From assembly GCA_022614955.1 (NCBI GenBank), contig JAKEHP010000218.1, positions 1 to 41,330 on the forward strand: a stretch of 41,330 nucleotides of DNA, written 5' to 3'. Below, piece by piece: positions 1 to 41,330 of the stretch. The translations under genes were made by a program, and so were the position numbers. The stretch's first letter is position 1; the number at the start of each line of letters is the position of its first letter. This DNA comes from Candidatus Methylomirabilota bacterium. GTDB lineage: Bacteria > Methylomirabilota > Methylomirabilia > Methylomirabilales > JACPAU01. The notes beneath the pieces are model-generated. The model was not told the origin of the DNA. It worked only from the letters and a program-made list of their open reading frames with translations, and searched no databases.

Positions 1-162
1 CATGAAGCGGGTGAAGGCGAGGAGCACGGTCCCGAGGTAGACCAGGACCGCCCCCCAGCCGGCCGCCGTGAAGAGGTCCCGCCGGGTCCAGATGGTGTTC
101 GGGCTATCCTCGGGGGGGTCCTGGATGGGCTCCCGCTCCCGGACCGGTGCTCCCTGAGCCAT
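1..162 (-). CDS. Rieske iron-sulfur protein-like N-terminus (partial, runs off window start)
   Basis: Reverse-strand translation from ATG at 162: MAQGAPVREREPIQDPPEDSPNTIWTRRDLFTAAGWGAVLVYLGTVLLAFTRFM. A cytoplasmic head, a twin-Arg-like RRDLF and one TM are typical of quinol:cytochrome c reductase Rieske subunits. The cluster-binding domain lies outside the window. Confidence 0.5.
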   Translation of the reverse strand, partial: MAQGAPVREREPIQDPPEDSPNTIWTRRDLFTAAGWGAVLVYLGTVLLAFTRFM

Positions 163-486
163 GCGCGCTCCCTTCGCGGGTCCCACGGCAGCCCCCGGCC
201 ACCCCGCTGCGCCAGGGACCACCCCTCTGTGCCTCTGTCGCGGACCCCCGACTGGCCGGGGTGAGCCCCGGGGGGTGAAACTGCCTGGACGATGTCCTCG
301 GGATGGACCGGATGACCGGGCGGGCAACGCCCCGCCCGCTCGAAAGCCAGCCAATCTCTTAGTCCGAACCCCCGCGATGTGTCAAGGCCAAAAGCTCCAT
401 GGGCCTGCTTCCGCGCCCTTCGGCCGGGCCGGGGGCAACCCGATGCTGCCCGGCCCCGGGACCCCTCGACCGGGATTCCGCCCGGC

Positions 487-916
487 CTACCGAGCAACGA
501 ATAATCCCTCCTGCCCGAAAGACCGGTGCAGGAACTTATTGCAGTAGAGAACATACTGCCCGGGCTTGGTGAAGGTCACCTCCACTTCAACTTCTCCGCC
601 GGGCGGGATCCTGGCTCTTCAGCACGCTGCCGTCAAGGGCCAGGATCGTCGGGTTATGCGGAATCAACCATGCTTTGCTGGCCGCCACGATCCTCAGGGG
701 CTTCCCGACTTCGACCGTGATCACATTGGGGCGAAACTTGAAGCTGGACACCTCGACTGTCACACGCTGGCCTCCTCCGACCGCGGACTGCGCCGTCGCC
801 TGCACCTCTTTGCCGAAGCTCCGGCATCCCGCTACACCACCCAGCAGGACAACCAACGCGAGGTGTGCGGCCATCACCATCTCGAACACCCTCCCGCGCC
901 GCTCTCCGGGGGGCAA
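487..916 (-). pseudogene. Secreted cupredoxin-like copper protein with a single-base frameshift
   Basis: First frame gives ...VTVEVSSFKFRPNVITVEVGKPLRIVAASKAWLIPHNPTILALDGSVLKSQ. Shifting by one base continues as IPPGGEVEVEVTFTKPGQYVLYCNKFLHRSFGQEGLFVAR*. The two halves together make one cupredoxin fold. Length 430 = 3n+1. Confidence 0.65.
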
Positions 917-1056
917 CGGCCATGATGTTAGCCCCTGATTGCCTGCCTTTCAAGTCCTCCTGACCCCGTATTTTCTCACTGCAGCCTCCAGGTTGTCCGG
1001 ACGCGAGAACACAGGGGGAACTTCACCTCCGTATCCGCAGCCTCCTCAGCCGCCCA

Positions 1057-1485
1057 CTAAGGGTGCGGGTAGAGCTGATAGAGCATCCAGTAAACGACCA
1101 CGCCGGTAACTGACACGTACAGCCAGAGCGGCAGTGTCCAGCGGGCAATCCGGACATGCCGGTCAAACCGTTCCTTCAGCGCGCGGGACAGCGTCACGAG
1201 CGCCATGGGCAGAATCGTCGCGGCCAGGAGCGTATGGGAAGTGAGGATCGTGAAGTAGACGGGGCGGATCCAGCCCTGCCCAGCGAATCGGCTCATACCG
1301 GCGTAGTACCGGAGAATCAGGTAACTGATTAGAAAGATGGTGGAAGTCGCGAATGCCGTTCCCATGCAGACCTTGTGCGCGAGATCTTTCCGCCTCCGGA
1401 TGCAGAGGTACCCGACGATCAGCAAGATGGCGCTGGTCGCATTCAGATACGCGTTCACGACCGGGAGGTCCGAAATGGAAATCAC
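1057..1485 (-). CDS. DUF420 family membrane protein (GTG start proposed)
   Basis: VISISDLPVVNAYLNATSAILLIVGYLCIRRRKDLAHKVCMGTAFATSTIFLISYLILRYYAG... with the TM pattern and conserved His of DUF420/CtaM-like proteins. Confidence 0.75.
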   Translation of the reverse strand: MISISDLPVVNAYLNATSAILLIVGYLCIRRRKDLAHKVCMGTAFATSTIFLISYLILRYYAGMSRFAGQGWIRPVYFTILTSHTLLAATILPMALVTLSRALKERFDRHVRIARWTLPLWLYVSVTGVVVYWMLYQLYPHP

Positions 1486-1549
1486 GAACAGGTACCCTCG
1501 CTCGAGCCGGGGGCTGGGTGAAGTTGGAGCAGCCGCCGGCTTTCCAGCA

Positions 1550-1789
1550 CTATCCCCCCTTGACGCGGCGGCTGCCTTTAAGCGCCAGCGCCAGCGAGAA
1601 AATGAAGGCGACTGTGAGCCCCAGAAGCACAAGGGGGAGATTCTGTGTGAGCGCGGCGCCGACGGCGGTGCCCCCAAGGAGAATCAGAACGAGTGGCAGG
1701 TGACACGGGCACGTGATGGCAGCGGTCAGCCACCACAATCCACGCCGGACCCTCGCCGGCGGAGGTGCCCCGACCTTCTCAGGCTCCAC
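1550..1789 (-). CDS. MerE-like small mercury/organomercury transporter
   Basis: 79 aa, two TMs, with TCPCHLPLVLILLGGTAVGA resembling the MerE LTCPCHLPIL signature. Confidence 0.6.
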   Translation of the reverse strand: MEPEKVGAPPPARVRRGLWWLTAAITCPCHLPLVLILLGGTAVGAALTQNLPLVLLGLTVAFIFSLALALKGSRRVKGG

Positions 1790-1822
1790 GATGCCAGCCC
1801 TTCGTGACGGCCATCGGTGCGT

Positions 1823-2677
1823 CTACGCGAGGAGACCCGGCGCACCTTCTCGGGGCCCGAGGCCTCGACCGCGCCGATCCGTCTCCCGCCTGAATGCCCT
1901 TACTCGAACCCGCTTCCTGGCCGCGATGACCGAGACTACTCCCCCGGCGAGGGGCCGTATCTCCACACCACCAAATCCTGCGCCCGCGAACGCCGCTGCG
2001 AGTCGTTCCCGGGGAAGAAAGTGCCGGATCGTACGTGGGAAGTAGCGGGTCAACGTGTAGATTTGCCGATCCCGGGACGCCAACCAGACCAGCCCGGGGA
2101 GCAGACCAAAGAGGTAGAGATAGTAGAGAGCCTTCAGGCTTCTGCGCTCCGGTCGCGTGAACTCCAGGACGACGACCCTTCCGCCAGGGCGGATCACTCT
2201 GGCCATCTCCCGCAGGGTTGCGCGCACGTCCAGGACATGCCGCAGGGCAAACCCCATTGTGACGCAGTCGAAGGTCTCCTGGTGAAACGGAAGTTCCTCA
2301 GCCTTCCCCAGAACCCAGGCGAGGTGCGATCCCCTCTGATCTTGTCCCTTCCTCCGGCCCTCCTCGAGCATCGGCTGGCAAAAGTCCAGCCCAGCGACGA
2401 GCCCGGCCGGGGCGACCCGTCGGCCGGCCGCGAGGGCTAACTCTCCCGTCCCGGTGGCGATGTCCAGGAGGCGATCCCCGGGGTGCAGGCCGCACAGCTC
2501 GATGACCGACCTCCGCCACCGCCCGTCCAGGCCGAAGGAGAACACTCGCGTCAGCCGGTCGTATTGCTTCGCAATGGCGAAGAAGCCAGCGCGGACGAAC
2601 GCTGCCTTGGCCACGCCGTCCGCGTGGAATCTCCGGAGGGGGTTCGCCTGACCCGACACGACGCGCGCCTTTCTCAT
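1823..2677 (-). CDS. UbiE/MenG-type class I SAM methyltransferase
   Basis: LLDIATGTGELAL motif I, DCVTMGFALRHVLDVRATLREMARVIRPGGRVVVLEF. Internal ATG start at 2677 chosen because upstream residues are not family-like. Confidence 0.8.
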   Translation of the reverse strand: MRKARVVSGQANPLRRFHADGVAKAAFVRAGFFAIAKQYDRLTRVFSFGLDGRWRRSVIELCGLHPGDRLLDIATGTGELALAAGRRVAPAGLVAGLDFCQPMLEEGRRKGQDQRGSHLAWVLGKAEELPFHQETFDCVTMGFALRHVLDVRATLREMARVIRPGGRVVVLEFTRPERRSLKALYYLYLFGLLPGLVWLASRDRQIYTLTRYFPRTIRHFLPRERLAAAFAGAGFGGVEIRPLAGGVVSVIAARKRVRVRAFRRETDRRGRGLGPREGAPGLLA

Positions 2678-2693
2678 CGCGGCCTCGAACCTC

Positions 2694-4193
2694 TTACGGC
2701 CTCCCCGAGGTGCCGCGGGCGGCAATGGCCCTGAGAACCTCCCCGCGGTCACTCCAGGGAACGAAGCCGTCCTTCATGATCTGGTACTCCTCATGGCCCT
2801 TGCCCGCGATGATGACGGCGTCCCCCGGCTTCGCCGTGGCGATGGCTCTCGTGATGGCCTCCGCGCGATCGAGGACGATCGCGTGCCTTTGACCAGCCGA
2901 ATCGATCTCGCGGGCCCCCCGATCCACCTGCAATGCGATCTCCCTGGGATCTTCGCTTGCCGGGTTGTCGGCCGTGATGATGCTGTAGTCGCTCAGGCGG
3001 GCAACCAACTCACCGATTCTCGGGCGCTTCGTTTGATCGCGATCGCCGGCGCAACCGAAGACGGTGATCACTCTCCCCCGCACCAACCCCCGCACGGTCT
3101 GGAGAAGCTGCTCCACGGCCCTTTCGGTGTGGGCGAAGTCAATGATGACCAGATAGCCCTGGCCGGCCTCGACCAGCTCAAACCGCCCCGGCACCCCTTC
3201 AACCCGCTCCAGTCCACGGACGATGGTCGCACGGTCGAGCCCGAGGCCAAAACACGCGCCCGCGGCGGCCAGGGCATTGTAGACGTTTACCTCTCCCGTG
3301 AGCGACATCCGGACGCGGTGAGTCTCCCGAAACGCCTCAAGGGTGAACTCCAGACGCCGGAGCCCGGCCCGGACCTCACGCGCCATGATGTCCCCAGGAT
3401 TCTGGATCCCGTAGGTCAACCTCCGACAGGCGGCCGCCCGCTGGATCAGGGAGCTGTGCCGATCATCCACATTGATGATGGCGCACCGGTCCTTGCCGGT
3501 TCCGAGACTGGCAAAGAGCGTGGCCTTTGCCGCGAGGTACCGCTCCAGGGTCCGGTGAAGGTCGAGATGATCGGAGCTCAAGTTCGTGAACACCCCCACG
3601 TCGAAGACGCATCCGGCGACGCGCTCCAGCGCCAGGCCGTGGGAGGACACCTCCATCACCACGTGGGTGAGCCCAGCGGAAAGGCAAGCCCGAAGGGACT
3701 CCTGCAGGTCCAGGGACTCGGGGGTGGTGTACGTGGACTTCCACTCGCGGGCCCCGACCCGGGTAACAATGGTCCCGATCAGCCCCACCGGGTAGCCGGC
3801 CTCCCGCAGAATCGATTCGATGAGATAGACGGTAGTGGTCTTCCCCTGGGTCCCCGTCACGCCGATGAGGGTGAGCTGCGTCGAAGGGCGGTCGTAGAAC
3901 TCATTGGCGAGCAGCGCCAGCGCCCGGCGGGCGTTGCCGACGCGGATCACCGGGACGGTGGGCGGCACCTCGACCCGCTTTTCCGCGACGAGGCAGACCG
4001 CGCCCCGGGCGACGGCGTCCTGGGCATAGCGGTGCCCGTCCTCTCGGAACCCCTGGATACACACAAACAGGTAGCCTGGGCGCACCCGCCGCGAGTCATA
4101 GGCGATCCCTCGGATCAGCAGATCCAGGTCCGGGACGCGACTTGCTCCCTCGAGGGCAACGAGGAGCTCTCCCAATCGCTTCCCTGGCCCCAT
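2694..4193 (-). CDS. murE: MurE-like UDP-N-acetylmuramyl-tripeptide synthetase
   Basis: GVTGTQGKTTT P-loop, TTPESLDLQ, VMEVSSHGLALERV, NLSSDHLDLH, FGCAGDRDQTKRP, GKGHEEYQ. Start ATG at 4193. Confidence 0.85.
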   Translation of the reverse strand: MGPGKRLGELLVALEGASRVPDLDLLIRGIAYDSRRVRPGYLFVCIQGFREDGHRYAQDAVARGAVCLVAEKRVEVPPTVPVIRVGNARRALALLANEFYDRPSTQLTLIGVTGTQGKTTTVYLIESILREAGYPVGLIGTIVTRVGAREWKSTYTTPESLDLQESLRACLSAGLTHVVMEVSSHGLALERVAGCVFDVGVFTNLSSDHLDLHRTLERYLAAKATLFASLGTGKDRCAIINVDDRHSSLIQRAAACRRLTYGIQNPGDIMAREVRAGLRRLEFTLEAFRETHRVRMSLTGEVNVYNALAAAGACFGLGLDRATIVRGLERVEGVPGRFELVEAGQGYLVIIDFAHTERAVEQLLQTVRGLVRGRVITVFGCAGDRDQTKRPRIGELVARLSDYSIITADNPASEDPREIALQVDRGAREIDSAGQRHAIVLDRAEAITRAIATAKPGDAVIIAGKGHEEYQIMKDGFVPWSDRGEVLRAIAARGTSGRP

Positions 4194-4248
4194 GCTCCCC
4201 AGCGCCTCCCCCGGAACAGATGTTTCCGCTGTCCCCCCCGCCCCCTGG

Positions 4249-5022
4249 CTAGGCGGGGGCGGGGTCGCGGACACGGTAACTCCGCACCCCCCACAGGGAC
4301 AGCGCGCAAAGTCCGACGGCGGCCGCCCAGATGTGGTCGGCACTCACCAGGCCCCCAATCCAGATCGCATCCGCCTGGACCGATGCCGTCAGCCCTCGCA
4401 AGACGGCATACCCCGTGGCATACACGAGCGCGAGTTGGCCCTCGAAGCGTTGCCGACCCCGGAGGGTCATGAGGAGGCCGAACAGGGCGAGATCCCCGAT
4501 CGCCTCCTACACCTGGACGGGATGGAGCTGCACGTGGGGCGGCGCCAGGCCGTTCGGGTCGCTGTAGGTCACCCCCCAGGGAAGAGTGGTCGGAACTCCA
4601 TACGCTTCGCCGTCAAGGAAGCTGCCCAGGCGGCCGAATGCCTGCCCGAGGATGAGGCCGGGGGCAAGAACGTCCGCGAACCGCCAGAACCCGATCCTAC
4701 GCCTCCGGGTGAAGAGGATCGCCGCGACGGTCCCGCCGAGGAGGGCCCCGCAGAGGGCCATCCCCCCTTGCCAGCGCGTGAGAATCTGAACCGGATGCCG
4801 CCCATACCAGGCCGGGTCGAGGAGAAGCACCTCGTAGAGGTGGGCACCGGCCACGCCGCCGAGAAGCCCCCAGAGGGAAAAGTCGTGCACCAGGTCCGGC
4901 TCGAGGCCTTTCCTCCGCGCTTCGGCCGCGGCCACGCGGGTGCCAACGAAGAAGGCAAGGATCACCAGGACACCCCAGGACCTGATGCTCAGCGGGCCGA
5001 GTTGGAACAGCACCGGATACAT
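4249..5022 (-). pseudogene. lgt: Lgt-like prolipoprotein diacylglyceryl transferase interrupted by an in-frame TAG
   Basis: MYPVLFQLGPLSIRSWGVLV...GQAFGRLGSFLDGEAYGVPTTLPWGVTYSDPNGLAPPHVQLHPVQV-TAG-EAIGDLALFGLLMTLRGRQRFEGQLALVYATGYAVLRG... The same frame continues past TAG (4507-4509) to the family-like C-terminus ending at 4249. Confidence 0.75.
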
Positions 5023-5055
5023 GGAAGGGGCTCCATAGTCATTCCGAACACAGGG

Positions 5056-5724
5056 TCACTCGTCAGTCGCCTGGGCCCCAAAACCGGCCTGCCTCACGGC
5101 GCGCACCATATCCCCAACCCCAACCCTCTTCTTATCGTACTGGACCCGAGCCTTCCCGCTCTCAAAGCTCACTTCAGCCTTGCCGACTCCGGGCAGCCCC
5201 TCCAGGGCTGCTTCCACGATCGTGGGTCAGGTACCTCAGGTCATGCCCTCGATCCGGAGCCAGGCCGTTGCCTCGGTGGAGGCGTGCTGGCGCTGAGGAG
5301 GAGCCGCCGTCTCTTGCGGCGCCATCCCCGGCATGACATCGGCGCCCCCGTATCGGGCGATGAGTGATGCCGTGTATCCCGGAAAGGCGGTCAGGGCAGT
5401 GGCGGCCACCAGCACGACCGTCGAAGTAATCAGGAGAGCCAGATTCAACCGCCCTGCCGCCATACGGCAGGCCAGGCGCTCGCACCGCCGCCTCTCACGA
5501 AAATAGAGGGCATAGCCGAGCGCCACCCCGGCAATGCCGATCGGGATAAGAATGGGGCTGTACTGCATGGTGGTTACCATGAAGGCACCTGTCCCGAGGC
5601 CCAGCACGACCACGAGGAGCGGGAGCAGACAGCAGACCGACGAGATGGTCGCAGCCAGGTTGCTGACGATCCCCGCTTTCAGATTGGAGATTCCCACGGT
5701 CTCCCGCCTTCTCCTTATGGGCAC
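5056..5724 (-). CDS. MerT-MerP fusion (mercury transporter plus HMA domain), candidate selenoprotein with two in-frame UGA (UxxU)
   Basis: MerT-like TMs with SSVCCLLP and CERLAC. After TEATAWLRIEGMT come TGA (5236-5238), GGT ACC, TGA (5227-5229), then in the same frame PTIVEAALEGLPGVGKAEVSFESGKARVQYDKKRVGVGDMVRAVRQAGFGAQATDE and TGA (5056-5058). This is a full HMA domain with GMTCxxC read as GMT-U-GT-U. Confidence 0.85.
5193..5211 (-). promoter_or_regulatory. Candidate bacterial SECIS hairpin
   Basis: Minus-strand RNA GCAGCCC-UGGAG-GGGCUGC: 7 bp perfect stem, 5-nt loop with G at loop position 2. The loop starts 22 nt after the second UGA and 31 nt after the first, compatible with known bSECIS spacing. 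Not folded computationally. Confidence 0.5.
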
Positions 5725-5916
5725 ACGGCCCGAGGGATCACCACAGGTTGGAGGATTCTCTAAGGCTCCCGCCCGGCGTCCTCGTTCCTCCCTGGCGCCT
5801 CCCCCGGGGCCATGCCGGGGACCGCCGGCATCCCGGGGCAGTTCTACCTGTTACGTTTTCCTGTCAGCTCCCGCCACGCGGCTTTGACTATGTCAAGAAC
5901 CGCCACTTCTGAGCTT

Positions 5917-6958
5917 TCAGTAACCGGCCGGGCGTGCTGCTGGGCGCTCCGGCGGGGACATGACGATGAGCCCCCAGGGTTGCTGGCCAGCCTGGAGCTC
6001 CTTCACCACCTCCATCCGGGCCGTGTTCGATGACCACGACCTTATTCTCCCCGAGCACCGTCACATAGGCGTAGCGGCCGTCCGGCCGGAACGAGACGAC
6101 CCCCAGCCGCTGCCCGACGCGGATCCGTTTCACCTCCTGAAAGGTCGCCGCATCCACGACGGCGACAAAGTCATCCTCGAAGTGCGTGATGTACCCGAAG
6201 CGGCCGTCGGGCGTCCAGGCATTGGTCACCGGGACGCGGCCCAGCTGCTGGGTGCTCCGGACCGCCAGGGTCTTCGGGTCCAAAATGTCATTGGTACCCC
6301 CTTGGGCCGTCTGGACCCAAACGGAGCCGCCGTCGGGGGCCACGCGGAGCATGTGGGGTTTCGACCCTTTGGGGAAGGAGACCCGCTTGAGGATCGCGAA
6401 GGTGTCCAGGTCCAGAGCGGCCACAGTGTCCTGGTCGCGCTCCGCGAGGTACCCCACCTTCCCGTCGGGCGTAAAGTCCAGGTCGCAGGGGAAGAGCCCA
6501 GTTGGGATTCTCCGGATCAGCTGGAGGCTCTCCCGATCCACCACGGCGATGAGGTTCTCGCCGGCGGCGTTAACCAGCACGTACCGCCGGTCGGGGGTTA
6601 GCATGACGCTGTGGGCCGGGCCCTTCCCGATCCGGAGGCGGCGGGTCACGCGCAGCTCCGCGGGCTCGATGGCGATGAGCTCAACCATCCCGTCCACCAG
6701 GTCGTAGGTCCAGATGTGCCGCCCATCCCAAAAATCTAACTCATTCGAGAGCCACCGCACCCCGGCCCCCAGCGGCCTGGTGCCCACAATCTCGTTGGTC
6801 GCGGTATCGATAATGGTCACGTCCCGCGAGCCGACGTTGAAGGCGTAGGCGTAAACTGCCCCCGGCCTCACCAGCTTTGTCGTGTACATTGGGGCGCAGG
6901 CTGCTACCCAGATCGGCAGCGACAACAACAGCACCCACGGTCTTCTCTTCGTCCACAC
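5917..6958 (-). pseudogene. YVTN-type beta-propeller lipoprotein, frameshifted near the C-terminus
   Basis: Lipobox LPIWVAAC, repeated propeller blades (PDRRYVLV, PDGKVGYL, PDGRFGYI, PDGRYAYV). GTG start at 6958 preceded by GAGGAGG. Near position ~6030 the sensible frame switches by one base from VVVIEHGPDGG to TARMEVVKELQAGQQPWGLIVMSPPERPAARPAGY*. Confidence 0.65.
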
Positions 6959-7069
6959 GGTTGATTCCTCCTCAACATGCATTCTTTACCTGCCCCACAG
7001 CCCCCTCCTAGCCTCGCCCGCCTCCTGCTCCAACCTCGGGAACTCCTCTGCACACACTAGGGCGGCAGG

Positions 7070-7390
7070 CTACGCACCCATCTCCCGCGGAAGCACGAGA
7101 AGGGTCCAGCTCCCGGCCCGCCTCCAGGTCCGCCCGAGTTCCGCGTAGGCGAGCACCAGATCCCGCTGGCGATCCGAGTAGGCAACCACGGCACCCAATC
7201 GGTCGTCGTAGCCAATCACGACGATGTAATGGCCGTGGCGATAGGGTCCTATCCCCAGATCCTGGAGGAGGATAAGCGGGCGTCCCCCTAACGCCCTGAG
7301 GATGACGCCGCGGTGGGCACCGTCGAGCGGTCGTCGGCAACGCGAAGCGCGGTCCGTAGGGATTCACACTGCCGTTCCTCCTGGTGACAC
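7070..7390 (-). pseudogene. Remnant of a C39-like peptidase domain protein
   Basis: A frame not cleanly open from any start reads GAHRGVILRALGGRPLILLQDLGIGPYRHGHYIVVIGYDDRLGAVVAYSDRQRDLVLAYAELGRTWRRAGSWTLLVLPREMGA*. That matches the C-terminal half of C39-like domains; the N-terminal catalytic Cys segment is absent. Confidence 0.45.
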
Positions 7391-7411
7391 ATCTCGGGCC
7401 GGCCTACATCG

Positions 7412-8182
7412 CTAGAAGCTCATCGAGAGCCCAGCCGTGACGTAGAAGATCGACCGTTCCCCTGGGCCCGCGAACTCGGAGCCAAGGCCCGCGTCGAGCA
7501 CGGTGCGTGCGGTCAGTTGATGCCGGAAGCCCGCCTCGGCGCCAAACGCGTTCGACTCGTCGCGCCCCGCTGACTGCTCCGTGAACAGGTTCCCGACCAG
7601 CGTCGTCCGCGTGTACCGGGGCGCGCCAATCGGGTAGCTGGCCCCAAGGTCGATCGCATAACGGCCGTCGCGCTCACGTGCCTTCGTCCCGCTGAGGAAT
7701 GCGTAGGCCACGTTCAGATGCAGGCTCAGCCGATCGAATGATTTCGTGCCGATCGCCTTCAGCTCAACGTCGATTCCCGAGGAGTCCACACCCGTCGGGA
7801 AGTTGAGGGTTAGCTTGGCGGCGAGGGCCGGAAGGCTCAGCGTTTCCTGATTGAAATTGTACAGGCCGCTCAGTTGCAGGTCGCCGGACTTGATGGGCTT
7901 GTCGATCTCCCGTGGATCGGTGGACAGTTCGGTGCCCAGCCCCACCTGGAAATTCGGGAAGGCACCGTAGAGGATCTCCGCGGCGAAGACCCCGCGATCC
8001 GCGCTGCGGCGCTCCACTACGAAGCCCGCTCCCACCTCGAGTGCCAGCTCCCCGCTCGCCACGGGGTAGGCGTCCTCCAGGCGGAGGGGGCGTCCCTCGT
8101 CCAGATTCTTGTGGTCGAGGGCGTGCGCGGCCGGGACTGCCGTTGCCACGAGCAGAAGTGTGACCAGGACTCGCGCCATCAT
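7412..8182 (-). CDS. Outer-membrane beta-barrel/transporter-like protein
   Basis: Signal peptide, alternating hydrophobic strands and a terminal aromatic (GLSMSF*). Confidence 0.6.
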   Translation of the reverse strand: MMARVLVTLLLVATAVPAAHALDHKNLDEGRPLRLEDAYPVASGELALEVGAGFVVERRSADRGVFAAEILYGAFPNFQVGLGTELSTDPREIDKPIKSGDLQLSGLYNFNQETLSLPALAAKLTLNFPTGVDSSGIDVELKAIGTKSFDRLSLHLNVAYAFLSGTKARERDGRYAIDLGASYPIGAPRYTRTTLVGNLFTEQSAGRDESNAFGAEAGFRHQLTARTVLDAGLGSEFAGPGERSIFYVTAGLSMSF

Positions 8183-8194
8183 GGGTCCCTCTCC

Positions 8195-9271
8195 TCAGCG
8201 CTGGCCATGTGTGCCTGGGTGCGGCGTCGTGCCGCTACCCGTCCGCGCTTTCCCTTGGAGGACGCCTCGCGCAGCCGGCGGCCGTGGGCCGGAAGGCCCG
8301 CCTGGGCCTCCGTGCCCTCCGTGCGCGGCGCCCGCCGCGGCGGCGTGGTACTCGGCGTAGCGCTCCTGCGGCTCATGATTCCGATGCAGATAGATCGGAA
8401 GAATGCGCAGGATCGCCTCGCGCTTGGCAGCCAGCGTCGGGTACAGGTCCGGACGGCTGAGGATGTCGTCAATGTTGTCGTGGAGCATGTGCAGGTTGTC
8501 GAAGATCCTCGCGGCTTCCGGGAACCGTCCCGAGAACTCCGGCGCCCCCTCGGCCATGAGTGGCATGAATTGCCATTCGACGGGCGGCTGGCGCAGGTAG
8601 CCGTGATACCAGGAAATCAGGGCGGGCATCAGCTCTCGCTGTCTGGCCGCATCGCCCATGAGCTGAACATCATACGTCGCAGCCTGCAGCCAGTGGTAGG
8701 CCCAGATCTGCGTGTTGAACTTCGCAAACTTCTGCTGGAACGAGCGCGACTCCGGAAAGCCCCACAACTTTCCGTGGTGGTCAAGCGGATGCGAGGTGAT
8801 GGCCTCCGCCTTCTCTAGGTAATCCGCGAGCAGCCGCCGGTACGTCCCGTCCTTATCGTGAACCGCATCGCTTGCGAAGAGATCGTAAAGGCTCCGGTGG
8901 AACCCGTGCGCCCAGTTGAAGGTTCGCTGAGCTTCCCAGACCAGTCGGGTGAGTGTCGGCGCCACCTGTTCCTCGTCCGGCGGGACGGACGGCGCGCTGA
9001 AGATGAAATCGAGCACATCTAGGCGGGCCCGCTCGACGCGCTCCAGATCCTGAGTCCGGAGCAGTGTCTCAGCGAGGTGGGCGTGGCCGAAGTCGATGCC
9101 ATTGAACTCGCGGTAGAGCTGCGGCAACTCCCGTGGCAACGCCCAGTTCCATGGGCCGCGCGGCGGCCACCGGTGGTCCCGCATCACCCACTGCGCCTGG
9201 ACGGGAAGGACGGCAGCGGCCAGGACCATGACCACAGCAGCCGACACGAGCAGAACACGCAGCGGTTTCAT
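8195..9271 (-). CDS. Secreted protein of unknown function, His-rich low-complexity C-terminus
   Basis: Signal peptide MKPLRVLLVSAAVVMVLAAAVLPVQA. Trp/His-rich helical body (WAHGFHRSLYDLF, WAYHWLQAATYDV). Tail AAAAGAAHGGHGGPGGPSGPRPPA. Confidence 0.65.
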   Translation of the reverse strand: MKPLRVLLVSAAVVMVLAAAVLPVQAQWVMRDHRWPPRGPWNWALPRELPQLYREFNGIDFGHAHLAETLLRTQDLERVERARLDVLDFIFSAPSVPPDEEQVAPTLTRLVWEAQRTFNWAHGFHRSLYDLFASDAVHDKDGTYRRLLADYLEKAEAITSHPLDHHGKLWGFPESRSFQQKFAKFNTQIWAYHWLQAATYDVQLMGDAARQRELMPALISWYHGYLRQPPVEWQFMPLMAEGAPEFSGRFPEAARIFDNLHMLHDNIDDILSRPDLYPTLAAKREAILRILPIYLHRNHEPQERYAEYHAAAAGAAHGGHGGPGGPSGPRPPAARGVLQGKARTGSGTTPHPGTHGQR

Positions 9272-9480
9272 AACCCCCTCCTCCTGAACTTGGTGGTTGT
9301 CCCATTCGACGCTCACCGTCTCCCGGGAAATCGCACTCCTGGCGCCAGCGCCGGTCAAGGGCAAGCGAAAACAGTCGGACCAGCCAGTCGTAATCCCGGG
9401 TCCCGCCAGCGAGGCCTCGCCCACGAACCGGTGCCGGTCCCCGCCGGCCTGGCGCCAGAATCCTTCGAGCCCGCTGCCCC

Positions 9481-10233
9481 TCAGAGTCTTTCCCACAACC
9501 ACCGCGGGGTCAGCCGAATGAAATACGCATTCAGGCTAGTCATGGCACCCGTGAACAGGAGGACCCCGACGGCAACCAGCACCACTCCTGCCACTCGGTC
9601 CACGAGGGGGAGAAACCGTCGAAAGCGCTCGAAGAACCGGTTGAACCTGTCCAGGGCCAGCGCGCTCAGAAAGAACGGCACGCCCAGCCCAGCGGCGTAG
9701 GCAGCCAGCAGGGTGAGACCGTCGGCCGCCCTCTCGGCCGTCCCGGCCAGGGTCAGGATGCTGCCCAGGACCGGTCCGACGCAAGGGACCCAGCCGGAGG
9801 CGAATGCGATTCCCACCAGGAGAGAGCCGGCATAGCCAGCGGGACGCGCCTGCAGGTGCACGCGCCACTCCCGTTGCAGGAACGGCAGCCGGAGAACACC
9901 GGCCAGGGACAGGCCAAAAGCGATGATCAGAACACCCCCCACCTTCTGCAGCAGGCTGCGAGACTGGAACAGCAGCTGCCCCATCAGACTGAAGGAGGCG
10001 CCCAGCGCGACAAAGACCAGTGAGAAGCCCGCGATGAACAGACCGGCGTGAACGAGGGTGGCGGCTCTGCCTAGGGTAGTCTTCGGACTGGCAGCGGAAG
10101 CTACGACAGGCCCCGACACCCCGGAGAGGAAGGCCAGGTACGACGGCACCAGGGGTAACACGCAGGGCGACAGGAACGACAGCACACCTGCGCTCACGGC
10201 GAGAAGGACAGTGACACCCTGTACCGACTCCAC
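9481..10233 (-). CDS. ccdA: CcdA/DsbD-like cytochrome c biogenesis transmembrane protein
   Basis: VLSFLSPCVLPLVPSYLAFLSG and FASGWVPCVGPVLGSILTLA: both conserved TM Cys-Pro motifs. GTG start at 10233. Confidence 0.88.
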   Translation of the reverse strand: MESVQGVTVLLAVSAGVLSFLSPCVLPLVPSYLAFLSGVSGPVVASAASPKTTLGRAATLVHAGLFIAGFSLVFVALGASFSLMGQLLFQSRSLLQKVGGVLIIAFGLSLAGVLRLPFLQREWRVHLQARPAGYAGSLLVGIAFASGWVPCVGPVLGSILTLAGTAERAADGLTLLAAYAAGLGVPFFLSALALDRFNRFFERFRRFLPLVDRVAGVVLVAVGVLLFTGAMTSLNAYFIRLTPRWLWERL

Positions 10234-10591
10234 GATGCCCCCCTTCAGTCCAAGTTCCACCTGCCTAACGTAAGCAGCCGACTCCTCAGCGTACGGTAAC
10301 CGAGAGCTCGCCCCACCCTCCTCGGTGCGGCCACGACAACAGACCCCACCACACGAGCCGGGCGATCGCTCGCCTCGACCCGGCAGCCGAATGACAGCAG
10401 CGCCACAACAGCGAGGACCGCGGCTCCCGGGTAGACCCGGCTCCCCCCCAGTCGCATCCAATCCTTCCCTTACGCGGCCCAGTCGGCCAGGAAGATGTTG
10501 AACTCGCGCGGGCCGCGGGCGTCGCGCGAGGATGCGTCCAACGGGCTAGCAAGAACCGTGGCGTTCCCGTGGTCACTACTGCCCACCCCTC

Positions 10592-10750
10592 CTACCTGCT
10601 GCCCGCAGCCTTGACAAATTTCTCGGGCGATTTCTCAAACTTCTCTTTGCACGCGGCCGCGCAGAAGTAGTAGGTCTGCCCCCGATAGATGGAGGTTGCC
10701 GCCGCCCGTTTTTCATCTACGGTCATGCCGCACACGGGATCCTTTGCCAT
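10592..10750 (-). CDS. YHS-domain small metal-binding protein (absent from supplied ORF track)
   Basis: Translated by hand: MAKDPVCGMTVDEKRAAATSIYRGQTYYFCAAACKEKFEKSPEKFVKAAGSR*. DPVCGM and YYFCAAACKEKF are diagnostic of YHS domains. Confidence 0.88.
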   Translation of the reverse strand: MAKDPVCGMTVDEKRAAATSIYRGQTYYFCAAACKEKFEKSPEKFVKAAGSR

Positions 10751-10926
10751 TGTGCCCCCCTCTTGGGATTACTATCAGCCGCTCCATCGGTGAAACGGAC
10801 GGCCCGCCGCGCCGCGCCCCATCGCCCCGGCATCCGAGGGACGGGTAGGGGCTCCCCGGAATCTCGCCTGGCCAAACAGAGTCCACGCTGTCGGGCACGC
10901 TAGTGGGACTGTCGTTTCTGGCCCTG

Positions 10927-11775
10927 TCAACCTCCGAAGAGGCGGAATGCGAGTCGCTCGTACCTCCCCGTCAGGAACAATCCCCCGAGGATCGCGGTGA
11001 GCATCCCCGCCGCGGTTCCGATGGCGCGGAGAGCCGCATCCATCCCTCGTCTAGCGCGGCTTACTCCGGCGAGGGCGACGGCCAGGGCCAGAAACGCGCC
11101 GCCGACTCCCATCACGAACGAAGTAGCCGCCAGGACGCCATGCGAGGACTGCCGTATGATCTGCGAAGCAAAGAAGACCGAGTCGTAGGTCGGGTCGAGG
11201 TGGTGATAGAGGAGCAGGCCTGCCGAAAGCCCCAGCAGGAACGTGACGCCCCACCGGGAGAAGCGTCGTGACGATCGACCCTTTGGCCTGATCAGCCCGG
11301 TAAAGGCGTTCAGGCTCTCCACGAGCCAGAGGCCGTAGCCCAGCAGCGCGGTCCCGGCAACGAGGTCAATCCCTCGCCTCGCGGGGTATATCACCCGCGC
11401 ATACGCCTCGGGAACTCCAGTCATCGCGATGACGAAGGCTAGGCCAAATCCAGAGAAGAAGGGGAGCCATCCCGCTCGGCCGACCGTCAAGAGGGGCGCG
11501 GGAAGCACTCCCTGTCGGACCATCGGCGACGCGTAGGTGTCTGGAGCAGCGAGGAAAAGGACAAGCAGGGGCACCACCGGGGCGGAGAACGCGACGGCGG
11601 CCCCTCCCACAAGACCCACGATGCTCTCCCCGAAGGGAGGATATGCGGTCAGCGCGGCCAGCCCTCCGCTGACGACAAGCCACCGCAGGAGAGCCGTCGT
11701 TCCCCCAGCTGCGGCGATGATGAGGCCCGCCCGCAACCAGGAAGATCGGACCCCTCTTACGGGAGAGAGCGCCAT
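10927..11775 (-). CDS. CcdA-family-like multi-pass membrane protein lacking cysteines
   Basis: About six to eight TMs. TM layout parallels CcdA (FSAPVVPLLVLFLAAPDTY, GVTFLLGLSAGLLLYHHLDPTYDSVFF, GTAAGMLTAILGGLFLTGRY). No Cys anywhere in the translation. Confidence 0.5.
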   Translation of the reverse strand: MALSPVRGVRSSWLRAGLIIAAAGGTTALLRWLVVSGGLAALTAYPPFGESIVGLVGGAAVAFSAPVVPLLVLFLAAPDTYASPMVRQGVLPAPLLTVGRAGWLPFFSGFGLAFVIAMTGVPEAYARVIYPARRGIDLVAGTALLGYGLWLVESLNAFTGLIRPKGRSSRRFSRWGVTFLLGLSAGLLLYHHLDPTYDSVFFASQIIRQSSHGVLAATSFVMGVGGAFLALAVALAGVSRARRGMDAALRAIGTAAGMLTAILGGLFLTGRYERLAFRLFGG

Positions 11776-11814
11776 CGCGGCTGTCCCCGTGCCAGCTTCC
11801 CCGTCAAGCCGGTC

Positions 11815-12036
11815 TCAACGCCGACGAGTCACCACCCCCATGCGAATGCACACCATGCTGCCCGGGCGAGGCTTTCGGCGAGAGGGGGAATGGAGCGGCA
11901 GAGCGATGCCCGCTGCCGACGTGAGCTCTGTGTGGCGGGGGAAATATCGCACCAGGTATCCGCACCGGTCACACCGTTTCACGTAGAACGGCCTACCCGT
12001 CGCTCGATCCACTCGTGTGTGACCCACGATCCTCAT
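11815..12036 (-). CDS. Small CxxC protein, hypothetical
   Basis: MRIVGHTRVDRATGRPFYVKRCDRCGYLVRYFPRHTELTSAAG... One zinc-ribbon-like CDRCGY knuckle. Coding status uncertain. Confidence 0.35.
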   Translation of the reverse strand: MRIVGHTRVDRATGRPFYVKRCDRCGYLVRYFPRHTELTSAAGIALPLHSPSRRKPRPGSMVCIRMGVVTRRR

Positions 12037-12393
12037 GCCGCGAGCGCAGCACGCCGATGGCGCGGGGGGAACGCCGGCGCCGAAGAGACCCCTTGCACCG
12101 AAGCGTCGGCCCTGGCCGCGGCCCTCGCGAACGCCCGTCGCTTTACCGGACTTTAGGGAGTCCACCCTCTCCCGTCGCTGTCTCATGCTCCCGCCCCTTC
12201 ACATCGCGTCCACATACCGCGGGCTCCTCACAGGGAGTCGGCCCGTCCCCTCCTCGGCCCGCCGAAGACACCGGAGTCCCGGCGGGGATCCTCGGCCTCA
12301 TGCCTGATTGGCAGGTCCCCCCCGCCCGCATGAGACCCGGCCCTCGCGGCGCCAGCCAGGCTGGCCCTCCCGAAGAACCCATCCCCCAGTAGT

Positions 12394-12410
12394 TACTATC
12401 ATGGATAGTA
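12394..12410. promoter_or_regulatory. BlaI-type operator candidate (palindrome)
   Basis: TACTATC-ATG-GATAGTA, perfect 7-bp arms; same TACTA-N7-TAGTA frame as the site upstream of blaI. Confidence 0.45.
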
Positions 12411-12421
12411 GATCAGGAGTT

Positions 12422-13438
12422 TTAAAAAATGCTGCCGGCCCCGATCCCCGTTGCCGCCTGCAGGCCGGTGTCACAGGCCACCCACTCGGACCGCGTGCTG
12501 GCCTGGGCGCTGTGGGCCACGATGTCAAGTCCCGCCAGCAGGAGGATCACCGCCACAGCGGCCGGCGCGCAGAGGGCCGTCCACCTCGTCCCAGCAGCAG
12601 GGGTAAGGAGCGTCGCCTGTTCTCCCAGGAGCCGTCGGAGACGCGCCTCCAGGGCCCCACGCCGTCCCCCGATGGCGGGATACCAGCGCAGGGGCGCCAC
12701 CGATCGGGCCTGGCGCCAGGCCTTGATAATCGCCCCGGCCAGCGGCAAGGGCTTGCCAGTCAGGCGGACAGCGAGATCGTCGGAGGCCTTCTCACACTCT
12801 TCCTCGATCAGGCGCGGTATCACCCAGGACGTCGGCAGGTACACGAAGAGGCCGGAGAAGACCAGGGCTGTCCATCTCAGCAGGGCATCTCGCCGGGCGA
12901 TATGCCCAAGCTCATGGGCCAAAACACTCTCCAGTTCTTCTGCGTCCAGGGACCTCAGGAAGGGCTCGGCCAGAACGACCGTGGGGTGAATGACCCCGAG
13001 AGTCCATGCACTCCCCCCCCTCGCGGACCCCATCAGGCGTGGCGGGGGGATCCCCAGGGTAGACGCGTGGCGCTGGCAGATGGCATAGAGGTCCTGGTGC
13101 GCCCGCGGGTCCAGGAGCCAGCAGGTGGAGAGAGAGCGACGGTGCCCCCACAGGACCAGGGCAACCCGACCGGCGGTGTAGATAGCGCCCGCCGACACCA
13201 GAAGACCGAGCCCGATCCAGGGGACCGTGCCCGCATACGGCTGGAACGCCAAGTCCAGAAGGCCGAGACAGATCCGAAGCAGCGCGCTATCTGGAAGGAG
13301 CAAGACCGCGGCCGGAAGGATCAGGCTGGTCCAGAAGTAGCGGAGACGCACCTGCGGCCGGTGCACGCGCCGGAGGCAGACCTGGACGAGGGCCAGGGTG
13401 AAGGAGGAAATCCCGAACCAGAAGACGTACCAGCTCAC
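12422..13438 (-). CDS. M56 family (BlaR1-like) membrane metallopeptidase
   Basis: TM segments plus VLAHELGHIARRDALLRW (HExxH). 4-bp overlap with the upstream BlaI gene. Confidence 0.85.
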   Translation of the reverse strand: MSWYVFWFGISSFTLALVQVCLRRVHRPQVRLRYFWTSLILPAAVLLLPDSALLRICLGLLDLAFQPYAGTVPWIGLGLLVSAGAIYTAGRVALVLWGHRRSLSTCWLLDPRAHQDLYAICQRHASTLGIPPPRLMGSARGGSAWTLGVIHPTVVLAEPFLRSLDAEELESVLAHELGHIARRDALLRWTALVFSGLFVYLPTSWVIPRLIEEECEKASDDLAVRLTGKPLPLAGAIIKAWRQARSVAPLRWYPAIGGRRGALEARLRRLLGEQATLLTPAAGTRWTALCAPAAVAVILLLAGLDIVAHSAQASTRSEWVACDTGLQAATGIGAGSIF

Positions 13439-13854
13439 CGCTGGCCTCGCCGCTTCTGGATCAGCCGGGCGATCGCCGCGATTGCGGCCGGCTCCTCTTC
13501 CTGGATCCGGCCCAGCAGGCCGGAGACCGCAGCGCTGCCGAAGCTGCGCAGGAGACTGTCGGCGACGCCCCGGACCACAGAGTCCGCCAGCTCATCACGG
13601 CTCACCTTGGGAGAGTAGAGGTATGCCACCCGGGCCCGCTTTTGGTGGAGGAGATCCTTCCTCGCCAGGCGGACCATCGTGGTCATGACGGTGGTGTAGG
13701 CAATCCGGCGCGACCGAGACAGGACACCATGGACATCGCGGACCGAGACCTCCCCCCGGTCCCAGACGACCTGCATGATGGCCTCCTCCAGCTCTCCCAA
13801 CACTGTGAGGAAGCCCCGGCCCCCAAGGCGAAAGATCTGGCTCAGACGCGACAT
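13435..13854 (-). CDS. BlaI/MecI/CopY family winged-helix repressor
   Basis: GELEEAIMQVVWDRGEVSVRDVHGVLSRSRRIAYTTVMTTMVRLARKDLLHQKRARVAYLYSPKVSRDEL. Confidence 0.9.
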   Translation of the reverse strand: MSRLSQIFRLGGRGFLTVLGELEEAIMQVVWDRGEVSVRDVHGVLSRSRRIAYTTVMTTMVRLARKDLLHQKRARVAYLYSPKVSRDELADSVVRGVADSLLRSFGSAAVSGLLGRIQEEEPAAIAAIARLIQKRRGQR

Positions 13855-13901
13855 GCCAGGATGCCCTCTCCTCCCGTGGTCGGCAAACTACCGCGCCATC
13901 C

Positions 13902-13918
13902 TACTACTGTCAATAGTA
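13902..13918. promoter_or_regulatory. Candidate autoregulatory BlaI operator overlapping a -35-like TTGACA
   Basis: Minus strand TACTATTGACAGTAGTA, with 5-bp arms TACTA/TAGTA enclosing TTGACA, 48 bp upstream of the blaI start. Confidence 0.6.
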
Positions 13919-13997
13919 AAAAGGCCACCCGGCTCCGTGAGTTCCCCAGGCCTCCCCCTCTCGGGGCGACGTCCCCTCGCGCACTCCCCGGGCCGGG

Positions 13998-14753
13998 CTA
14001 CCGGTAGTCCATCACCCAGATCTCGCCCGGGGACGGGAGCCGATCCCGGCGGAACTCCACGGTCTTCCCGACCTGTCGAACGCGCTCCTTCCCCTCCAGG
14101 AACGGCTTCTCGTCTGTGATCGGCCAGTCCCGGGTGGTCTCGGTCTTGTAGTGGATGGGGATCGCCACGGCCGGCTTCAGACGGGCCACGAGCTCGGTCG
14201 CCTCCTTGGCGTCAATACTGTACACACCGCCCACGGGGACCAGGAGGACGTCCACCTTCCCCAGGGTCCGTATCGTGTCGTCGGAGGGAACGTGGCCGAT
14301 GTCGCTCATGTGGACAATGCGCAGGCCGCTCGCCTCAACCACGAAAACCGTGTTCAGCCCCCGCTCCTTCCCCTGGACGCGGTCATGGTAGGCAGGGAGC
14401 GTGGCGATGCGGACGTCCTTGAGGCGGAAGTTCACCCGGGTCCAGTGCCGTCCACCCATCTCCAGCCCCCGGAGGACAGCCGGCTTCCCCTTCACCAGGG
14501 CGGCGTTGTTATGGTCACTATGGTCGTGGCTGATGGTCACCACATCGGCCTCCACCTCGGGAACCGGGTAGCCAATCTTCCCGAACGGATCCATCGCGAT
14601 CCTGACGCCCTCGGCCGAGGTAACAAGGACGAAGGCGTGACCATACCAGCGGAGGCTCACTGCCCCGGGTTCAGCCGCCCCTCCAACTTGGGAGAGGTAG
14701 AGAGCGGAGATCGTGGCGAGCACCCGTCCCATCCACATGGATCTTCTCTCCAA
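13998..14753 (-). CDS. Exported MBL-fold metal-dependent hydrolase (UlaG-like)
   Basis: Signal peptide, RWYGHAFVLVTSAEGVRIAMDPF, ISHDHSDHNN, HMSDIGHVPSDD, IPIHYKT. Confidence 0.85.
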   Translation of the reverse strand: MERRSMWMGRVLATISALYLSQVGGAAEPGAVSLRWYGHAFVLVTSAEGVRIAMDPFGKIGYPVPEVEADVVTISHDHSDHNNAALVKGKPAVLRGLEMGGRHWTRVNFRLKDVRIATLPAYHDRVQGKERGLNTVFVVEASGLRIVHMSDIGHVPSDDTIRTLGKVDVLLVPVGGVYSIDAKEATELVARLKPAVAIPIHYKTETTRDWPITDEKPFLEGKERVRQVGKTVEFRRDRLPSPGEIWVMDYR

Positions 14754-14763
14754 ATCAATAACC

Positions 14764-14783
14764 TACTACACGGGCACGTAGTA
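14764..14783. promoter_or_regulatory. Palindromic operator candidate upstream of the MBL-fold gene
   Basis: TACTAC-ACGGGCAC-GTAGTA, perfect 6-bp arms. On the minus strand it overlaps a TATACT -10-like box just upstream of the start at 14753. Confidence 0.45.
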
Positions 14784-14912
14784 TACGCTATTTTCCGCTC
14801 CCGGCCGTGAGCAACCGGCCCCTCCGTGTCACAGGGCAGCCCATCCCCCGGATCCGGTCGCCGGCGGCGCCAGCCTTGATTTGCCCCGGGGCCTCGGGTA
14901 CCCTAGCGCGGG

Positions 14913-15887
14913 ATGGGAACAACCCAGTGCTACGTTGTCCAGGGGAGCGGGACCTTGCTGGTGGACCCGCCGGAGGAGACGCTCCGGCCTGCCATCCCGA
15001 GCCCCAGCGACTTCGTCTGGATGGACGTGGAGGGGCCCGGCGAGGCGGACTACGCCCGCTTGAAGAGCCTCTACGGCTTCCACGACCTGGCCCTGGAGGA
15101 CTGCACGAACCCCGAGACGCGGACGAAGCTGGAGACCTACGACGGGTACGTCTTCCTGGTCTGCCGGAGCGTCAACCACAACCCCGGGGAGGAGGCGGTG
15201 GACACGCTCCCCCTCTTCTGCTTCCTGGGGGAGACCTACCTCGTCACCCTCCACCCGGATCCCCTCCGCTCCATCGCCGCCGTCAGCGACCGCCTCCGGA
15301 AGAACCCCCGCCTTCTGCAGGAGGGGCCGGACCGGATCCTCCACCTCCTGATTGACCACCTGGTGGATTACTACTTCCCGCTCCTGGACGCGATTGATGA
15401 GCGGCTGGACCGGATCGAAGACGAGGTCTTCCGCGAGGTCTCCCGCGAGGCCCTTCCCCTCATCTTCCGCACCAAAAGGGAGGTCCTGGCCCTCCGGCGC
15501 AGCGCGGGGCCGCTCCGGGAGATGCTGGGCGTCCTGGCCAACCGGGGCATCCCCCACATCCGCCCCGGGACCCAGCTCTACTTCCGGGACGTCCACGACC
15601 ACACCCTCCGGATCGCGGACAACCTGGAGACCTACCGGGACATGCTGACGAGCACCCTGGAGGCCCACCTCTCGCAGGTCTCCAACCGCCTCAACGAGGT
15701 CATGAAGCAGCTGACCATCGTGGCGACGATCCTCCTCCCTCTCACCTTCATCACGGGTCTGTTCGGGATGAACTTCGAGGAGATGCCCCTGGTGCGCGCG
15801 GCCGGGGGATTCTGGGTCGTGGCGGGGGGGATGGGGGTCGTGGCGGTGGCCCTCGGCCTGTACTTCAAGCGGAAGGACTGGTGGTAG
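14913..15887 (+). CDS. corA: CorA-family Mg2+/Co2+ transporter
   Basis: C-terminal TM with GLFGMNFEEMP (GMN motif), plus the CorA cytoplasmic domain pattern. Confidence 0.9.
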   Translation: MGTTQCYVVQGSGTLLVDPPEETLRPAIPSPSDFVWMDVEGPGEADYARLKSLYGFHDLALEDCTNPETRTKLETYDGYVFLVCRSVNHNPGEEAVDTLPLFCFLGETYLVTLHPDPLRSIAAVSDRLRKNPRLLQEGPDRILHLLIDHLVDYYFPLLDAIDERLDRIEDEVFREVSREALPLIFRTKREVLALRRSAGPLREMLGVLANRGIPHIRPGTQLYFRDVHDHTLRIADNLETYRDMLTSTLEAHLSQVSNRLNEVMKQLTIVATILLPLTFITGLFGMNFEEMPLVRAAGGFWVVAGGMGVVAVALGLYFKRKDWW

Positions 15888-15896
15888 GCCCCGCCC

Positions 15897-17330
15897 TCAG
15901 GAGGCGGTCCGGCGGAGGGTGACCCGGACCTCGACGGTTTTCCCCTGCCCGTCCGCCAGCGCGAGGCGCTCCGGGAAGAGAGCCAGGGGAACCGCCCGAT
16001 TGAAGGACCCCTGGGCCCCCGTCAGGTCCACCGCCTCCGTGTACACCGCCTGGAGGTTCGCCACGGCCGACTCCGGCCCCAGGATCTCCACGCTCCCCGG
16101 GACCACGGCGACGGCCTCCACCGCGTAGCCACGGGCCGGCTCCCCCCGCAGACGCGCCCGGACCGGGACCCGCAGGCGCTGGACCCTCTCCAGGGCGAGC
16201 CGCAGGACGGCCGGCTCAGTCCCCAACACCTCCACGCCCGCCGGGACGTTGACGTCGTCCCGCTCGATCGCCACGAAGTTCGTCCCCCGCTCCGCGGCAG
16301 CCAGATCCACAGTCGCCCGGAGGGTCTCCCGGTTCACCCCGCCCAGCGCCGCCCGGCTCCCCCGCAACCGCACCTCCAGGGATGTGGCCGGCCGGCCGCT
16401 GAGGATGAGCGACTCCGGGACGTTCCGGTACTCCACCGGGACCCGGAGGCCCAGCTCGAATTTTTGCGCTCCCCCGAAGTACACCCACAGGGCCGTGACC
16501 ACCGCCACGGCCCCCACCTTGAGGGGCCAGCGGTGCAGCAGCAGGGTCCCCCAGGCGACAGGCCGCGGCATCCGCCGCTCGGCCTGCCCCAGGAGCACGC
16601 GCAGGCGCTCCGCCGTCTCCTCCCGGGTGAGCCCCGACCGGTAGGTTCCCTCGTTCATGAGGGTGACCTCCCCCCGCTCCTCGGAGACGACCAGGCAGAC
16701 GGCGTCGGTCTCCTCGGTGAGCCCGAGGGCGGCCCGGTGGCGGGTCCCGAATTGCGGGGGGAGGTCCTCCCGTCGGGAGAGGGGAAGCATGCAGCCGGCG
16801 TGGGTCGCCTGGGTCCCACTGATGACGACGGCCCCGTCGTGGAGCGGCGCGGCCGGCATGAAGAGGGTCTCCAGCAGGGGGGCCGTCACCTCCGCCCCGA
16901 GGGGCGTCCCGAGACGGACGACCTCGTTCAGACGGGTCCCCCGCTGGAAGACGAGGAGGGCGCCGATCCGCTGCCGGGCCAGGTGGAACGCCGCCCGAAC
17001 GACCTCCCCGAGGTGATCCATGGGCGAGCTTCCCCACTGGCTGAGCCAGCGCGCCGGGCTCACCCGTTCGAGGGTGTGGCGGAGCTCCTGCTGGAAGATG
17101 ACGACGAGGACGAGGAGAATGACGGCCCAGAGGTTCTGGAGGAGCCAACTGCTCAGGATCAGCTCGGCCTCGCGCGCGAGGAGGTAGAAGAGCCCGACGA
17201 CCCCGAGGCCGGCCAGGGCCTGCAGCGCGCGCGTCCCCCGGAGCAGCACCATGAGCTGGTACAGGATGGTGCTGATGAGGAGAATGTCGAGGACATCCTG
17301 CCAGCGAAGGTTCCGGAGGATCTCAGGCAT
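15897..17330 (-). CDS. CdaA-type diadenylate cyclase fused to C-terminal YbbR (CdaR-like) domains
   Basis: Three N-terminal TMs, DisA_N motifs LHDGAVVISG and GTRHRAALGLTEETDAVCLVVSEERGEV. Then a fourth TM (VAVVTALWVYFGG) and two YbbR-like repeats (FELGLRVPVEYRNVPESL..., VRARLRGEPARGYAVEAVAVVPGSVEILGPES). Confidence 0.88.
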   Translation of the reverse strand: MPEILRNLRWQDVLDILLISTILYQLMVLLRGTRALQALAGLGVVGLFYLLAREAELILSSWLLQNLWAVILLVLVVIFQQELRHTLERVSPARWLSQWGSSPMDHLGEVVRAAFHLARQRIGALLVFQRGTRLNEVVRLGTPLGAEVTAPLLETLFMPAAPLHDGAVVISGTQATHAGCMLPLSRREDLPPQFGTRHRAALGLTEETDAVCLVVSEERGEVTLMNEGTYRSGLTREETAERLRVLLGQAERRMPRPVAWGTLLLHRWPLKVGAVAVVTALWVYFGGAQKFELGLRVPVEYRNVPESLILSGRPATSLEVRLRGSRAALGGVNRETLRATVDLAAAERGTNFVAIERDDVNVPAGVEVLGTEPAVLRLALERVQRLRVPVRARLRGEPARGYAVEAVAVVPGSVEILGPESAVANLQAVYTEAVDLTGAQGSFNRAVPLALFPERLALADGQGKTVEVRVTLRRTAS

Positions 17331-17471
17331 GGCGCCCCTATTGTACCCGGGGGCGGCGGCGCGCGCCACCGGTGCGTGCCGATGGCGTCCCGGGCGCTCC
17401 GGCGGCGGCGGTTTTTCCACGGGAACCGGCCGCGGCCGTGCTAGACTGCGGCGACCCGCGGGAGGAGGGGC

Positions 17472-18164
17472 ATGGGGGAGGGGCGCCGCCGACACCGCCG
17501 GTACACCCTGGAGCTTCCGGTCCGTTGCCGCGTGGAGCACCCGGCGGGGGAATCACACCAGAACCTCCTGGGGCATACCCTGAACATGAGCGAGGAGGGG
17601 CTGGCCCTCGTCCTCCCGGTTCCCCTGGCGTCCGGGGCCGAGGTGACCGTCCTGCTGGATCTGCCGGAGGGACCGGCCGTGGCCGAGGGAACGGTCGTCT
17701 GGGCTGGGCCTGCTGGTCACAGGGAGGAGGGGCGGCGACACGGCGTGCGGATCCGGAACATGTCCCCGACCCACGAGGTCCGCTGGCGGCAGTTCCTGGT
17801 CCGGATGGCCTCCCAGACCTACTCGCGGCGGCACGGGCGCCTGGGGATCCGTCTCCAGATCCAGTGCGCCGTACTGAGCCGGCCGCCCCGGGAGCTTGCC
17901 GGGCGGACGATGGACCTGAGCCCGGGCGGGGTGCAGCTCCTCCTACCCGAGGCGGTCCCGGTCGGAGCCCGCCTCAACCTGTCGCTCCAGGTCCCGATGG
18001 GCCCCCGGGCCCTGGAGGGGGAGGTGGTGTGGTGTGCGCCCGCCGAGGGGGGGGAGCACCGGGTGGGCGTGCAGTTCCCGCAGGACTCCTGGGGCTGGTC
18101 CTTCCTCCTGGACCTAGCGGAGAGGGAAGGTGCGGGGCCGGGGGAGAGCGCGAATCCGCGTTGA
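17472..18164 (+). CDS. Tandem PilZ-domain protein
   Basis: RRRHRRYTLELPVRCRV...NMSEEGLALVLPVPL and SRRHGRLGIRLQIQCAV...DLSPGGVQLLLPEAV: two RxxxR/[D/N]xSxxG units. Confidence 0.8.
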   Translation: MGEGRRRHRRYTLELPVRCRVEHPAGESHQNLLGHTLNMSEEGLALVLPVPLASGAEVTVLLDLPEGPAVAEGTVVWAGPAGHREEGRRHGVRIRNMSPTHEVRWRQFLVRMASQTYSRRHGRLGIRLQIQCAVLSRPPRELAGRTMDLSPGGVQLLLPEAVPVGARLNLSLQVPMGPRALEGEVVWCAPAEGGEHRVGVQFPQDSWGWSFLLDLAEREGAGPGESANPR

Positions 18165-18236
18165 CAGGAATGCCGGGGGAGGTGTCAGGCGCCTCCGGCG
18201 GCGAGCATCCGGCTCGAGGAGCGGTACCGGCGGGCC

Positions 18237-19091
18237 ATGCACATGGGCGATCCGCAGGGCACCCCTTTGCAGCAGCGGCCCCCCCCGCCTCGGACCCGCC
18301 CCCTCCGCACGGCGTGCGTGGCCGTGGTGGTCCTCCTAGCCCTGACAGAGGCCACCGGGGCCCAGCCACCGGACGGGAAGCAGGTGTACGGGCGTCACTG
18401 CGAGGTCTGCCACGGTCTGATCGGGGACGGCAACGGCGAGGCAGCGGCGCGGCTGCGCACCAAACCCGCGGACTTCACCGCGGGCCGATACAAATTCCGC
18501 TCCACCATGAGCGGTGCCCCTCCCACCGACGAGGACCTCCTCCGCACTGTCACCCGCGGGGTGCGGGGCACCGCCATGGTTCCGCAGGCCCACATCGGCG
18601 CCGGGGAGCTTCGGGTGGTGGTGGCCTACCTGAAGACCCTCTCCCCGCGCTTCGCCGAGCCGGCGCGGCCGCCCGTGTCCGTCCCCCCCGCCCCGGCCGT
18701 CACGCCCGAGCTGGTGGCCAGGGGGGCGAGGGTGTACAGGGCCTCGGGATGTCCGGAGTGCCACGGCGACGGGGGGAAGGGGGACGGGCCCTCGGCCAGG
18801 AAGGGCATGAAGGACTCCCGCGATCTGCCCATCGTCCCCACGGATCTGACGCGGCGGCCGCTCAAGCGGGGCTCCGACACGCAGGAGACCTGGAAGAGCA
18901 TTGCCCTCGGCCTGGACGGCACCCCGATGCCGTCCTACACCGACGCGCTGGAGCCGGGTGAGATCTGGGCCCTGGTCTTCTTTCTAGAATCTCTCGTGAC
19001 ACCGGACCAGCGCCAGCCTGAGGAACGCCTCCTCCCGGGGGAGGAGGTCCTCGGCGATCAGATCGAGCGGGAGCATCAAGGCAGACACTGA
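18237..19091 (+). CDS. Diheme c-type cytochrome
   Basis: Two heme motifs, CEVCH and CPECH, signal-like N-terminus, class I cytochrome c domains. Confidence 0.88.
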   Translation: MHMGDPQGTPLQQRPPPPRTRPLRTACVAVVVLLALTEATGAQPPDGKQVYGRHCEVCHGLIGDGNGEAAARLRTKPADFTAGRYKFRSTMSGAPPTDEDLLRTVTRGVRGTAMVPQAHIGAGELRVVVAYLKTLSPRFAEPARPPVSVPPAPAVTPELVARGARVYRASGCPECHGDGGKGDGPSARKGMKDSRDLPIVPTDLTRRPLKRGSDTQETWKSIALGLDGTPMPSYTDALEPGEIWALVFFLESLVTPDQRQPEERLLPGEEVLGDQIEREHQGRH

Positions 19092-19120
19092 TCCGGCCAC
19101 CCGAACATGGAGGTCACACC

Positions 19121-19486
19121 ATGAAAGCGACCCTCCGGATTGTCCTCGCCACCTTCCTCGCCCTCGGCGTGATCGTACCCGCCGGGGCCCAGAGCGAGCG
19201 GGACCTTCAGGCCGTGAACATCAACTACGAGGGGAACAACGTCTGGACGCCCGGGACTTACGTGGTGAAGCAGGGGGAGAAGGTCCGGTTCAAGCTCTAC
19301 AACCGGGTGAAGGCGGACCCCAACGTCCACGGCTTCGCCATTGACGAGTTCAATGTGAAGGTGGACGTATACCGGGACAAGCCCGAGACCGTGGAGTTCG
19401 TGGCCGACAAGGCCGGGCTCTTCCGGATCTGGTGCCACCTCCACCCGGCCCACCTGCCGGGCCAGCTCCTGGTCCTCGAGAAGTAG
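19121..19486 (+). CDS. Secreted cupredoxin-domain protein
   Basis: Signal peptide; VHGFAIDEFNVKVDVYRDKPETVEFVADKAGLFRIWCHLHPAHLPGQLLVLEK. Confidence 0.85.
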   Translation: MKATLRIVLATFLALGVIVPAGAQSERDLQAVNINYEGNNVWTPGTYVVKQGEKVRFKLYNRVKADPNVHGFAIDEFNVKVDVYRDKPETVEFVADKAGLFRIWCHLHPAHLPGQLLVLEK

Positions 19487-19651
19487 AACGAGTGCCGGGC
19501 CAACTGACGAGCATCACAAGGCCTCGGCGCCGCGCCCTTTCCCCGGGCCGGCCGCTCCTCCGCCCGATGCGAGGAAAGGGCTACGTCGCGGCCAGCCCGG
19601 GCGGGCGGCGGCAGCACGAGGCGCGGGAGGGCTCCGGGGGGGCGCCGCCCC

Positions 19652-20266
<615 letters not shown>

Positions 20267-20314
20267 CTCACGCCCTCCCGGACCGGCCCGTCTGCCGGGA
20301 CCGATCCTGACCGC

Positions 20315-22390
20315 TCACCGACTCGCCTGCGCCGCTGATCCTTCCCCCTCCCCCATCCCCTCCGCCGGCTCCGCCTCCCGAGGCTCAGCCCTCAACGGTA
20401 CCCCCACGGCCTCCTCCCCGCGGAGGAAGACCTCCCGCATCGCCCCCGGGCTGCTGGGTGCTGCCGGTGCGCCGGTCCGGGCGTCCACCTCTAGGAAGAA
20501 GACGCCCTCGGGAACGGGAAAGTCGGTCGGGGGTCGCGACGCGAGCCCGCGCCGCATGAAGTCGGCCCAGAGGGGCGCGGCGAGACGACCGGCCGTCTCG
20601 TGCGGCCCCAGGGAGCGGGGCGCATCGTAGCCCAGCCACACGCCCGCCGCCAGCTCCGGCGTATAGCCGACGAACCAGAGGTCGGCCGCATCCTGGCTGG
20701 TGCCGGTCTTCCCCGCCGCCGGGCGGCCGACGGTCTGGGCTTTCTGGCCCGTCCCCCGCTCCACCGCCCCCTGCAGGACCGAGGTGAGGAGGTACGCGAC
20801 CTCCTCCTTGAGGGCTGGCTGGACCTCGGGCCGATACTCCTCCAGAAGCGTCCCGCCCGGCTCTTCCACCCGGACGATGGCGTGGGGAGCGGCCAGGCTG
20901 CCGCCGTTGGCCAACGCGGCATAGGCGGCGGTGAGTTCCAGGAGCGTCACCTCCGAGACTCCCAACGCCAGGGCGTACTCCCGTCTGAGGGGGCCCCGGA
21001 TTCCCAAGCGGCGGGCCACCTCCACCACGCCGTCCACGCCGACAGACTCCAGGAGCCGAACCGTGGGGACATTGATGGACTCCTCCAGGGCCCGGCGGAC
21101 CGTGACCGGGCCCCGGTAGAGCCGATCGTAATTCTCGGGGGCCCAGGCCTCCCGCTGCTTCCCCAGACCCTTGGGGTAGCGCGCGGGGGCATCCTCCAGG
21201 AGATCCGCGGCGCTGATCCCCCGCTCGAACGCAGCAGCGAAGACGAAGGGCTTGAAGGCCGAGCCGGGCTGCCGCCGCGCCCGCGCCGCCCGATTGAACT
21301 GGCTCCGCCCGTAGGCCGTCCCGCCGACCATGGCCCGGATGGCACCCGTGGCCGGCTCGACAGCCACCAAGGCCCCCTCGAGGCCGGGCGCCTCATGCTC
21401 CCCACGCGGTGGAGCCGGCGGCGTGGCCCCGCGCCGAGGGGAAGGAGCCAGGGCTGCCGCACCCGCCTTTACCCCCGCCCGGACGGACTCCAGAGCCTGC
21501 CGCTGGAGGGCCAGGTCGAGCGTCGTGGTCACCCGGAGCCCCCCGCGCGCCAGCAAAACCGCGCCGTAGCGCTCCTCCAGAACCTCCCGGACGTAATCCA
21601 CGAAGTGCCCGGCCTTCCCCCGGCTCTTGAACAGCGGAGTGATCCGGACGGGCGCCCGGGCGGCGACCTTGGCGGCCGGCTCCTTCAGGAAGCCCTCCGC
21701 CACCATCCGGTGCAGGACGTGATCCCGCCGCGCCTTCGCCCGGGCGGCGTCCAGCAGGGGGGAGTAGAGACCGGGGGCGCGGATGAGCCCGGCCAACAGT
21801 GCGGCCTCCGGCAGCGCGAGGGCCCGGACGGACTTGCTGAAGTAGGTCCGGGTCGCGGCCTCGACCCCGTATGCCCCGTGCCCGAAGTAGACGGCGTTCA
21901 GGTACATCTCCAGGATCTTGTCCTTGCTGTAGCGCTCCTCGATCTTCTGGGCCAGGCGGATCTCTTGCAGCTTCCGGGCGACGGTCCGCTCCGGGGTGAG
22001 GAAGAGGGTCTTGGCCAACTGCTGCGTGATGGTGCTCCCCCCTTCCCGGAGGTGGCCCGCCGCCAGGTTGCTGAGGGCGGCCCGGGCCATGGCCGTCCAG
22101 TCCAGGGCCCCGTGCCGGTAGAAACGGGAGTCCTCGGTGGCGATGACGGCCTCCCGCAGCACCCGGGGGATCTGGGCGAGGGGGACAAAAACCCGGTGCT
22201 CCTGGGTGAGGGTGGCGAAGGGCTCCCCGTCTTTGGAGAGGAGCAGGCTGGGCTCCCCGGGCGTGAAGATTTCCAGCCGCTCGAGCTGCGGGAGGTCCTC
22301 CCCGTCGGGCGCGGCGGCCGGTGGGGCCGCGCGGGCGGAGGCCGCGAGGGCGGTCGAGGCCAGGAGGAGCAGGGCGGCGGCGCTCCTCAT
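20315..22390 (-). CDS. Penicillin-binding protein 1A (transglycosylase/transpeptidase)
   Basis: EDSRFYRHGALDWTAMARA, GGSTITQQLAKTLFL, SxxK-type ARRQPGSAFKPFVFA, AGKTGTSQDAADLWFVGYTP. ATG at 22390. Confidence 0.93.
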   Translation of the reverse strand: MRSAAALLLLASTALAASARAAPPAAAPDGEDLPQLERLEIFTPGEPSLLLSKDGEPFATLTQEHRVFVPLAQIPRVLREAVIATEDSRFYRHGALDWTAMARAALSNLAAGHLREGGSTITQQLAKTLFLTPERTVARKLQEIRLAQKIEERYSKDKILEMYLNAVYFGHGAYGVEAATRTYFSKSVRALALPEAALLAGLIRAPGLYSPLLDAARAKARRDHVLHRMVAEGFLKEPAAKVAARAPVRITPLFKSRGKAGHFVDYVREVLEERYGAVLLARGGLRVTTTLDLALQRQALESVRAGVKAGAAALAPSPRRGATPPAPPRGEHEAPGLEGALVAVEPATGAIRAMVGGTAYGRSQFNRAARARRQPGSAFKPFVFAAAFERGISAADLLEDAPARYPKGLGKQREAWAPENYDRLYRGPVTVRRALEESINVPTVRLLESVGVDGVVEVARRLGIRGPLRREYALALGVSEVTLLELTAAYAALANGGSLAAPHAIVRVEEPGGTLLEEYRPEVQPALKEEVAYLLTSVLQGAVERGTGQKAQTVGRPAAGKTGTSQDAADLWFVGYTPELAAGVWLGYDAPRSLGPHETAGRLAAPLWADFMRRGLASRPPTDFPVPEGVFFLEVDARTGAPAAPSSPGAMREVFLRGEEAVGVPLRAEPREAEPAEGMGEGEGSAAQASR

Positions 22391-23427
22391 CTCTTGGGCT
22401 CGGGGACGACGGCGCCCCCCTGCACGGCCCGGACGGTCTGCGTCCAGCGGGCGCCGTCCTCGGGGGTGCAGGCCTGCACGATCCGGAGGCCGTGGGGCAC
22501 GTCGCCGGGGCGGCGGGCCGAGGAGGACCCGCACCAGGCCACGGTGGCGGTGAGGGCAACGGGCCCGGCCGGCGTCTCGACCCGGAGGAGGAGCGGCGTC
22601 GTGACGGGGAACCGCTCGGGCAGGATGCAGAGGAGGCCCCCGGTGCTGATGTTCCCGGTGAACCCCGCCACTTCCCGCCTCTTGGCCGTCCCGCCGGTGG
22701 CCTGGGCCGTGACGGCGTAGCGGGCGACGTAGCGGGGAGAGGCCCGCTGACGCCGCTCGCCGTCCGGCCGCGGAGAGGGGAGAACCTGGAGCCGGCGCAG
22801 CGCCATCTCCACGAGGCTGAGGAAGCGGAGCGCCTCGAAAGGCTTGGCCAGGCAGAAGGCGGCTCCTTCCCGGAAGGCTCGCTCGTTGAACTCGGCCCCG
22901 GCGGCCGCCGTGAACATCAGGACCGGGATCCCCTTCAGGTTGGGGTCCTTCTTCAGGTGGGCGCAGGTCGTGTAGCCGTCCAGGCCCGGCATCATCACGT
23001 CCAGGACAACCAGGTCGGGGCGCCGATCCCGCGCCACCTCCAGCCCCTCGAACCCGCTGGTGGCGGTCACGGCGTCGATCCGCCGGGTGGCGAGGATGTC
23101 CCGCAGCAGCTCCAGGATGGCCTTGTCGTCGTCCACCACCAGGACGAGCGGACGCTCCCGCGCCGGACGCTCCAAGGGGGTCGCCGCGACCGGCTCGGCC
23201 GGCCGGAAGGCGCAGTAGGGAGCTTTATCGTCGCAGAGAAGGAGGGGTCCGTAAGGGGTGTCTTGCCCGCTCTCGGCCGAGACCTGGATAGCCGTCTTCA
23301 CCTGGGGGAGCGTCCGGGTGCCGGGCTCCACGGTGTTCTTGTGGACCCGGACCAGGCAGGTGTGGGTCTCCCTCTCCCCGTCGGCGTGCCGGACGTGCAA
23401 GTAGAAGTGACACTCGGGTCGAATCAC
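22387..23427 (-). CDS. Response regulator receiver plus PilZ domain protein
   Basis: REC: PLVLVVDDDKAILELL...DLVVLDVMMPGLDGYTTC...LAKPFEALR. PilZ-like: RQRASPRYVARYAVTAQATGG...GFTGNISTGGLLCILPERF. Overlaps the PBP gene by 4 bp. Confidence 0.85.
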   Translation of the reverse strand: MIRPECHFYLHVRHADGERETHTCLVRVHKNTVEPGTRTLPQVKTAIQVSAESGQDTPYGPLLLCDDKAPYCAFRPAEPVAATPLERPARERPLVLVVDDDKAILELLRDILATRRIDAVTATSGFEGLEVARDRRPDLVVLDVMMPGLDGYTTCAHLKKDPNLKGIPVLMFTAAAGAEFNERAFREGAAFCLAKPFEALRFLSLVEMALRRLQVLPSPRPDGERRQRASPRYVARYAVTAQATGGTAKRREVAGFTGNISTGGLLCILPERFPVTTPLLLRVETPAGPVALTATVAWCGSSSARRPGDVPHGLRIVQACTPEDGARWTQTVRAVQGGAVVPEPKR

Positions 23428-23637
23428 CCGCTCCTCCTGCCGCCGACTCGCCCGGCTACCCCAGGGGGGAGGCGCCGAGCGCGACGCGAGGGCCCACCCC
23501 GTCCGTGACCCTTCCCCCTCGGGTCATCTGCACCCGGAAAATGACCCGGCCATCTTACCCCAGCGGCACGGGAGGGACAAGACCGGACCGGGGCCGCAAC
23601 CGGGAAGGACGCGACGGGCGGCGGTGGGGCAACGCGG

Positions 23638-26600
23638 TCAGGCACGGGCGGGCAGCTGGAGGTGCAGCGGAAGTGTGAAGGTAAAAGTTGACCCCTTCCC
23701 GTCGGCGCTCTCCAAGGTGAGGGTCCCCCCGTGCAGCTCCACCAAGCGCCGGGTGAGGGGCAGGCCGAGGCCGGTCCCCTGCACCTGGCGGGCATAGGCC
23801 GAGTCCACCTGCTCAAACTCCCCGAAGATCCGCTCCTGGTCCTCGCGGAGGATCCCGATGCCGGTGTCGGCCACCGCCACCTCCACCAGGCTGCCGACCC
23901 GCCGCCCCCGGACAGTCACCCGGCCCCCTTCCGGAGTGAACTTGATGGCATTGCTGAGCAGGTTGTAGAGGATCTGCTTCAGCTTCGCCGGGTCCGCCTC
24001 GATGAGACCCACCTCCGGCGCCACCTCGAGGCCAACTCCCAGCCCCTTGCGAATCGCTTCGGACCGGACCAGCGTGAGGGCATCCTCCAGCGTCTGCGGG
24101 AGATAGCAGGGCTCGGGGTGGAGGACCATCTTGCCCGCCTCGATCTTGGACAGGTCCAGGAGATCGTTGAGGAGGTCCAGGAGGTGCTTCCCGCTGGCGT
24201 GGATGCTCTCCACGTACTCCACCTGCTTCGAGGTCAGGTCTCCCACGAAGCGGTCCAGGAGGACCTCCGAGAAGCCCTGGATGGCGTGCAGCGGTGTCCG
24301 GAGCTCGTGGGACATGCTGGCCAGGAAGCGGGACTTCTGCCGCGAGGCCTCGGCCAGCTCCTTCGTCCGCTCCGCGATCCGCTGCTCGAGGGTCGCCGAG
24401 TGCTCCTTCAAGGACTGGTAGAGGCGCGCGTTCTCGATGGCGATCGCGGCGTGCCCGGCAAAGATGCCGAGGAGTGAGCGCGTCTCCTCCCGGATAGGCC
24501 GCCGGGTCTCGGGGTTGCCGGCGGCAATGACGCCGATCGCCTCCCCGCGGGCCACCAGGGGGATGTTGACGAAGATGCGGGCCCGCAGGGCTTTCAGGTG
24601 GGCATAGGGGGGGTGCAGGCGGAGCGCCTCCGGAACCGGCCCCTCGCCGTTCCAGCAGACATCCACCTTCTCTAGGAAGGCCCGGGCCAGCCCGCCCCCG
24701 GCCGGGCCCAGGGGAACGGTCAGCGCCGCAAGCGGCTCCTCCCCCCCGCCCACCCGGGCCACGCACCTGAGAGCCGTCCGCCCCTCGTCTGGGAGGAAGA
24801 TGTTGATCCAGTCCAGCGCCAGGATCTCGTGGGCCCCGCGGAGGATGTGGGCCAGCCGCTCCTCCAGCGACGCTTCCTCCTGGATGGCGATGCTCAGCCT
24901 GTGTAGCTCCTCCAGGTTCCGCCGCGACTCCTCCAGGTGCTCCGTGGAGCCCTTCAGCTCGGCGTAGAGGCGGGCGTTCTCCAGGGCGATGGCGGCGTGG
25001 CTCCCGAGGGAGGCAAGCAGATCCAGCTCGCCGGCGTCGAACCGGCGAACCGTCCGGGTGAACACCGCCAGCGTCCCTACGGCCCGGTCCCCCAAAAGCA
25101 GGGGAACACCGGCGTACGCCACCACCCCCTCGGCGACCGCCCACTCCCGGTTCACGACCCGCGGGTCGGTCTGGAAGTCCTCCACCACCAGCGGGGTCTT
25201 GCATTCGAGCAGGCGGCCCGAGACCCCCTCGCCGGGGCGGAAGATCCGGGTGTGTCGCGTGGCCCCCGAGCGGAGCCCATAGTCCGCCCGCTGCGCAAGC
25301 AGGCCGGTCCCGGGGTCCACCACCGCGAGCGTGGCGGCGTCTGCCCGGAGGAGCTCCACCGACACCCGGACGATGTTCTCCAGGACCGCCTGGGCATCCA
25401 GGCTCGCCGTGACGGTCCGGCTCAGCTCCGCGAGACGTCGCAAGCGCTCGCCGGTGGCTCGGGCCTCCTCGAAGAGGCGGGCGTTCTCGATGGCGATGGC
25501 CAGTTGCCGGGCGATGGGGAGGAGGACCGGGAGGTCCCGGGTCGAGAACGCCCCGGGCCGGCCGCTGCACAGGTTGAAGGTCCCGAGCGCCTTCTCCTTG
25601 GCCAGGAGGGGGATCGCCACCCAGGATCGAAGCCCCGCGGCGGCCAGGGCGGTGTCTTCGGGGAAGCCCTCCCCCTCGGGAACAGCCAGGATGTCCTGCC
25701 GGAAGTAGGGCTCGCCCTTCGCCAGGGCGAAGGCCACCGCCGACCCGGCGGCTGGGTGGGTGATCCCCTCCGTGACCGCCGGGGGCCCGGCCTCCTTCAC
25801 CATCAGCATCGCGATCCCTTCCCCCCCCTGGTCCAGGAGCGCCATGCTGATCCGGTCGAAGAGGAGAAGCTTGGCCGTCTCCTCCGCGGCGATGTCGAAG
25901 ACCTGTCGGACACTCAGGCTGGAGGAGATCGTGCTGGCGATCCGGTTTGCCGCGCTGATCTGCTCCGCCCGCTCCTGGGCCTCGGTGAAGAGGCTCGCGT
26001 TCTCCAGGGCAATCGCCGCCTGCTGGGAGAAGACCCGGAGCAGCTCCATCGTCTCGTGGGGGAGCGGGCGCCGGCTCGCCTTGTTGTCCGCCACCAGGAC
26101 ACCAATGGCGCGCCCCCGGGAGAGGAGGGGGAGGATCGCGAAGGCGCGGCACCGGAAGGACCGAAGGGCGGCCGCGGGGCCCGGCATCCGGTACTCCGGC
26201 GGGACCGGCCCCGGTCCCTCCCAGACCACGTCCCGAGCCTCCCGGTAGGCGAGAGCGACGGCTCCTCCCTCGGGCCCGACGGGGAGGCGCAGCGCCGCCA
26301 GCGGATCCTCTGTCGCCCCCAGGACGGCGCGGCACTCCAGCGTCCCCCCCTCCGGGTCAGGGAGGAAGATGCCGATCCGGTCGAGACCCAACACCTCGTG
26401 CGCTCCCTGGAGGATCAGGTCCAGCCGCTCCCCCAGTGGGATGGCCTCCTGGAGGGCGATGGTGAGCCGGTACAGCTCCGCCAGCCGCCGGTTCGTGTCC
26501 CCCAGGCGGGCGGTGGAAGCCTGCAGGTCGCCGTACAGGCGGGCGCTATCAATGGCCATCCCCACCTGCCCCCCCAGGACGTTCAGGAGCAGGAGCTCCT

Positions 26601-28083
26601 GCGCCAAGAAGGGTCGCGCCTCCCGCCGATAGACACAGAGGAGACCCACGGGCCCCGTCTCGGCCATCAGCGGGAAGATGGCGAGGGCCCTCAGCCCCTC
26701 CTCCCGCGCGTAGAGCTCCCCTCCCCGGGCATAGGTGGTGATGTCCGGGATGCTGATGTGCTCCCCCCGGGCCGCCGCCTCGCGGGCCAGGGGGCTGTCC
26801 TGCCACCGGATCCGGGCCCGCTCGCGGACGAACCTTTCCCGGCGCCCCCGGTGGGCCCGCAGGACCAGCTCGTCGGTCCCCGGGTCCAGGACGCGGAAGT
26901 GACAGGCGTCCACCGGGAGGACGCTCATGACCGTCTCCAGGGCGGTCTCCAGGAGCCGGTCGAGGTCCAGGGTCCGGCCCACGGCAGTGATGACGGTGTT
27001 CAGCGCCTCCAGCGCCCGGTTGCGCTGGCGGATCTCCCGGTCCCGGCTGAGGATCAGCTCCGCCATCCGGGTGAGCGCCGCCGAGAGCTGGGCCACCTCG
27101 TCCTGTCCCGGGACCGTGAAGCCGGCCGCCAGATCCTCGGGACGGGTCACGGCCCACACCCTGGTGGTCAGCCGACGAATGGGCCGCGTGAGCCAGGTAC
27201 CCAGGCCCCCGGCCAGGATGGCCGCGACGAGGACGGCGAGCCCAGTGGCGACGAGGATCCGCCTCTGCAGCCGCGCGGCCGGCAGGTAGGCCTCCCCGGC
27301 GGTCTGCTGCACGGCCAGCGTCCAGCCCGTCCCCACGACCGCGGCATAGGCGCCGATCAGCGGCTCTCGGCCCGGGATCTCCAGCTCGCGGACCCCCCGT
27401 AGCGTCAGCCGAGCGACCTCCCGGGCCGCCTCGAGGTGAAGTGTCTGCTCGCCCGGCGGGTTTCGGTCCGCCACCGCCAGGACCTCCCCCTCCCGATCCA
27501 CCAGGTAGAGGCTGCCGGTCTTGCCGATGCTGACGCCCCGCATGGCGTCCGCGATCTCGGTCAGCTCCAGGGTTCCCAGCAGGGCCCCAACCACCTCCCC
27601 GCGCGACCCCCGGACGGGCCGGGCGATGCGCAGGGTCGGCGGGGAGGTCTCGCGGTCGCGGGTGAGCAGTGGGCCGATGGCGTCCTGGTCCAGGGCGAGA
27701 AGGAGGGCCGGGTCCCCCGCCACGGACGGCGGCGCCCCGGTGAAGGAGGCCGCCAGGACACGGCCGGTTCGGTCCACCAGCAGGAGTCGCTCCAGCGTGA
27801 GATGGGTCTCGTCCAGGGCCCGCAAGGCCGAGCGGAGGCGGGTGGGGTCCCCCCCCGGAACCTCTTCCATCAGCCCGCGGGCCCCCAGCTCCAGGACCTT
27901 GTCGGCGGCCCCCACGATCCGCGCGATCTCGTCCGCCATCCCGAGGGCGACCTGGGCCGCCCCCCGCTGCAGCGCGGAGCGGAGGCTCTCACGACTCTGT
28001 CTCAGGGTGAGCGTCCCGAGGTAGAGCCCCTGCGCCAGGAGGAGGCTGGCCAGGAGCAGGATGAGCTTCGTCCGGAAACCCAT
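23638..28083 (-). CDS. Large multi-sensor histidine kinase (periplasmic cache-like sensor, HAMP, five GAF domains, HisKA, HATPase)
   Basis: N-terminal TM, extracytoplasmic sensor, HAMP (TRPIRRLTTRV), five GAF-like blocks, FLASMSHELRTPLHAIQGFSE H-box, and N/G boxes LLSNAIKFTPEGG, ADTGIGI, GTGLGLPLTRRLVELHGG. ATG at 28083. Confidence 0.9.
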   Translation of the reverse strand: MGFRTKLILLLASLLLAQGLYLGTLTLRQSRESLRSALQRGAAQVALGMADEIARIVGAADKVLELGARGLMEEVPGGDPTRLRSALRALDETHLTLERLLLVDRTGRVLAASFTGAPPSVAGDPALLLALDQDAIGPLLTRDRETSPPTLRIARPVRGSRGEVVGALLGTLELTEIADAMRGVSIGKTGSLYLVDREGEVLAVADRNPPGEQTLHLEAAREVARLTLRGVRELEIPGREPLIGAYAAVVGTGWTLAVQQTAGEAYLPAARLQRRILVATGLAVLVAAILAGGLGTWLTRPIRRLTTRVWAVTRPEDLAAGFTVPGQDEVAQLSAALTRMAELILSRDREIRQRNRALEALNTVITAVGRTLDLDRLLETALETVMSVLPVDACHFRVLDPGTDELVLRAHRGRRERFVRERARIRWQDSPLAREAAARGEHISIPDITTYARGGELYAREEGLRALAIFPLMAETGPVGLLCVYRREARPFLAQELLLLNVLGGQVGMAIDSARLYGDLQASTARLGDTNRRLAELYRLTIALQEAIPLGERLDLILQGAHEVLGLDRIGIFLPDPEGGTLECRAVLGATEDPLAALRLPVGPEGGAVALAYREARDVVWEGPGPVPPEYRMPGPAAALRSFRCRAFAILPLLSRGRAIGVLVADNKASRRPLPHETMELLRVFSQQAAIALENASLFTEAQERAEQISAANRIASTISSSLSVRQVFDIAAEETAKLLLFDRISMALLDQGGEGIAMLMVKEAGPPAVTEGITHPAAGSAVAFALAKGEPYFRQDILAVPEGEGFPEDTALAAAGLRSWVAIPLLAKEKALGTFNLCSGRPGAFSTRDLPVLLPIARQLAIAIENARLFEEARATGERLRRLAELSRTVTASLDAQAVLENIVRVSVELLRADAATLAVVDPGTGLLAQRADYGLRSGATRHTRIFRPGEGVSGRLLECKTPLVVEDFQTDPRVVNREWAVAEGVVAYAGVPLLLGDRAVGTLAVFTRTVRRFDAGELDLLASLGSHAAIALENARLYAELKGSTEHLEESRRNLEELHRLSIAIQEEASLEERLAHILRGAHEILALDWINIFLPDEGRTALRCVARVGGGEEPLAALTVPLGPAGGGLARAFLEKVDVCWNGEGPVPEALRLHPPYAHLKALRARIFVNIPLVARGEAIGVIAAGNPETRRPIREETRSLLGIFAGHAAIAIENARLYQSLKEHSATLEQRIAERTKELAEASRQKSRFLASMSHELRTPLHAIQGFSEVLLDRFVGDLTSKQVEYVESIHASGKHLLDLLNDLLDLSKIEAGKMVLHPEPCYLPQTLEDALTLVRSEAIRKGLGVGLEVAPEVGLIEADPAKLKQILYNLLSNAIKFTPEGGRVTVRGRRVGSLVEVAVADTGIGILREDQERIFGEFEQVDSAYARQVQGTGLGLPLTRRLVELHGGTLTLESADGKGSTFTFTLPLHLQLPARA

Positions 28084-28091
28084 GGATTCCC

Positions 28092-29036
28092 CTAGTTGAC
28101 CCTGGCGGCGAAGAACCGGGCGGCAGCGGGGTGGAGCGGGACCGCCAGGCCGTGCGGCGCCGCCTCCAGCGTGATGTCGGCGCCCCGGGGGTGTGCCTGC
28201 TTCAGGTACGCGAGATTGGCGAACAGCGCCTGGAGGAGCTGCGTGACGGTCTCCTCGGGGAGGGCCGCCTGGCACACGAGGAGGGCGGTGATGGCCACCG
28301 TCCCGATGGCCCCGGGCGCCCCGTAGCTGCCGGCCGGGAGGGAGGCCTCCGAGAAGAAGGGGTAGCGGCGCATGAGCTCCTCGCGCAGCGGCCCGTCAAT
28401 GGGGAGGATGCGGATTGGCACCCGCTCCGACAGGGCCTGGATGACCCGCGTGGGGACCCCCGCCGTGATGAAGGCCGCGTCCAGGTTCCCCTGCTCGAGC
28501 TGCGTCATCGCCTCCTCAAAGGGGGCCTCCACAGCCCGAACCTCCTGGAGCACGCCGGCGGCCTGCAAAATTTGACGGGCGTTGAAGGCGGTCCCGCTCC
28601 CCTGGGCGCCAAGCGCGACCCGGCGTCCCCGCAGGTCAGCGATGCTCCGCACTGCCGCGTCCCGCCGAACCACCGCCTGGATCATCTCGGGGTAGAGGGC
28701 GGAGAGCGCCCGGACGCCCCCCAAGGCCCGCCCGGCGAAGGCCTCCTGCCCGTGGAGGGCATAGTAGGTCACGTCCTGCTGGGCGATCCCGAGCTCCACG
28801 TCGCCCCGCTCCAGCCAGAGGAGATTCTCGATCGAGCCCCGGGAGGGGATCGCGCGGGCGACGGTCCCCTCGATGCTCGCGTTCATGATCGCGGCGATGG
28901 CGGCCCCAATGGGGTAATAGGTGCCCGCGCTAGAGCCCGTGGCGATGGTGAGAGTCTTGAGCGGCCCGGCCCCCGCGGGGGAGAGGGCCAGGAGCAGGAT
29001 GCAGGGCAACAGGAGAAGGGACCGGCAGCGCGGCAC
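28092..29036 (-). CDS. TAXI family TRAP-type solute-binding protein
   Basis: LTIATGSSAGTYYPIGAAIAAIMN...DVELGIAQQDVTYYALHGQEAF...GRRVALGAQGSGTAFNARQIL. Confidence 0.92.
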   Translation of the reverse strand: MPRCRSLLLLPCILLLALSPAGAGPLKTLTIATGSSAGTYYPIGAAIAAIMNASIEGTVARAIPSRGSIENLLWLERGDVELGIAQQDVTYYALHGQEAFAGRALGGVRALSALYPEMIQAVVRRDAAVRSIADLRGRRVALGAQGSGTAFNARQILQAAGVLQEVRAVEAPFEEAMTQLEQGNLDAAFITAGVPTRVIQALSERVPIRILPIDGPLREELMRRYPFFSEASLPAGSYGAPGAIGTVAITALLVCQAALPEETVTQLLQALFANLAYLKQAHPRGADITLEAAPHGLAVPLHPAAARFFAARVN

Positions 29037-29120
29037 CTCGGTGCCTCCAAGCCAAGGATCAGGCGGAGGGGTGGTCCTGTCCCATTTCGAGCGGCTAACC
29101 TACTGTCAGAGCAGCAATTT

Positions 29121-29440
29121 CTATGCCAGGGGGGAGGGTCGGGCGGGGGGCGCGGGGACGGAGGGGAGGCGGTCACGGAGGGAGGGCGGGAGCGGTCGCG
29201 AGCGTCCGCTGGCCGGCTCGATATAGACGAGGACCGCCCTCCCCTCCGCCAGGAGGGTGCCGTCCGCCGGTCGCGTGACCCGGTAGGTGAAGTGCAGGCT
29301 CGAGCGCCCCGCGGCGGTCAGGCGGGCCGTGGCCTGCAGCTCGTCGTAGAAGCCGGCGGGGGCGTGGTAGCGGGTTTCGACTTCCGCCAGGACCGTCTCG
29401 TCCTCCAGGCGCCGGATCTTCTGCGGCCCGCCCCAAAAAG
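29121..29440 (-). pseudogene. Truncated acyl-CoA thioesterase (4HBT hot-dog) remnant
   Basis: Hand-translated: KIRRLEDETVLAEVETRYHAPAGFYDELQATARLTAAGRSSLHFTYRVTRPADGTLLAEGRAVLVYIEPASGRSRPLP... matches the C-terminal half of 4HBT thioesterases. The N-terminal catalytic half is missing. Confidence 0.6.
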
Positions 29441-29444
29441 CAAA

Positions 29445-29484
29445 AAGGCAGAGGGCGTTGGGAGGGCTCCCGCTTCTCTGCCTT
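29445..29484 (-). terminator. Rho-independent terminator of the small zinc-ribbon gene
   Basis: 9-bp stem AAGGCAGAG/CTCTGCCTT with inner GGGAG/CTCCC, followed on the minus strand by TTTTTGCTTTTT. Confidence 0.75.
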
Positions 29485-29494
29485 ATGGAGAACG

Positions 29495-29632
29495 TTAGGC
29501 GGCCTGCTTCGTCTCGACCCCCACCGGGGCCTCTTCCTTCACCTCACAGGCGGGGCAGAAGAAGAGCAACTGCACTGGATCATACCGCAGGTCGGTCCCG
29601 CACTCGAGGCACTTGGCCGGAATGCCGGGCAT
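29495..29632 (-). CDS. Small zinc-ribbon protein (45 aa, absent from ORF track)
   Basis: MPGIPAKCLECGTDLRYDPVQLLFFCPACEVKEEAPVGVETKQAA*: paired CxxC motifs, with a terminator immediately downstream. Confidence 0.75.
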   Translation of the reverse strand: MPGIPAKCLECGTDLRYDPVQLLFFCPACEVKEEAPVGVETKQAA

Positions 29633-29890
29633 GGAGCACCCCCTCTTCCGGCGGCCTCAAGCCTTCCCTCGCGCCTGACCCCCCACCGTCTCCGCCGATC
29701 CTTCCCGCCGCGACCACGGCGGGCGATCCCGCGGGGCGCGTGCCCTCCTCGTTCGGGTTGTTGGCGCACCCCCGCCGGCCGGGGCGAGGGATTCCCGCCG
29801 GGGACACCCCGGCGGAGGTGGGCAGGCCGTCCGCCTCAAGCCCTGCCCACCGGCCCTACGCCCCCTAAGATAGGCCGAAGTGGCGCGCCG

Positions 29891-31378
29891 TCAAGACGGC
29901 GAGGCATCGGGGTCCCCGTCCCGCCCCTTCCGGGGCTCCCGGCCCCCCTCGATCCCCAGAGCCCGCATCTTCTTCCGGAGGGTGTTGCGGTTGATCCCCA
30001 GGATGGTCGCCGCCCGCACCTGGTTGCCACCGCAGCGGGCGAGGACCGCCTCCAGGAGGGGCTTCTCCACCAGGGCGAGGACGTGCTCATGGAGCTGCCC
30101 GTCCCGCCCTTCCCCCAGCGCCGCAAGGAGGCCCCGCAGGGGCTGGGCGAGCGGCGCGCCAGGCTCCCGGCCCTCCGTCCCGTGACCGCGCAGCGTCTCC
30201 GGCAGGTGCTCGGGAAGGATCACAGCGCCCCGAGCGAAGACGGTGGCCCGCTCGATGACGTTCTCCAGCTCCCGGACGTTCCCGGGCCAGCGGTAGGCGA
30301 GGAGGAGATCCATGGCGTGGGGCGAGACCTCAGGAGGCTCCCGCCCGGCCTCCTCAGCCGCCGCCCGCAGGAAGTGGGCCACGAGGAAGGGCACGTCCTC
30401 CATCCGCTCCCTGAGTGGAGGAAGATCAATGGTCACCACGTTGAGCCGATAGAAGAGATCCTCGCGGAACCGGCGCTCTCGGACGGCCGCCGCGAGGTCC
30501 TGGTTCGTGGCCGCCAGGACCCGCACGTCCACGGGGATGGCCTGCTCCCCCCCGACCCGCTCCGTGACCCGCTCCTGGAGCGCCCGGAGGATCTTGGTCT
30601 GGAGGGCCGCATCCATCTCCCCCACCTCGTCCAGGAAGAGGGTCCCGCTGTGGGCCAGTTCGAACTTCCCCCGGCGCGTCGCCACGGCCCCCGTGAAGGC
30701 CCCCCGCTCGTGGCCGAACAGCTCGCTCTCCAGCAGGTCCTTCGGGACGGCGGCGCAGTTGACCGGGACGAAGGGCCTCCCGAGGCGCCGGCTGTGCAGG
30801 TGGATGGCCCGGGCCACCAGCTCCTTGCCGGTCCCGGTCTCCCCCTGGATGAGGACCGTCACATCGGAGCTCGCCACCGTCCCCACCAGCTTGAAGACCC
30901 GCTGCATCGCCTGGCTCACCCCGACCAGGCCCCCGAAATCCCGGCGGTCGGCCAGGGCAGCCTTGAGCTGGCTGTGCTCGCTGGCGAGGGAGCGGACCTC
31001 GAGCGCCCGGCGGACGGCCAGGAGGAGCTCCTCCAGGTCGAACGGCTTGGCCAGGTAGTCAAAGGCCCCCCCTTTCATGGCCTCGACCGCCGTCTGGAGA
31101 CTCCCGTAGGCCGTCATGACGAGGACGGGGGTGGCCGGTGCCTCCTCCGCGAGGCGGGACAGGGTGGCCAACCCGTCCAGGCCCGGCATCTGGATATCCA
31201 GCAGGACGAGGTCTGCCCCGCCGGCGGCGACCGCCGCGACGGCCGCCTCCCCATCGCCGACGGCCTCCACCGCATACCCCTCCCGTTCCAGGGCGCGGGT
31301 GAGGGTCCAGCGGACGCTTTCCTCGTCATCCGCGACGACAACCCGCCCCTTCCGCCCCGCCTCCGCCCCGCCGCTCAC
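29891..31378 (-). CDS. NtrC-family sigma-54-dependent response regulator
   Basis: REC (VVVADDEESVRWTL, LVLLDIQMPGLDG), GETGTGKE Walker A, ESELFGHERGAFTGA, and a Fis-type HTH (RAATILGINRNTLRKKM). Confidence 0.95.
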   Translation of the reverse strand: MSGGAEAGRKGRVVVADDEESVRWTLTRALEREGYAVEAVGDGEAAVAAVAAGGADLVLLDIQMPGLDGLATLSRLAEEAPATPVLVMTAYGSLQTAVEAMKGGAFDYLAKPFDLEELLLAVRRALEVRSLASEHSQLKAALADRRDFGGLVGVSQAMQRVFKLVGTVASSDVTVLIQGETGTGKELVARAIHLHSRRLGRPFVPVNCAAVPKDLLESELFGHERGAFTGAVATRRGKFELAHSGTLFLDEVGEMDAALQTKILRALQERVTERVGGEQAIPVDVRVLAATNQDLAAAVRERRFREDLFYRLNVVTIDLPPLRERMEDVPFLVAHFLRAAAEEAGREPPEVSPHAMDLLLAYRWPGNVRELENVIERATVFARGAVILPEHLPETLRGHGTEGREPGAPLAQPLRGLLAALGEGRDGQLHEHVLALVEKPLLEAVLARCGGNQVRAATILGINRNTLRKKMRALGIEGGREPRKGRDGDPDASPS

Positions 31379-31394
31379 GACCGCCCCCGGCCCC

Positions 31395-32546
31395 TCACGC
31401 CTGCTCGCCCGCTAACGGGAGCAGGACCGCGAGGCAGGTCCCCTTCGCCGCGTCGCTGTGCACCTCGATGACCCCCCGGTGCTCCTGCACGATCCGCTGG
31501 CAGATGGCCAACCCGAGGCCCGTTCCCTTCTCCTTCGTCGTGAAAAACGGCTCGAAGAGGTGGGCGGAGGCCTCCGCGCTCAGGCCGACTCCCTGGTCCA
31601 GCACCTCCGCCACGGCGACCGAGACGCCGCGGCATCGGGGAGACTTCCGCTCGTAGCTCGTTCGGAGCGTCAGCTCGCCGCCGGCCGGCATCGCCTCGGC
31701 CCCGTTCCGGACCAGGTTCAGGAAGACCTGATGAAGCTGTGCGGCGTCCCCCTGCACCGGGGGAATCTGGGGGTCGTACAGACGCCGCACGCGGACTCCC
31801 CGCTCCGTGAGCCCCCCCTCCTCCAGGGCTAGGACTTCCTCCAACACCTGGTTCAGGTTGCAGGGGAGCAGACGGGCCGGGCGCGGCCGGGCGAACCCCA
31901 GGATCCCCTCCACCAGAGCGTTCAACCGGTCCACTTCCCGGAGGATGATCCGGCTGTGCTCTCGGAAGGCCGGGGGGAGGGCCGGGTCGCCGGCCAAAAG
32001 CTGCGCTGCGCCCCGGACCCCCATCAGAGGGTTGCGGATCTCGTGGGAGAGGCCGGCGGCCAGCGCGCCCAGGGCGGCCATCCGGTCGGCCTGGCGGAGC
32101 TGCTCCTCCAGGTCCCGGATCCGGGTGAGGTCCCGGAGGGTGAGAACGCAGCCCCGGGGCTTCCCCCCGGCGTCAGCCAGGAGCGAGGCCACGGCGCTCA
32201 CCCAGACCTGTCCGCCATCCGGCCGGGTCAGGGGGGCACCGTGCTCGGCGTGGGCCCGGCCCGTCTCAAGCGCCCGCGCCGCCAGGGCGGGGAGGAGCGT
32301 CCCGGGCCCCAGGACGGCCGGGAGCACCCGCCCCACGGCGAAGGTGGCAGAACGGCCCAGCAGCTCCTCGGCCGCGGGGTTGAAAGCCAGGACCAGCAGG
32401 TCCGGGTCCACGACCACCACGCCGTCCTGCAGGCTGGCCAGGAGGTCCTCGTAGTACGCCCGGAGTGCCGCGAGTTCCCGGGCCAGGGCTTCCCGCTCCC
32501 GGCGCAGCCCAGCCTCCTCCTTCCCTTCGGGCCTCGAGCTTTCCAT
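31395..32546 (-). CDS. NtrB-like PAS-domain sensor histidine kinase
   Basis: PAS, AAGLSHEIRNPLMGVRGAAQLL, FLNLVRNGAEAMPAGG, KGTGLGLAICQRIVQEHRG. Confidence 0.93.
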   Translation of the reverse strand: MESSRPEGKEEAGLRREREALARELAALRAYYEDLLASLQDGVVVVDPDLLVLAFNPAAEELLGRSATFAVGRVLPAVLGPGTLLPALAARALETGRAHAEHGAPLTRPDGGQVWVSAVASLLADAGGKPRGCVLTLRDLTRIRDLEEQLRQADRMAALGALAAGLSHEIRNPLMGVRGAAQLLAGDPALPPAFREHSRIILREVDRLNALVEGILGFARPRPARLLPCNLNQVLEEVLALEEGGLTERGVRVRRLYDPQIPPVQGDAAQLHQVFLNLVRNGAEAMPAGGELTLRTSYERKSPRCRGVSVAVAEVLDQGVGLSAEASAHLFEPFFTTKEKGTGLGLAICQRIVQEHRGVIEVHSDAAKGTCLAVLLPLAGEQA

Positions 32547-32709
32547 CAGTCCCCTCAGCGGAGGTGGTGGCTCCCCGCCGACGTTTCATCCAGCGCCTCC
32601 AGCCCTGTTGTAGCCCAAGTGCCAGGGAATGACAAGGCGCGGACACCTTGCTACCGGCCGCCACGGGAGGTATCCTGTAGCCGGGCTTCGTAGGCCCCGG
32701 GGGGAGCTC

Positions 32710-34092
32710 ATGTCGCGACGCAGCCTGTGGATCATCGGGGGGGCGGGGCTGCTCCTGGCCGCGGGGGTTGCTCTGTTCCTCCCGCAGGCCCGCGACCGGC
32801 CCGCCTACCGGACCGCCCCCGTCGAGCGGGGGGAGATCGTAGCCACCGTGGTTGCCAGCGGGACCCTCAACCCGGTCATCACGGTGCAGGTGGGAAGCCA
32901 GATCTCTGGGATGGTCAAGCACCTGTACGCCGACTTCAACGCCGTGGTGAAGCGGGGCCAGCTCATCGCCCGGATTGACCCGGAGCTGTTCGAGGCGCGA
33001 GTCAACCAGGCCCGCGCCAGCCTCGAGAACGCAGGGGCGGCCGTCCTGAACCAGCAGGCGAACCAGGAGCGGGCGGCGGCCGACGTGGAGAACGCCCGGG
33101 CGGCCTTGGAGGGGGCCCGAGCCAACGTCGCCCGGCAGCGGGTGGCCGTGCTGGACGCCGAGATCAAGCTGAAGAGCCGGGTGAACCTGTTCCGGGAGGG
33201 CGGAATTTCTCAGGAGGAGCGGGACTCGGCCCAGGCCGCCTCCGACTCGGCGCGGGCGCAGCTCGACGCCGCCGCTGCCCAGGAACGGGCCGCGGCCTCC
33301 GCGCTCCGGGCGGCGGAGGCGACGCTCCAGGTGGCGCGGGCTCAGCTCAAGGCGGCCGAGGCCAGCGTGGCCCAGCAGCGCGCGGCGCTCGCGCAGACCG
33401 AGGTGGACCTGAGCCACACCTTCATCCGGGCGCCCGTGGACGGCGTCGTCATCTCCCGGAGCGTGGACGTGGGGCAGACGGTCGCCGCCTCCTTGCAGGC
33501 GCCCACCCTGTTCCTCATCGCGGAGGACCTGACCCGGATGCAGGTAAACACCAGCGTGGATGAGGCGGACATCGGCCAGGTCCAGACCGGGCAGCCGGCC
33601 CGGTTCACCGTGGACGCCCACCCGGGCCGGCCCTTCGAGGGGACGGTCGCCCAGGTCCGGGCCGCGCCCAACATCATCCAGAACGTCGTCACCTACGACG
33701 TCATCATCCAGGTAGCGAACCCAGACCTCAGACTCAAGCCGGGCATGACGGCCAACGTCCAGATCCTGGTCGCCCGGAAGGCCGCCGCCCTGAAGGTGCC
33801 CGCCGCCGCCCTACGCTTCCGGCCTTCGGAGGGGGAGGCCGATCGGACGGGGGGCAGGAACCCGGACGGCCGCCCGGAGCGCTCCGGCCGGCGGGGCGCG
33901 GCCACGGCGGAGGGGAAGGTGTGGGTCCTGGAGGACGGCGCCCCGAGGGCTGTGACGGTGACCCTCGGCCTGAGCGACGGGAACTACGTCGAGGTGGCGG
34001 CCGGCGATCTCCGGGAGGGTCAGGCGGTCCTCGTCGGGGCGGGACCCCGGGACGCCCGGCCGACCCCCCGGCCGCGATCCCTCGGCTTCTAG
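32710..34092 (+). CDS. MacA-type periplasmic adaptor (membrane fusion protein)
   Basis: N-terminal TM, ASGTLNPVITVQVGSQISGMVKHLYADFNAVVKRGQLIARIDP, long coiled-coil hairpin, IRAPVDGVVISRSVDVGQTVAAS. Confidence 0.9.
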   Translation: MSRRSLWIIGGAGLLLAAGVALFLPQARDRPAYRTAPVERGEIVATVVASGTLNPVITVQVGSQISGMVKHLYADFNAVVKRGQLIARIDPELFEARVNQARASLENAGAAVLNQQANQERAAADVENARAALEGARANVARQRVAVLDAEIKLKSRVNLFREGGISQEERDSAQAASDSARAQLDAAAAQERAAASALRAAEATLQVARAQLKAAEASVAQQRAALAQTEVDLSHTFIRAPVDGVVISRSVDVGQTVAASLQAPTLFLIAEDLTRMQVNTSVDEADIGQVQTGQPARFTVDAHPGRPFEGTVAQVRAAPNIIQNVVTYDVIIQVANPDLRLKPGMTANVQILVARKAAALKVPAAALRFRPSEGEADRTGGRNPDGRPERSGRRGAATAEGKVWVLEDGAPRAVTVTLGLSDGNYVEVAAGDLREGQAVLVGAGPRDARPTPRPRSLGF

Positions 34093-34108
34093 CAGAGTAG
34101 GAGAGCTG

Positions 34109-34852
34109 GTGGGAGCCCTTCTTCAGCTCAGCAACGTCACCAAGCTCTACCGGGTAGGGTCCGTGACGGTCCCGGCCCTGCGCGGGGTGAGCCTCACCGT
34201 GGAGCCGGGAGAGCTCGTGGCCATCATGGGCGCCTCCGGCTCCGGCAAATCCACTCTGATGCACATCCTGGGGTGCCTGGACCGCCCCACCTCCGGCCGC
34301 TACCTCCTCCAGGGCCAGGAGGTGGGCGACCTTCCCCGGGATGCCCTCGCCGCCATCCGGAACCGGCAGATCGGCTTCGTCTTCCAGGCGTTCCACCTCC
34401 TGCCCCGGGCAACGGCCCTGGTCAACGTGGAGCTCCCCCTCCTCTATAACGGCAGCTCCCCGGTGGAGCGACGGCGGCGCGCGGCGGAGGCGCTAGGGGC
34501 CGTGGGACTCGCGGGACGAGAGGCCCACCGCCCCAACCAGCTCTCGGGCGGGGAGCAACAGCGGGTGGCCATCGCCCGCGCGCTGGTAAACGACCCGGCC
34601 CTCCTGCTGGCCGACGAGCCCACGGGAAACCTCGACAGCCGGACCAGCCTGGAGATCATCGCCATCCTCCAGGGCCTGAACCGGGAGCGGGGGCTCACGG
34701 TCGTCGTCGTGACGCACGAGGCGGAGATCGCCGCCTTCGCCAGCCGCGTCGTCCAGTGCCGGGACGGGCGGATCGTGGCCGACCGGACGGTCCCAGCCCC
34801 GCGGGACGCCCGGGCGGAGGCGGCCGCCCTCCCGCGGGAGGAGGCGCCGTGA
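34109..34852 (+). CDS. MacB/LolD-type ABC transporter ATP-binding protein
   Basis: GASGSGKSTLMHILGCLDRPTSG, QLSGGEQQRVAIARALVNDPALLLADEPTGNLD. GTG start. Confidence 0.95.
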   Translation: MGALLQLSNVTKLYRVGSVTVPALRGVSLTVEPGELVAIMGASGSGKSTLMHILGCLDRPTSGRYLLQGQEVGDLPRDALAAIRNRQIGFVFQAFHLLPRATALVNVELPLLYNGSSPVERRRRAAEALGAVGLAGREAHRPNQLSGGEQQRVAIARALVNDPALLLADEPTGNLDSRTSLEIIAILQGLNRERGLTVVVVTHEAEIAAFASRVVQCRDGRIVADRTVPAPRDARAEAAALPREEAP

Positions 34853-36081
34853 AGCTCTGGGCCTCTGTGCGGGTGGCCTTGCAGGCGATCGGCGCGAACA
34901 CCATGCGCTCCGCCCTGACCGTCCTGGGCATCGTCATCGGCGTCGCCTCGGTCATCGCCATGGTCGCCGTCGGCCGCGGGGCTACCCAGCGGATCCAGGA
35001 GCAGATCCGGTCCATCGGGAGCAACGTGCTGATCGTCCTCTCCGGCTCCTCCACGGCGGGCGGGCTCAGGGCCGGGGCAGGGACCCTCCTCACCCTGACC
35101 GAGGAGGACGCGGCGGCGATCCAGGCCGAGTCTCCGGCGGTGGAGCTGGCGGTCCCCACCATGCGGGGGACCGCCCAGGTCATCTTTGGGAACCAGAACT
35201 GGTCCACGATCATCCAGGGGGCGACTCCCGGCTACCTGGAGGCCCGGGACTGGCGCCTCGCCTCGGGGGAGCCCTTCACGCCGCAGGATCAGGCGGCGGC
35301 CACGAAGGTGGCCCTGCTCGGCCAGACGGTGGCGCGGAACCTCTTCGGCGACACCGACCCAGTGGGACAGGTCATCCGGATCAAAAAAGTCCCCTTCACG
35401 GTGCTGGGGGTCCTGGCGCCGAAGGGGCAGTCCCCGTGGGGCCAGGACCAGGACGATCTGGTGGTCATCCCGCTCTCCACGGCCAAGCGGCGCGTCCTGG
35501 GGGTGAGCCAGGCCAACGCCCGGGCCGTGGGGGCGATTCTCGTCCGGGCCCGGGAGAGCAAGCTGCAGCAGGCGGCGGAGGAGCAGGTGAGCGCGCTCCT
35601 CCGCCAGCGCCACCGCCTCCAGCCGGGCCAGGAGAACGACTTCACCCTCCGGAACATAACGGAGGTGTTCGCCGCCCAGGAGGAGTCGGCCCGGGTGATG
35701 GCGGTCCTGCTGGGGGCCATCGCGTCAGTCTCCCTGCTGGTCGGGGGCATCGGCATCATGAACATCATGCTGGTCTCGGTCACGGAGCGGACCCGGGAGA
35801 TCGGGCTCCGGATGGCAGTGGGGGCCCGGGGCCGGGACATCCTCCTCCAGTTCCTCATCGAGGCGGTGACCCTAGCCCTCCTCGGGGGCATCGTGGGGAC
35901 CGCGGTCGGCCTCACCGGCTCGGCCCTCCTGGCCCACTTCGGGGACTGGGCAGTGAGCGTGGACGCCTCCGCCCTCCTCTTGGCTTTCCTCTTCAGCGCC
36001 GGGGTGGGGATCTTCTTCGGCTTCTATCCCGCGAAGCGGGCAGCCGAGCTGGACCCCATCGAGGCTCTCCGCTACGAATAA
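34849..36081 (+). CDS. MacB-type ABC permease (FtsX/MacB_PCD)
   Basis: GTGAAG start overlapping the upstream stop. MRSALTVLGIVIGVASVIAMVAVGRGA..., VGGIGIMNIMLVSVTERTREIGLRMAVGA, FGFYPAKRAAELDPIEALRYE. Confidence 0.93.
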   Translation: MKLWASVRVALQAIGANTMRSALTVLGIVIGVASVIAMVAVGRGATQRIQEQIRSIGSNVLIVLSGSSTAGGLRAGAGTLLTLTEEDAAAIQAESPAVELAVPTMRGTAQVIFGNQNWSTIIQGATPGYLEARDWRLASGEPFTPQDQAAATKVALLGQTVARNLFGDTDPVGQVIRIKKVPFTVLGVLAPKGQSPWGQDQDDLVVIPLSTAKRRVLGVSQANARAVGAILVRARESKLQQAAEEQVSALLRQRHRLQPGQENDFTLRNITEVFAAQEESARVMAVLLGAIASVSLLVGGIGIMNIMLVSVTERTREIGLRMAVGARGRDILLQFLIEAVTLALLGGIVGTAVGLTGSALLAHFGDWAVSVDASALLLAFLFSAGVGIFFGFYPAKRAAELDPIEALRYE

Positions 36082-36150
36082 GCGGCCCGCGCCTTGACAG
36101 TGCCGCGACGTGCATGCTAGAAGGGCGGAACCTTCCTGCCGGGAGCCCCC

Positions 36151-37488
36151 ATGTCCCATCCCGATCCCGCGCCCCGCGATCCGGCGGTCCTCGAGGCCCT
36201 CTTCCGGCCCAAGGCGGTGGCGATGGTGGGGGCCTCCACCCAGCCGGAGAAACTCGGCTATCAGGTCTTCAGGAACCTCGCGGAGGCAGGGTTCGGCGGC
36301 CCCCTCTACCCTGTGAACCCGAAGGCCGATGCGATCCTCGGCCGGAAGGCCTTCCCCGCCGTCGCGGATCTTCCCGAGGCCGTGGACCTGGCCGTCATCA
36401 TGGTCCCAGCCCGGGTGGTCCCCGAGACCATCCGGGCCTGCGGGCGCAAGGGGGCACGGGCCGCCATCGTGATCTCGGGCGGCTTCAGCGAGACGGGCCC
36501 GGAAGGGGACCGGCTCCAGCAGGAGGCGCTGGCGGCGGCCCGGGAGGCGGGCATCGGCCTGGTGGGGCCCAACTGCCAGGGCGTGAACCACCCCTACCAC
36601 GGCCTGTGCGCCTCCTGGCCGCTGCTGACCACCCGGGGGTGCGTGGGGGTCATCTCCCAGAGCGGGACGGTGGGGGCGGCCCTGATGGACTGGGCCAGCC
36701 TGGAGGAACTCGGGGTCTCCGCCTTCGTGAGCATGGGCAACCGGGGCGACCTGGACGAGAGCGACCTGCTCACGTACTTCGCGGCCGACCCGAACACCCG
36801 GGCGATCGCCTTCTATCTCGAGAGCATCAAGTCGGTCCCCCGCTTCCTCCGCGCGATGGCCTCCTGCCCGAAGCCGGTGGTGATCCTCAAGGCGGGGCGG
36901 ACGCCCAAGGGACGGAAGGCGGCCGAGTCCCACACCCGCTCCCTCGCCGGCCGCGACGAGATCTACGAGGGGGCCTTCCGGCAGTACCGGATCCACCGGG
37001 CGGCGACGCTGGACGAACTGTACGACACGGCCAAGGCCCTCGCGTACCTGAGGCGCCCGGCCGGGAAGCGGATCGCGATCATTACCAGTTCGGGCGGCTC
37101 CGGCATCCTGGCCACCGATGCCGCGGAGATGGCCGGCCTGGACGTGGCTCCCCTGCCGGAGGCGCTGCGCGCATCCCTGAAGCCGGTCCTGCCGCCCCAC
37201 TGCACCGTGGCCAACCCGCTCGACCTCACCGGGGACGCCACCGCCGCCATGTACCGGCAGGTCGCGGAGGCGGCCGCCCCCCACTTCGACAGCCTGGTGA
37301 TCATCTTCGGCGACCCGATCCCGGGCGCCTCCGAGGTCGTCCCCGCCGGCTCCCCCCACGCCGTGATCTGCCTGGGCGGCGCCGAGGTGGAACGGGAGGA
37401 GCGGGCCCGGATGCACCGGAAGGGCATCCCCACCTTCCCCACGCCGGAGCGGGGGGTGCTCGCCCTGAGCCACCTCACCCGGTTCTGA
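36151..37488 (+). CDS. ADP-forming acyl/acetyl-CoA synthetase, alpha-type subunit
   Basis: CoA-binding domain (LFRPKAVAMVGASTQPEKLGYQVFRNL) and succinyl-CoA ligase-like flavodoxin domains (GLVGPNCQGVNH, KAGRTPKGRKAAESHT). Confidence 0.87.
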   Translation: MSHPDPAPRDPAVLEALFRPKAVAMVGASTQPEKLGYQVFRNLAEAGFGGPLYPVNPKADAILGRKAFPAVADLPEAVDLAVIMVPARVVPETIRACGRKGARAAIVISGGFSETGPEGDRLQQEALAAAREAGIGLVGPNCQGVNHPYHGLCASWPLLTTRGCVGVISQSGTVGAALMDWASLEELGVSAFVSMGNRGDLDESDLLTYFAADPNTRAIAFYLESIKSVPRFLRAMASCPKPVVILKAGRTPKGRKAAESHTRSLAGRDEIYEGAFRQYRIHRAATLDELYDTAKALAYLRRPAGKRIAIITSSGGSGILATDAAEMAGLDVAPLPEALRASLKPVLPPHCTVANPLDLTGDATAAMYRQVAEAAAPHFDSLVIIFGDPIPGASEVVPAGSPHAVICLGGAEVEREERARMHRKGIPTFPTPERGVLALSHLTRF

Positions 37489-37498
37489 GAACACGGAC

Positions 37499-38236
37499 AT
37501 GCCACCCCGCGACGTCGCGGCCCCGCCGAGCGAGGCGGTGCGACTGATCCAGCAGGCGCAGGCGGAGCGGCGCCACCTCCTGGAACCGGAGGCCTACCGG
37601 CTCCTGGAGGCCTACGACCTGCCCGTCCCCCGGCACCGGTTCGTCCGGGAGGCCGGGGAGGCCGCGGCAGCCGCGGAGGCGATCGGCTTCCCCGTCGCCC
37701 TGAAGGTCGTCTCCCCCGAGATTATTCACAAGAGCGAGGCGGGAGGCGTGCGCCTGGATCTGGGCGAGCCCGCCGCTGTCCGGGCGGCCTTCGAGGAGGT
37801 GCGGGCCTCTGCCCGCCAGGCGCGGCCTGACGCGCGCCTGCCGGGCGCCCTGGTGGTGGAGATGGCGCGGCCCGGGACTGAGGTCATCGTCGGAATGACC
37901 CGCGACCTCCAGTTTGGCCCCACGGTGATGTTCGGCCTCGGCGGGATCTTCGTCGAGGCCTACCGGGACGTGGTCTTCCGGATCGTGCCGCTCGCGGACC
38001 GCGATGCCCAGGAGATGATTCGGGAGGTGAAGGGTCTTCCCCTGCTGACCGGCTTCCGCGGCCGCCCCCCGGGCGACCTGGGGGCCATCGCCCGCATCCT
38101 GCTCCGCGTCTCCCGGATGGCCGAGGAACTCCCCGAGATCGCCGAAGTGGACCTAAACCCCATCGCCATCTACGAGCGGGGAGGTCTGCTCCTAGACGCC
38201 CGCATTCTCCTCCACCTGGAGGAGACGCCGACCTGA
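37499..38236 (+). CDS. ADP-forming acyl/acetyl-CoA synthetase, beta-type (ATP-grasp) subunit
   Basis: LLEAYDLPVPRHRFV...IGFPVALKVVSPEIIHKSEAGGVRLDL...EVIVGMTRDLQFGPTVMFGLGGIFVEAYRDVVFRIVPL. Confidence 0.92.
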   Translation: MPPRDVAAPPSEAVRLIQQAQAERRHLLEPEAYRLLEAYDLPVPRHRFVREAGEAAAAAEAIGFPVALKVVSPEIIHKSEAGGVRLDLGEPAAVRAAFEEVRASARQARPDARLPGALVVEMARPGTEVIVGMTRDLQFGPTVMFGLGGIFVEAYRDVVFRIVPLADRDAQEMIREVKGLPLLTGFRGRPPGDLGAIARILLRVSRMAEELPEIAEVDLNPIAIYERGGLLLDARILLHLEETPT

Positions 38237-38270
38237 GGGTCGGCCCCGCTCCCGCAGGCCAGGATCGCCC

Positions 38271-38936
38271 ATGCCTTCTCGCCCGATCGCCCCACCGGCA
38301 ACGCCGCCCCGGGCGTGGCCAGCCCGCAGGTACCGCAGCCTGCTCGCGGCCGCCCTCCTCGGCGTCGCGATCGGCGCCGCCGCCGGGACCATCCGCGGGG
38401 ATCTCTTCCGGGACGAGCGGTACCGGATCCAGGTGACGAAGCCGGCGAGCTGGCACTTCGTCCCGGGGGAGCAGGCGTCAAGCCGGGCTCGCGAGGCTCT
38501 CCCGGAGGGGGTGCGGAGCGGGCAGGCCTCCGCCGCCACGCTCCTGGTGGCGGTGAGCGAGGTCCCGCCCGGCACGCCGACGCGCTACCCCGGGCGGGTG
38601 ACGGTGGCGGTTGAGGATCTCACGGGCCGGCCCGGCGTCGAGACCCTGGAGCTCTACGCCCAGGCGAACCTCCGGACCCTGGGCAACCTCCTGCAGGAAT
38701 TCAGGCTGGAGGGACCCTCTGAGCGGGTGAGGGCGGGGGGCGTGGCGGGCCTCCGGGTGGAGTACAGCGGCGTCGTGCTCCGGCCCGAGGGGCCCGTGGC
38801 GATCCGGGGGGTCGCGCTGCACTTCCTGCGGGGCCGGACCGGTTACGCCATCGCGGCGGTGGCCGCAGCGGAGGCGTTCGCCGCACGCCGGGCGACCCTG
38901 CAGCAGATCCTGGCCAGCGTGAGCTTCCTCCCCTGA
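38271..38936 (+). CDS. Membrane-anchored hypothetical protein (PsbP/DcrB-like fold suspected)
   Basis: N-terminal TM, then YRIQVTKPASWHFVPGEQ...GVAGLRVEYSG...LHFLRGRTGYAIAAVAAAEAFAARRATLQQILASVSF. Confidence 0.6.
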   Translation: MPSRPIAPPATPPRAWPARRYRSLLAAALLGVAIGAAAGTIRGDLFRDERYRIQVTKPASWHFVPGEQASSRAREALPEGVRSGQASAATLLVAVSEVPPGTPTRYPGRVTVAVEDLTGRPGVETLELYAQANLRTLGNLLQEFRLEGPSERVRAGGVAGLRVEYSGVVLRPEGPVAIRGVALHFLRGRTGYAIAAVAAAEAFAARRATLQQILASVSFLP

Positions 38937-38951
38937 CGGGCGGGCGCCGCC

Positions 38952-39572
38952 TCAGCGGGGTGGCGCGCCATCGCCCCGCCGCAGGCCCGGCAACCTGTAG
39001 AAGGCCTCCGCCTCCCGCCCCAGTTCGGCAAGCAGCTCGAGGAAGCGCAGCGCCGCCCGCTCCTCCGGCGTGCCGTCCTTAGCCTGCCGCTGCCTCCGCA
39101 GCTCCCGGAAGCCCTGCAGGAGAGTGCGGTCCCCGAGGCGCCGCAGGATCCGCTCGCCGCACGCCTCCAGAAGGTCCACCGCGTCCTGGTCCCCTCGTCT
39201 GAGCGCCTCCCGGTAGGCCTTGAGGAACTCCGTCGGGCTCCCCCCCTCCCAGGCCTGAAGGAGGGCCTCCCGCGCCCGGATATCCTCCACCAGGCTGCGG
39301 AGCTGCTCGGCGCAGCGCCGGGCGGTGTCCAGGGTTGAGCGACCGGTGTCCCCCAGGGTTTCCCGCAGCCGCTGCTCGTGAGCCGCCGCGTCCTCACGGA
39401 ACCGGGCGTAGTTCGCTTCCACGTCCCGGAGGCACGCCTCCTGCTTGGCCCGAAGCCGCTGCGCCATCGCCTCCCATGGGAGGTCGGGCGCGGCGGCGAC
39501 TGCGGCCGCCTCCGCCAGGAGCTCGTCCATGGCCTTCAGGGGGTAACGGGCGATGCGCTTCAGCCTGTCCAC
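38952..39572 (-). CDS. Coiled-coil protein of unknown function (paralog of 40046-40681)
   Basis: YREALRRGDQDAVDLLEACGERILRRLGDRTLLQGFRELRRQRQAKDGTPEERAALRFLELL aligns with the gene at 40046. Confidence 0.7.
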   Translation of the reverse strand: MDRLKRIARYPLKAMDELLAEAAAVAAAPDLPWEAMAQRLRAKQEACLRDVEANYARFREDAAAHEQRLRETLGDTGRSTLDTARRCAEQLRSLVEDIRAREALLQAWEGGSPTEFLKAYREALRRGDQDAVDLLEACGERILRRLGDRTLLQGFRELRRQRQAKDGTPEERAALRFLELLAELGREAEAFYRLPGLRRGDGAPPR

Positions 39573-39648
39573 GAGGGCCTCCAGGGAGGAGGAGGGACCA
39601 CGCGGGACGATTCTAGGAAAGGGATGGGGGAAGGGTCAACTATAAACC

Positions 39649-40038
39649 CTAGCGGGGACCGGAGAGGGAGTCAAGCTGCTTCAGGTACTCGAAGATCTTC
39701 GCGAAGAGGTCCACCCACCCGGGCTCGGCGCCCGGGTCAACGCTCACCCCCGCCTGGAACGTGGCGGGTGCGTCCGGCACCGGCTGGCACCACCGGACCT
39801 GGCCGGCGAACTTCACCCAGGGCGCGCCCAGCACATGGCTCTCCAGCCGGAATTGGAGCGCGGTCCCGGTCTGGTACGGGGTGGCCCCCTCCAGCCTCAG
39901 CCCCTGGCGGCTGAAGTCCAGGAGGCGGACCTTCTCCTCGGTCCCGTCGGCGGCCAGGATGACCAGGCTCGCCCCCTGCTGGGCCAGAGGGCTCAGGGTG
40001 TACCGGGTGTCGGTGCGACGGTTCGCGTCCGCGTCCAT
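39649..40038 (-). CDS. PilZ-domain protein
   Basis: NRRTDTRYTLSPLAQQGASLVILAADGTEEKVRLLDFSRQGLRLEGATPYQTGTALQFRL. Confidence 0.75.
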   Translation of the reverse strand: MDADANRRTDTRYTLSPLAQQGASLVILAADGTEEKVRLLDFSRQGLRLEGATPYQTGTALQFRLESHVLGAPWVKFAGQVRWCQPVPDAPATFQAGVSVDPGAEPGWVDLFAKIFEYLKQLDSLSGPR

Positions 40039-40045
40039 GGCAGGC

Positions 40046-40681
40046 CTACTTGTCGTAAAAGCGGAAGGTGGAGGCCATCACAGCGCGCATCAGGTCCGCC
40101 TCCTCCCGCACCTTTTCCAGCTCCTTCAACTGGGCCCTAGCGGCTTTCTGCTCGGGGGTGTAGCGGGCCTCCTGGGCCCGGGCCCGCAGCGCCCGGAAGG
40201 CCTCCAGGATCTTCGGCTCGTTCTTCCGCTTGAGGAACCGCTCCGCCGAACGCTCGAAGATCTCGGCGCTGTCCGTGTCCCCCCGCTCGACCGCGGCCTT
40301 GTAGTCGGCGAAGATGGTGCTGGCCGCCTCCTCCTCCCACTGCTCGAAGAGGCGCTCCCGGAAGGCCGCCTTGTCAATGATGTTGAAGAGCTCCTGGATG
40401 AGCGTCTCCATCTGCTGGAACGGCGTGAGGGCGGGGGGGGTGAGGATCTCCTGGAGTTTCTTCTCCTCCTCCGCCAGCTTCGACCGGAACCGCTTGAACT
40501 GCTCCTCCGCCCCGCTGACCGTGGCGTCCTGGACCTTCTTGACCCGGGCCAGCTTCTCCTCGGTGCCCAGGTGGGGATCGGAGGAGATCCGGCTCACCTC
40601 CGCCAGGAGGGAGTCCAGGAGCTGCAGCGGCGCCTGGGCCATTTTTTTGAGATCGTCTAAGGCGGGTCCCGGCACGGGCAC
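40046..40681 (-). CDS. Coiled-coil protein of unknown function (paralog of 38952-39572)
   Basis: YKAAVERGDTDSAEIFERSAERFLKRKNEPKILEAFRALRARAQEARYTPEQKAARAQLKELEK. Confidence 0.75.
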   Translation of the reverse strand: MPVPGPALDDLKKMAQAPLQLLDSLLAEVSRISSDPHLGTEEKLARVKKVQDATVSGAEEQFKRFRSKLAEEEKKLQEILTPPALTPFQQMETLIQELFNIIDKAAFRERLFEQWEEEAASTIFADYKAAVERGDTDSAEIFERSAERFLKRKNEPKILEAFRALRARAQEARYTPEQKAARAQLKELEKVREEADLMRAVMASTFRFYDK

Positions 40682-40794
40682 CCCTCCCTTGGCTCGTGTC
40701 TCTCCCCCCGCGGCGCTGGTGCAACTCCTATACCAAGCAGGATGTGCCGGCAGCCCGGGGGGTCTCGTCGGAAGGCCACCGCGATGGGGAAGAA

Positions 40795-41194
40795 GGCCGG
40801 AGTGGGCCTGTAAGCCGGATTCTGTACGGGCCGGAGCCCGTGGTGGTCATCCCTCTAGGCCCGGCGTTGCCGCCGCGCTCCAGCGGCCTACCCGGGGGCT
40901 CGGGCGGGCCACCCTCCCGCCGGCGCCTTGCGGCCCCGGCAGCGCCCCCCTATTTGGCCTTGCTCCAGGTGGGGTCTGCCGAGCCAGCCTGTCACCAGGC
41001 TGCTGGTGCGCTCTTACCGCACCATTTCACCCTTACCGAGCGGCCTTGCGGCGGCCCGGCGGTGTGTTTCTGTGGCACTGTCCTCGGGGTCACCCCCGCT
41101 GGGCGTTACCCAGCACCCCGCCCTGTGGAGTCCGGACTTTCCTCCCGCGGCCCCGCAGGGGACCGCCGGCGACCACCCGACCCACTCCGGCCGC
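40795..41194 (-). ncRNA. rnpB: RNase P RNA (bacterial type A)
   Basis: Minus strand contains GGAGGAAAGTCCGGACTCC near the 5' end and CAGAATCCGGCTTACAGGCCCACTCCGGCC at the 3' end. P1 pairing GGCCGGAGTGGG/CCCACTCCGGCC is visible at the two boundaries. Confidence 0.93.
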
Positions 41195-41248
41195 TTCATG
41201 CTACCACCCTAACCGAAGGGGCGCAAGCCGCTGTACTCGTCCAGTAGA

Positions 41249-41330
41249 TCAGTGACACTCCATCTGCCCTCGCCGAGCGCGATGCTGGCGGAGGAACTGC
41301 TGGGGCGTGAGGTACCCCAGGGCCTGGTGC
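41249..41330 (-). mobile_element. C-terminal end of an IS3/IS481-type transposase (partial, runs off window end)
   Basis: Reverse translation HQALGYLTPQQFLRQHRARRGQMECH*, the typical integrase-core C-terminal motif. The adjacent TGTACTCGTCCAGTAGATC at ~41232 may be the IS end. Confidence 0.75.

Follow-up and report, generated by a model that had tools for sequence, protein, structure and literature searches.

The window (the whole stretch of DNA analysed, 41,330 nucleotides) comes from a Methylomirabilota bacterium of soil or groundwater, and its minus strand carries a gene in which a MerT-like membrane protein is joined to an HMA metal-binding domain (Table 1). The gene starts with GTG at 5724 and stops with TGA at 5058-5056. 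Two further TGA codons lie in frame, and they stand exactly where the HMA site would have its two metal-ligand cysteines. When TGA is read as U, the frame gives ...WLRIEGMT-U163-GT-U166-PTIVEAALEGLPGVGKAEVSFESGKARVQYDKKRVGVGDMVRAVRQAGFGAQATDE*, in which Sec166 is followed by proline, and with 56 sense codons between the second TGA and the stop it is open to the end of the HMA domain. The MerT and HMA regions form a true fusion, because no further stop lies between both parts. The plain ORF of the window ends the protein at GMT*, so the carrier domain is missing from routine annotation. An earlier note on this DNA, made from the letters alone, had described this ending, the TGAs at both ligand codons and about 57 open codons beyond them; its description is accurate, and only the minus strand had been omitted.

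Table 1. Features of the MerT-HMA locus (positions in the window)
Feature	Position	Strand	Evidence or remark
MerT-HMA fusion gene, 222 residues, two internal TGA predicted to be read as Sec	5056..5724	-	
MerT-like membrane part, three hydrophobic segments	5401..5670	-	PF02411 21.3 bits, below gathering cut-off 32.9; hydropathy
HMA (MerP/CopZ-type) metal-binding domain, GMT-U-GT-U	5080..5259	-	PF00403 51.5 bits; NF041115 84.5 bits; MerP structures 1afi/1osd
First in-frame TGA, putative Sec163	5236..5238	-	TGA in 28/28 homologous sequences
Second in-frame TGA, putative Sec166	5227..5229	-	TGA in 28/28 homologous sequences
Weaker upstream hairpin (CCAC/GTGG), between second UGA and main hairpin	5214..5225	-	Role uncertain
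Candidate bSECIS hairpin, 8 bp stem, GGA apical loop 5203-5201	5193..5211	-	-14.8 kcal/mol
lgt, downstream of MerT-HMA gene, 33 nt gap	4507..5022	-	PF01790 154 bits

Hydropathy places the three hydrophobic segments of the MerT part at residues 23-41, 57-75 and 95-113. A CC pair lies in the first segment, still encoded by Cys codons as the note had stated, and a C-x4-C motif lies in the basic loop that joins the second segment to the third (RERRRCERLACRMAAGR). This is the structural layout of MerT, with three transmembrane helices, vicinal cysteines in helix 1 and two cysteines in the loop, and MerT is still recognisable in spite of a score below the gathering value. Among 21 MerT sequences, the CC pair is kept in 18 rows (2 rows are gapped) and the two loop cysteines in 20 and 21 rows, indicating that Sec would be confined to the HMA site. 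According to the positive-inside rule, the loop is probably cytoplasmic and the C terminus with the HMA domain periplasmic.

The HMA domain, scored with C for U, is clearly above the gathering score of PF00403 (51.5 vs 24.8 bits), in agreement with its first assignment as a MerP/HMA-type domain, and its structural matches are metal carriers or metal-transporting ATPases by name. MerT and HMA are separate in most of the relatives, where the HMA protein mostly has its own gene with a signal peptide; among the relatives compared, a clear MerT-HMA fusion is found only in the window and in G071 (L019).

No mer gene adjoins the fusion gene in the window, where its neighbours are instead a YncE-like propeller protein upstream and lgt downstream, the latter possibly co-transcribed with it. 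The lgt frame (4240-5022, minus strand) contains an in-frame TAG near 4507-4509, beyond which 85 more residues are open. This TAG stands exactly at the tyrosine of the Lgt motif HPVQV-Y-E, and it is undecided whether it reflects an error, decay or something else. Elsewhere in the window, a bacterial class A RNase P RNA lies at 40795-41188 on the minus strand.

Homologues of the window protein were searched in six frames, with stops read through, in 194 relatives. Both TGAs are found at the same columns in 28 distinct sequences after duplicate removal, from about 27 genomes including that of the window, and the other 26 or so genomes are nearly all Methylomirabilota/Rokubacteria. By direct reading, nearly all double-TGA matches continue from GMTUxxUP into normal HMA sequence, that is, the UGA codons are conserved in other organisms together with the sequence downstream, and in homologues with cysteine they align with Cys. 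An exact DNA pattern for the double TGA site was also run against the GTDB representatives. The matches come mainly from Rokubacteria, Methylomirabilota and NC10 records, a few are from Deltaproteobacteria and one is from a member of the Desulfobacterales, and those in unrelated taxa are mostly without HMA sequence beyond the TGAs. The recurrence of the double TGA with HMA continuation is far beyond chance.

Mixed states were also discovered in related HMA proteins, namely CxxU in L110 and L122 and UxxC in L091, L123 and L124, a pattern that an exchange between Sec and Cys at either ligand would be expected to leave. Thus U/U, U/C and C/U, which the note had proposed to look for in the homologue columns, all occur. 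In close pairs, pN is well below pS after the TGAs, which indicates purifying selection; for example, pN is 0.018 and pS 0.194 downstream of the TGAs for L020/L033 (omega 0.08). No close copy of the window gene was found in the three genus mates searched, and a DNA search against genus mates, meant to date the arrival of the gene by synteny, returned short matches only.

If the TGAs were real stops, in a decayed MerT-HMA gene or through an assembly error, MerT would be made alone. The plain ORF that ends at GMT* is consistent with this, and so are two fragments in relatives (L022 and L036) that carry additional damage downstream of the TGAs. However, the same double TGA occurs in about 27 independent genomes with the HMA sequence conserved beyond it, the close pairs are under purifying selection, and a SECIS-type hairpin and the full Sec machinery are present (see below), which makes real stops very improbable. 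A pseudogene or sequencing error was rejected on the recurrence in independent genomes together with the hairpin. The note had argued that two chance nonsense mutations are less likely than Sec and had named sequencing or assembly error as a way to be wrong; its argument gains from TGAs that recur beyond this locus and from the selection downstream, and recurrence in independent genomes counters the error.

Several variants of the site were observed in passing. The gene L109 (G190 contig C64) encodes a CxxC HMA protein (GMVCESCPPKIKKALEGLEGVK) and retains the ALEGL codons that make up the hairpin in the Sec genes; it is possibly a Sec-to-Cys reversion with a fossil SECIS. In L047 (G029 contig C100), the TGAs are one codon further apart, giving GMTUPVAUPP (UxxxU). 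A further UxxU HMA-like family (GMTUPIUAYGVQKAL...) is represented by L065 and cluster C15 (L147, L148, L150), and the C15 genes adjoin a P-type ATPase gene and a UxxU MerP-like gene.

A bacterial SECIS (bSECIS) element has been modelled as a stem of 4-16 bp with a loop of 3-9 nt, a G within the first two bases of the loop, a spacing of 16-37 nt and an MFE of -7.5 or lower (PMC13188914). The note had suggested a search for such an element after each TGA, and a conserved, covarying SECIS-like hairpin was found. Its 3 nt loop begins at a distance of 32 nt from the first UGA and of 23 nt from the second, and with 8 bp and -14.8 kcal/mol this one hairpin agrees with the model at either UGA. When 22 sequences were aligned from the first UGA onwards, columns 30-35 and 39-44 were paired in 99.2% of cells, with compensatory changes at two pairs and a loop of GG(A/C) or GU(U), and sliding the pairing partners abolishes the pairing. 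Of the 28 Sec sequences, 27 have the GG/GU loop and 26 have all six pairs, while all six pairs are present in only 1 of 12 Cys-type HMA control genes. The hairpin is also more stable than synonymous recodings from the same codon pool (mean z -1.83; -2.61 in the window). The weaker upstream hairpin exists in most sequences, with 84.5% of cells paired and no compensatory change. We considered a two-hairpin layout with one SECIS per UGA and rejected it, since the upstream hairpin is less conserved, and a single shared hairpin is preferred.

All four components of Sec insertion (selC, selA, selB and selD), another check that had been proposed, are encoded in the host genome (2.8 Mb; 95.5% complete, 8.3% contaminated). 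The tRNA-Sec scores 76.8 bits with anticodon tca (UCA) and is confirmed by ARAGORN, SelB scores 376 bits on the same contig, SelA 580 bits, and SelD 390 bits, itself with one TGA. The penicillin-binding protein on the window contig shares 84% identity with its counterpart in genus mate G003 and no more than 59% with those outside the genus, indicating that the contig belongs to the host genome and is not contaminant-like. Across genomes with UxxU genes, tRNA-Sec is above the family cut-off, which admits some tRNA-like matches, in 20 of 24. It is common across the class, so this co-occurrence does not discriminate, and we dropped it as evidence.

A genome-wide change of the code, with TGA as Trp or Cys, would also keep the frame open when TGA is sense, which is its only support. 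We rejected it: the MerT-HMA gene itself terminates in TGA, the Sec machinery is complete (SelA, SelB, SelD and a tRNA-Sec with anticodon UCA), and Trp at both HMA ligands would be senseless. From the sequence evidence above, the Sec reading of both TGAs is well supported, and the metal-binding tip very probably carries two Sec in place of two Cys. The host encodes a second HMA selenoprotein of CxxU type (L110 on contig C306; GMVCAAUPV), which has a signal peptide; the gene directly downstream encodes a CcdA-like membrane protein.

As for the metal, mer genes are adjacent to the homologous genes in relatives. For example, the order in L151 is ArsR, a MerB-like/SaoL-like protein (63.6 bits to PF03243), a glutaredoxin with PGUGAC, MerT, a UxxU HMA and a flavoprotein disulfide reductase. 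L155 contains MerR, a Sec-glutaredoxin, a zinc-ribbon protein, MerF above its cut-off, MerT, a UxxU HMA with signal peptide (111.5 bits to NF041115, above the cut-off of 95) and a rhodanese. This rhodanese-like protein, directly downstream of the UxxU HMA gene, has an in-frame TGA of its own (CHDYQUDMS). When the neighbourhoods of 20 relatives were summarized by sequence clustering, MerB-like genes were found in 9, ArsR in 7 and MerR-type genes in 5. The host itself has MerB on another contig (107.6 bits), and MerB is found in 0 of 14 control genomes. A cluster on host contig C207 (L176) comprises a Sec-glutaredoxin (TPTUASC), MerB, a zinc-ribbon protein with CPTUAG and a TlpA-like thioredoxin. 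MerA was not found above the cut-off in the host genome, where the best match reaches 370 bits (cut-off 454) and is without the C-terminal Cys pair.

The mercury-type neighbours of relatives, the MerT cysteines and the host MerB favour capture of a soft metal, most likely Hg(II). We therefore read the gene as a MerT-like transporter with a UxxU HMA selenoprotein domain that may capture and relay a soft metal, most likely Hg(II), at a probability of about three in four. A selenoprotein whose natural metal is copper(I), another soft ion or a metalloid, acting as a copper importer or as the partner of an exporter, is a less likely option. In sequence, CopZ and Cu-ATPases have HMA domains that are just as close, the window has cupredoxin-like (by eye only) and CcdA-like genes within 5 kb, and the host has no MerA. 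It is at odds with the MerT-type membrane part and its conserved CC and loop cysteines, with the MerB-like, MerF and MerR-type neighbours in many relatives, and with MerB adjoining a Sec-glutaredoxin in the host. Improbable, too, is redox chemistry at the UxxU site, in which a diselenide switch takes the place of a metal ligand. Oxidoreductases are most of the bacterial selenoproteins (PMC9312934), Sec-glutaredoxin genes adjoin the relatives' genes and TlpA-like genes are nearby, but the Sec pair stands exactly at the HMA metal ligands, the MerT cysteines are retained, and the solved relatives that were matched have the names of metal carriers or metal-transporting ATPases.

In the preferred reading, Hg(II) capture and relay, the protein would be an inner-membrane transporter of MerT type that carries, C-terminally and in the periplasm, an HMA domain with Sec as both metal ligands (GMT-U-x-x-U). 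Both UGAs would be decoded by SelB with Sec-tRNA, one hairpin serving for the two. The selenolate pair could take up Hg(II), or a different soft metal ion, on the periplasmic side and pass it to the CC pair in MerT helix 1, from where it would move on to the C-x4-C loop facing the cytoplasm. Other factors would then deal with the imported metal; MerB may first cleave organomercurials, and Sec-glutaredoxin may reduce or buffer the metal. What becomes of imported mercury is the weakest part of this reading, in a host without MerA above the cut-off.

The note had cautioned that proteins of this kind may already have been reported, and indeed UxxU metal-binding proteins and MerT/CopZ fusion selenoproteins are already NCBIfam families. 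NF041115 (UxxU_metal_bind) is, like the window domain, an HMA domain with both ligands Sec, and the window protein shares its UxxU at the metal site. With C in place of U, the window domain reaches 84.5 bits (72.8 bits when searched in six frames), below the cut-off that the split-gene relative L155 passes, and differs in being fused to MerT and without its own signal peptide. NF045683 (MerT_CopZ_Se) also has MerT followed by HMA and is Sec-containing by its name. However, the window protein scores 57.9 bits against a cut-off of 375, and 0 of 194 relatives pass, indicating a different subfamily. By score it is a formal member of neither family, and by sequence it is plainly of the same kind.

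Among the remaining relatives, the MerTP fusion NF033556 shares architecture and motif (80.1 bits, below the cut-off of 180); this known family has Cys at the metal site, where the window protein would carry Sec. MerP (TIGR02052; 1afi, 1osd), a periplasmic Hg(II) carrier, shares the HMA fold and a GMTCxxC-type site, whereas in the window both Cys are apparently replaced by Sec, the domain is fused to MerT, and the score is 51.4 bits against a cut-off of 92.55. There is also a likeness to the SAO system and its UXX-star glutaredoxins: a SaoL-like gene (NF040728, 88.5 bits vs cut-off 140) and Sec-glutaredoxins adjoin the relatives' UxxU genes, but the transport genes seen there are of MerT/MerF type, where the SAO system has an ABC transporter. 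In the literature, NF041115 UxxU is listed as 'putative mercuric reductase' with 2 Sec in a 2026 review, which also includes a putative mercuric transport protein with C/SxxU (PMC13188914), and MerP was among the marine selenoproteins of a 2008 survey (PMC2398784). In the literature covered, which leaves the key Haft papers outside, we found no description of the co-location of MerB-like and Sec-glutaredoxin genes or of one hairpin for two UGAs.

In a wider and more tentative view, to which we give somewhat less than an even chance, Methylomirabilota and some Deltaproteobacteria may possess a selenium version of mercury detoxification, with a bis-selenolate as primary Hg ligand, a UxxU carrier fused to or beside MerT, Sec-glutaredoxin, a MerB-like lyase, sometimes MerF, and one SECIS decoding two UGAs 9 nt apart. 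A selenol pair should bind Hg(II) tighter than a thiol pair. If this is true, a natural UxxU carrier would use selenium as a metal ligand and not for redox catalysis. Such roles of selenium are still to be worked out according to the 2026 review (PMC13188914). The gene would also offer a clean case of one SECIS hairpin that serves two nearby UGA codons.

Follow-up and report, generated by a model that had tools for sequence, protein, structure and literature searches.

The 41,330-nt stretch of Candidatus Methylomirabilota DNA analysed here (contig JAKEHP010000218.1; hereafter the window) contains, on its minus strand, a hairpin that is most probably (we estimate a probability of about 0.87) a bacterial SECIS (bSECIS) element inside the reading frame of a fusion selenoprotein of MerT/MerP-like (HMA) type, where one element would serve both of the in-frame UGAs that precede it. 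This reading is supported by sequence comparisons, in which the hairpin is conserved, covaries, is tied to the presence of a UGA and holds the same position in genes with UxxU, UxxC and CxxU motifs, and by the presence of the Sec machinery in the genome.

Table 1. Coordinates of predicted features in the window
Feature	Position	Strand	Details
MerT-HMA fusion selenoprotein gene (predicted)	5056..5697	minus	GTG start 5697-5695; 213 codons; terminator UGA 5058-5056
MerT-like membrane part	5401..5670	minus	PF02411, residues 10-99; cysteine motifs SVCCLLP and CERLAC
HMA (heavy-metal-associated) domain with UxxU motif	5080..5259	minus	PF00403, 51.6 bits; NF041115, 84.7 bits
UGA-1, first U of UxxU (Sec codon, predicted)	5236..5238	minus	aligned to Cys/Sec of homologues
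UGA-2, second U of UxxU (Sec codon, predicted)	5227..5229	minus	aligned to Cys/Sec of homologues
Small alternative hairpin CCAC-GAUC-GUGG	5214..5225	minus	not conserved; judged not functional
bSECIS hairpin (predicted) GCAGCCC-UGGAG-GGGCUGC	5193..5211	minus	arms 5211-5205 and 5199-5193; loop UGGAG 5204-5200
Conserved hairpin core	5209-5205 with 5199-5195	minus	closing pair U5204-G5200; apical GGA 5203-5201
lgt, next gene	4201-5022	minus	Pfam LGT, 154 bits
RNase P RNA, bacterial class A	40795-41188	minus	Rfam search of the window

The gene and its predicted product

Both UGAs lie in frame within a single minus-strand gene, and the metal-motif region of its predicted product reads ...RIEGMT-U-GT-U-PTIVEAALEGLPGV... 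The MerT-HMA fusion protein belongs to a known kind, though it passes none of the curated cut-offs of the three NCBIfam models that rank highest for it, namely NF041115 UxxU_metal_bind (cut-off 95 bits), followed by the MerTP fusion NF033556 (80.3 bits over residues 14-207, cut-off 180) and NF045683 MerT_CopZ_Se (56.1 bits, cut-off 375). NF041115 is listed as a metal-binding protein, putative mercuric reductase, with UxxU and 2 Sec (PMC13188914). It shares with our protein the HMA domain with UxxU, and it is also the top model for most of the homologues tested, with 40.6-93.4 bits on eight representative sequences; the difference is that the HMA domain is fused here to a MerT-like membrane part, which itself scores 21.2 bits with PF02411 (MerT), under the cut-off of 32.9. 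NF045683, a MerT/CopZ fusion-like heavy metal transport selenoprotein, likewise combines a MerT-type part and an HMA domain in one selenoprotein, but its low score indicates a distant and different fusion. With MerTP and with separate MerT and MerP, the protein shares the order of MerT followed by a MerP-like HMA domain and the vicinal cysteines in the first membrane segment, whereas a predicted Sec pair replaces the Cys pair of MerP. The transported metal may be Hg(II) or another soft metal; mercury is only a guess from homology, because no MerA passes the cut-off in the genome (best match 370.5 versus 454.45 bits).

In the neighbouring lgt gene, an in-frame TAG is found near 4509-4507, in HPVQV-stop-E where Tyr is expected, and Lgt-like sequence resumes beyond it; this TAG is a sequencing error or the mark of a pseudogene, not a Sec site. 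It makes error or decay in this contig conceivable, and the two TGAs of the fusion gene could be sequencing errors themselves, or belong to a pseudogene, or reflect a genome-wide reassignment of TGA. We regard these explanations as extremely improbable, since this pair of TGAs is also found in dozens of homologues belonging to several phyla, since the frame closes at a normal UGA, for which the best downstream hairpin reaches only -4.5 kcal/mol, and since the full Sec machinery is encoded in the genome.

The hairpin and its chance level

In the bSECIS model, the element is an in-ORF stem-loop whose loop of 3-9 nt has a G in the first two positions, mostly as N1-G-[G/U]-N-N2, at a spacing of 16-37 nt from the UGA and with an MFE of -7.5 or lower (PMC13188914); for the stem, we took an upper stem of 4-16 bp as the criterion. 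The window hairpin lies in the ORF, its stem starts 15 nt past UGA-2 and 24 nt past UGA-1, and its loop starts 22 and 31 nt past them, respectively. An earlier note on this DNA had described a 7-bp stem with a 5-nt loop at these two loop distances, and both the structure and the spacing were confirmed by the minus-strand coordinates. The note had also proposed folding the RNA, and when the 19-mer was folded with ViennaRNA, the first and last nucleotides of UGGAG (U and G) paired as well, which gave 8 bp, a 3-nt GGA loop and -13.8 kcal/mol. The hairpin therefore has in common with the bSECIS consensus its place in the ORF shortly 3' of a UGA, the loop type (here U-GGA-G), the spacing and a stable stem. 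It differs in that one element is in range of two UGAs located 9 nt apart and that its position is fixed across UxxU, UxxC and CxxU genes. No SECIS match to Rfam was found within the window at the gathering threshold.

Taken alone, the hairpin is weak evidence and no more than suggestive, as a chance origin would be unlikely yet possible: hairpins that pass a loose bSECIS filter (our own implementation, modelled on the published description) trail 14.6% of the 838 TGAs on both strands of the window, and 1.4% are trailed by one of -14 kcal/mol or better. A more specific form of this doubt is that the conserved A-L-E-G-L protein sequence, in a GC-rich genome, yields the hairpin as a by-product without RNA function. 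The stem does overlap conserved codons, so that the amino acids fix some of its pairs, and the figure of 14.6% also speaks for this view. However, when AALEGLP was recoded at random with synonymous codons at local codon usage, the 7-bp stem arose in 2.7% and the 5-bp core in only about 7% of the codings, and the homologues described below make this explanation very unlikely. An expected-count test gave 3.7 expected of 47 genes, but these genes had been chosen for having the core, and the class-wide set was therefore relied on instead; on that set, in which the gene type was defined by the protein only, a stem arising from protein sequence and codon bias alone was rejected.

Conservation and covariation in Sec-encoding homologues

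When 148 genomes were searched, of which two thirds belong to the window's class, about 20 MerT/HMA homologues with two in-frame TGAs were found, and a pattern scan of species genomes yielded 37 loci, distributed among Methylomirabilota/Rokubacteria, deltaproteobacteria and Myxococcales, SAR324, Acidobacteria, Planctomycetes and a few others. A gap-free alignment (A1) was built from 49 distinct Sec-encoding genes of the window type. In all 49, the loop-to-UGA spacing is that of the window hairpin, and RNAalifold picked exactly the position of this hairpin and no other. In A1, the conserved part spans columns 39-44/48-53 and consists of 5 bp and a U-R closing pair; this closing pair is present in 49/49 sequences, and the core pairs together with it are standard throughout save for one cell (in L059), while the two outer stem pairs are standard in merely 14/49 and 35/49 homologues. 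Because the hairpin is conserved in homologues, its origin by chance is untenable.

Compensatory changes were also found. At the top of the stem (columns 43/49), C-G is replaced by U-A in 12 sequences, and the pair next to it occurs also as G-C and U-A. Cells changed on both sides numbered 33, compared with 10.9 in shuffles, and this signal was lost when the partner was slid. On the HMA tree, columns 43 and 49 need 4 changes each and the two sides always agree; at this covarying position a single independent pair falls on well-supported branches, a number too small for a test by independent pairs. The choice of Leu codon tracks the partner base, with CUG pairing with GGG/GCG and the rare UUG (4% of Leu codons) with AGG/AAG, which is not what a by-product of the protein sequence would lead one to expect. 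The loop U-G-[G/U]-N-[A/G] is found in all 49 sequences, even where the E codon has become an L, S or A codon. Thus the comparison across homologues that had been suggested in the earlier note, here with n=49, found stem, loop type and spacing to be conserved.

That note had also drawn attention to a smaller hairpin between UGA-2 and the main one. It is present at 5225-5214, but the weight given to it was misplaced: it is not conserved, with 50% of its cells paired, equal to shuffled columns, and it was rejected as a functional element.

Genes with one UGA or none

Since a strict Cys/Cys pattern gave controls in only 1 of the 148 genomes, the pattern was relaxed, and the 95 genomes of the window's class were examined with a pattern that ignores most of the stem. 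The 61 genes found comprise 40 that bear a UGA, 9 of an AYG type (set apart as a subfamily, see below) and 12 Cys/Cys genes. The full hairpin motif is present in 40/40 of the UGA-bearing genes and in 0/12 of the Cys/Cys genes, although the latter share the ALxxL frame (Fisher p 5e-12, computed ignoring the relatedness of the genes). The 40 Sec genes are 22 UxxU, 14 CxxU and 4 UxxC, and the hairpin position is identical in all of them. The UxxC genes (L082, L083, L101 and L102), which are split between two separate clades of the HMA tree and have UGA-1 alone, keep the hairpin at 31 nt (4/4), and the CxxU genes, with UGA-2 alone, keep it at 22 nt (14/14). A Cys/Cys gene nested in a CxxU clade (L118, SH-aLRT 96) is without the stem, as would be predicted if loss of the UGA is followed by loss of the hairpin. 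The genome of the window itself encodes a second Sec HMA gene, a CxxU paralogue (L076, genome G000, C306:2137-1943, minus strand) whose MerP-like product has a signal peptide and GMVCAA-U; in this gene, too, the element is found at 22 nt, and one of its pairs is compensated.

The simplest reading of the single hairpin position in UxxU, UxxC and CxxU genes is that a lone UGA-1, a lone UGA-2 and the two together can all be served by one element. Together with the covariation and the Sec machinery, this lends support to the suggestion of the earlier note that one bSECIS might recode both UGAs. A transcription terminator or attenuator lying in the gene by accident would also be GC-rich and stable, but this alternative is hardly credible, because no U-tract follows the hairpin on its 3' side (CCGGAGUC), and conservation concerns the G[G/U] of the loop and the spacing from the UGA, with the motif absent from the Cys/Cys homologues.

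Five Planctomycete UxxU HMA genes (L038, L051, L060, L064 and L072) are without the window-type U-G-[G/U] hairpin; inspection by eye revealed in them a 6-bp hairpin with a CG[GU]GN loop 34 nt past UGA-2, and an additional hairpin closer to UGA-2.

Selenocysteine machinery

The genome contains SelA, SelD and a SelB with winged-helix domains, the last on the same contig as a tRNA-Sec with the anticodon UCA, so that the components expected beside a bSECIS element are all represented. Because the MAG is fragmented (624 contigs) and contaminated (8.33%), the tie between these genes and the window contig rests on binning. SelD has an in-frame UGA of its own (GAG-U-ACK), with a C-GUC-G loop, seen by eye, about 16 nt on; a crude script for a SECIS in this gene gave noisy output.

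A proposed single element for two UGAs

In the mechanism that we propose, SelB loaded with Sec-tRNA(Sec) would bind at the apical G[G/U]N and would deliver Sec when the ribosome meets either upstream UGA. At its distances from the two UGAs the stem would still be foldable at both decoding steps, and a single element could thus serve them in turn to produce a Sec-x-x-Sec metal site, with both insertions presumably made in one chain. Alternatively, the hairpin may serve one UGA only, in the simplest case UGA-2, which is 22 nt away, with the other read by means of another signal or acting mostly as a stop, which would give a MerT-only product ending at UGA-1. Two consecutive recoding events are expected to be inefficient, and the AYG-type genes, in which tandem hairpins might provide one element per UGA, could be taken in the same sense. 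Nevertheless, service to one UGA only is rather unlikely, because the UxxC genes, which have UGA-1 only, retain the hairpin at 31 nt, and the alignment contains no second conserved hairpin.

The AYG type is a second UxxU HMA family (GMxU-xx-U-AYG[AV]xKAL) of Acidobacteriota and Methylomirabilota, found at L041, L047, L119, L120 and other loci (alignment A2). Its genes have two tandem hairpins, with loops 12 and 31 nt past UGA-2 and 21 and 40 nt past UGA-1, the second of which has a UGGA loop and compensatory pairs, and these possibly represent one element per UGA. In several Methylomirabilota (L047, L119 and L120), a one-hairpin UxxU gene, located beside MerT, adjoins a two-hairpin AYG gene, which suggests a shared metal-handling locus.

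The tandem hairpins of the AYG family argue against one element for two UGAs as a universal arrangement. It is conceivable, and we offer it tentatively as the less probable case, that two successive Sec insertions 9 nt apart are both driven by one bSECIS, with the SelB of this lineage accepting either 22 or 31 nt, while the AYG-type genes instead use two tandem hairpins, one for each UGA, so that these would be two evolved solutions to Sec-x-x-Sec decoding. In the literature that we found, there is no established account of how two close UGAs both get recoded.

UxxU metal-binding selenoproteins are already known (NCBIfam), and Sec-x-x-Sec sites have been predicted in several bacterial families; it is the natural controls with one UGA or none that are the interesting part. 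The same domain occurs in nature in UxxU, UxxC, CxxU and CxxC form, and the hairpin accompanies every form except CxxC; these constitute ready-made evolutionary controls, with which spacing tolerance and double recoding become directly testable using natural sequences. The finding also supports the view that mercury-type transporters in Methylomirabilota and their relatives probably have a metal site formed by a Sec pair.
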